Shown: piece by piece, positions 1-36,658 of the stretch
How the letters are laid out: every line of letters begins with the position of its first letter
Numbering within the stretch: the stretch's first letter is position 1
Source: a virus
DNA: 36,658 nucleotides
IMG/VR virus record: IMGVR_UViG_3300032294_001214
Span: 1-36,658 of that record
Reading direction: 5' to 3' (one strand)
The notes under the pieces: generated by a model
Databases searched by the model: none
The model's input: the letters and a program-made list of their open reading frames with translations, nothing else
Told to the model about the DNA's origin: nothing
Made by a program: the position numbers and the translations under genes

Positions 1-54
1 TACACGTTCCAGCCGCACCTCGGGCTGCGCGCTGGCTGGGATGCCGGCCGATGA
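1..54 (+). CDS. C-terminal end of an early-operon protein (partial)
   Basis: An open frame runs from the first base to a TGA at 52-54 and would end in LGLRAGWDAGR. The next gene starts with an ATG overlapping this stop by four bases (ATGA), the junction used all through this genome, which is the main reason to think the frame is real. Too little is visible to assign a family or function. Confidence 0.45.
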   Translation, partial: YTFQPHLGLRAGWDAGR

Positions 55-353
55 CACCGACACTCACCATCACGCGCGACACGCGCCCCGGCTCCAGCCG
101 CGAGTGGCTGCAGGCCCGGCTCGATCTTGTCGGGCTCACCGACTGGGACGAAGCAAAAACAATCCGTGACGCAACCGTGCAGTTGCTCCGCGCCGACGGC
201 TGGGCCGTGGCAGGGAGCAGCCTCGGCAACCGTCACCCGCGCCTCGGCCACGAGTTCCAAGGCTTCGGCATCGAGATCTGCGGCCAGCGCGGGCGCGGCC
301 CCAACACTGCGGCCGAGCTGCACATGCAATCGACATTCACGGGGAGGGACTAA
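51..353 (+). CDS. Early-operon hypothetical protein, 100 aa
   Basis: This 100-residue soluble protein begins with ATG overlapping the preceding stop. I do not recognise a family. The first half contains a likely helix (WLQARLDLVGLTDWDEAKTI) and the second half is glycine- and arginine-rich; there is no signal peptide or membrane segment. It is the first complete gene of the plus-strand early operon that ends in the integrase. A second frame (127-813) overlaps it but is explained by the next gene, which has its own ribosome binding site. Confidence 0.6.
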   Translation: MTPTLTITRDTRPGSSREWLQARLDLVGLTDWDEAKTIRDATVQLLRADGWAVAGSSLGNRHPRLGHEFQGFGIEICGQRGRGPNTAAELHMQSTFTGRD

Positions 354-354
354 C

Positions 355-813
355 ATGAACACGCAAGTTCAAACGACATTGACGCCGATCGAGCGCGCCG
401 AGCAGCTCGCCTGGCACGTCGGCCAAGCCGTCGACGCGCTCAAGACGTTCCTGCACCGCAATCCGCGCACCGACTTCGCCGAAGTCGAGGCCGAGCTCGA
501 GCAGGCGCAGGACACGCTTACCGACGCCCTGATGCTGGCGTCGTTTCACAGGCGGATGCGCGAGATCGAGCCCAAGATCGCCGAGATGCTCGGCACCAAG
601 TACACCGCGCTCGCCCTCGTCGAGGAGCACGGCCAGCGCCTGGACATGCGCGATCAGCTCGAGCCGATCATTCACGCTGCCGCGTTGCAGGCTGGCTATG
701 ACGCACGGTTCCCTGATCTTGATGCGTCTCGGATTAGCTGGCTCGCCGGCCCGCGCGGCGCCTACTGCGAGGAAGACTTCTACGACCGCTGGAACGCAAC
801 GGGGCCGGTGTGA
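355..813 (+). CDS. Early-operon helical hypothetical protein, 152 aa
   Basis: The chosen start is ATG at 355, preceded by a strong GGGAGGG eight bases upstream. The frame stays open further upstream (to 127) but would then run across the previous gene. The protein is largely helical and charged, with a long predicted coiled-coil-like stretch around residues 30-90 (ALKTFLHRNP, EVEAELEQAQDTLTDALM), and ends in a more polar C-terminus (CEEDFYDRWNATGPV). No family is recognised. Its stop TGA overlaps the ATG of the following membrane microprotein by one base. Confidence 0.65.
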   Translation: MNTQVQTTLTPIERAEQLAWHVGQAVDALKTFLHRNPRTDFAEVEAELEQAQDTLTDALMLASFHRRMREIEPKIAEMLGTKYTALALVEEHGQRLDMRDQLEPIIHAAALQAGYDARFPDLDASRISWLAGPRGAYCEEDFYDRWNATGPV

Positions 814-989
814 TGGGCGCGAACGAGATCGCATCGGCCTGCGCCGTCATCATCGCATGCACCCTGCTGGCCGCCGTGTGCGGTTACGCCAAAGGCTACG
901 CGGACGCCGCCACCACCGCGGCCGTGGAGGCGCAGCAGCAGCGCTGCGTCTACGTCCACCGGCTGCCGTTTAAGGGATCGTTGCCATGA
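813..989 (+). CDS. Small single-pass membrane protein, 58 aa
   Basis: The frame from ATG 813 to TGA 989 encodes 58 residues with one hydrophobic segment near the N-terminus (IASACAVIIACTLLAAVCGY, about residues 6-25), followed by a short alanine-rich, then basic tail. Both ends overlap neighbours (TGATG upstream, ATGA downstream), which supports translation. The topology resembles small phage inner-membrane proteins or a short signal-anchor protein; no specific function can be given. Confidence 0.55.
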   Translation: MGANEIASACAVIIACTLLAAVCGYAKGYADAATTAAVEAQQQRCVYVHRLPFKGSLP

Positions 990-1168
990 GGCTCACACAC
1001 AACAGCGACGCCGTTCGCGGCGCAATCGTCGCCTACACGCGCGGGCAGCGCTCGCGCTCCGAAACCGAGCGCACCTTGCGTCTCGCCGGCTGGCAGGAGG
1101 CCAGCATCAAGAGGCTGCTCGAGGTGGCCCGCCACAATCTGATAATCAAAGGAGAGGCTAATGAGTGA
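986..1168 (+). CDS. Early-operon small protein, 60 aa
   Basis: A 60-residue basic, helical protein. Residues 20-50 (RGQRSRSETERTLRLAGW then QEASIKRLLEVARHNL) look like two helices separated by a turn and could be a small DNA-binding fold, but there is no firm helix-turn-helix match. Start ATG overlaps the upstream stop, and its 3' end overlaps the next start by eight bases. Function unknown. Confidence 0.6.
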   Translation: MRLTHNSDAVRGAIVAYTRGQRSRSETERTLRLAGWQEASIKRLLEVARHNLIIKGEANE

Positions 1169-1376
1169 AGTAATCGACTTCCCGGCACTGCCGGCCAATA
1201 CGCAGGTGATGGGCGAGGCCCAGTTGCGCGAGCAGATCAGGCGCTCGCTCGCCACCGTCTGCGGCGTCTACCTGAAATCGCCTGGCGCGATGGAGGTGCT
1301 CGACGCCATGCAGCAGCTCGACACCGCCATCGCCCTGATCCGGGCGCACTGGGCCATCACCGGAGGGCGCGAGTGA
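1161..1376 (+). CDS. Early-operon small helical protein, 71 aa
   Basis: This 71-residue protein starts at ATG 1161 with a clear ribosome binding site, GGAGAGGCTA, just upstream inside the end of the previous gene. It is mostly helical (REQIRRSLATVCGVYL, VLDAMQQLDTAIALIRAHW) with no membrane segment or known motif. It sits directly in front of the exonuclease gene and overlaps it at the stop codon, so the two are probably translated together. It may assist the nuclease, but that is only a guess from position. Confidence 0.6.
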   Translation: MSEVIDFPALPANTQVMGEAQLREQIRRSLATVCGVYLKSPGAMEVLDAMQQLDTAIALIRAHWAITGGRE

Positions 1377-2119
1377 TGAACCCCTTTGAACGCTTCGGCA
1401 TCAAGCACCTTTCGCCCAGCTCGCTGAACCTCTGGGCCAACGAGCCGGCCTTGTACGTGCTCAAGTATCTGCACGGGTTGCGCGATGAGATGGGCGCGGC
1501 CGCCAAGCGCGGCACCGCTGTCGAGGCCGGGCTCGACGTCTACCTGCTCAACCGCCAGGCATCCGTCGAGGACTGCACGCAGGTGGCGATCGACAACTAC
1601 CGGCTCAACACCGGCGGCCTTGCCGATGATGAGCACGAGAAGGAGGCGGGGCTCATTGCGCCCATGGTAACGCAAGCTATTGGTGCCATGCGCAATGCGC
1701 CACCGATGATCGCCCGGCAGCTCTCGATCGAGACGTGGATCGACGGCATCCCGGTGCCCGTCATCGGATTCCTCGATTACGTGTTCGAGGACGGATCGAT
1801 CGTCGACCTGAAAACCACGGCGCGGCTGCCGAGCGCCCCGCGCCCGGATCATATCCGGCAGGTGTCGATCTACGCCCAGGCGCGCCAGGCGCCGGTGTCG
1901 CTTCTGTACGTCACGCCGGCCAAGCACGCCCGCTACCACGCCAGCGCCGACCAGGTGGCCGAGGGGCTGGCCGAGGTGAGCCGCATCGCCAAGACGCTCG
2001 CCCGCGTCCTGTCCGCCAGCTCGACGGCGGCCGACGTGGCCGAGTTCGTCGTGCCTAAGTTCGACTCTTTCTATTGGAACGACAACAGCATCAACGCAGC
2101 ACGAAAGGTATGGATCTAA
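1376..2119 (+). CDS. PD-(D/E)XK exonuclease (RecB/Cas4-like), phage recombination
   Basis: A 247-residue protein of the RecB/Cas4-type PD-(D/E)XK nuclease superfamily. It has the usual motifs in order: an N-terminal LSPSSLNLWANEP motif (about residue 12), RGTAVEAGLD with Glu near 50, Asp134 in GFLDYVF, the DLK pair Asp144/Lys146 in SIVDLKTT, and a QVSIYAQA motif (Gln162, Tyr166) typical of this group. Such enzymes resect double-stranded ends to feed phage recombination or replication. ATG 1376 is chosen (TGATG junction, GGAGG nine bases upstream); GTG 1373 is also possible. The next gene encodes an SSB-like protein, as expected for a resection-and-coating pair. Confidence 0.85.
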   Translation: MNPFERFGIKHLSPSSLNLWANEPALYVLKYLHGLRDEMGAAAKRGTAVEAGLDVYLLNRQASVEDCTQVAIDNYRLNTGGLADDEHEKEAGLIAPMVTQAIGAMRNAPPMIARQLSIETWIDGIPVPVIGFLDYVFEDGSIVDLKTTARLPSAPRPDHIRQVSIYAQARQAPVSLLYVTPAKHARYHASADQVAEGLAEVSRIAKTLARVLSASSTAADVAEFVVPKFDSFYWNDNSINAARKVWI

Positions 2120-2718
2120 TGAAACTCCCGCAAAAAACCGCTGGCGACTTCGCCCCCGCCCCCGCCGGCACGCACATCGCCGTGTGCGTCAAGGTGATCG
2201 ACCTCGGCACGCAGACAGTTGAGTGGCAGGGGCAGTCAAAGAAGCAGCACAAGGTGATGATCGCCTGGGAGCTGCCATACGAGCCGATGGATGACGGCCG
2301 GCCGTTCATCATCAGCCAGCGCTACACGTTCAGCGTCAGCGAAAAGGCGACGTTCAGGAAGCACCTCGAGGGCTGGCGTGGCCGGAAGTTCGAGGATGCC
2401 GACTTCGGCCCGGACGGGTTCGACGTGCGCAATGTCTTGGGCAAGCCCTGCAGCCTGATCGTCTCGCACCGCGCCGTCGGCGACAAGGTGTACAGCAACA
2501 TCGAGGGCATCGGGCCGGTGCCCCGCGGCACGCAGGCGCCCAAGCCTGTCAATGCGCTTGTGTACTTCTCGCTCGACGCCTTCGATCCGGCGGTATTCGC
2601 CAGCCTGTCGGCCGGGCTGCAGGCCACCATCATGAAGGCGCCCGAGTACCTGACAGCCGTCAGCGGAGATCACCACGAGTCGAACGGCGACGACGCCGGC
2701 GGCGACATTCCGTTTTAA
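2119..2718 (+). CDS. Phage single-stranded-DNA-binding-like protein, 199 aa
   Basis: The start ATG at 2119 overlaps the stop of the exonuclease gene (TAATG). The N-terminal 150 residues look beta-rich, opening with PAGTHIAVCVKVIDLGTQTV, as in the OB-like ssDNA-binding proteins that many phages encode beside a PD-(D/E)XK exonuclease. The C-terminus ends in an acidic tail closing with DDAGGDIPF. This mimics the conserved DDDIPF tip of bacterial SSB, which docks host replication and repair proteins. Role inferred: coat resected ssDNA and recruit host factors. The family assignment rests on the tail, the context and the general sequence style. Confidence 0.7.
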   Translation: MKLPQKTAGDFAPAPAGTHIAVCVKVIDLGTQTVEWQGQSKKQHKVMIAWELPYEPMDDGRPFIISQRYTFSVSEKATFRKHLEGWRGRKFEDADFGPDGFDVRNVLGKPCSLIVSHRAVGDKVYSNIEGIGPVPRGTQAPKPVNALVYFSLDAFDPAVFASLSAGLQATIMKAPEYLTAVSGDHHESNGDDAGGDIPF

Positions 2719-2729
2719 GGAGATCGCTC

Positions 2730-3101
2730 ATGAGGTTGCACGCCATGCCCACGAATAGCCCGCCGCCCGTTAACAACCAGCGGCCGCAGTCCGAGATCTA
2801 CCGGGAGGCGGCCCTGCGCTGGGCAGATCTCGACGCGTCGGCCCGACTGCTCGAGGATACCAAGAGCGCCGTGCTGGCCGAGCGCATCAGCCAGCTTCTG
2901 GGCGAGTTTCCTCACTACTCAATGGCGAAGGCCGAAACCAAAGTGAAGGCCTCGGATGCCTGGCGCGACTTCCTCGAGAAGTCGGTGCGGGCACGCACGG
3001 CCGCCAACCGCGCCCGCATCGAGGTTGAGTTCCAGCGCATGCGCCATTGGGAGGCGACTCAGGACAGGGCCGATCACCGCTACGAGGCTCGGTTGTCGTG
3101 A
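2730..3101 (+). CDS. Early-operon coiled-coil protein, 123 aa
   Basis: A 123-residue charged, helical protein directly downstream of the SSB-like gene. AAGGAG lies seven bases before ATG 2730, which favours this start over ATG 2745. After a proline-rich N-terminus it is almost entirely helical with many Arg/Glu (ERISQLLGEF, RARTAANRARIEVEFQRMRHW). Being third in the exonuclease-SSB cluster, it could be a recombination accessory factor, but no annealase or RecT/Erf motif is visible. I do not recognise the family with certainty. Confidence 0.65.
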   Translation: MRLHAMPTNSPPPVNNQRPQSEIYREAALRWADLDASARLLEDTKSAVLAERISQLLGEFPHYSMAKAETKVKASDAWRDFLEKSVRARTAANRARIEVEFQRMRHWEATQDRADHRYEARLS

Positions 3102-3289
3102 GCCAGTCCCCGCCACACATCGCAGTCATCCGCTACCGCGCGCGCTGGCTGCCTCACCCGTGGCGGGATTTATACGAAGAGCGGGCCGCCATCATGGAGT
3201 TCGACGGCGGCCTGTCACGCGAAGAGGCTGAGACGCAGGCTTACCTGCTCATCAGTCAGATGATGACACAAACGAGGCTGGCACCATGA
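3098..3289 (+). CDS. Early-operon small protein, 63 aa (GTG start)
   Basis: The best start is GTG 3098, which overlaps the previous TGA in a GTGA junction; the frame has no in-phase ATG until mid-gene. The product begins with about 15 polar residues, then IRYRARWLPHPWRDLYEE and an amphipathic C-terminal half with an acidic patch (SREEAETQAYLLISQM). No known domain. It overlaps the next gene by four bases. Confidence 0.55.
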   Translation: MSQSPPHIAVIRYRARWLPHPWRDLYEERAAIMEFDGGLSREEAETQAYLLISQMMTQTRLAP

Positions 3290-3591
3290 GTAACGACATC
3301 AAGGAACTGGTGAAGCGGTTGCGAGACATGCTTCCGCAGTCAGTCGGGCCCAAAGCAGCCGACGCGCTGGAGGCGCTGGCGGGTGAGGTGGAGCGGTTGA
3401 ATGGGCTGCGCGAAGATAACGCTGCGATGTACAGGAAGATGGTCGAGCAGTATCACGCAGCCGCAGCAGAACGCGACCGCATGAAGGCTGCGCTGGTGCG
3501 TCTGAGAGATTGCGATTGGGTGATCAGACTGCCCGACCGAATGGACGGCGTTCGTCAAATCGCACGCAAAGCACTGGAGGCCAAGGAATGA
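3286..3591 (+). CDS. Coiled-coil early phage protein, 101 aa
   Basis: This 101-residue protein has an N-terminal ELVKRLRDML helix, then a long heptad-like coiled coil (about residues 25-75: ALAGEVERLNGLREDNAAMY onward), then a short C-terminal helix (QIARKALEAKE). It resembles the variable Ea22/Eae-type accessory proteins found in early regions of temperate phages, which are mostly of unknown function. ATGA junctions at both ends place it in the same translational unit. Confidence 0.6.
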   Translation: MSNDIKELVKRLRDMLPQSVGPKAADALEALAGEVERLNGLREDNAAMYRKMVEQYHAAAAERDRMKAALVRLRDCDWVIRLPDRMDGVRQIARKALEAKE

Positions 3592-3815
3592 GCCAGCCCA
3601 TCACCCTGAACGTAATGCTCGATGATGTGCACGACATCTACAACGCGCTGCACAACGAGATCCGTCATTGCGAGCGGCAGCATACCGTCTGTCAAGCCGA
3701 AGGCAGCACCGAGCTGGTAGCCTACTGGGGCGAAAGGTTGTGGTCGCTCGGAAACTTGAGCCGGGAGTTGAAACGCATAATGGAGGCCGCACACGACGAG
3801 GAGCTTGGATCATGA
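3588..3815 (+). CDS. Early-operon hypothetical protein, 75 aa
   Basis: ATG 3588 overlaps the preceding TGA by four bases. The 75-residue product is helical and rich in His, Glu and Arg (DDVHDIYNALHNEIRHCERQ, LSRELKRIMEAAHDEE). Two cysteines (CERQHTVC, six residues between them) with nearby histidines might form a metal site, but the spacing does not match a known zinc finger. Function unknown. Confidence 0.6.
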   Translation: MSQPITLNVMLDDVHDIYNALHNEIRHCERQHTVCQAEGSTELVAYWGERLWSLGNLSRELKRIMEAAHDEELGS

Positions 3816-4033
3816 CTGAGAAGTCAGCACGATCGTATTTTGTCTTTGCGTCGGGACATGAGCCGGTGCAGGTCGAGAATTGCAGCGCCGTTGAGTTCCG
3901 CGATGGCTGCTTGATTTTCTTGGACGCCTCAAACATGCCGTTATGCGCTTTTGCCAAGTGGAGCCACATTGACGTTGTCGACCCTTGGACAGGTTACGGC
4001 AACGGGTTTACGCCTCTCAAAGGCAAGAAATAG
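3812..4033 (+). CDS. Early-operon hypothetical protein, 73 aa
   Basis: ATG 3812 overlaps the upstream stop. The 73-residue product looks like a small beta-strand protein (YFVFASGHEPVQVENCSAVE, GCLIFLDA, WSHIDVVDPW). Base composition here is a little lower in GC than in neighbouring genes. No family recognised. A two-base gap separates it from the next start. Confidence 0.6.
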   Translation: MTEKSARSYFVFASGHEPVQVENCSAVEFRDGCLIFLDASNMPLCAFAKWSHIDVVDPWTGYGNGFTPLKGKK

Positions 4034-4035
4034 CC

Positions 4036-4218
4036 ATGGCCCAGAAACGCGCCGCCTTCACCGAGGCCGAGGTTCGCCGGGCGCTGAAAGCCGCCAGGCG
4101 CGAGGGGTTCCGGCGCGTCGAGTTGACGGCCACCCCGGAGGGGCTCAAGATCGTGGCCGTCCAGGAGCCGGCGGATCCCGCCGAGCCGGCCGAGGATCAC
4201 GTCGTCCGCTTGGATTAG
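4036..4218 (+). CDS. Small basic protein upstream of integrase, 60 aa
   Basis: A 60-residue protein starting at ATG 4036, two bases after the previous stop. The first 25 residues are strongly basic and helical (FTEAEVRRALKAARREGFRR), followed by a strand (VELTATPEGLKIVAV) and an acidic tail. Short proteins of this shape often precede tyrosine integrase genes in phages and could be an excisionase or integrase accessory, but there is no winged-helix match and I infer only from position. Confidence 0.6.
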   Translation: MAQKRAAFTEAEVRRALKAARREGFRRVELTATPEGLKIVAVQEPADPAEPAEDHVVRLD

Positions 4219-4222
4219 GACA

Positions 4223-5263
4223 ATGCCGCGCAACCCGTTTCCCGGTGTGAGCAAGCTGATCGATCGTCACGGCAAGCTCCGCTGGCGGTTCCGCGCGCGG
4301 CATCGCAAAACGATATACTTGCCGGGGGAATATGGCAGCGCGGAGTTTATCGCCGCCTACGAGGCCGCTGCCCGTGGCACCCGACAGGCTGTCGGCGTCG
4401 CCCGCACCATGCCCGGCACGATCGGCATGCTCGTCGCCGCCTATTTCGAAAGCGCCGACTACAAGGTGCTGGCCCTGAACACGCGCCGGCTCTACCGCTA
4501 TCACCTTGAGAGGTTCCGCAAGGCCAATGGCGAAAAGGGATTGTCGCACCTGACTGAGCACGCCCTGCGCGACAAGCTCGATCGCATGGCCGACAAGGCG
4601 GCTACTGCCAATATCTTCCTGAAGGTAATCCGTGCGCTCTGCCGGTTCGCAGTACAGCGCCGCATGATGCGGCACAACCCGGCCACCAACATCAAGCGGA
4701 TGAAGGACAGGACGGACGGCATTCATACCTGGACGAATGCTGAGGTGTCCCGGTTCGAGGCGCGCCACCCTGTCGGCACAAAGGCCAACCTTGCCCTGCG
4801 GCTGCTGCTCTATACGGCGCAGCGGCGATCGGACGTGATCCGCCTCGGGCCGCAGCATGAGCGCGACGGTGTCATTGTCCTGCGCCAGCGCAAGACGGAT
4901 GCGAGGCTTGCCATCCCCATCACGCACGAGCTGCGCGAGGCGATCGACGCCACGCCGTGCGGCCACCTGACTTATCTCGTCACAGAGTTTGGCAAGCCCT
5001 TTACGGATGCGGGTTTCGGGAACTGGTTCCGCGATCGGGCGAACGAGGCGGGGCTCAGGAACTGTAGCGCGCACGGGCTCAGGAAGGCAGCCGCCCGTAT
5101 TCTTGCCGAGGCCGGCCGATCGGCTCACGAGATCATGTCCATCACCGGGCACAAGAGCCTCGCCGAGGTCGAGCGGTACACGCGAGCAGCCGCCCAGGAG
5201 CATCTCGCCCGGGGTGCCATCGGTGCCCTGTCGGGAACGAAACCGGGGCGCAAGCGTGGCTAA
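4223..5263 (+). CDS. int: Tyrosine recombinase / phage integrase
   Basis: A 346-residue site-specific recombinase that would insert and excise the phage at attP/attB. It has an N-terminal arm-binding-like region (1-65), a core-binding SAM-like domain (66-165) and a C-terminal catalytic domain. Catalytic residues are visible in order: Arg201 (TAQRRSDVIRL), Lys224 (RQRKTDARL), His284 and Arg287 (HGLRKAA), His310 (ITGHKS) and the nucleophile Tyr319 (EVERYTRAA). It is last in the plus-strand early operon. Its stop codon lies inside the first of four GGCTAACCT repeats, consistent with attP immediately downstream. A 407-residue frame on the other strand is a shadow. Confidence 0.95.
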   Translation: MPRNPFPGVSKLIDRHGKLRWRFRARHRKTIYLPGEYGSAEFIAAYEAAARGTRQAVGVARTMPGTIGMLVAAYFESADYKVLALNTRRLYRYHLERFRKANGEKGLSHLTEHALRDKLDRMADKAATANIFLKVIRALCRFAVQRRMMRHNPATNIKRMKDRTDGIHTWTNAEVSRFEARHPVGTKANLALRLLLYTAQRRSDVIRLGPQHERDGVIVLRQRKTDARLAIPITHELREAIDATPCGHLTYLVTEFGKPFTDAGFGNWFRDRANEAGLRNCSAHGLRKAAARILAEAGRSAHEIMSITGHKSLAEVERYTRAAAQEHLARGAIGALSGTKPGRKRG

Positions 5264-5305
5264 CCTTTCTAACTTCGTGGCTAACCTTTCCCTTAAGTAA
5301 TTGAA

Positions 5306-5329
5306 AACCAAGAACAAATTTTCTTGGTT
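5306..5329. repeat. Perfect 9-6-9 inverted repeat; candidate integrase core or terminator
   Basis: AACCAAGAA (5306-5314) and TTCTTGGTT (5321-5329) are exact reverse complements around a six-base spacer, CAAATT. This could be a pair of integrase core sites around the crossover region, or a bidirectional AT-rich hairpin ending integrase transcription. It lacks a U-run, which weakens the terminator reading. Confidence 0.55.
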
Positions 5330-5402
5330 GGTGAGCCCAGTTGTAGTGCGGAAAGCCAGCAAAATCATAGGCTTGCGTTGGCTAACCTCGAAAACGAGGC
5401 CA

Positions 5403-5424
5403 TTGAATCCATTGGCAGATTCAA
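5403..5424. repeat. Perfect 7-8-7 inverted repeat in the attP region
   Basis: TTGAATC (5403-5409) and GATTCAA (5418-5424) are exact reverse complements around an eight-base spacer, between the third and fourth GGCTAACCT repeats. It is an alternative candidate for the integrase core. A small CCTCG-AAAA-CGAGG hairpin (5386-5399) overlaps the third repeat just before it. Confidence 0.45.
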
Positions 5425-5472
5425 GATTTGGCTAACCTCTGAGCGCGTAGACTCGTCGCGCTGAAACACAGC

Positions 5473-5508
5473 GGGCCCACGCAGGGGCGGCAACCCCGGC
5501 GCAGGCCC
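5473..5508 (+). promoter_or_regulatory. GC-rich stem-loop in the leader of the small membrane genes
   Basis: GGGCC (5473-5477) pairs with GGCCC (5504-5508), and inside it GGGG (5484-5487) pairs with CCCC (5494-5497), giving an interrupted stem. It ends 24 bases before ATG 5533 and just ahead of GAGG, so it may shape the 5' leader. No promoter could be assigned with confidence. Confidence 0.35.
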
Positions 5509-5532
5509 TAACCCAACACATGAGGTTCAGTC

Positions 5533-5652
5533 ATGCGTAGAGCTATCGGCTCATTAGCAGCCGCGTTGTATCTTGTCACCGTCCTCGCCCTCGATCTGGC
5601 GATGATGCTCATCATCCTCGCCGGCGTCTTCATCGCGGTGGGCACACCATGA
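5533..5652 (+). CDS. Membrane microprotein, 39 aa
   Basis: A 39-residue frame starts at ATG 5533, seven bases after GAGG. After a short basic N-terminus (MRRAIGS) almost the whole chain is hydrophobic (two runs, LAAALYLVTVLAL and MMLIILAGVFIAV), so it is either one long or two short membrane helices. Its stop overlaps the next ATG in an ATGA junction. It lies between attP and the convergent lysis genes, a usual place for accessory genes expressed by themselves. Function unknown. Confidence 0.5.
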   Translation: MRRAIGSLAAALYLVTVLALDLAMMLIILAGVFIAVGTP

Positions 5653-5837
5653 GCCAACGGATCGTCCTCAAGCGCCCCCGCCACGGCTGGGCTCGCACGC
5701 CTCAAGAGCGGTTCGACGACCGGCTCAACAGCGGGATCGTCGTCTGCCTCGGGCTCTGCTTTTTCGCGGCCGTCTCGATCTCAATGATCGGCATTCTCAT
5801 CACGACGATCGAACACGTGCTGGCTAATTTCAGTTAA
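5649..5837 (+). CDS. Single-pass membrane protein, 62 aa
   Basis: ATG 5649 overlaps the stop of the previous microprotein, so the pair is probably translated together. The first 28 residues are basic and polar (QRIVLKRPRHGWARTPQERF), then one membrane helix (IVVCLGLCFFAAVSISMIGI) and a short tail, which predicts a cytoplasmic N-terminus. The 3' end overlaps the o-spanin gene on the other strand by eight bases. Possible roles for such phage microproteins include superinfection exclusion or lysis control, but nothing in the sequence decides. Confidence 0.55.
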   Translation: MSQRIVLKRPRHGWARTPQERFDDRLNSGIVVCLGLCFFAAVSISMIGILITTIEHVLANFS

Positions 5838-6114
5838 GCCGGCCGGGGGCGGGCCACTGGCACTGCGCCTGCCCCCACGCCTGCAGCCGGGCGTACCGCG
5901 CCCGCTGGATCTCATAGAGCTGGATGTGGTTCAGCCAGTTGGCGATGGCCTCGCCCTGCGTCAGCGGCCCCGGCTTTATGGCCGGCAGCCTGTCAGGAGC
6001 CACGAGAAGCTCGCCGGGAGGCGTCGGGCACTGGACAGGGGCAGGCTCGGGGCGGTGCATACAGCCCGCCAGCAGGGCCGCTGTGAGTCCCAGGGCGGCC
6101 GCCTTACTTCTCAT
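5830..6114 (-). CDS. o-spanin, outer-membrane lipoprotein (Rz1-like)
   Basis: This 94-residue protein carries a lipoprotein signal: MRSKAAALGLTAALLAGC, with the lipobox LAGC giving Cys18 as the lipidated residue. A proline-rich stretch follows (RPEPAPVQCPTPPGE), as is usual for Rz1-type outer-membrane spanins. Its start overlaps the end of the i-spanin gene by eleven bases in another frame, a classic Rz/Rz1 layout. The pair disrupts the outer membrane at lysis by linking the two membranes. It is the last gene of the late minus-strand run. Confidence 0.8.
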   Translation of the reverse strand: MRSKAAALGLTAALLAGCMHRPEPAPVQCPTPPGELLVAPDRLPAIKPGPLTQGEAIANWLNHIQLYEIQRARYARLQAWGQAQCQWPAPGRLN

Positions 6115-6460
6115 GGCCCATCGCCCGGTTGAGGGTGGACGCTACCTCAGGCGGAAAATCACATTCGGGGCGGGGCTGCAGGTCGAGGCCCTCCTGCAGA
6201 TCCCTGATGCGCGCCTCGAGCTCGGCCTCGCGCCGCTCACCCTCGGCCGTGTCCTCAGCCCGTGCCCGATCGGCCGCACGCCTGGCGTCGGCCTCGGCCT
6301 TGAGGGCTGCCGCCATGCTGGCATTGAGCGCCTCGAGACGATCGGCCTCAAGCGCCCGGCCGCGCCAGCTTGCCGCCTGCCAACCGGCCAGCAACAAGAT
6401 GACGGCGGCTGTGACGCCGCCGCCAAGTTTAACCCACGCAGCGAAGGAGGAGGAAAACAC
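6104..6460 (-). CDS. i-spanin, inner-membrane subunit (Rz-like), GTG start
   Basis: A 118-residue protein with one N-terminal membrane helix (about residues 13-28, GGGVTAAVILLLAGWQ) followed by a long alanine/glutamate/arginine coiled coil (about 35-90) in the periplasm, the standard form of an i-spanin. GTG 6460 is the only reasonable start and overlaps the upstream TAG by one base. The short C-terminal segment after the coiled coil includes one cysteine (RPECDFPPEV), which could mediate dimerisation or contact with the o-spanin. Identification rests on topology and on the following o-spanin. Confidence 0.8.
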   Translation of the reverse strand: MFSSSFAAWVKLGGGVTAAVILLLAGWQAASWRGRALEADRLEALNASMAAALKAEADARRAADRARAEDTAEGERREAELEARIRDLQEGLDLQPRPECDFPPEVASTLNRAMGHEK

Positions 6461-7089
6461 TACGGGGCCGGTAGAGCGGGAACCGGGGCCGAGGCTGCCG
6501 GCTTGGGCGTCCGAGCCTTGCGTGTCTTGCGGACAACGGCTGCAGCAACAGCTGCCGGCGCTGCGGCCAGCTCAGCCTTGGGCAGGAACGTCTCGACGAA
6601 ATCAATCACGCCGTTTTTGTCCTTGTCGATCCAGCGCACGACCTCGGGATACTGACTAGAGAGGAACCCGACGGCATACTGCAGGATCTGGCTCTTGAGC
6701 TGCACGTCGCCGAGCTGCTCGGGCGTGATGCCGACGCGCGTCATTGCATACGCGAACGCCTTGTCGATCGCCGCCTTGCTGTATTGCTCCATCTGCAGGT
6801 CGCGCGTCAGATCCTCGAGGTTGATGCGGCCCGCCGTCCACTTGCTCACCTGCGCCGTCAGCCAGCCGGCTGCGGCCGTGAGGACGGCCAGCAGTGCCGC
6901 GGCCAGAGTGTCGCGGATCAGGGTGACGAAGGGCGTGACGTCCGCGCCGGCAGGGGCCGGGTTGGCAGCCGCCGTCGCCAGGAACTCGGGCTCGGTAAGG
7001 GGCAGGATTGGCGCCGTGTCGGCCAGCGCCGGCAGGGCTGCCAGGCACAGCGCGATCGTGGCCAGTGTTTCAAGTCGTATCCGTCGCAT
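6460..7089 (-). CDS. Holin-like membrane protein with an EF-hand loop, 209 aa
   Basis: The start at ATG 7089 is chosen because GGAG lies eight bases upstream and a signal-peptide-like segment follows (MRRIRLETLATIALCLAALPALA). A second hydrophobic helix spans about residues 60-80 (TLAAALLAVLTAAAGWL), followed by a charged region resembling LLH-type phage holins (NLEDLTRDLQMEQYSKAAID). Residues 155-166, DKDKNGVIDFVE, match a canonical EF-hand calcium-binding loop. The C-terminus is alanine-, proline- and lysine-rich. Position between endolysin and spanins supports a lysis role, but the signal peptide and EF-hand are unusual for a simple holin. Confidence 0.6.
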   Translation of the reverse strand: MRRIRLETLATIALCLAALPALADTAPILPLTEPEFLATAAANPAPAGADVTPFVTLIRDTLAAALLAVLTAAAGWLTAQVSKWTAGRINLEDLTRDLQMEQYSKAAIDKAFAYAMTRVGITPEQLGDVQLKSQILQYAVGFLSSQYPEVVRWIDKDKNGVIDFVETFLPKAELAAAPAAVAAAVVRKTRKARTPKPAASAPVPALPAP

Positions 7090-7225
7090 GGGGGCTGCTC
7101 CGTGGTTGGTGCGCAAGCCGGTGCCGGTGCCGTGGCGTCGGGACAGAGGGGGGATCGCATAATCCACGTTCCGCGTTGCCGGCCTGCGCAGGAGCAAGCT
7201 ACCCGCCGCCTGACTCGCGCAAGAA

Positions 7226-7250
7226 CAACCGACGGTTGCCCGTCACGGGC
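7226..7250. repeat. Two adjoining palindromes in the lysis cassette
   Basis: CAACCG-A-CGGTTG (7226-7238) is followed by GCCCGT-C-ACGGGC (7238-7250), sharing one base. The stop codon of the 88-aa gene is at the centre of the second. They start the 153-base gap upstream of the holin-like gene, which otherwise contains only a GCGCGAGTCA element (7211-7220, minus strand) and no convincing gene. They could be an operator or a transcription terminator for the minus strand. Confidence 0.4.
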
Positions 7251-7509
7251 TGCTGAAATTTAGCAGCGCCTTGAAATCCAGCGCCCCGTTAATTGCCAGC
7301 AGGATGATGATGACGACAAGCAGCCGCTGCGTGGAGTGCAGAGATGCTCGCGTTGCCGTCACGGCCACCATTACCGTCGCGTACCTCCTGGCGCACATCC
7401 GCACGTGCAGCCCGAGGTTCTTGTGTTCGGCCTCGTCCGGGTGGGCCATCTTGTCGTTATCGATGTCATACACCGGGGCCGGCCCGAAGATCGCTTCCAT
7501 CAGGCTCAT
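7243..7509 (-). CDS. Small membrane protein of the lysis cassette, 88 aa
   Basis: An 88-residue protein with a polar N-terminal half (AIFGPAPVYDIDNDKMAHPD) and one strong membrane helix near the C-terminus (LLVVIIILLAINGALDF, about residues 63-79), suggesting a tail-anchored inner-membrane protein. ATG 7509 lies one base after the endolysin stop, with GAGG six bases upstream. Its place between endolysin and the other lysis genes suggests a holin, antiholin or pinholin, but a single C-terminal helix does not settle which. Confidence 0.65.
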   Translation of the reverse strand: MSLMEAIFGPAPVYDIDNDKMAHPDEAEHKNLGLHVRMCARRYATVMVAVTATRASLHSTQRLLVVIIILLAINGALDFKALLNFSSP

Positions 7510-7510
7510 G

Positions 7511-8017
7511 TCAGTCCTCGCGGTTGCTCAGTGACGCCAGCCCGCTCGCCGGCAAGGGGCCCACCCACTCGGGCAGGATCGGAGAGCCGGCCGGCCAGCG
7601 ATAGCCCAGCACGCGCTCGATCGGAAAATCAGCAATCGACACCGCGTCCGCCTGGTTGCCGCCAATGATACGCACCCGGCCCCGGCCCAGATCCGTGCCG
7701 AGGTAAAAGCCTACGTGCCCCTGCCAGGCATGCGGCGGGCGTGCCAGCACGACCACAGCGCCAAGGCAGGGTGTAACCAGCTTGCGCCCCCAGCCCATGT
7801 AGCTGCGGGCATTAGCTGCGCCCGAGCCCGACTGCCGGCCGCGCGCGAGCATGGCGCCCACGAACGCCGCACACCACGGCACCTCATCCTGTCCGTCCGC
7901 CACCGCCGACAGGCCGGCATCGTTCCAGTATTTGATGATCCGCGGGTTGTCGGGCGTCCCGGCAAATTCCCGGGTTCCGATCTCTTCGCGTGCAAAACTG
8001 AGCCACAGCGGATCCAT
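7511..8017 (-). CDS. Endolysin, NlpC/P60- or CHAP-like cysteine peptidase (TIGR02594-type)
   Basis: A 168-residue peptidoglycan-degrading enzyme. The catalytic cysteine is Cys49 in DEVPWCAAFV, the histidine His101 in QGHVGFYLG, and the third polar residue is probably Asn121 in IIGGNQADAV; this spacing is typical of the phage TIGR02594 family. There is no signal peptide or binding domain, so release would depend on a holin. ATG 8017 is chosen (GGGG about nine bases upstream); GTG 8032 would add five residues but has no good ribosome binding site. It follows the adhesin gene with a slight overlap and begins the lysis block. Confidence 0.85.
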   Translation of the reverse strand: MDPLWLSFAREEIGTREFAGTPDNPRIIKYWNDAGLSAVADGQDEVPWCAAFVGAMLARGRQSGSGAANARSYMGWGRKLVTPCLGAVVVLARPPHAWQGHVGFYLGTDLGRGRVRIIGGNQADAVSIADFPIERVLGYRWPAGSPILPEWVGPLPASGLASLSNRED

Positions 8018-8022
8018 CTCAA

Positions 8023-8580
8023 TCAACCCCACATCAGGACAACATAGCCGTCGAATGCGGCCGCGACACCTAACCCGCCAGTGCCGTCCACCCCGCCCTC
8101 AGCGCCGTCCTGCCCTTGCCCGCCCGGCGCGCCGGCCGATCCCTGCTGGCTGTCGCTCGGGATGGCTGCAATGCCGTTGCCGCCGTTGATGTTGACATCG
8201 CCCCCCGATGCCGTGCCGCCCGTCGCCGGCAGGCTCTTGCCACCACCGCCACCCGTCAGCGTAAAGCTCGCGCCGTCGAGCGTTCCCGATACCGTCGAGC
8301 TTTGCCCGTTTGCATTAACGACAGCCGCGCCCACGGTGACGGTTATTGAGGTGCCCCATTCGCTCGGCAATACGGCGCGATCGATGTAGACAAAGCCGCC
8401 CCCGCCCCCGCCGTAATCCCAGGTTTGCATCGTCAGCGCGTCGTAGAACTCGGCGCCCGCACCGCCCGCCCCTTGCACCCACGCGGCCAGGCGCGAGACG
8501 TCATCCGGAACCGTGACGCTGCCGGAGAAGCCAGCGGCATAAAAGACGCGCGCCGGGATGTACTGGATGATGATGCTCAT
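8023..8580 (-). CDS. Glycine-rich tail-fibre tip adhesin, 185 aa
   Basis: The start ATG 8580 overlaps the stop of the upstream fibre by four bases. The N-terminal 20 residues (MSIIIQYIPARVFYAAGFSG) are followed by repeated glycine-rich runs (GAGGAGAEF, YGGGGGGFVYI, LTGGGGGKSL, NINGGNG, GGQGQDGAEGG) and a hydrophobic end (FDGYVVLMWG). This organisation is that of the glycine-rich domain found in phage tail tips and resembles gp38-type adhesins, where glycine-rich motifs form a sandwich displaying variable loops. It would cap the 1002-residue fibre and contact the host receptor. Confidence 0.7.
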   Translation of the reverse strand: MSIIIQYIPARVFYAAGFSGSVTVPDDVSRLAAWVQGAGGAGAEFYDALTMQTWDYGGGGGGFVYIDRAVLPSEWGTSITVTVGAAVVNANGQSSTVSGTLDGASFTLTGGGGGKSLPATGGTASGGDVNINGGNGIAAIPSDSQQGSAGAPGGQGQDGAEGGVDGTGGLGVAAAFDGYVVLMWG

Positions 8581-11500
8581 GACGCGCGATACCCAACCAA
8601 CGTGCATTTCCAGGCGGTGGCGCCTGTCGCCGTTGTTGTCGAAGCTGTCGCCGAACAGAACACGCCGAGCAGCGAGCCGCTGGCGATGACGAGCGAGGTG
8701 TCGCTCGGCGTTGCCGTCTGCAGGATCGTGTTGTTTGCCGTCGTGAATCCGCTTGTCACCAATGATGTGCCCCCCGTGACGCCGCCGCCGTTGCTGGTTG
8801 CAGCCGCGCAGCCGAACCGCACGTCCATTGTCAGCGTTACGCCGGAGGCGTTGCGCCCAAGGGTGCTTTGAATTTGCGTAACCGTGAAGGCATAGGGCAA
8901 ATGAATCGAGGCTTTCGACGCGAGCGTTGTGCTGAGAACAATAAAACTCAGTTCAGGGCTGATGGCCAGCGTGATGAACTCAAGGGGCCGCACGTCGCGC
9001 ATGAGTACGCGGCGCGCCGATGTCGTCGAGTTATCGAACGTCAGGATCGAATCCGCGTTCGCGTCCGGGGCCGTGTCTTGCGTCAGGTTCGCAACTCCGC
9101 GCAGGAGCTGCTCTGTCGTTACGTATGTTGCTTTGCTGCCCGTTGCCGCCGAGGTGTCCCACAGCGGCAGCCGATCATCGGTGGCCGGGGCAGCGTTCAA
9201 AGCGACACCGCCACCGAACAGGTTCTCAGTTGACAGGCGCCTGTTGGCGGTGCCGTCGTGCAGCAGCAGCACCTGGCTGCCGGTGTGCGTCGTGTTGGCC
9301 GTTAAGCCGGTGATGTCGATCGCCGCCGTGATGTTGCCGCCCGCGCCCGCATCGGTGAGCGTGATGCCGCTGCCGGCCGTGAGATACCGCTCGTTGGTGA
9401 GATCCGCATCGGCCGTGCCACCGACGAGGATGTAACGGGATGCGGCAGGGGCGCCCCCGCCCCCACCGCCGCCCGCGCCCCACGCAAGCCCGTTTGGCGC
9501 CGCCGAGCTTGCCGTCAGAACCTGTCCGTCCGTGCCAACCGTCAGCGAGGCCCATGTGGCCGTCGCCGTGCCGACGAGGATCGTACCCTTTGCCGGCGTA
9601 ATCGCAGCCGCATCCGTAAGCCTGGCGCTGTAGGCCTGCACGTCGGTGCCAATCGCAACGCCGAGGTTGGTGCGTGCCGCCGCATTGGTGGCTGATCCCA
9701 GGAACGTGAATATGTTGGCGCTCGAGGTGAGCGCTTCGGGCGCGCCGGCCAAAGCCGTCGAGCGGGCAAGGATCTGGTATTGATTGATATTCGCCATCTT
9801 GGCCAGGGTGACAGCGCCGTCCGCGATGCCGGCAGTCGCGATCGTGCCGAAGCCGATTGTCGAGCCGCTTTCGCGAAGCACGGCGCCACTGGCTGCCGTT
9901 GCTGCAATGTCGCCGAGGTTGCCTGTCGAGTTGGCCGAGCGGCCCACGACGCTGAGCGCGCCGCCCTGGCGCAGTTGCGTGTTGCCGATCCCGTTCGCGA
10001 CAATGTTGGCCGTGACGACGCCGCCCGTCGCCCAGTCCCAGCTCACGGTTGCGCTGTCGGTGACGACACGCTCAGCCGACAGGCCTGCGTCGGCGGTACG
10101 TACAAGATAGTCAACCGTCGTCGGGGCCCCGCCGCCCGTGGCCGCCGCCCAGCGCACGCCGGCGCCCGACGCACTGTCAGCCTGCAGGAACTGCCCGTCG
10201 GTGCCGACGCCAACCGTCGTCCAGGCGGTGCCGTTCGCGGCGATGATGTTGCCCTTGGTGCGCGTCGTGCCGGCAAGATCCGAGAGCTGGCTGGCAAAGG
10301 CCTGCACGTTCGTGCCGATTGCGAGGCCCAGCGTCGTGCGCGCCGTCCCGGCATCGACGTCGTCGATGAGCGAGCGGCCGAAAGCCGTGCAAGTAACTTC
10401 CTCGACAACACCGGCACCGGCCGTCGAGCGGCCGAGCAGCCTGTCGGTGGCCGATACGTTCTGAAACTTCGCGTAGGTGACGGCGCTGTCGGCGATGCCG
10501 GCCGTGGCAATGGTGCCAAAGCCGATCGTCGATCCGCTCTCACGAAGCACCGCCCCGCTTGCCGCTGTTGCGGCAATGTCGGCCACGTTGCCCGCGCTGT
10601 TGGCCGAGCGGCCGATCAGCGACAGGGCCCCGCCCTGCCTGAGCTGCGTGTTGCCCACGCTGTTGGTGACGATGTTCGCGCGCGCCTGCCCCGCCGTCGC
10701 CCAGTCGAACGCGATCGTCGCCGTGTCCGTCACCACCCGCTCGGCGCTGAGCGATCCGTTCGCCGTGCGCACCAGGTAGTCTGCATCTGTCGGCGCGCCG
10801 CCACCGCCGCCGGCAACCGTCGCCCAGAACCCATCGCCGCGCAAATACTTGCCCTCGTCGCCGGCAGCCGGCTGCGGCACCAAACCCTTGACGCCAGCCG
10901 AGCCGGCAGTTGCCCCGGTGAAGCCCGGCAGGATCACATTGACTTGCGCCCCGTTGAGATCGGACGGCGCCCCGGTGCCTGCCCCGTTCTCGCGCCCCTT
11001 GATCGTCGCCTGCGCCATCGACGCCATCAGCGTATTGTTGACACTGCCAGGGCTCAGGCTTGCGCCCTCGAGCTGGGCCAGCGTCGACGTTGACACCGTG
11101 GGCTGGCCGCTCGAGTCGAACGCCAGCACCTTGTTCGCACGTGTGATTGAGCTTGGCAGGTCGTTGACAACCGCATCGGTGCGCCGGGCGCGCAGCACCC
11201 GATCGAGCGCGTCGGCCGTGTACTGCGTACCGATCGCCAGCGTGTCGAGCCCGCCTTCGAGCGTTGCCGGCACGATCGTCGAGCCCGACGTGTAGTCGGC
11301 CGTCTGCAGGGCGGGCGTGTTGCGGATGATGTGGATCTGCTGCGTCGCCGGCGGCGGGGTGACGAACGTGATTGTCGCGCTCGAAAAGCCGCCGGTGCCG
11401 TCGTCGGTGATGGCCGTGATGGCGTAATTCGCCGGCGTCGCCTGCACGCTTTCGGCGCCTGTCGCGATCGTGCGCAGGATGACGATCAGATCGCTCGACG

Positions 11501-11585
11501 AGCGGAAGGGGTACGGGAAAGTAAACGCGGTTGTGATCGCGTTGCCCGTGTAGCTGATCCGGTTCTGCGTCGTCGCGACCGTCAT
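8577..11585 (-). CDS. Tail fibre protein 1, T7 gp17-type N-terminus, 1002 aa
   Basis: The N-terminal ~130 residues (MTVATTQNRISYTGNAIT, FPYPFRSSSDLIVILRTI, TADYTSGSTIVPATLEGGLD) match the particle-anchoring domain of podovirus tail fibres. The shaft contains two copies of a ~223-residue unit (about 269-491 and 492-712), each beginning DYLVRTA and containing GNTQLRQGGALS, SGAVLRESGSTIGFGTIA and, near its end, AIGT-VQA. The C-terminal domain is beta-rich (SKASIHLPYAFTVTQI, SLLGVFCSATAST). GGAGG lies six bases before ATG 11585. No chaperone motif is evident. The following adhesin gene probably provides the distal tip. Confidence 0.85.
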   Translation of the reverse strand: MTVATTQNRISYTGNAITTAFTFPYPFRSSSDLIVILRTIATGAESVQATPANYAITAITDDGTGGFSSATITFVTPPPATQQIHIIRNTPALQTADYTSGSTIVPATLEGGLDTLAIGTQYTADALDRVLRARRTDAVVNDLPSSITRANKVLAFDSSGQPTVSTSTLAQLEGASLSPGSVNNTLMASMAQATIKGRENGAGTGAPSDLNGAQVNVILPGFTGATAGSAGVKGLVPQPAAGDEGKYLRGDGFWATVAGGGGGAPTDADYLVRTANGSLSAERVVTDTATIAFDWATAGQARANIVTNSVGNTQLRQGGALSLIGRSANSAGNVADIAATAASGAVLRESGSTIGFGTIATAGIADSAVTYAKFQNVSATDRLLGRSTAGAGVVEEVTCTAFGRSLIDDVDAGTARTTLGLAIGTNVQAFASQLSDLAGTTRTKGNIIAANGTAWTTVGVGTDGQFLQADSASGAGVRWAAATGGGAPTTVDYLVRTADAGLSAERVVTDSATVSWDWATGGVVTANIVANGIGNTQLRQGGALSVVGRSANSTGNLGDIAATAASGAVLRESGSTIGFGTIATAGIADGAVTLAKMANINQYQILARSTALAGAPEALTSSANIFTFLGSATNAAARTNLGVAIGTDVQAYSARLTDAAAITPAKGTILVGTATATWASLTVGTDGQVLTASSAAPNGLAWGAGGGGGGGAPAASRYILVGGTADADLTNERYLTAGSGITLTDAGAGGNITAAIDITGLTANTTHTGSQVLLLHDGTANRRLSTENLFGGGVALNAAPATDDRLPLWDTSAATGSKATYVTTEQLLRGVANLTQDTAPDANADSILTFDNSTTSARRVLMRDVRPLEFITLAISPELSFIVLSTTLASKASIHLPYAFTVTQIQSTLGRNASGVTLTMDVRFGCAAATSNGGGVTGGTSLVTSGFTTANNTILQTATPSDTSLVIASGSLLGVFCSATASTTTATGATAWKCTLVGYRAS
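9450..10781 (-). repeat. Tandem ~669-bp duplication in fibre 1
   Basis: Two diverged units, 10781-10113 and 10112-9450, encode the duplicated shaft segment of fibre 1. Offsets between corresponding residues are constant (223) over DYLVRTA, AERVVTD, GNTQLRQGGALS and SGAVLRESGSTIGFGTIA, so the unit duplicated as a block and later diverged, more so in its second half. Confidence 0.75.
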
Positions 11586-11586
11586 G

Positions 11587-11763
11587 TCATGCCTCCGGCT
11601 CGGCCGCCTCAGGCGGCACCAGTCGCTTTAATGTGTTGACTTTGTCCTCGAGCAGCTTGATGCGGCGCTCGGCTGCCGCGAGCTGCGCCGTGGCAATGGC
11701 CGCCTGGTTCAACGCGACATTGCGCTGCTCGGAGATCGCATTGAGGAGATCGGCTTGATCCAT
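11587..11763 (-). CDS. Small coiled-coil protein between the fibre genes, 58 aa
   Basis: A 58-residue frame runs from ATG 11763 to TGA 11587, overlapping the previous stop by one base. It encodes one long helix with heptad pattern (DLLNAISEQRNVALNQAAIA, RIKLLEDKVNTLKRL) and a short acidic tail (PPEAAEPEA). It ends one base before the start of fibre 1 and contains that gene's ribosome binding site. It could be a trimeric coiled-coil accessory or an assembly helper of the fibres; the function is not known. Confidence 0.6.
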   Translation of the reverse strand: MDQADLLNAISEQRNVALNQAAIATAQLAAAERRIKLLEDKVNTLKRLVPPEAAEPEA

Positions 11764-11927
11764 CAGACGGGTTCCACTTCATGGAACGCTACGACCACCT
11801 TGACGCCGTCAACGTCCAGCCAGACTTGTGACGAGCCGGGGACGGGGTTCAGGTCGATGACGGTGGCGATCTTGTTGAAGGTCGACCAGTCGTCGGACAG
11901 GATGCGCACTTGGGTGTGTTTCATCAT
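11763..11927 (-). CDS. Small protein following the tailspike, 54 aa
   Basis: The frame begins at ATG 11927 (or 11924) inside the stop of the tailspike gene, giving an ATGA overlap, and ends at TGA 11763-11765. The 54-residue product seems to be beta-rich ([31 protein letters not shown]). The two short genes here are tightly coupled to each other and to both fibre genes, so a role in fibre assembly or folding is plausible but unproven. Confidence 0.6.
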
Positions 11928-14900
11928 GCTGTTACGGCCTTGATGACGGCAAAGTTGAACACGGGCTGCTCTGTCGTGGTGCCGCCTGTGGTGGCGAACG
12001 ATATCCGGAAGCTGCCAGCGGCAACCGCTGTGACTTCCAGCATGTAAAGATCGGTGCCGCTGCGCTGCGAAAGGATGACGGTATCGCTGACAGCGACAGT
12101 GCTGTTCGTCACAGTGAACGACTGCCAGGTTGCCGTGCCAGCCGCGCTGACAAGCGTGATCGAACCATTCGTCTTGTTCAGGGTGACGCCTGTCGTGCGG
12201 CTGGTCGCTTGCGTGACAGTGCCGCCCGAGCCAGTGCCGTAGCCAAGTCCCCCGATGGATGTCACAAGGACGTTGCCATTACCGTCAATTCGCATGCGTT
12301 CGGTTGGCAGAGCCCTCGCGTCGTTTGATGCGCCGGTGCCAACGCGGAATTGCAGAACTTCCGCGCCCCAAGCGCCGCCGTCGAAGCCGCCCGTGATGTC
12401 CGCAGCCCGCCGAATACCGTTGTCGCCCGTGCCGGTAAAGGTTCCGAAAAAGCAAACGTCCGACTTCTCGCCCTGCGCCGCCCCAAAAGGCTTCAGCGCC
12501 AGCGTCCATTGGTCGGTGCCACCAGCTCCAAAGGTAATTTCAGTCTGATTGCTTTGGAATGACGCCAGGGCAATGTCAACGCCAGCAACCTTTCCGATAA
12601 GGCGAAAACGTGCGTCTTCGCTGCCGGCCGTTGCGTCTACAACAACCGTATCGATCAGGCCGTAAGCTGTCGAAACTGCCGACGAATTTCGACCATAAAA
12701 CTGAAACGCGCCGAGAACATCGTTCGCAGCCGGGCTGGCGCTTGCGCGATCCAAAATCACAAAAGGCCCAGATCCGGCCCCGGCGTCCGTTGACGTGATG
12801 GTGACGGGTGATACGCTGCTACCTGACACCGTCAACGTGCCGTTGATCGTGGCGTTGCCGTTCCAAGTCTGCGTGCCGAGCTGGTTGATATTGCCGTGTA
12901 TCGGGATAGAGCCACGCGAAGCGCCAGCGTCAGCCAGTATCGTGCCAGTGACGTTTAGGCTGCAATCCGTATTTAGAATACGGTATTCGGTAACGCTGGC
13001 CCCAACGACTATGCCGTACCCTTGGGAGTTCGCAAATTGCCCGCTTTGCCTGGACAAGCCGCCGACGACATTGATGCGCGCGCTGTTTCCAGAGAACACT
13101 ATGCCGTGGTAGGTGCCGGATGACGACGAACTGTTTCCTGTCACCAGCGGGTTTGAAATCAGAACGTCTGCGCAGTTGGTGAAAATGACACCGTGCTGGC
13201 CGTTGTTCTTCACTATCGGTGCAGTGAACTGCAAATTTCGCACGTTGCCGCTGGTCGCCACCGCGTAGCAGCCGAAGCGGCTGGCTGTCCCAAACCATTC
13301 GCCGACAAAAAATATGCCCCGCAATTCGCCGTTGGTGGTCGTTTCAATGTTGCAGCAGTCAATCGTGCAAGTGTCCCAGGCGTTTTGATCGAAGAATTGC
13401 CACTCCTGAACCGCGCCTGAGCCACTGGAAACAAGCTGTAACCCGTACTGACAGCGAAGAACCTGATTGCCGCGAGTGACGCCGCCTTGCGTGTACGGGA
13501 CGGCCCCAGATGTCCCCGTGTCACGGTAGAGCATGCCTGCTTTGGCGGGAATGAAGAACCCGACAACGATAGCCTCGCTCAAGCTTCCACCCGAGACATT
13601 CTTCACGGTGATCTGAGCAGAACCGGACGCACTGGTTGACGTGAAGGAATAGGCCGACGCGGTGCCACCAGAGACATACGCAACATAAAGCCCGTCCGTT
13701 GAAGCGATGCTGCTATTGTTCAACGTAAACGTGACAGACGCGCCAGCCGCCAAGGCGGCGCTGTTCATTGTGATGCGGCCACGAGTGGCGTTTATGGTAA
13801 CGGCAGTTGACTTGCTGGTTGCCTGCGTAGCGGTTCCGCCGGTCGTGGATGAGGCGTCGATGATGTTGTATTCATTGAAAATCCCGACGCCGCCTTCCCA
13901 AAGCAGCCCATAACCATTCGCTACCAGATCGACCATTCGATTGTAGCGAATGCGGCTCCATGAGCATAAATTGAGTTCAACGCCGCCGAACACTTCTGCC
14001 ATGTGAACGCGCTCAACTGCGTTGCCATAACAGCGATAATTCCGCACGCCGTAACCGGCTGTCTTGGTAACCGTGGCGACAATGCGCAAATCAGACACAC
14101 TGCAATACTGAATGCTGTCTATTGCGTGAGCGCCATTGAAATGAAACGCGTGCGCTGTCGCCGTCCCCGTGCCCTGCTGAATTGTCGTTCCAGTTGCACC
14201 TGCGCCGACGATCTTCAGATTCGAAATGCTTGGCGTTCCAGCCGACGTGGCAATACTGATCTCAGCATTGATGAGGTAGTTGCCAGCAAGGAAGCGGACA
14301 ACTCCGCCCGTTCCGGCTGTTCTTGCAATAACGTGGTTTATGGCGGCTTGAATAGCTGCCGTTGTTGTTGCCGCATTCGTGCCGTCGGCATAGGCCCCGA
14401 ATTGATTCACATTCACGTCAATGCCGACAAGTTCCCAGATCGTCGCCCCGGCGTTGCTGGTAATGTAGCCGGGAGGCGTTCCGCTTGATTTCTTGTACAG
14501 CGCCCCACCACCATCCCCCGCCTGATAATAGCCAGCCGTGCGAATGTGGTCGATGCTACTGTCAATCGTTGTGTTTTCAACGTCGATCTGATTGGAAAAC
14601 GGCTTGACGCAGTCAAACATGCCCAGCGTTGCTTGCTGCGCGTTTGTACTAGCGTCATCAATGAGCGCGCGACCTGCCGCCGTGAACGTCGCCAGTGCCG
14701 CCGTGCCGGAGCCCGTGAAATAGGGTAGCCTGTCGGCGGCGCTTGTCAGCCCGGCAAGGGCCAGCAATTCAGCGTCATTGACGGCGATGGACGGGTTCCC
14801 CGCGACACCGTCGCCATTTGTGACGCCGATCGCCGTGCCGCCCGTGATGGTGCGCCCGGCAAAGGTGTCCGCAGCCGTCTGTGTCAGCAGACCGTTCGTG

Positions 14901-15964
14901 TTGTAAGCCGCCAGAGCCGTCAGGGTGGCATCGGCTGTTTGAAGGCCGGTGGCCGCAATCGTCGGGTTGCCTGCCGCCCCGTCGCCGTTTGTGATGCTGA
15001 TATTGCTGCCAGCCGTCAGCGTCCGCACCGCCGCCGTGCCTGCGCCTGTCCGGGCAATCATGCCATTCGTGGACAGTGCCGCAATCGCGGCCAGATCAGC
15101 GTCATAGGCTTGCACGTCGGTGCCGATGGCAAGGCCAAGGGTCGCCCGCTGGGCCGTCGTGTCCGCGTCGTCAATAAGGTTGCGGCCGGCCGCCGTGCAC
15201 GCAATTGTTTCAACGTCACCCGTTCCGGCGGTTGAACGCCCGAGCAGCGTGTTCGTGGCTACGTGAGCCAGCTTGCCAAGCGTCACCGCCTGATGCGCGA
15301 TCTTCGCCGTTGTTACCGCGAGGCCGTCAATCTTGCTTGTAGTTACGGCATTGTCGGCCAAGGCTGTCGATGTCACCGCGCCGGCGTCGATTGTCCACGT
15401 GCCGCCGCCGCCGCTGACTGTAATGTCGCCTTTGTCGCCATCCGACACGCCGCCCGGCGCGATGAGCTGGTATCCCGTACCGCCGGCATTGACGCTGAGC
15501 ACCTTCTGGGCGTCTGCCGCCCTGGGCTCGGGCAGGGTGAGGTTCCGGTTTGCCGCCGTGCGCGGCTGCAGGAACGTGCGCTCGAACCGGCTGTCGAGCT
15601 CCTGGACAATCTGCGTGAGCTTGTCGAGCGAGCCCTCGATCGAAGACGGCGGGATGCCGTCGCCGGCCACGTAGTCCGTCGCCTGCGTGCGCGTGACGAC
15701 CCTGTCGATGTGCACCTGCTGGGCTGCCGTCGGGGCCACGGTAAAGGTGACGGTGCCCGAGGCAAAGCCGCCGGCGTCGCTCGTTGGCGTGCCCGACACG
15801 GTGTAGTTGACGCCCTCGACCTGCAGGCTTTCCGCCCCCGTGGCGATCGTGCGCAGGGTGACGATCAGGTCGGAGCTGGCCCGGTAGGGGTTGGGGAACG
15901 GAAAGGCCGTGGTCGTGCCGTTGCCGGTATAGCTTTCGCGATTCGTCGTTGACGCAACAGTCAC
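11924..15964 (-). CDS. Tailspike / tail fibre 2 with beta-helix domain, 1346 aa
   Basis: Residues 1-130 are paralogous to fibre 1 ([38 protein letters not shown]), so both anchor the same way. Residues 140-450 form a fibrous shaft (two NGDG-AGNP repeats). Residues ~518-1020 form a right-handed beta-helix of pectate-lyase type, opening with [20 protein letters not shown] and [11 protein letters not shown]. It may bind or cleave a surface polysaccharide. A ~100-residue domain occurs twice: nested at 708-806 and at the C-terminus (1247-1346). GTG 15964 is the start, supported by alignment with fibre 1. DNA encoding 450-1346 is visibly poorer in GC than the rest of the genome. Confidence 0.85.
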
Positions 15965-16008
15965 GGTGGGGGCCCCGGCGTTATACCGGCTTGGGGCTAC
16001 CGCAACCG

Positions 16009-16023
16009 TGACTCGCGCTTAAT
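16009..16023 (-). promoter_or_regulatory. ATTAAGCGCGAGTCA element after the gp16-like gene
   Basis: The minus-strand word ATTAAGCGCGAGTCA overlaps the TAA stop of the 834-residue gene and lies about 45 bases before the tailspike start. An identical 15-mer sits at the end of the terminase gene (32450-32464). The 54-base gap here holds no gene. Role unknown; a late-strand regulatory or processing element is possible. Confidence 0.4.
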
Positions 16024-18523
16024 TCACCACCTCGGACGGCGGCAGGATGAACTCCTGCCCCTGCTCGCGCTTGAGCCGCTCCTCCATGCGTCGGAGCGAG
16101 CCGGGGTTGAGAGCCTCCTGGATGTGATACAAAATCAGATAGTCCACCGCAGCCCGCGTGTAGAACAGGTTGATGAACGGGGTGTTCCCCTTCACGAAGT
16201 TGAACGCCTCCACGTCGGGCGCATCGTCGGACTGGCCTGTTACGTAATCGCGGGACTTGTTGAACAAATCACCCGCAGACGACACGTCGCCAAAGAGCGG
16301 GCCCATGGCCGTGTCGAGAAAGCCGCCCCCAAACCTGTTGGTGCGGGCCAGCAGGAAGTCGGCATAAATGCCAAAGCCGCCACCCTGCAGCATGGCCGCC
16401 TGCATCGTGTCCAACCGCGCCGGATCGCGCGGCTCGCGGCCCTTGGCGATGTCCTTGGCCGCCATCGACAGATAGCCAAGCCCCGTCAGCGTAACCATGA
16501 GCTGCGCCATCTGCGAAGCCTCCGAGGCCGGCATCTTGAACACGCTCCCCGGGATCGACCAGAACCGATCCTCTTGCGTGTAGCGCCCGATCACCTTCTG
16601 CACGAACGAAATCCCGTAGGACTTGAACTGCATGACGAACCGGATCGACTCACCCAGAGCCGTGCCAGCCTGCGCGGCTTGCGTCACGTAGAGCTTTTCG
16701 CGGCTTCCGCCCTGAAGGACGGCCACCGCCGAGCGATCGGCGAAGTAGGCGCGAATCTTCGCCTCGACCGTGCGCGCCTGGCGCTCGTCGATGCCGCCCT
16801 CGCGCAGCTTCTCGGGGTTGACGTAGATGCGCCCCTCGAACTCTTCCATCGCGTTGAACCGGATGAGATCCCAGTCGCTGGCCGTCACGTTGTACAGCTC
16901 GAGCACCTGGCGCAACCGCGGCGGCAGGCGCACGAACCCCTCGCCCCTGAGCCGGCCCAGCGTCGCCGACATGATCTCGGACACCGCCCGCTCGCCGGCC
17001 GTCGTCCACTGGCTCAGCAGGTTGAGCTTGAAAAACGCCGTGTTCAGCTTGTTGATCGTGCTGCCGGCGTTGTCGGCCACCGTCACCCGGCTGGCCACGT
17101 CGCGCAGAATTGCATCGACACCAACGCCCACCAGCTCAGCCGCCTCGCGTCGTGCCCCGCCCCCGCCAACCTGTGCCAGCATGCCCGCGAGCTGCTCGCC
17201 GAGCGCGCCGAGGAAATTGCGCCCCTGGAACTGCAGCTCGCTGGCCGCCGTCGCAATATCAGGAAAAGACGCCAGCACAGCGCCGCCGAGGCTTGACTGC
17301 ACCTGCAGGGCCCGTGCCGCTGCCGTGCGTTGCGCCCATTTGACGTCCGACGGGATGTCAACGCTCCCGTCGACAACCGACATCAGACGCTCGGGGAAAC
17401 TCGACATCAGCCGCGTGCGAACCCGATCCGGCGCGGTGCGCGAGCGCTCCCGCAGATCCGTAAGCACCCGTTCGAACATGGCGCCCGGATTGGTACCCAG
17501 CCGCTCGAGCAGGGCCGTCGTGTTGGCCGCCCGCCTGAGGCCCGAGGCGACCGCTTCCATCAGGCTCCCGGTGCCGTAGGCGTCATTGTATTTGACAAAA
17601 GCATCTGAGTCCTTGAAGTGCAGCACGCGCGCCGCGCTCGCCCTCTTGGCGAGATTGGCCGGGCCCTTGAACCCAATGAGCGGCGCCTCGTTGTCAGCCT
17701 TCAGGAAATTGCCCGTCCGCAGCTCGTCGTAAATAAAGCCCAGGAACTCATCGATCGAGCGCGTGTCGAGCGCCTCGTCGCCCGTCAGTTGCACGTCGCC
17801 GAACATCCGCGCGGACAGCAGGGGCTTGACGTCCTCAATCCATTTCTCTTTTCCGGCGCGGCCGATCCTGAACATATCGTGGCTCTGGCTCACGATGTAG
17901 CCATCGATCCGCCGGATGAATGCCCCGTGCGCGTTCTGATCCTGCCGCGCAAGCTCCTGGTATTTGTTGATGATGCCGGCAATCTCGCGCGCTTCCTTCG
18001 AGCCGCTCGATCCCGGCGTGCCGCCCTCGCGCAGCTCCCAAAGCTCCTTTGCAATCTTGTCGTCGAGCAGGCCCTTGCCAAACCCCATGAACCGCGCTTG
18101 CACATATTGCAGCAGGTTGGCCTTGCGCAAATCGTGCACCAGCCCCCCGAAATACTTGCTTTCGTAGCTGCGCGTCAGGGCATCGACCGACAGCCGCCCG
18201 CCCTGAACGCGCTTGTTGCTGCCGGCCAGCATCGCCTCGATGCCAGCCGCGTCGTCGCCGAATTGCGCGATGTCGTCCATGAGCTGGCGATAAACCACCT
18301 GATTGAGCTTGGCATTGCGGCGCTCGATCTTGGCCGCCAGCTCGAGATCCTCGGCCACCGCGTCGGCATCCTTCTGCGTCGCGCGCGCCTCGTCGGTGCC
18401 ACGGCCCTGCCTTTGCCGTCGGCGACGCTTGGCCTCCAGATCAGCCAGCACCTCGTCAATCTCGTCATCGCTGCGGGCGCCCTCATCCTGCAACACACCC
18501 CGCACACACTCTCGCCGTCCCAT
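16019..18523 (-). CDS. Large internal virion (DNA-ejection) protein, C-terminal gp16-like, 834 aa
   Basis: An 834-residue, mostly helical protein. GGAG lies seven bases before ATG 18523, at the end of the preceding gene. It begins with a charged region (DEVLADLEAKRRRRQRQG), then long helical stretches. The C-terminal third (LTGLGYLSMAAKDIAKGREP, TPFINLFYTRAAVDYLI, PGSLRRMEERLKREQ) resembles the end of very large internal virion proteins of podoviruses. Those proteins are ejected with the DNA and help build the channel through the cell envelope. No transglycosylase signature was seen. It probably works with the 581-residue protein upstream as a split version of a longer protein. Confidence 0.7.
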   Translation of the reverse strand: MGRRECVRGVLQDEGARSDDEIDEVLADLEAKRRRRQRQGRGTDEARATQKDADAVAEDLELAAKIERRNAKLNQVVYRQLMDDIAQFGDDAAGIEAMLAGSNKRVQGGRLSVDALTRSYESKYFGGLVHDLRKANLLQYVQARFMGFGKGLLDDKIAKELWELREGGTPGSSGSKEAREIAGIINKYQELARQDQNAHGAFIRRIDGYIVSQSHDMFRIGRAGKEKWIEDVKPLLSARMFGDVQLTGDEALDTRSIDEFLGFIYDELRTGNFLKADNEAPLIGFKGPANLAKRASAARVLHFKDSDAFVKYNDAYGTGSLMEAVASGLRRAANTTALLERLGTNPGAMFERVLTDLRERSRTAPDRVRTRLMSSFPERLMSVVDGSVDIPSDVKWAQRTAAARALQVQSSLGGAVLASFPDIATAASELQFQGRNFLGALGEQLAGMLAQVGGGGARREAAELVGVGVDAILRDVASRVTVADNAGSTINKLNTAFFKLNLLSQWTTAGERAVSEIMSATLGRLRGEGFVRLPPRLRQVLELYNVTASDWDLIRFNAMEEFEGRIYVNPEKLREGGIDERQARTVEAKIRAYFADRSAVAVLQGGSREKLYVTQAAQAGTALGESIRFVMQFKSYGISFVQKVIGRYTQEDRFWSIPGSVFKMPASEASQMAQLMVTLTGLGYLSMAAKDIAKGREPRDPARLDTMQAAMLQGGGFGIYADFLLARTNRFGGGFLDTAMGPLFGDVSSAGDLFNKSRDYVTGQSDDAPDVEAFNFVKGNTPFINLFYTRAAVDYLILYHIQEALNPGSLRRMEERLKREQGQEFILPPSEVVN

Positions 18524-18527
18524 TGCC

Positions 18528-20273
18528 TCACTCCATCATGCAGACGGCCGCGGCCCGGTACATGGCCGCCTTGCCCTCAAGATCCCGCGCCTTCAGATCG
18601 CCCGGCCTCAATGCGGCCTCGTCGCTCGCATCCCACATGCCGCGCGCCTTGAGGCCGTCGATCTGTGCGTCGATGAACCCGACGTCGTCGGCCACCTGCG
18701 CCAGGTCGGCCTCGCCCCGGCTCAGCGCCGCATCGGCCATCCGGCTGAACTCGGCCTGCTCCAACTCCCAGTTGTCGACCCCCTCGACGCGCTCGTATCG
18801 CGCCAGCATCTCGTCGGTGACAGGCTGGGCCAACGGATCCTCTTCGCCTGGCTCCCGCCACACAATCTCATCCGGCTCAAAGTCGGGATCGTCAAAGCGG
18901 TTGCGCTGCTCATTCGCCCGGTACTCTGCCACCTTCATCGCAGCGGCTGCCACGGTGTCCTTGTCTGTCACACCGGCAAGATCCAGCTCCTCCTGGGAGC
19001 GCCCCTTGAGACGCTGCGGCGCGGCCTCGCCATAGGGCATGACGCGCTCGCCGCGCGCCGCCCGATCGATCACGTCATAAAGCTCCGTCAAATCCGTCTC
19101 GCCGGCATCCTTCGACTTGAACCAGCCGTCCTCTGTCAGGCTTTCGCGCAGCGTGTCCGGCCACTTGCCCGACTTGTTGTTGATGAGCCCCGGATACTTG
19201 ATGTCCTTGAGCACCGCCATGATTTCGGCGCCCTCGCGCGTCAGGTTGTTGTCGGCGCCCCGAACTCTGATGCCACCCATGCGCTTGATGTAAGCCAGCA
19301 GATTCGGCACGGTCGTGCGCTCGTCCTCGCCAGCACGCGCCAGGACAACCGTCTCGCGCGCCGATCGCATGGCCTCGTCGTCAAAATCAGGCGCGCGACG
19401 CATGAACTCCGCATCCGTAACGCCGTTCCGCCGCTGCGCTTCTGCAAAAAACGCCGTGTCGGCATTTACCGCCCTGTCTTCCTCGAGAGCCCTTACCGAG
19501 CGCTCGAGGGCGTCCATCTTCACGGGATCCGGCGCAACGCCGGCATAATCGCGCAGGCGCGACGGGTAGGCCAAGTCGAGCGCCGCGCCGCCGATCGAGT
19601 GCAGCCCGCCCCCCATGATGCTGCCGAACACAATGTTGATGAATGAATCGGCCGCGGTGTAGTCGAGCTGCGCGTCGGTTGCGCCCACGTAAATCAGCGG
19701 CTCAAGCACGGCCGCACCGACAGCACCCTCGAGCGCCCCGACGCCGGCGCGAACACCTGCCCGCCCCCACGGGGATGCCGCCTGCTTCAGCCAGGCCGCA
19801 TAACGTGCCTCGCCCACCACGGGAATGAATGCCGAGGCGATGTTGATGGGATCGGCAAAGGATCCGACAAGCCCGCCGGCCAGTGAAGCCGCGCCGGCCA
19901 CAAGGCCCCTTGAGCGCTCAATGGCCTGGTTCTGCTGCGCCTCCCGACGCTTCAGGTACTTGATGGTATTCAGCTCGTAGCGCGAAATCCCGCCATCCTG
20001 AACCTCGATGTCGAGGCCCGTCTCGGCCACCTCCTTGCGCGCGGTCGTGGCATCCACCCAGTCCGTCGCGCCGATGATGCCCTTCATATCCTCGTCGAGG
20101 AACGAATAGCTGCGCACGATGCTGTTGAGAGGGTTCGTGTCTAGTGCCCGCTCGAGGCCGCTGGCAAACGCCTCGCCGGTCGACGCCTCGTAGTCGTAGA
20201 TCGTCCCCAGATCCTCGACGATCGGCGGCCCGACAAGCTGGAAGAGGTTGGGCGTCTCGGGGTTATTTGCCAT
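18528..20273 (-). CDS. Internal virion protein, N-terminal gp16-like half, 581 aa
   Basis: ATG 20273 is chosen; it overlaps the gp15-like gene by eleven bases, and longer frames would run further into that gene. Residues ~105-220 hold hydrophobic helices with small residues (SRGLVAGAASLAGGLVGSFA, DPINIASAFIPVVGEARYA, VGALEGAVGAAVLEPLIYVG), typical of membrane-active segments of ejected podovirus internal proteins. The remainder is acidic and helical. I see no lytic transglycosylase (SLT) glutamate motif. In many podoviruses this region and the next gene form a single protein of more than 1300 residues. Likely role: DNA ejection across the inner membrane. Confidence 0.65.
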   Translation of the reverse strand: MANNPETPNLFQLVGPPIVEDLGTIYDYEASTGEAFASGLERALDTNPLNSIVRSYSFLDEDMKGIIGATDWVDATTARKEVAETGLDIEVQDGGISRYELNTIKYLKRREAQQNQAIERSRGLVAGAASLAGGLVGSFADPINIASAFIPVVGEARYAAWLKQAASPWGRAGVRAGVGALEGAVGAAVLEPLIYVGATDAQLDYTAADSFINIVFGSIMGGGLHSIGGAALDLAYPSRLRDYAGVAPDPVKMDALERSVRALEEDRAVNADTAFFAEAQRRNGVTDAEFMRRAPDFDDEAMRSARETVVLARAGEDERTTVPNLLAYIKRMGGIRVRGADNNLTREGAEIMAVLKDIKYPGLINNKSGKWPDTLRESLTEDGWFKSKDAGETDLTELYDVIDRAARGERVMPYGEAAPQRLKGRSQEELDLAGVTDKDTVAAAAMKVAEYRANEQRNRFDDPDFEPDEIVWREPGEEDPLAQPVTDEMLARYERVEGVDNWELEQAEFSRMADAALSRGEADLAQVADDVGFIDAQIDGLKARGMWDASDEAALRPGDLKARDLEGKAAMYRAAAVCMME

Positions 20274-22623
20274 CTGGTTTTCTGCCTGGCTGCGGCCGGC
20301 GCTCGCGGCCCAAGCGCACCAGCTCGTCGCTGATCCGTTTTCTTTCGGCCTCGCTGACAGGCTTGGGAACTGCCTGCTCAGCCTCGGCACGCCGTGCCGC
20401 CGCTATCAAGTCAGCCTCCCGCACCGGCTCCATCTCGCCATCGGGGCCTATTGCCATTGGCGTGATTTGCGTAATCGCCGGCGCCCGCGCTGCCGCAGGG
20501 GCTGGCGGCGCTGCAGGACGCGGAGCCTCTGCCGGCGGCGTCGTCTTGCGCGGCGCCGCATTTGCCGGCACCCCGGCCTTGCCGGCCAAATAACTGTTGC
20601 TGACAGGCCGCGGGCTCTCACGGTTTATCTTGAGAAGATCATCCCACGTCAGGCGCACCGGCTTGCCGTCCACCATGACGGGCACATTGCGCTCGCTCAT
20701 GAGCTGGATGCCCCCGCCGCCCTCGTAGTTCGTCCAATAGCCGTTGCGCTTGATGGCCGAATGATAGCTGTTGGCCTGCACCTTCGGATCGACGGTGCGG
20801 TCGATGGCCGGCAGCGTCAGCCTCGCCGGGTCGAGGTTGGTGATGGCGATGCTGGCGCCGCTTTCAATGTCGCCGACGCGCCCGCGATACTTCTGCCCCG
20901 GCACAGCAAAAGGCCGGCTGTTGATGTGGCCGAACTCATACCGATCATTGACGATGGCCTTGACGGCCGAGCCGACGGGATCACTATCGCCCAGCGTCAC
21001 GGCGCGCCCCAGGGCCAGCGTCTCGGCCGCATTGATGATCTCGGCCGTCAGCCTCGCGCCGCCCAGCCCGAACGCCTGCCCGAGCGCCTTGATGTCGCTG
21101 TTCGCCTCGACGTCGGTGCGGATTGTCTTTGCATTGTCCCCCGCCGCGCGCTTCAGGCTTTCAATCGTTTGGCGGCTTGACTGGATCAGGATCGACGCAT
21201 TGACGGGATCGTCGATCGTCGCTGCCACCTTGTAGGCCGCCGGCAGATCCTTGGACATCTGCGACAGCACCGAAGGCCACAGCGGCCCGAAATCAGAGGC
21301 CAGCCCCTTCATCGTGTTGTAGGCCTGCTCGGGGTTGGCGCCCGTGATTGTCTGCGCGTAGCTCTTCGCGAGCGACACCGGCAAGGGCTTGCGTGCCGCA
21401 GCCGCAATGCCGGCCGACGCCTGAGCGTTGAAGTTGGCCCGGACGGCCGCCTGCAAATCCGCCGGCGCCTGCGTGCTTTCGAACTTTTGCCAGGCCTGCT
21501 GCACCGCCGGAAATGTCTGGCGCGCATAGGCTCCCGGATCAGATGCCCGCGCGGCCAGGATGTCGTCGGCTCTTTTCCGCATCTCGTTGTAGACATTGGC
21601 CTGGTCGTCATAGCCCGCCTGTCCGGGCGTCGGTTTGGCCGCTTCGATGCGGGCGAGCATGTCTTGCGGCTGCAGTGTCGGCAAGTCGGCCGTGGCCCTG
21701 AACAACTCGACAGCCTGCTCCTGCCGGCGCCTGTGCTTCTCCAGCTCGTCGGGCTTCAGTACCGCCGCCATATCCACGCCCGCCGGCGGCTCGACGCCCC
21801 GGCCCGTCTCGCTCAGGCTGCGCAGATCATCCCGCGCCCACTCCGTCACCGATACCATGGCCTCCTGGCGCATGAGCTGCATGTCGGCCTTGGCCTGCGC
21901 CTCGCGGCGCTTGATCTCGTTCTGTGCCGCATTGACGGCTTGCAGCCGCACGTCGGCATCAAGGTCGCCGAAGTCGCCTTTGTTCAGCCGCTCGAGCATG
22001 GCCTGCGGGTTGCGCTCCAGCTCGCCAAAGACGGCCGACCGAGCAAGGGCGCCCAGTGCCGTCGTCCTGAGCTTGTCAGCCTCGACGGGATCAAAGCCGC
22101 CGGCATCGAGCGAAGCCATGATGTCAGCTTTTGCCCCGTCATGGGCGGACAGATCCATCTGCACCATGCTCGAGAGCTTGTTGACGGACTGCGCAAAATT
22201 GGACGTGCGCAACGCCTGGCGTGCCGAGCTCTCCCACTGGACGGCCGAACCCGCCACCGAGGCGCGTATGTCGGGAAGCCTTGAGCGCACGAACTCGGCT
22301 GCGCGCGGGTTCTCAATGCCCTTGAGGAACTCGCTCGACGCCTTGTCGAAATCCTGCAGCGCCACGGGCGTGAAGCCGTCGGGCGTCTTGACGCTTGTCT
22401 GCAGCTCGCCCAAGCGCTTGGATTGCGCGGCCTTGAAATCCGCCATGCGGTTGAGGCCTTCGACGGCCGCATCCTGCTCGGCAATCTTCGTGAGGTAGGC
22501 CTCGGCCTCCGTGGCGGCGGCATCCAGCGTGCGGCCGGCCATGCCGCCCGTGCGCTGCGTCGGCAGGTTCGTCGTCCCGAGGCCGGGGCCGACCTGCTGC
22601 GTCGTGATCGGAATGTTGCCCAT
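20263..22623 (-). CDS. Internal virion protein, gp15-like, 786 aa
   Basis: A 786-residue protein with a long helical, Ala/Gln/Glu/Arg-rich body (EAYLTKIAEQDAAVEGLNRM, AAQNEIKRREAQAKADMQLM) and a C-terminal region with beta content (VPGQKYRGRVGDIESGASIA, NGYWTNYEGGGGIQL), then an Ala/Pro-rich linker (~695-735). By size, composition and order (after the gp14-like protein, before the gp16-like pair) it corresponds to T7 gp15, part of the ejected core or channel. ATG 22623 overlaps the preceding stop (TGATG). Confidence 0.7.
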   Translation of the reverse strand: MGNIPITTQQVGPGLGTTNLPTQRTGGMAGRTLDAAATEAEAYLTKIAEQDAAVEGLNRMADFKAAQSKRLGELQTSVKTPDGFTPVALQDFDKASSEFLKGIENPRAAEFVRSRLPDIRASVAGSAVQWESSARQALRTSNFAQSVNKLSSMVQMDLSAHDGAKADIMASLDAGGFDPVEADKLRTTALGALARSAVFGELERNPQAMLERLNKGDFGDLDADVRLQAVNAAQNEIKRREAQAKADMQLMRQEAMVSVTEWARDDLRSLSETGRGVEPPAGVDMAAVLKPDELEKHRRRQEQAVELFRATADLPTLQPQDMLARIEAAKPTPGQAGYDDQANVYNEMRKRADDILAARASDPGAYARQTFPAVQQAWQKFESTQAPADLQAAVRANFNAQASAGIAAAARKPLPVSLAKSYAQTITGANPEQAYNTMKGLASDFGPLWPSVLSQMSKDLPAAYKVAATIDDPVNASILIQSSRQTIESLKRAAGDNAKTIRTDVEANSDIKALGQAFGLGGARLTAEIINAAETLALGRAVTLGDSDPVGSAVKAIVNDRYEFGHINSRPFAVPGQKYRGRVGDIESGASIAITNLDPARLTLPAIDRTVDPKVQANSYHSAIKRNGYWTNYEGGGGIQLMSERNVPVMVDGKPVRLTWDDLLKINRESPRPVSNSYLAGKAGVPANAAPRKTTPPAEAPRPAAPPAPAAARAPAITQITPMAIGPDGEMEPVREADLIAAARRAEAEQAVPKPVSEAERKRISDELVRLGRERRPQPGRKPDGK

Positions 22624-23099
22624 CAGTACATTCCCGCCGTGGACTTGCTGGCCGCGCGCTGCCGGCGGGCGTCCTCGCCCCAGCTCGTCAGCATCTTCGA
22701 TCCCGCCCCGGACAAGCCCGCAAGCATCTTCTGCTTGCCCTCATAGGCCGCCATCTTGGCCTGTGCCTTCAGCCCGGCCCGCTCGATCTCGCCCCGGTAG
22801 CGCAGCGTCAGGGCGTCCATTTCGGCATTCTCGGCGTTCTGGCGGATCACATCGACGATCGAGCCCGACGGCGCAATGCCGCGGCTGCCCACCTCGGCCA
22901 CCTGCGCGGCCAGCTCCTGCGCCTGCTGTCGCCTGAGCCGGCCCTCCTCCATCGCGGCATTCATCGCCACCTGGTTCGCCTGCGCGTTCAGAACCTTGGC
23001 GTTGTACTTGCCGGCCTGCATCTCGCCGTAACCCTCGAGCGCCTTGCCGGCGCCGCTCAGGGCTTGCGAGGCCTTGATGAGTTCCTCAATTCCAGCCAT
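22623..23099 (-). CDS. Internal virion protein, gp14-like, 158 aa
   Basis: The start at ATG 23099 gives MAGIEELIKASQALSGAGKA; longer frames would extend into the previous gene. The protein is nearly all helical with heptad-like stretches (AMNAAMEEGRLRRQQAQELA, YRGEIERAGLKAQAKMAA) and a glycine turn (GSRGIAPSGSIVDVIR). This pattern is typical of T7 gp14-type proteins, which form the outer-membrane part of the ejection channel. It overlaps the gp13-like gene by fourteen bases and the gp15-like gene by one. Confidence 0.75.
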   Translation of the reverse strand: MAGIEELIKASQALSGAGKALEGYGEMQAGKYNAKVLNAQANQVAMNAAMEEGRLRRQQAQELAAQVAEVGSRGIAPSGSIVDVIRQNAENAEMDALTLRYRGEIERAGLKAQAKMAAYEGKQKMLAGLSGAGSKMLTSWGEDARRQRAASKSTAGMY

Positions 23100-23526
23100 G
23101 GCCGGATCCTCTCGAGTAGATTGCATATGTGCGCGTCGCACCGTCACGCCCATCGACCTTGATGGCCCCCGTCCATGTCGCACCGATCAGGCGCGTCATC
23201 CGGTGCCCCTGGGCAAACCCCTCCTGCACCATGAAGTCGACGCGCTCGTAAGGGCAGCCCTTCAGCTTCTCGAGGATCGCCCGCACCACACGGATGAAAT
23301 GCCGGGGCCCGATGTCGCCCGCAATGTACATCCAGCCCAGCGCCAGGTGCGGCTTGATTGCAAAATAGCCACCGCAGGCCAGCACATCCTCGCCCCGCAT
23401 GAGGCTCCACGCAGGCCCGAGCCCGATCGCAAGCTCTGCCCCTTCCTGGCTCACGCCCTCATGCGCCTGCGCGCTTTGGAGCCGGATCGTCGCCAGATGC
23501 GCCGGCGTGAACTCGAGGAGCTGCAT
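23086..23526 (-). CDS. GNAT-fold gp13-like protein, 146 aa
   Basis: ATG 23526 overlaps the nozzle stop (TGATG). The 146-residue protein has the layout of the acetyltransferase-like DUF2833/T7 gp13 group: MQLLEFTPAHLATIRL at the N-terminus, a central strand and turn (DVLACGGYFAIKPHLALGWM) and a helix (HFIRVVRAILEKLKG), then a final strand (ATRTYAIYSRG). T7 gp13 is needed for proper internal core assembly but is not known to be an acetyltransferase. The genome order (nozzle, gp13, gp14, gp15, gp16) matches that of T7. Confidence 0.75.
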   Translation of the reverse strand: MQLLEFTPAHLATIRLQSAQAHEGVSQEGAELAIGLGPAWSLMRGEDVLACGGYFAIKPHLALGWMYIAGDIGPRHFIRVVRAILEKLKGCPYERVDFMVQEGFAQGHRMTRLIGATWTGAIKVDGRDGATRTYAIYSRGSGHGWN

Positions 23527-26252
23527 CACATCACCTCCACCGTCGGCCAGACGCCGACGACGCAGAAGGGATAGGGCAGCTCTTGCTCGAGGCACACATA
23601 GGCGTCCGTGTCGGCCGAGGGTGCGTTAAAGTCGAATGTCTTGTCGCCGTCCAGAAGCGGCACGGGCTGGTCGATCGGATCCGTCGTGCGCCGGAAATTG
23701 ACGCGTGACATCGTCGCGAAATCCGGCCCGAACTTCAGGTTATTGGTGTTGAGAAGGCGCGCCGTCACCTTCTTGACTTGCTTCACCTTGCCTTGCGCCG
23801 AGCCGTTGGGCTGCGCCAGCTCGGGCCGCATGAGCTGCAGGCGCCCGGCATAGGGCAGGCCGACATGCACCGTCGAAGCCGCATAGTCGAGCGTAATGGA
23901 ACCCGACGCCGACACCGTCCGCGTGGGGTGCACCTTGCCGTCGGCGAGGATCGTCACCGTCTGGCCGATCAGCCAGGTGAGCCCCGAGATCGTCGTGGCC
24001 GGGCTGCCGGAATAGGTAAGGCCGCCGTCGAGGAAATAGCCCGAGGCAATCGTCGAACCGCGCACCCAGCGCGGGCGCAGAATCTCAACATAGCGGCGCG
24101 TCGCACCATTGATCCAGCGGTTGACGACGACATAGAGATCGTTGCTTGAGCCGTCGGCGCTCGGCACCTGGCACACGCTCTCGACGATCGGCGGGGCGGT
24201 GCCGGCGGCATTCGACGATCCGCCCAGCTTGTGACGGCACCAGGCAAAGACGCTCTGCTCCTTCTGGTAGGTAAAACTCAGCAGCGTGCCGTCCGTGCGG
24301 GCCGCCCAGAGGATTGCATCGGGTTCCTGGCACCAGTCCATCGACACGATGCTGGCGCCCGTAAACAGATGCTCGGCCCTCACCGTGACGTCATTGGACG
24401 CATAGCCGGTGTCGTCGCGTATGAACTCGCGCAGCTTGCGCCCGCCGCGTTGCACGTACATCACGGCGTTGCCGGCGCGCACCGGCCGAACATCGGCCGA
24501 GCCGTAGTTCGACAACGGCAGCGCGCGCACGTTGTTGGGCCCGAGAGGCTCGTTGCCCGTTGCCTGCTGGATCGACCCCTCACTGTCGGCGGTGTACACG
24601 ATCAGCCCGTCAGGCGTGCCCTGCAGGGCTTCGATCTTGTTTACCTCACCCGACGACAGGGTTGCGGTGATCGCATTGGCTGCCGTTATCTGGTTGGCGT
24701 CGCGTGTCGAAAAGCCCTCGTAGTTGCTGGCCTCGCTCATCCACACCGTGTCCGGATCGGCTGCAGTGCCTGCAAAACAAAGCCTGTCCTGATAGAACGT
24801 CACCGCCGCCGGATAGCCCCGCGCCGCTGAAAACGCACCGAGCGCATATTTCCACGTTGAATAACGCTGCACGCTGCCGCCACCTGTCCACGTGCCGGCA
24901 AATACCGAACCGTCGAGGTCGAATGTATTTGTCGAGGCGTTGACAACACGCCAGTCGCCGTTCGCTGCCGTGACGCCGCCGACGGACTGGACGCGGACAT
25001 AGTCGCCGTCGGAAAAACCATGCCCGGCAGCCGTTATACGGATGCGGCCCGACGCATTGGCAACGCCGCTGATCGACTTGCTGAGCGGGGAAAATCCGTC
25101 GCACAAGTAGGTGACGGCGGTGGCATTTACTAATGTCGAGCTGGTGACAGCCGTAATTCGGACAATGGCCCATCGCGAATGAAGATAACGGTATTTGTGG
25201 CGGGCATTACCCGCACCGCCCTGCATGTTGTCCCACGCGTCGCCGATCGTGTGCGTCGGCGCGACACTTCCACCTTGCGCCGCCCCGACTGCTTCAACAT
25301 GCTGGTAGACGTTCCCCTCATAACTTACCGTCAGGCCGAGAACACTGCTTTCACTCGGAATCCACGGCCGTGTGTCGCGCTGGTCGAAGTAGATCTCCTC
25401 GAGAAACATAAGGCTCCCGACGTGCCCGGCCTCAAACAGGGCATGATTTGCGCGGATTGTCATGTTTGCGCCCGGCTGGAAGCTCGGGCTTATGCTCTCG
25501 ACCACCAGGCGCTTGGTGTCATCGAAGTTGCTTGTCGTAAACGGCCCCAGCGCCAAGTCCACCACGCTTAGCGTCCATGACGTATTTGATGTGCGCGTGA
25601 GCTTGCGCGGCCCGAATGACGGATGCACGAGGTAAAGCGTATCAGCCGATTGCGCATAGCCGAGCTGCAGCGTGCCGCTCGCATCGAACAGGTCGGCCTG
25701 CGTGTAAGGCGTGGGCACCTCGACAATCTTGGCTACCGAACCGCCCGACGTAAACGTGCCGAACGTGCTTGTGTTCTCACCCCAGGAGAACTGCGTTGCG
25801 TTGATGACAGTTACCTGCACCTCGCGGTTGTTGAGCTCGATCATGCCGCCGATGCCGGCCAGCATCACCCTGTCGCCCGTCACCAGCCCGTGCGCGGCCG
25901 ATGTCGTGATAACGCCGGGGTTGGCTCTCGTGATGGCCGATATGTTGACGGGCGTCGTCGTGATCAGCGCCTGGTTGCGGTAGAACCGAAGATACTGATC
26001 GCCCACCTCAATTGCATAGGCCTGCGTCAGGCCGAACTGGAAGCGGATCAGGGCGGTGCGCTTGGTCGCGTCACGCACCGCCTTCACGTACTGGAACCCG
26101 GAACGCATGGCCGCCGGCCCCTGCGTCAGGGGGATCATGTTCTCGCAGAACCGCAGCCCGACGGCATAGAAATCCTTGTCAACGCGCCCGTCAAGGAGCG
26201 GCGTCAGCTCGCCAGCGTTCATGGCCGTGACTGCGTGGGCGATCTTCACCAT
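23526..26252 (-). CDS. Tail nozzle / tail tubular protein B (gp12-like), 908 aa
   Basis: A 908-residue beta-rich protein. It starts at ATG 26252, ten bases after GAGG. The N-terminus has the nozzle signature (TAMNAGELTPLLDGRVDKDF then YAVGLRFCENMIPLTQGP), and near residues ~800-815 it has STVHVGLPYAGRLQLM, also typical of this family. The protein forms the distal tail tube in T7- and BPP-1-like phages, where fibres attach and the DNA exits. It lies directly after the tail tube A gene and before the internal virion proteins. Confidence 0.85.
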   Translation of the reverse strand: MVKIAHAVTAMNAGELTPLLDGRVDKDFYAVGLRFCENMIPLTQGPAAMRSGFQYVKAVRDATKRTALIRFQFGLTQAYAIEVGDQYLRFYRNQALITTTPVNISAITRANPGVITTSAAHGLVTGDRVMLAGIGGMIELNNREVQVTVINATQFSWGENTSTFGTFTSGGSVAKIVEVPTPYTQADLFDASGTLQLGYAQSADTLYLVHPSFGPRKLTRTSNTSWTLSVVDLALGPFTTSNFDDTKRLVVESISPSFQPGANMTIRANHALFEAGHVGSLMFLEEIYFDQRDTRPWIPSESSVLGLTVSYEGNVYQHVEAVGAAQGGSVAPTHTIGDAWDNMQGGAGNARHKYRYLHSRWAIVRITAVTSSTLVNATAVTYLCDGFSPLSKSISGVANASGRIRITAAGHGFSDGDYVRVQSVGGVTAANGDWRVVNASTNTFDLDGSVFAGTWTGGGSVQRYSTWKYALGAFSAARGYPAAVTFYQDRLCFAGTAADPDTVWMSEASNYEGFSTRDANQITAANAITATLSSGEVNKIEALQGTPDGLIVYTADSEGSIQQATGNEPLGPNNVRALPLSNYGSADVRPVRAGNAVMYVQRGGRKLREFIRDDTGYASNDVTVRAEHLFTGASIVSMDWCQEPDAILWAARTDGTLLSFTYQKEQSVFAWCRHKLGGSSNAAGTAPPIVESVCQVPSADGSSNDLYVVVNRWINGATRRYVEILRPRWVRGSTIASGYFLDGGLTYSGSPATTISGLTWLIGQTVTILADGKVHPTRTVSASGSITLDYAASTVHVGLPYAGRLQLMRPELAQPNGSAQGKVKQVKKVTARLLNTNNLKFGPDFATMSRVNFRRTTDPIDQPVPLLDGDKTFDFNAPSADTDAYVCLEQELPYPFCVVGVWPTVEVM

Positions 26253-26257
26253 TGCCG

Positions 26258-26833
26258 CTAATACCTCGCGTTGAGCCAATCGCCGTCAGGCAGCTCCTCG
26301 CTGGCATTGGCCTGCGCGTCTGCCCGCTTGGCCTGGCTTACGAGCTTCATGTAGATGGCCCAGAGCTGATCGGGCGTCACGCGGCTTTCAACCACGTTGC
26401 AGATCTCGAACGCCCAGCGTGCCGCCAGCGCCGCCACGAACGTCGGGCTGTACTTGCTGGTATCGGCCACGCGGGCAATGTAACGGATGTTGAGGGGCCC
26501 CTCGTCGTCTACCAGGATCTTGTCAGCCTCGAGCTGGTAATCGACCTTGCGCGCCTCAATCGACAGGAAGCGCAGGCAATCGGCCGGCAGCGTGTACTGG
26601 TAGCCGAAGCCCCAGGCCGGGGTTGCGATGTCGGCCGCGAGCTGCGCGCGCCGGGTGCAGAAGTTCCACGGGTGCATCTCCTGCACCTCGTCGCGAATCA
26701 TCTCGTAGGTGCGGTTGAGAGCCTGGCCGGCGACGGTGCTGTCAGAGGCCAGATCCGTCAAATAGCCAGAACCCGGCCCCAATTTGCTCAGGGCCAGGTT
26801 CGCAATCTGCGTTACCGTGACTGTCGAGGCCAT
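26258..26833 (-). CDS. Tail tubular protein A / adaptor (gp11-like)
   Basis: A 191-residue protein with the characteristic pattern IANLALSKLGPGSGYLTDL, ALNRTYEMIRDEVQEMHPWN and FCTRRAQLA in the first half, then YQYTLPADCLRFLSIE. These are the hallmark motifs of T7 gp11-type tail tube A proteins, which form a ring between portal and nozzle. The C-terminal part is helical (FVAALAARWAFEICNVVESR). Transcribed directly before the nozzle gene with only a five-base gap. Confidence 0.9.
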   Translation of the reverse strand: MASTVTVTQIANLALSKLGPGSGYLTDLASDSTVAGQALNRTYEMIRDEVQEMHPWNFCTRRAQLAADIATPAWGFGYQYTLPADCLRFLSIEARKVDYQLEADKILVDDEGPLNIRYIARVADTSKYSPTFVAALAARWAFEICNVVESRVTPDQLWAIYMKLVSQAKRADAQANASEELPDGDWLNARY

Positions 26834-26845
26834 CGGGCCGGCCCC

Positions 26846-27043
26846 TTACCAGACGTTACTTGATTCCATTACCTTGTCGCGGATCACCTGCAGCGCCTTG
26901 AGGACATCCTCGCGGCGGGTGTTGTCGGCGACGTTCAGCTCGACGGTTGCCGTAGGCGCGCCACCGCCCGTGGCCTCTGCCACGCGCAGGCCGGCCACAC
27001 CGTGCAGGTTGGCGCCGCGGCTCCAGGAAAACAATGTGGGCAT
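26846..27043 (-). CDS. Small virion-region protein, 65 aa
   Basis: ATG 27043 is preceded by GAGGG nine bases upstream. The 65-residue protein has a hydrophobic opening (MPTLFSWSRGANLHGVAGL), a strand region (ATVELNVADN) and a C-terminal helix (REDVLKALQVIRDKVMES). It lies between the cement-like protein and tail tube A, in the head-tail junction block. I do not recognise it; it may be a minor head or completion protein. A second frame starting at 27050 is a shadow. Confidence 0.6.
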   Translation of the reverse strand: MPTLFSWSRGANLHGVAGLRVAEATGGGAPTATVELNVADNTRREDVLKALQVIRDKVMESSNVW

Positions 27044-27100
27044 GTGTCATTCCCTCTCGGTTGAAGTTGGCAGGGCAGCCGAAGCCGCCCCGCCGATTAC

Positions 27101-27613
27101 TTACGGGATGCGCGAGATCACGAAGTAGCCGCGCAACACGGCTGCATCCGGGATCGTGCCGCCGGAAACCGTGGCAATGATGCCGAGGCCGTCGAGGTTG
27201 GTGACGCCACCGACCGACACGTCGATGCCGGCAGTGTCGGCCGCGGCAAGGCTTGAGCCGAGCACGATGCCGTTGGCTGTCGATGCGGCCGCGACGTTGA
27301 TGTCATTGTCAAAGCGGTTGTCTGCAAGCGCCACGGTCGTGCCGTCTTCCTGGGTGTACGCACTCAGTCCGACGTCAAGAACGCGTGAGGCGCCAAAAGC
27401 CGAGTGAAACAGGCGGCTCATGTGCGGGAAGATGCGGTAACGGCCGCGCTGCAGGTAAACCAGCATTGCGGTCGAGCCCGCGTTGCCCGCGCCTACTTGC
27501 ACGAAATTGAAGGGCATCACCTCAAGATCGCGAAAATAGGATGTCGAGACAAAGCCTGCCGCACGCGGATCGCGGACGCGCTGTGCTTCGTTTGAGAACT
27601 GTGCTGTCGTCAT
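27101..27613 (-). CDS. Bbp16-like capsid cement / decoration protein, 170 aa
   Basis: A 170-residue beta-rich protein directly downstream of the major capsid gene, with AAGGA nine bases before ATG 27613. It contains PFNFVQVGAGNAGSTAMLV, a central DNDINVAAASTANGIVLGSS and a final strand (VLRGYFVISRIP). In Bordetella phage BPP-1 the gene following the capsid encodes the cement protein Bbp16, and this protein fits in position, size and composition. The assignment is by context and general resemblance. Confidence 0.65.
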   Translation of the reverse strand: MTTAQFSNEAQRVRDPRAAGFVSTSYFRDLEVMPFNFVQVGAGNAGSTAMLVYLQRGRYRIFPHMSRLFHSAFGASRVLDVGLSAYTQEDGTTVALADNRFDNDINVAAASTANGIVLGSSLAAADTAGIDVSVGGVTNLDGLGIIATVSGGTIPDAAVLRGYFVISRIP

Positions 27614-27630
27614 GGTTCAATTCCTTCCGA

Positions 27631-28521
27631 TTACGAGGTCGTCACGAGGACTTGCACGATCTTGGCCTCGTTCGTGCGCGTCGCGCCGAAGGTTGCCTGA
27701 GCGTAAGTCTGGTATGGCATGCCGCGCAGATCCGTGCGCTGCGTGACGTTGGTGACGATGTCCTCCCACACGCAGAGATGAATTGCCGACTTGACGAACA
27801 CGGGGCACAGGAAGTGCGTGGCCGTCTGCAGCCGCTCGCAGTAGATGAAGTTGATCCCGAGATAGGAATCAATCTTGCCTTCCTTCAGAACCATCGTGTC
27901 GTTGTACTCGCGGCCGATGATCTGGGCCTCCTTCATGAGGTCGTCGATCATCTTGGCGTTCACGACGCATAAGACGGGATCACGGTCGAGATCGTTCTGG
28001 GCTGCGCGCAGGCGGCGCAGGGCCGAACGGAGCTTCGCGACAGTCAGGCCGGTGTTGGCCGCCGCCTCGAAGTTGACAGGCACCTGGTAGTTGGTGGTGT
28101 CGAACGCCGTGTTCGTGCCGCCGGTTTCGCCGGTGGCGGCCGTGCTGAACATGGACGTGATGATCTCGTCATCCATCTCGCGGCCGAGCGCGTTGATCGC
28201 GTTCTGCACCTTGGCGCTCGAGGGATCGTTGAGCATCCTCAGTTCATCGAAGTGATCGACGATCTGCGTCACGTCGTAGCTCACGGGCTGCACCCAGCGG
28301 CGCGTGACGGCGGCGTTGATCGGAACAACGGGCTGGATCTGCCCCGTGACGATCGACGCCTCGACAAGTTCCTCGCGCTCAATGGCGACCTTCTGCCTGG
28401 CGCCCTTGGTCGTCGAGGTGGTGACGAACGGCCGGAGCTTGGAGCCGGCCTGCTGCAGGCCCAGCTCGAGGCTGGCCCGGAAGTCCTGTGAGTACAGGGT
28501 GGGGTTGTAGTTGAGTGACAT
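27631..28521 (-). CDS. Major capsid protein
   Basis: A 296-residue protein beginning MSLNYNPTLYSQDFRASLEL. It resembles the BPP-1/alphaproteobacterial podovirus capsid type (HK97 fold): an N-terminal arm, a charged segment (ALGREMDDEIITSMFSTA), a spine-like helix (LTVAKLRSALRRLRAAQN), an outlying DRDPVLCVVNAKMIDDLM strand-helix unit and a terminal NEAKIVQVLV strand. Position between the scaffold and cement genes supports this. Start ATG 28521 follows a 145-base gap, the longest in the head block, with GAGG eleven bases upstream, hinting at separate control of capsid synthesis. Confidence 0.85.
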   Translation of the reverse strand: MSLNYNPTLYSQDFRASLELGLQQAGSKLRPFVTTSTTKGARQKVAIEREELVEASIVTGQIQPVVPINAAVTRRWVQPVSYDVTQIVDHFDELRMLNDPSSAKVQNAINALGREMDDEIITSMFSTAATGETGGTNTAFDTTNYQVPVNFEAAANTGLTVAKLRSALRRLRAAQNDLDRDPVLCVVNAKMIDDLMKEAQIIGREYNDTMVLKEGKIDSYLGINFIYCERLQTATHFLCPVFVKSAIHLCVWEDIVTNVTQRTDLRGMPYQTYAQATFGATRTNEAKIVQVLVTTS

Positions 28522-28535
28522 TGTGTGTCTGCCTC

Positions 28536-28573
28536 TTTCAAAGGTTGAAACCGCCCGCGATCAGGGCCGCGGG
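28536..28573. promoter_or_regulatory. Two inverted repeats upstream of the capsid gene
   Basis: TTTCAA-AGG-TTGAAA (28536-28550) and CCCGCG-ATCAGGGC-CGCGGG (28554-28573) are perfect inverted repeats within the 145-base gap (28522-28666) before the capsid gene. Transcribed on the minus strand, the GC-rich one comes first and is followed by GGTTTCAACCTTTGAAA. They could be an attenuator/terminator pair or a protein-binding site controlling capsid expression. The rest of the gap holds no recognisable gene. Confidence 0.4.
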
Positions 28574-28666
28574 GCCATCCCTCGAATGAGCGCTTGTCTG
28601 CCGGCCCCTGTGGCGGGTTCCCTCACGGGACTTGTCCGCGCGGCCATGGCAGGTCGTGCATTCAGG

Positions 28667-28885
28667 CTAGAATGTTTCGTCGCCCTGACTCGCGCGCAAA
28701 CGCTCCACCCCCTTGGCCACATTGCGCGCCGTCTTGGAGAGCGGCTCGGCCTTCTCGGCAGCCCATGCCCAGAGCTTGTCGGCCGTCTGCAGGATCGTGG
28801 GCGGGTGATAGTTGGGGGCCGTCAGGCCTGCCGCCATCTCAAGGCATTTGATCCGCTGGGCGATGCGCTCGATGTCCTCGCTCAT
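28667..28885 (-). CDS. Small helical protein before the capsid gene, 72 aa
   Basis: ATG 28885 overlaps the scaffold stop by four bases. The 72-residue product is helical and charged (MSEDIERIAQRIKCLEMAAG, KLWAWAAEKAEPLSKTARN, GVERLRASQGDETF). Its position between scaffold and capsid suggests a minor assembly factor, but no family is recognised. Its 3' end includes one of the four GCGCGAGTCA words on this strand. Confidence 0.6.
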   Translation of the reverse strand: MSEDIERIAQRIKCLEMAAGLTAPNYHPPTILQTADKLWAWAAEKAEPLSKTARNVAKGVERLRASQGDETF

Positions 28886-29727
28886 GCCTCGGCGATCCGC
28901 CTGAGCTGCGTCCACTCGGACAACACCGCCTGGTGCAGCGGGTGATCGCGAGACAGCAGCGCCTTCGCCTTGACGGGATCACCCCTCAGCGCCAACATCT
29001 GCGCGCGCGCCTGATCCTTGGTGACGCCCCGGTGCTGGCCGTCGGACGCCACGTAGCCCGCCTCGATCTTGCTCTCGCCGATCAGGTGCGCCAGCGCCAG
29101 CATCTCACGGGTGCCGATCGCCCGCTCAAGCGCGTCGATCTTGTCGTCAGTGAGCTTCAATGCCTGGCGCGCATGCGCAAAACCCCGCATCGCCAGATCA
29201 TGGAAAGCCGGCCACTTCTCGCCCATTTCCGCTTTCATGCGCTCGGCCGCCTGCTCGGACGCCTGCACATAGGCCTCATGAGCCTGCGCCTGCTGGGCCT
29301 CGGCCTGAGCCGTCACGTGGCCGACGAGCTTGGCCGCCTGGTCGTTCGTGAGGCCGAGCTGGTGGAACACGCCACCCCACTCCTTGACGGCCTCGGGCTT
29401 CAGCCCCTTGCCCACATCGCCCAGCTCGTACTTGTCGGCCGCCTCTGGCACGCCCATGGCTGCCTTGATCTTGGCCCAGCCCGCCTGATCCTCGGCCTTC
29501 GGCACCTCGAACTGCCGGGACGACAACGCCCGCTCGGCGTTGATGTAGGCCTCGGCTAGCGCCGCCGGGCCCTTGAAGCCCTTGGACTGCACGTAGGTGC
29601 TGATCTCTGGCTTAGCGTCCGAGCCCAGCCATGAGGTATCCACAGCCGGCGCGGCCGGTGTCGGGGCCGCAGGCTGGCCGGCAGGTGCGGCAGGGGCGGC
29701 GGCGGCATTCGTGTCAGTCATCGTCAC
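28882..29727 (-). CDS. Capsid scaffolding protein, 281 aa
   Basis: A 281-residue protein with an Ala/Pro-rich N-terminus, then PEISTYVQSKGFKGPAALAE and AYINAERAL, a pattern typical of podovirus scaffold proteins. It also has the recurring PEAADKYEL motif, followed by a highly helical charged region (AQAEAQQAQAHEAYVQASEQ). It would guide procapsid assembly inside the shell and then be released. GTG 29727 is preferred over ATG 29721 because GGAG lies seven bases upstream of it; it overlaps the previous gene by fourteen bases. Confidence 0.8.
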   Translation of the reverse strand: MTMTDTNAAAAPAAPAGQPAAPTPAAPAVDTSWLGSDAKPEISTYVQSKGFKGPAALAEAYINAERALSSRQFEVPKAEDQAGWAKIKAAMGVPEAADKYELGDVGKGLKPEAVKEWGGVFHQLGLTNDQAAKLVGHVTAQAEAQQAQAHEAYVQASEQAAERMKAEMGEKWPAFHDLAMRGFAHARQALKLTDDKIDALERAIGTREMLALAHLIGESKIEAGYVASDGQHRGVTKDQARAQMLALRGDPVKAKALLSRDHPLHQAVLSEWTQLRRIAEA

Positions 29728-30001
29728 GCATCAGCTCCATCACTTGGTTCTCGTTGAACTGCAGCAGGCGCAGGATCCGGTTCACCGTCTCGCGCCGGAC
29801 GGCCAGGATCAGCGTCCTGTCGTGATCGCCGGGCACATACCCGACGTCCATGTATTGGCTCTGACGCATCAGGCTGCGAAGCAGGATGCGGCCATCGCCG
29901 TGCAGGTTGCCCTTCTCATCCAGCAGCGCCCGACGCCAGGCATTCGCCTCGCGCCGCTTGACACTGATAAATTCACGGATCCGCTCGAGCCGATCGCTCA
30001 T
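29714..30001 (-). CDS. Bbp19-like protein, 95 aa
   Basis: A 95-residue protein that lies between portal and scaffold, as does Bbp19 in BPP-1-like phages. It has a charged helix (ERIREFISVKRREANAWRRA), a central region (DGRILLRSLMRQSQYMDVGY) and the conserved late helix (RRETVNRILRLLQF). The function of Bbp19 family proteins is not established; a role in head assembly is inferred from the gene order. ATG 30001 overlaps the portal stop by one base. Confidence 0.7.
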   Translation of the reverse strand: MSDRLERIREFISVKRREANAWRRALLDEKGNLHGDGRILLRSLMRQSQYMDVGYVPGDHDRTLILAVRRETVNRILRLLQFNENQVMELMRDDD

Positions 30002-31629
30002 CAGCCACCGCGCGAGATGGCCCCGGCCTCGGCCACGTTCTTCACGGCAGCCGACAGATCAGGGGCGGCAGCAGCGGCCTGCTGGGCGGCCTGCTGCTGG
30101 GCTCGCGCCTGGCGCTGCGCGGCCATAACGTCGCGGTTGGCAAGGATCTTCTCAGGCACGCCCATCACGCGGGCGCGGTGGCGGGCCAGCTCGTCGGTGT
30201 CGATGTTGTCGGCGATCTCGGGGGCGATGTTGATGAGGGGCGCGATGCCCTGCAGCCAGACGTCGACGGCCTGCACTTCCTCGATCTTCTGCAGGCGATT
30301 GAGCGGGCTGTCGTATTCGATCCGGTACTCGCCTTGCGCCTCGATGAGGGCGTCGGGCATGGGCGGGAGCATGTTCTGCCGGGCGAGGATGTCGATCTCG
30401 CGATCGATGAGCCGGCCCAGAAACTCGGACTGTGCGCGGCCCACCGTCGGGGCGATGAGCTGCCCCTTTTCCTGCATGCGCGCGCGCACCTCGGTGGCCG
30501 TCATCTGCGGGGCATCGACCAGGATCTGGAACAGGTTGATGAGGGCGGCGTCGTTGATCGTGCCCTGCATGGCCCGGATCATCTCGAGGCCGATGTCGAT
30601 CCGCGCGCCCGTCACGAGCGGCTGGATGAGCGGACGGCCGTCCTCGCTGATGCCGTAATAGTTCAGGCCACCCGGCGTGAGGTCGGGCGTCAGGCCCTTG
30701 CCGTGCGTGCCCACGCTCATGCCGCCGTCATCGTGCAGCAGGAGCGGCGGGTTTACCACCTTCTCGGCGCCCTTGATGATGGCCTTGCGCGCCGCGTTCA
30801 GCATCTTGATCTCGGGCAGCACCTGGCACGCCCAGCCCCGCCCGTACCACTCGCCCGGTGCGATCTGGTAGCGGTAGACAGGGATCGGCCATGAGGCATA
30901 GCCGCCCTGCCGCAGCATCGTGCGCGGCTCAAGCGCCACCTCGTAGGACAGGAAGCGCCACGGGTTGCGCGGGTTCACGTCGGGGTTAGGCCGGATGCAA
31001 TGCAGAAACTTATATTTCCGCATCGGGTTCTTTTCGGCCTCGGCCACGATCTGCCCAGGCAGTGCGTCGCCGTAGCGCTGCACAGCCGCGCGCGCCGTCA
31101 TGTCGAACGCCCGGTGCACGGTGTCCACCAGCCCCCAGGCATCGACGGCAAAGTATAGCTCATTCAGCGGTACCGAGCGGTAGCGCAGGCCACCGCCTAC
31201 CCTGTCCTCGACGAACAGCGCCGCGTTGCCGAACACGCCCCCCGACAGGTAGACATCGTGCACCTGGCCGGCAAAGTCCGCGCCGGGTGAATACCGTTCG
31301 CGGAACAGGATCTGTTCGACGCGATCGAAGTATTCCCGCACCTCGTCGTCGTCGTTCAGATCGGTGATCGAGGCCGTGATGCGGTGCCACTTGCTGGCAC
31401 GCGGCGTCATGAGGCTGTCGATCGCGGAGGCATGGCGCTCGGCCGCGATCATGGCGGTGCTGTCGTACTGCCGTTGCGTGCGCTTCTCGCCCTGCATCAC
31501 CTGCTGGTTTTGAAACCACCCGTGATCGGGCAACACGCGTTCGGCCACTTCCTGCCACAGCGTGTTGAAGTTGTTCCGCTCGGCCTCAAGCTGGCCGTGC
31601 TGCCGGATGATGTCCTCGAGGCCAAGCAT
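30001..31629 (-). CDS. Portal protein (head-tail connector, T7 gp8 type)
   Basis: A 542-residue protein of the podovirus head-tail connector family. Recognisable parts are the N-terminal ERNNFNTLWQEVAERVLPD helix, STAMIAAERHASAIDSLMTP, RASKWHRI, the wing/stem region (YGRGWACQVLPEIKMLNAAR, IKGAEKVVNPPLLLHDDG) and the helix ATEVRARMQEKGQLIAPTVG. It forms the twelve-subunit ring through which DNA is packaged and ejected. The Gln/Ala-rich C-terminus (RQARAQQQAAQQAAAAAP) is typical. The 19-base gap before ATG 31629 holds the end of the preceding gene's spacer. Confidence 0.92.
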   Translation of the reverse strand: MLGLEDIIRQHGQLEAERNNFNTLWQEVAERVLPDHGWFQNQQVMQGEKRTQRQYDSTAMIAAERHASAIDSLMTPRASKWHRITASITDLNDDDEVREYFDRVEQILFRERYSPGADFAGQVHDVYLSGGVFGNAALFVEDRVGGGLRYRSVPLNELYFAVDAWGLVDTVHRAFDMTARAAVQRYGDALPGQIVAEAEKNPMRKYKFLHCIRPNPDVNPRNPWRFLSYEVALEPRTMLRQGGYASWPIPVYRYQIAPGEWYGRGWACQVLPEIKMLNAARKAIIKGAEKVVNPPLLLHDDGGMSVGTHGKGLTPDLTPGGLNYYGISEDGRPLIQPLVTGARIDIGLEMIRAMQGTINDAALINLFQILVDAPQMTATEVRARMQEKGQLIAPTVGRAQSEFLGRLIDREIDILARQNMLPPMPDALIEAQGEYRIEYDSPLNRLQKIEEVQAVDVWLQGIAPLINIAPEIADNIDTDELARHRARVMGVPEKILANRDVMAAQRQARAQQQAAQQAAAAAPDLSAAVKNVAEAGAISRGG

Positions 31630-31648
31630 TGCTAACCCTCGGCCGGCG

Positions 31649-31936
31649 TCACGCCCGGCAGCTTACGAGATTACAGAAAATACCCGTGGGCGTGCCGCCC
31701 GTCATGTTCACGCGCAGGCGAGATCCGTCCGGCACAAACACGTCGACGAATCCGGCAGCCGTCAAAGCGGTGCCGACGTTCATCGCGTTGCCCGCCGGCC
31801 CCAGCGCCTGGAGCTGAATCGACGTGCCGCCGAAGGTGCCGTCGGCCGCCATGATGTAGCGGCCCCCGACGACTTCAGCGTATGCGGTGGCGCCGACCGT
31901 TGACGAGTTCACGAGGAAGTCAATCTTCTGGGACAT
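31649..31936 (-). CDS. Small beta-rich structural protein before the portal, 95 aa
   Basis: A 95-residue protein with ATG 31936 overlapping the previous stop (TGATG). It appears to be a beta-sandwich with the pattern VVGGRYIMAADGTFGGTSIQ, LQALGPAGNAMNVG, FVDVFVPDGSRLRVNMTGG. This pattern (GGRY, GTF-G, LQ-LGP, GS-RV) occurs in small structural proteins of other podoviruses. It could be a head decoration or fibre protein. Position between TerL and portal supports a virion role but not a specific one. Confidence 0.6.
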   Translation of the reverse strand: MSQKIDFLVNSSTVGATAYAEVVGGRYIMAADGTFGGTSIQLQALGPAGNAMNVGTALTAAGFVDVFVPDGSRLRVNMTGGTPTGIFCNLVSCRA

Positions 31937-32439
31937 CAACCGGTTCCTGTCAGGCTCGGCGCGCCGAGCGTTGGCGATGAGGCGACGCCTTGCGGCGACG
32001 TCAGCAATGTTGCCCCGCGCCCCCGGCGCTTGGCCATCATGGTGTTGCGATCGGCAGCAGCCCGCGCCTCGTCGCGCGTGGGTGGCTTGGGGATGTCGAT
32101 GCTCGGCGCCTTCGTGAGGAGCTGCGCGCCGGCGCCCGCAAGGCTGGAGCCTGCGGCGATCAGCTCGGCGGCCGTCAATCCGGCGCTGGCCGCACCGGCA
32201 GCTCCCGCCGCACCAGCGGCGCCAGCGGCGCCGGCGGCTGCTGCGCCTGCGCCTGCCGCTCCTGCCGCGCTGGCTGCCCCGGCCGCGCCGGCTGCTGCCG
32301 AGCCGACACCTGCGGCCGCGCCGGCTGCCGTGGCTGCCGTCGTGCCGGCGGCTGCCGTTCCGGCGGCCGTGCCTGCGGTTGTCAGGGCCGTGTAGGCCGA
32401 TGCGAGAAGGGTTTCGATACCGCTCATGTCGTGCCCCAT
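31936..32439 (-). CDS. Gly/Ala-repeat protein with C-terminal RRGRGATLLTSPQG motif, 167 aa
   Basis: ATG 32439 is chosen because AAGGAG is just upstream after the terminase stop; ATG 32427 is an alternative. Residues ~20-90 are a near-continuous run of Gly/Ala/Ser/Thr with GAA tandem repeats. The C-terminal third (LTAAELIAAGSSLAGAGAQL, PPTRDEARAAADRNTMMAKR) ends with RRGRGATLLTSPQG, a motif shared with small phage proteins that sit between terminase and portal in other podoviruses. Function unknown; a virion or DNA-associated role is possible. The earlier frame extension (to 32526) overlaps the terminase gene. Confidence 0.65.
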   Translation of the reverse strand: MGHDMSGIETLLASAYTALTTAGTAAGTAAAGTTAATAAGAAAGVGSAAAGAAGAASAAGAAGAGAAAAGAAGAAGAAGAAGAASAGLTAAELIAAGSSLAGAGAQLLTKAPSIDIPKPPTRDEARAAADRNTMMAKRRGRGATLLTSPQGVASSPTLGAPSLTGTG

Positions 32440-32449
32440 AGGCTCCTTT

Positions 32450-32464
32450 TGACTCGCGCTTAAT
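32450..32464 (-). promoter_or_regulatory. ATTAAGCGCGAGTCA element after the terminase gene
   Basis: The 15-mer identical to 16009-16023 again overlaps the TAA stop codon, here of the large terminase, and lies directly before the AAGGAG of the next gene. The exact duplication at two stop codons 16 kb apart is unlikely by chance in this sequence. Function unknown. Confidence 0.4.
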
Positions 32465-33755
32465 CCATCCTTGCGGTTGTAGGCCGGTTGCCCAGAGCGA
32501 TATGGCGAGGCACGCCCATCACCCACTCAACCTCGGCCGGCCGGTGCTGATAGATCCCGTAACGGAACGCATCCGCCGCGTGACTCGACCAGTCATGCAG
32601 CGGCCGCTGGCTCAAGGCCTTGAGCTTGTCGTTCCACTCGCGCCTGTAGTTCCTGAGCGCCTCGATGCCGCGGCTGCACCGATCCCGATCGAACCAGCAG
32701 CGCGGCAGCGCAGCGCGTACCGCGTTGACGCCGTCCTCGACGGCGTGCTGCTTGGCGACCGTGCCACGAATGCCGAGCTGCGTCAGGAACGCATAGCGGC
32801 TCTGGCCCGTCGACAGCTCCCGCACCTGGACGTCGTGCGGCAGGACGTGAGCGCCGTACACGTAGTCGCGCGCCCGCAGCTCCTTCGCATAATGGTCGAG
32901 CCCCATGCCGCTGTTCTCGTAGTAGTCGATCAGCCGGATCTCGCGGCCGATGATCTGCGCGAACCAGATCGCCGTTGCGTCATCGACGCCCAGATCCCAC
33001 CATGTCTGCACGGGGATGTTGGGCTCCCACGCGACATGCCCGATGCGCCCTTGCGCTTCTGCCTGCTCAATCAGGCGGCCGTAAAACGCACCGACGACAG
33101 CCGCGTCAAAGCTGCATTCAAACTCCTGCCTGTACTGATCCTCGCTCATCACCGCGCGGGCCGCGTCCAGCTCCTCGGCCGGCACGATGCCGGTGTCGCT
33201 GGCGCGCAGCATCAGGCTAAACCATTCGGCCGGCTTGGCCGTCGCCTCATCCCAGATTTGCGCGAAATGATTGCGGCCCTTGGGCGTGCCCAGAAAGCAA
33301 GCCCAGCCCTTGCGATCGGCCAAGGCCGGGCGGATGACTTCCACCCAGGCGCGCGGATCCATATCACCGAACTCATCGAGGATCACGCCGTCGAGATAGA
33401 TCCCGCGCAGCCGCTCGTAGTTGTCCGCGCCGTACAGACGCACGCGCGCGCCGTTCGGAAAATCAACGCGCAGCTCCTGCTCATGGATCGTGACGCCTGG
33501 AACGAGCCCGGCGTATTGACGGACATACGTCCACGCCACGTCCTTCGCCTGGGCGAAGTAGGGCGCGATGTAGGCGAACCGCGCGTTCGGCTTGTCGCTC
33601 CGCAGGGCGGCGTCGATCAGATCCATGACGCACGCCACCGTCTTGCCGGCGCGGCGGTGCGCGACGATCACGCTCCAGCGCTGCACGCGCCGATGGAACG
33701 GCTCGAACTGCGGCCGTGCCTCGTAGCCCAGATCAATCACGCTCGCGTCGGACAC
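32460..33755 (-). CDS. terL: Terminase large subunit (packaging ATPase/nuclease)
   Basis: A 431-residue packaging motor. The Walker A-type motif is VAHRRAGKT (Lys38), the Walker B is VILDEF (Asp127-Glu128), and the coupling motif is FLGTPKG. The nuclease domain starts with TWWDLGVDDATAIWFA, with the first metal-binding Asp in DLGVDD, and continues to a final Asp in DAFRYG. It cuts and translocates phage DNA with TerS. GTG 33755 is the start given by the open frame, overlapping TerS by 23 bases; no strong ribosome binding site, so the true start may be a nearby GTG. Confidence 0.92.
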   Translation of the reverse strand: MSDASVIDLGYEARPQFEPFHRRVQRWSVIVAHRRAGKTVACVMDLIDAALRSDKPNARFAYIAPYFAQAKDVAWTYVRQYAGLVPGVTIHEQELRVDFPNGARVRLYGADNYERLRGIYLDGVILDEFGDMDPRAWVEVIRPALADRKGWACFLGTPKGRNHFAQIWDEATAKPAEWFSLMLRASDTGIVPAEELDAARAVMSEDQYRQEFECSFDAAVVGAFYGRLIEQAEAQGRIGHVAWEPNIPVQTWWDLGVDDATAIWFAQIIGREIRLIDYYENSGMGLDHYAKELRARDYVYGAHVLPHDVQVRELSTGQSRYAFLTQLGIRGTVAKQHAVEDGVNAVRAALPRCWFDRDRCSRGIEALRNYRREWNDKLKALSQRPLHDWSSHAADAFRYGIYQHRPAEVEWVMGVPRHIALGNRPTTARMD

Positions 33756-33984
33756 CGGTAATCACCGTCAATGGGATGCTGCCGCCCTCGCCTGCGCCTT
33801 GCAGGTCGATGGCCTGCAGGTCGGGCAGCGCCTTCTTGAGCAGGATCTGCGCCGCCTGAATTTGTGTCGGCGACATCTCGTTTTTGCCAAGCACATGATT
33901 CTGCAATGCATTAAGTAGCTGACTTACCTGTATTTTTAGCCTCGTCTCTTCGTCGTGACGGATCTTGCGGATGCGTGCGGCCAT
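33733..33984 (-). CDS. terS: Terminase small subunit-like protein, 83 aa
   Basis: An 83-residue protein directly upstream of terL with the pattern QVSQLLNALQNHVLGKNEMS, PTQIQAAQILLKKALPDLQA, characteristic of short DNA-recognition terminase subunits of this phage group. The N-terminus is basic (ARIRKIRHDEETRLKIQ) and the tail is acidic to polar. Such proteins bind the packaging site and activate TerL. ATG 33984 has GGGAG about ten bases upstream. Assignment rests on motif and position. Confidence 0.75.
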   Translation of the reverse strand: MAARIRKIRHDEETRLKIQVSQLLNALQNHVLGKNEMSPTQIQAAQILLKKALPDLQAIDLQGAGEGGSIPLTVITGVRRERD

Positions 33985-33989
33985 GGCTG

Positions 33990-34283
33990 TCAGGCTCCCT
34001 CGCGCAGGGTGATGATTCGCCGATTGCGCCCGATGCGCTGCACCTCGATGCGGCCCAGGATCTCGAGCGCCCGGACGATGACGGTGCCGGCCTCGGGCTT
34101 GCGCCAGCGCTGGCCGTTGGTGCCGACGCCCCGGACGCGATCGTGCGGCTGAAACCGTTGCTCGCCCATGCCTATCGCCACCGCGATCTGGTAGTTCGTG
34201 GGCGCCGGCAGGCCGAGCTCGCAGTGCCGGCGGATGAGCTTGAGGCCGAGCGCCAGGCGCCGGGCCGTGACTGCCACCGTCAT
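33990..34283 (-). CDS. Winged-helix-like DNA-binding protein, 97 aa
   Basis: A 97-residue basic protein. The region NYQIAVAIGMGEQRF, followed by GTVIVRALEILGRIEVQRIG and RNRRIITLREG, resembles a winged helix-turn-helix in which the second block forms recognition helix and wing. Start ATG 34283 overlaps the preceding stop (TGATG); a five-base gap separates it from terS. In this position it could be a late-gene regulator or a DNA-site factor for packaging. Fold inferred by eye, moderately sure. Confidence 0.55.
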   Translation of the reverse strand: MTVAVTARRLALGLKLIRRHCELGLPAPTNYQIAVAIGMGEQRFQPHDRVRGVGTNGQRWRKPEAGTVIVRALEILGRIEVQRIGRNRRIITLREGA

Positions 34284-34882
34284 CAGCCGCCCTCCCGTGT
34301 TTTGATCCGCCTGTAGCTTTCCGTTGCCTTCAGCGCGTCCGAGATCGTGGTGTCCTGGCTTGCCGGTTTGGCCTTGGCTGCTGGCTCGTCAGATTGCAGC
34401 ATGCGGTTGAACCCATATTCCTGCTTCCACTTCAACACCTGCGCGGCCCGGTGCGCGATCTCCTCGGCATCAGTGCGGCCCTCGCGAGCGAAGCCTTGTG
34501 TCTTGGCCTGGTAGCGCGTGCGTCCAGTGGCCACGTCCACCGCCGCGATTGCCTCCCGGCGGATGTGGGTGACGTGCTCGTTGATCTCGGCGATGGTCGG
34601 CCAGAACTTGCAGTCCTTGAGCGCCATCGAGACAGCCTGATGCAAGTGTTCCGGCGCATGATGCCCAAACGCTTCCTGCCACTCGCGCAGCAAGAGCGCC
34701 CGTTGTTCGGGCGTTGCGATCCGGCTGTCGCCGTAGCTTGCCGCCAGCCTTGCAAACTGGCGCACGATGTCAGACGCCGAGGCTGTCTGGCTCAGCGTTT
34801 CCCTCGTTTTCTGCAGCCATCCGGGCAAGCTCTCGGAGCGTGTCGCCGGTAGTTGATCGCTTCGATCGTGTTGATCCGTCAT
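34283..34882 (-). CDS. Replicative helicase loader-like protein, 199 aa
   Basis: A 199-residue helical protein. GAAGGA lies eight bases before ATG 34882, deep inside the upstream gene, so the two genes overlap for 113 bases in different frames. The motif KFWPTIAEINEHVTHIRREA resembles the WPT-ei- motif of phage helicase-loading proteins (lambda P / G39P-like function), and RDLALLLREWQ-type helices (ALLLREWQEAFGHHAPEHLH) precede it. Following a DUF1376 replication protein, a role in bringing host DnaB to the origin is likely. A shorter GTG 34765 start, lacking the overlap, is possible but has no clear ribosome binding site. Confidence 0.6.
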   Translation of the reverse strand: MTDQHDRSDQLPATRSESLPGWLQKTRETLSQTASASDIVRQFARLAASYGDSRIATPEQRALLLREWQEAFGHHAPEHLHQAVSMALKDCKFWPTIAEINEHVTHIRREAIAAVDVATGRTRYQAKTQGFAREGRTDAEEIAHRAAQVLKWKQEYGFNRMLQSDEPAAKAKPASQDTTISDALKATESYRRIKTREGG

Positions 34883-35579
34883 CGGTTTTTTCCTTCAGGG
34901 CCCAGTTATTCCACTTCGCCTGGTACTCGGCCATTGTCCGGGGATTGGCGGTGTCGGCAGCGTAGAAATTCGCGAACATCTGCGCCGAAACCTGCAGGTT
35001 GATCGGCGGCAAGCCGGCCAGGCGTCGCTGCTCTGCGGCAAGCCTGATCCAGCTCTCGGGAACCACGGCATCGGGAGGCCAGCAATTCCTCGCGCGCGCC
35101 CTCTCACTAGGTTTACCTAGTGAATATGGTTGTGGTTGTGGTTGTGGTTGTGGTTGGCATTCCTCAAGCATTGCTTGGGCATTGCTCGAGGATTGCTTGC
35201 GGTATGCTTGTGGCATGCTTGCGGCATGCTCCGAGCATTGCTTTGCCCACCGCTTGGCGGCAGCCGCTTTTGAGCGTTCGACCCTTGCGGCGTACTGCTC
35301 GGCAGCGCGCTTGAGTTCCTTCTCGACCCGGCCGTGCACGAGCTGAGCGCCGACCTCGAAGAACGCCAGGACAACCGGCTTTACCTTCTGCCACTCCTTG
35401 GGGGTGCAGCGGCAGATCCTCGCGAGCTGGGCGTCGTCATTGTCGAGAGGCTTGCCGGCGCGCCAGTAGGCCATTAGGAGCAGCATGTAGGCACCATGCT
35501 CCATCGCCGTCAGGTGGACGGTGTCGCCCAGGTAGTCGCCTATATACAGCGGCATGAAGTGATCCGGACGATCGCTCAT
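34770..35579 (-). CDS. DUF1376/YdaU-type phage replication protein, 269 aa
   Basis: The start ATG 35579 overlaps the previous stop (ATGA). The N-terminus carries the DUF1376 pattern HFMPLYIGDYLGDTVHLTAM, EHGAYMLLLMAYWRAGKPL, CTPKEWQKVKPVVLAFF, a winged-helix-type domain associated with phage replication initiation. The middle (about residues 112-151) is low-complexity and encoded by an 11-bp repeat array plus a hexanucleotide run giving QPQPQPQP. The C-terminal domain (SAQMFANFYAADT, AEYQAKWNNWALKEK) is typical of YdaU-like proteins. Likely role: bind the origin in its own gene and recruit the helicase loader encoded next. Confidence 0.8.
   Translation of the reverse strand: MSDRPDHFMPLYIGDYLGDTVHLTAMEHGAYMLLLMAYWRAGKPLDNDDAQLARICRCTPKEWQKVKPVVLAFFEVGAQLVHGRVEKELKRAAEQYAARVERSKAAAAKRWAKQCSEHAASMPQAYRKQSSSNAQAMLEECQPQPQPQPQPYSLGKPSERARARNCWPPDAVVPESWIRLAAEQRRLAGLPPINLQVSAQMFANFYAADTANPRTMAEYQAKWNNWALKEKTDDGSTRSKRSTTGDTLRELARMAAENEGNAEPDSLGV
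35106..35121. repeat. Perfect palindrome beside the iterons
   Basis: ACTAGGT-TT-ACCTAGT is a perfect 7-2-7 inverted repeat within the replication gene, followed by an AT-rich stretch. It stands out from the GC-rich surroundings and lies close to the iteron array, as do hairpins in lambdoid origins. Confidence 0.5.
35128..35156. repeat. GGTTGT hexanucleotide run (QPQPQPQP)
   Basis: Four perfect GGTTGT units plus a partial fifth (GGTTG) separate the palindrome from the iterons. On the minus strand it encodes alternating Gln-Pro. The run is prone to slippage and probably varies in length between relatives. Confidence 0.75.
35156..35244. repeat. Eight-unit 11-bp iteron array; candidate replication origin
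   Basis: Eleven-base units with consensus near NGGCATTGCTTG stand in line: 35156 GGCATTCCTCA, 35167 AGCATTGCTTG, 35178 GGCATTGCTCG, 35189 AGGATTGCTTG, 35200 CGGTATGCTTG, 35211 TGGCATGCTTG, 35222 CGGCATGCTCC, and after one extra base 35234 AGCATTGCTTT. The period is not a multiple of three, so the repetition cannot come from protein repeats; it must be kept for its DNA. Iterons within a replication initiator gene are known from lambda O. Confidence 0.75.
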
Positions 35580-36064
35580 CTGTCCACCTTCCCCATCAAT
35601 GAAAAGCTGGCGCGGGGCCAAAAGATCATGCCGCCGCGGTTCATGGCCGGCCCGTCATAGACGCGGCCGTCAGCCTCGTTGCCGATCGGGCGGAACAGCA
35701 GCTCGCCGCTGCATTCCTCGTAGATCACGAGATAGACTTCCGCGCCCGTCACCAGCTCGAGGGCCTTGTATTCCTTGAACAGCCGCATCGGAATGCCGTG
35801 CTCGAGGATCCCCGTAATCCGATGCAGCGTCGGCTCGGCCTTGGTTTTGACTTCGATCCACATGCGCCGCCCGTCGCCGGCGACGTCCAGGTCGGGCAGG
35901 ATGTAGGCCGAGAACGCACTCGACATGCGCGGCGCCTGGTTGCCGCCCTCGCCCGAGTAATCATAGCTCGGCGTCACGTGCCAACCGCGCTTGCGGAACC
36001 ATTGCGCCACGATGTGCTCGCCGGCGCGGCCCTTCTTGAACTCTGGTGTCTCGCGCAGGCTCAT
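35576..36064 (-). CDS. PD-(D/E)XK nuclease-like protein, Holliday-junction-resolvase type, 162 aa
   Basis: A 162-residue protein with the order seen in restriction-endonuclease-fold resolvases: GRAGEHIVAQWFRKRGWHV with Glu16, a catalytic Asp58 or Asp60 in ILPDLDVAGDG, and Glu71-x-Lys73 in MWIEVKTKAE, then a mixed C-terminal region (ALELVTGAEVYLVIYEE). It may process junctions or flaps formed during phage replication. ATG 36064 overlaps the upstream stop (ATGA) and the gene overlaps the DUF1376 gene the same way. Confidence 0.75.
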   Translation of the reverse strand: MSLRETPEFKKGRAGEHIVAQWFRKRGWHVTPSYDYSGEGGNQAPRMSSAFSAYILPDLDVAGDGRRMWIEVKTKAEPTLHRITGILEHGIPMRLFKEYKALELVTGAEVYLVIYEECSGELLFRPIGNEADGRVYDGPAMNRGGMIFWPRASFSLMGKVDR

Positions 36065-36180
36065 GCGGCCCTCGCGATCGTCTTGAGGTAGCGCTTCACG
36101 TATCGCGCGCGCCGGATCTGTCCGGTGCGAACGAAGTGCAGGTAGCGGCGTTTCAGCACCCTAACCTCGGCGTGGCTCAT
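36061..36180 (-). CDS. Basic microprotein, 39 aa
   Basis: A 39-residue frame between two nuclease genes, with ATGA overlaps at both ends (ATG 36180, TGA 36061-36063). The product is very rich in Arg, Lys and His (AEVRVLKRRYLHFVRTGQIR, RARYVKRYLKTIARAA), predicting a helical nucleic-acid-binding peptide. The double coupling supports real translation. No family recognised. Confidence 0.55.
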   Translation of the reverse strand: MSHAEVRVLKRRYLHFVRTGQIRRARYVKRYLKTIARAA

Positions 36181-36497
36181 ATCAGCTCCACCTCGATGTT
36201 GAGGCATGCCTTCAGGAGCTTGGCCTTGAGCTTAAACTCGGGCGTCACCACCCCCTTGGAGTCCACTACGACGCGCTTGCCGCCCTCGAAGAACACGGCA
36301 TCGGCCACATAGCGGCAGATGTGCTGCCCGTTCACAGCCAGGTCGAACGGCACCTGTCGCTCCAGGTGCGTAATGTGGCCGAGCCTCTCGCGCAGCTTCA
36401 ACGCCTGCCAGTCCGCGTATTCCTTTTTCGACGCAAACCGACCCTCCTCAGTAACGACCGGCTGGGCCCTATATTTGTTACGCCACGCTTGCTTCAT
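36177..36497 (-). CDS. DUF1064 PD-(D/E)XK nuclease-like protein, 106 aa
   Basis: A 106-residue member of the DUF1064 family of compact endonuclease-fold proteins. Motifs are in order: NKYRAQPVV, FASKKEYADWQALKLRE with Glu26, YVADAVFFEGG with Asp66, VVVDSKGVVTPEF with Asp79-x-Lys81, then FKLKAKLLKA. DUF1064 proteins are encoded by many phages and are thought to cut branched or damaged DNA. ATG 36497 overlaps the upstream stop. It is the first complete gene of the long minus-strand run. Confidence 0.85.
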   Translation of the reverse strand: MKQAWRNKYRAQPVVTEEGRFASKKEYADWQALKLRERLGHITHLERQVPFDLAVNGQHICRYVADAVFFEGGKRVVVDSKGVVTPEFKLKAKLLKACLNIEVELI

Positions 36498-36658
36498 CGC
36501 TCCACCTCGAGCGCTGCAGCCAGTGCGGCAAACAGGCGGCCCATGACAAGGCCGTCGATCCGCGCATCGACGCTGTAACTTCGCAGGTTCCAGTTGCGCG
36601 GCGGCGCGCCTGACTTATTGAGCGAGTGCATGATCGTCGTGTGATCGCGGCCGCCGAA
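36494..36658 (-). CDS. C-terminal end of a DnaA domain IV-like protein (partial)
   Basis: The minus-strand frame entering at the window edge reads FGGRDHTTIMHSLNKSG, the signature of the DnaA DNA-binding domain IV (the DnaA box-recognising helix-turn-helix), and ends 54 residues in with a TGA overlapping the DUF1064 start. Downstream of the signature there is a phage-specific tail (NWNLRSYSVDARIDGLVMGR) not found in host DnaA, which normally ends soon after this motif. It is probably a phage protein containing only the DnaA-type DNA-binding domain, acting as a regulator or initiator. Most of the gene lies outside the window. Confidence 0.75.
   Translation of the reverse strand, partial: FGGRDHTTIMHSLNKSGAPPRNWNLRSYSVDARIDGLVMGRLFAALAAALEVER

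Follow-up and report, generated by a model that had tools for sequence, protein, structure and literature searches.

The closest described systems are phage lambda, the Sinorhizobium prophage phi2LM21 (MF614627) and the Agrobacterium phage Rivra (PV764937). In the Int-IHF system of lambda, integrase arm sites flank the core of attP with IHF-type sites lying between arms and core, Int has distinct arm- and core-binding domains, and the attB is not a tRNA gene. The att of phi2LM21 has been reported from sequence to lie in tRNA-Phe (PMC5537653). We find that it comprises 17 nt of tRNA-Phe(GAA), that the IHF consensus occurs without mismatch at +34, that P' sites lie near +53 and +102, and that the arm motif is GTCCAG-like. 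Positions of this kind are counted throughout from the TGG of the core (antisense CCA), taken as 0. Rivra has a core, ATGGTGGGCCCGGAGGG, that resembles a tRNA 3' end, a perfect IHF consensus upstream of it and three direct P-arm copies of the motif GGCTAACC.

We have studied the putative attachment site of an uncultivated phage in an IMG/VR virus record of 36,658 bp (64.5% GC), the whole of which was analyzed and is referred to below as the window. Its plan is like that of phi2LM21, whose integrase is 45% identical to that of the window, but its core probably corresponds to tRNA-Lys and its arm motif is different. The arm motif is that of Rivra, although in Rivra the P-side spacing is shorter and the integrase is only 31% identical. 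With lambda the window has in common the flanking arm sites, the intervening IHF-type sites and, in the structural model of its integrase, the division of arm and core binding between domains. It differs from lambda in its tRNA 3'-end core and in having two arm sites on each side; no Xis gene was identified among the ORFs near the site. We conclude, with a probability of about 0.88, that a temperate podovirus-like phage has its attP at positions 5257-5437 and would use the lambda mechanism, with a core at 5329-5343 corresponding to the 3' end of tRNA-Lys(UUU).

Results

The integrase and the organization of the site

The sites, their spacings, their conservation with the integrase and the identity of the relatives' cores to tRNA 3' ends are read from sequence. 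The putative features in the window are as follows.

4223-5263, + strand: tyrosine integrase, 346 aa, PF00589
5257-5265, + strand: P1 arm site, TGGCTAACC, at -72 from the core; contains the integrase stop codon
5278-5286, + strand: P2 arm site, TGGCTAACC, at -51; oriented like P1, reversed in the relative G001 and in most others
5294-5306, - strand: IHF-like site, TAAGTAATTGAAA, at -35; one mismatch to YAANNNNTTGATW, perfect in G001
5306-5329: inverted repeat IR1, perfect 9-6-9; just upstream of the core, with a 1-nt overlap
5329-5343, - strand: attP core, TGGTGAGCCCAGTTG; antisense 3' end of a tRNA-Lys(UUU)-like gene (CAACTGGGCTCACCA)
5363-5375, + strand: IHF-like site, AATCATAGGCTTG, at +34; one mismatch to WATCAANNNNTTR
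5379-5387, + strand: P'1 arm site, TGGCTAACC, at +50
5402-5424: ATTGAATCCATTG element at +73, together with IR2; four relatives have counterparts of the element, not of the perfect inverted repeat
5403-5424: inverted repeat IR2, perfect 7-8-7, TTGAATC-cattggca-GATTCAA; between P'1 and P'2
5429-5437, + strand: P'2 arm site, TGGCTAACC, at +100

The integrase matches PF00589 with E = 6.5e-18 and has the conserved residues R202, K224, H284, R287 and Y319. Its reading frame ends ...GGC TAA, with the stop codon at 5261-5263. The structural model has a mean pLDDT of 88. Residues 9-50 adopt a beta-beta-beta-alpha fold (pLDDT about 80-86) and are predicted to form a separate N-terminal arm-binding domain, which is followed by a helical core-binding domain and the catalytic domain. 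The best matches to the model in the PDB are full-length lambda integrase (1z1b and 5j0n), aligned over the full length, and the sequence identity to lambda Int is only about 19-20%. Related integrases in viral and bacterial contigs are 34-50% identical to that of the window, and the named organisms among them are nearly all Alphaproteobacteria. One Falsigemmobacter contig (L025, NZ_RRAZ01000028.1, 48.9 kb) encodes two such integrases (G011:C23:9119 and 46901).

Podovirus-type portal, terminase and tail proteins are encoded on the minus strand of the window. A search for terminal repeats of the 36,658-bp window found none. Comparison of the ORFs near the site with PHROGs gave a weak match to an Rz-like spanin just beyond the attP region and no Xis. 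Since phage-type genes flank the site on both sides, we read it as an attP rather than a prophage end. At 5533-5837 lie two short ORFs, of 39 and 62 aa, which overlap, contain hydrophobic stretches and are conserved in G001; adjoining the weak spanin match, they are possible lysis genes. Elsewhere, a 213-nt direct repeat (9798-10010 and 10467-10679, 75% identical) falls within a large minus-strand ORF and likely corresponds to repeated domains of a virion protein.

The core coincides with a tRNA 3' end in related prophages

In nearly all of the relatives a pair of short repeats directly follows the int stop codon, with an antisense tRNA 3' end about 50 nt further on. The second end of the prophage was located in six of them (G006, G009, G010, G013, G014 and G016). 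In these the attL/attR duplication consists of 15-24 nt of the tRNA 3' end, the two copies lying 9.6-44 kb apart, and further copies of the arm motif are usually found beyond the distal one. For the integrase family, then, the sequence duplicated at the att sites comes from the 3' end of a tRNA gene, and this extends to the window by homology and core similarity only. Because the att duplications of prophages with related integrases are tRNA 3' ends, we place the core of the window at 5329-5343, and the point of crossover is most likely this 15-nt copy of the end of a tRNA-Lys gene.

These results bear on the original prediction from the window's sequence. Its placing of an attP beside the tyrosine integrase is supported by the relatives. 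It had proposed either inverted repeat as the core, and this was not borne out, the duplicated core being a tRNA 3' end in the six prophages. The prophage ends of relatives, which it proposed to map, do lie in the corresponding position, where they coincide with the end of the tRNA. The statement that no tRNA-like segment is evident was wrong, in view of the antisense tRNA-Lys(UUU)-like end at 5329-5343.

The closest relative is G001 (IMGVR_UViG_3300034198_010576), a circular phage cut within the integrase with an 87-bp terminal repeat, whose integrase is 66% identical to that of the window. The longest identical intergenic runs between the two are the 15-mer at 5329-5343 and 5372-5386 at P'1, followed by P'2. 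G001 shares with the window the core 15-mer, the P' arms and an int stop codon inside P1 (TTGGCTAAC in G001). It differs in that its P2 is inverted with respect to P1 and that both of its IHF-like sites are perfect.

Identity of the tRNA

ARAGORN finds no tRNA in the window, since the window contains the 3' end alone. Among 397 genomes of one proteobacterial order, tRNA-type 3' ends differing from the core by one base (CAACCGGGCTCACCA or CATCTGGGCTCACCA) occur in 12, and wherever a full gene adjoins such an end, ARAGORN calls it tRNA-Lys(UUU). A search with TGGTGAGCCCAGTTG found the exact core within a tRNA in none of 385 genomes of one class. With longer tRNA patterns, the exact 3' end was found in none of 103 and 8 genomes of two families, none of 398 of the phylum and none of the 397 of the order. 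The sole exact match to the core 16-mer in the order (L058) is not within a tRNA and was discarded. None of the viral contigs searched has the core linked to a tRNA T-arm. Two contigs contain the core 16-mer within one common sequence that has neither arm motif nor tRNA at the match, and the exact tandem arm pattern occurs in one contig, where there are just two copies and nothing suggests kinship; all were rejected. As no exact tRNA match was found in the genome sets searched, the assignment to tRNA-Lys is drawn from the one-mismatch homologues.

It follows that the core might be the 3' end of a tRNA species other than Lys(UUU), or that the host might lie beyond the sampled order, as the failure of every genome set searched to provide an exact match would allow. 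We consider this unlikely, given that each one-mismatch end with a full gene adjoining belongs to tRNA-Lys(UUU), and that the tRNA-Lys(UUU) gene of one genome (G686) holds what is left of an integrase, with 47% identity over 79 aa to that of the window. The remnant stops about 70 nt short of the antisense 3' end of that gene.

The G686 remnant is carried by a degraded 3.6-kb element in the tRNA-Lys(UUU) gene (L113, 2000-5760), the att duplication of which is longer, about 60 nt, reaching as far as the anticodon loop. Three further genomes (G564, G431 and G587; L112, L114-L116) have duplicated 3' portions of tRNA-Lys(UUU) from the anticodon loop on. This suggests that the tRNA-Lys(UUU) gene is a hot spot for integration in that order.

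The inverted repeat adjoining the core

Both inverted repeats are perfect, 9-6-9 and 7-8-7, as had been noted. Folded as RNA they are unexceptional (z = -1.7 for IR1 and -1.5 for IR2), and we rejected them as terminators, there being no terminator-like call and an ordinary folding energy.

If IR1 (5306-5329) were the core, it would provide paired core sites for the integrase, with an attB outside tRNA genes. Its perfect 9-6-9 symmetry and its contact with the 15-mer are in keeping with this, as is an inverted repeat at the same place in G001, with the different arms CCCAAAA/TTTTGGG. However, in relatives attL and attR are identical over the tRNA 3' end, immediately downstream of this position, and no evident counterpart of IR1 is seen; in G001 the 15-mer is conserved but the sequence of IR1 is not. 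We therefore regard IR1 as a very improbable core. An inverted repeat is found at this position in both the window and G001 (L049), the arms differing by mutually compensating changes. Since the symmetry is kept with different arms, IR1 may be under selection, judging from these two examples.

The arm sites

The sequence GGCTAACCT occurs four times in the 36,658 bp, all on the + strand, at 5258, 5279, 5380 and 5430. The expected number is 0.05, and four copies were reached in 0 of 100 shuffles. Slightly longer motifs are common to P1 and P2 (CGTGGCTAACCTTTC) and to P'1 and P'2 (TTGGCTAACCTC). The four copies in one direction had been noted at just these places, and none is found elsewhere in the window; the stop codon of the integrase indeed lies in the first. 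Most relatives tested have a P' arm in direct orientation at +50 or an inverted one at +53/54, and for the most part another at +100-103. The recurrence of these positions in related phages supports the earlier view of the repeats as arm-type sites, and the proposed check of whether they are conserved with the integrase, run on the relatives, found that they are.

Between genes, short direct repeats could also serve as repressor operators or plasmid-type iterons. Across many phages, however, the repeats hold a fixed position with respect to the tRNA core, and their sequence varies with the integrase, making such a role highly improbable. As for a core at IR2 (5403-5424), its perfect 7-8-7 symmetry is outweighed by its location between P'1 and P'2, off the core position in every relative, and by the lack of a perfect inverted repeat in the relatives, which have in common just ATTGAANNNNTTR at +73, and it can be dismissed.

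An element like ATTGAANNNNTTR at 5402-5414 of the window (+73) has similar counterparts in G001, G009, G014 and G016. It is possibly a further bending site or a site for Xis.

IHF-like sites between the arms and the core

The IHF consensus scored was WATCAANNNNTTR, found in the IHF literature, and its reverse YAANNNNTTGATW was used for the P side. Exactly at +34, a match to WATCAANNNNTTR is present in 7 of 15 relatives when one mismatch is allowed, and in 11 of 15 when two are allowed; the maxima in 1000 shuffles were 1 and 3, respectively. The match at +34 is perfect in G001, G009, G014 and phi2LM21. On the P side, 8 of 26 match YAANNNNTTGATW at -36 to -34 with at most one mismatch, and in many relatives the P-side site is absent or shifted. 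The relatives share common ancestry, so the counts at +34 and at -36 to -34 are not independent events; in other respects, alignment of their flanks by eye is difficult. The window has candidate IHF sites between the arms and the core, at positions enriched across the relatives.

Orientation of P2

P2 has the same direction as P1 in the window and a few relatives; in G001 and most of the others it is inverted. Parsimony on the integrase tree gives seven changes of the P2 label, with at least four forced by well-supported branches. The labels were assigned by repeat search and reading of the sequences, and as some of them depend on weak repeats (those of phi2LM21, RcapNL, L026 and L014) the number of switches is approximate. 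The difference between the window and G001 is plain in the sequence. P2, and also P'1, would then have kept a near-fixed position through repeated reversal, and we suggest tentatively, at somewhat less than even odds, that the arm-binding domain reads either orientation in one conserved assembly.

Discussion

From the organization of the site we infer the binding of proteins, the use of IHF, the exact point of crossover and the host tRNA. The N-terminal domain of the integrase would bind the arm sites P1, P2, P'1 and P'2, and contact with the core (5329-5343) would be made by the catalytic domains. Bending at -35 and +34, by IHF or another host protein that bends DNA in a similar way, would bring the arms onto the core. 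Strand exchange would occur within the 15 bp that would match a tRNA-Lys(UUU) 3' end exactly. After integration the P arm and core would lie beside the body of the tRNA and, as in the relatives, the tRNA 3' end would be left intact.

On this reading the site is an ordinary lambda-type attP, with a tRNA 3' end for its core. Its sole unusual feature is the repeated flipping of P2 among the relatives. With this analysis the crossover of an uncultivated phage is confined to 15 bp, and tRNA-Lys is indicated as its gene of attachment, together with a likely host lineage. The ruler of -72/-51, -35, core, +34, +50 and +100 lets attP, attL and attR be read in many alphaproteobacterial phages, and the repeated reversal of an arm site poses a testable question on how heterobivalent integrases use their arm DNA.
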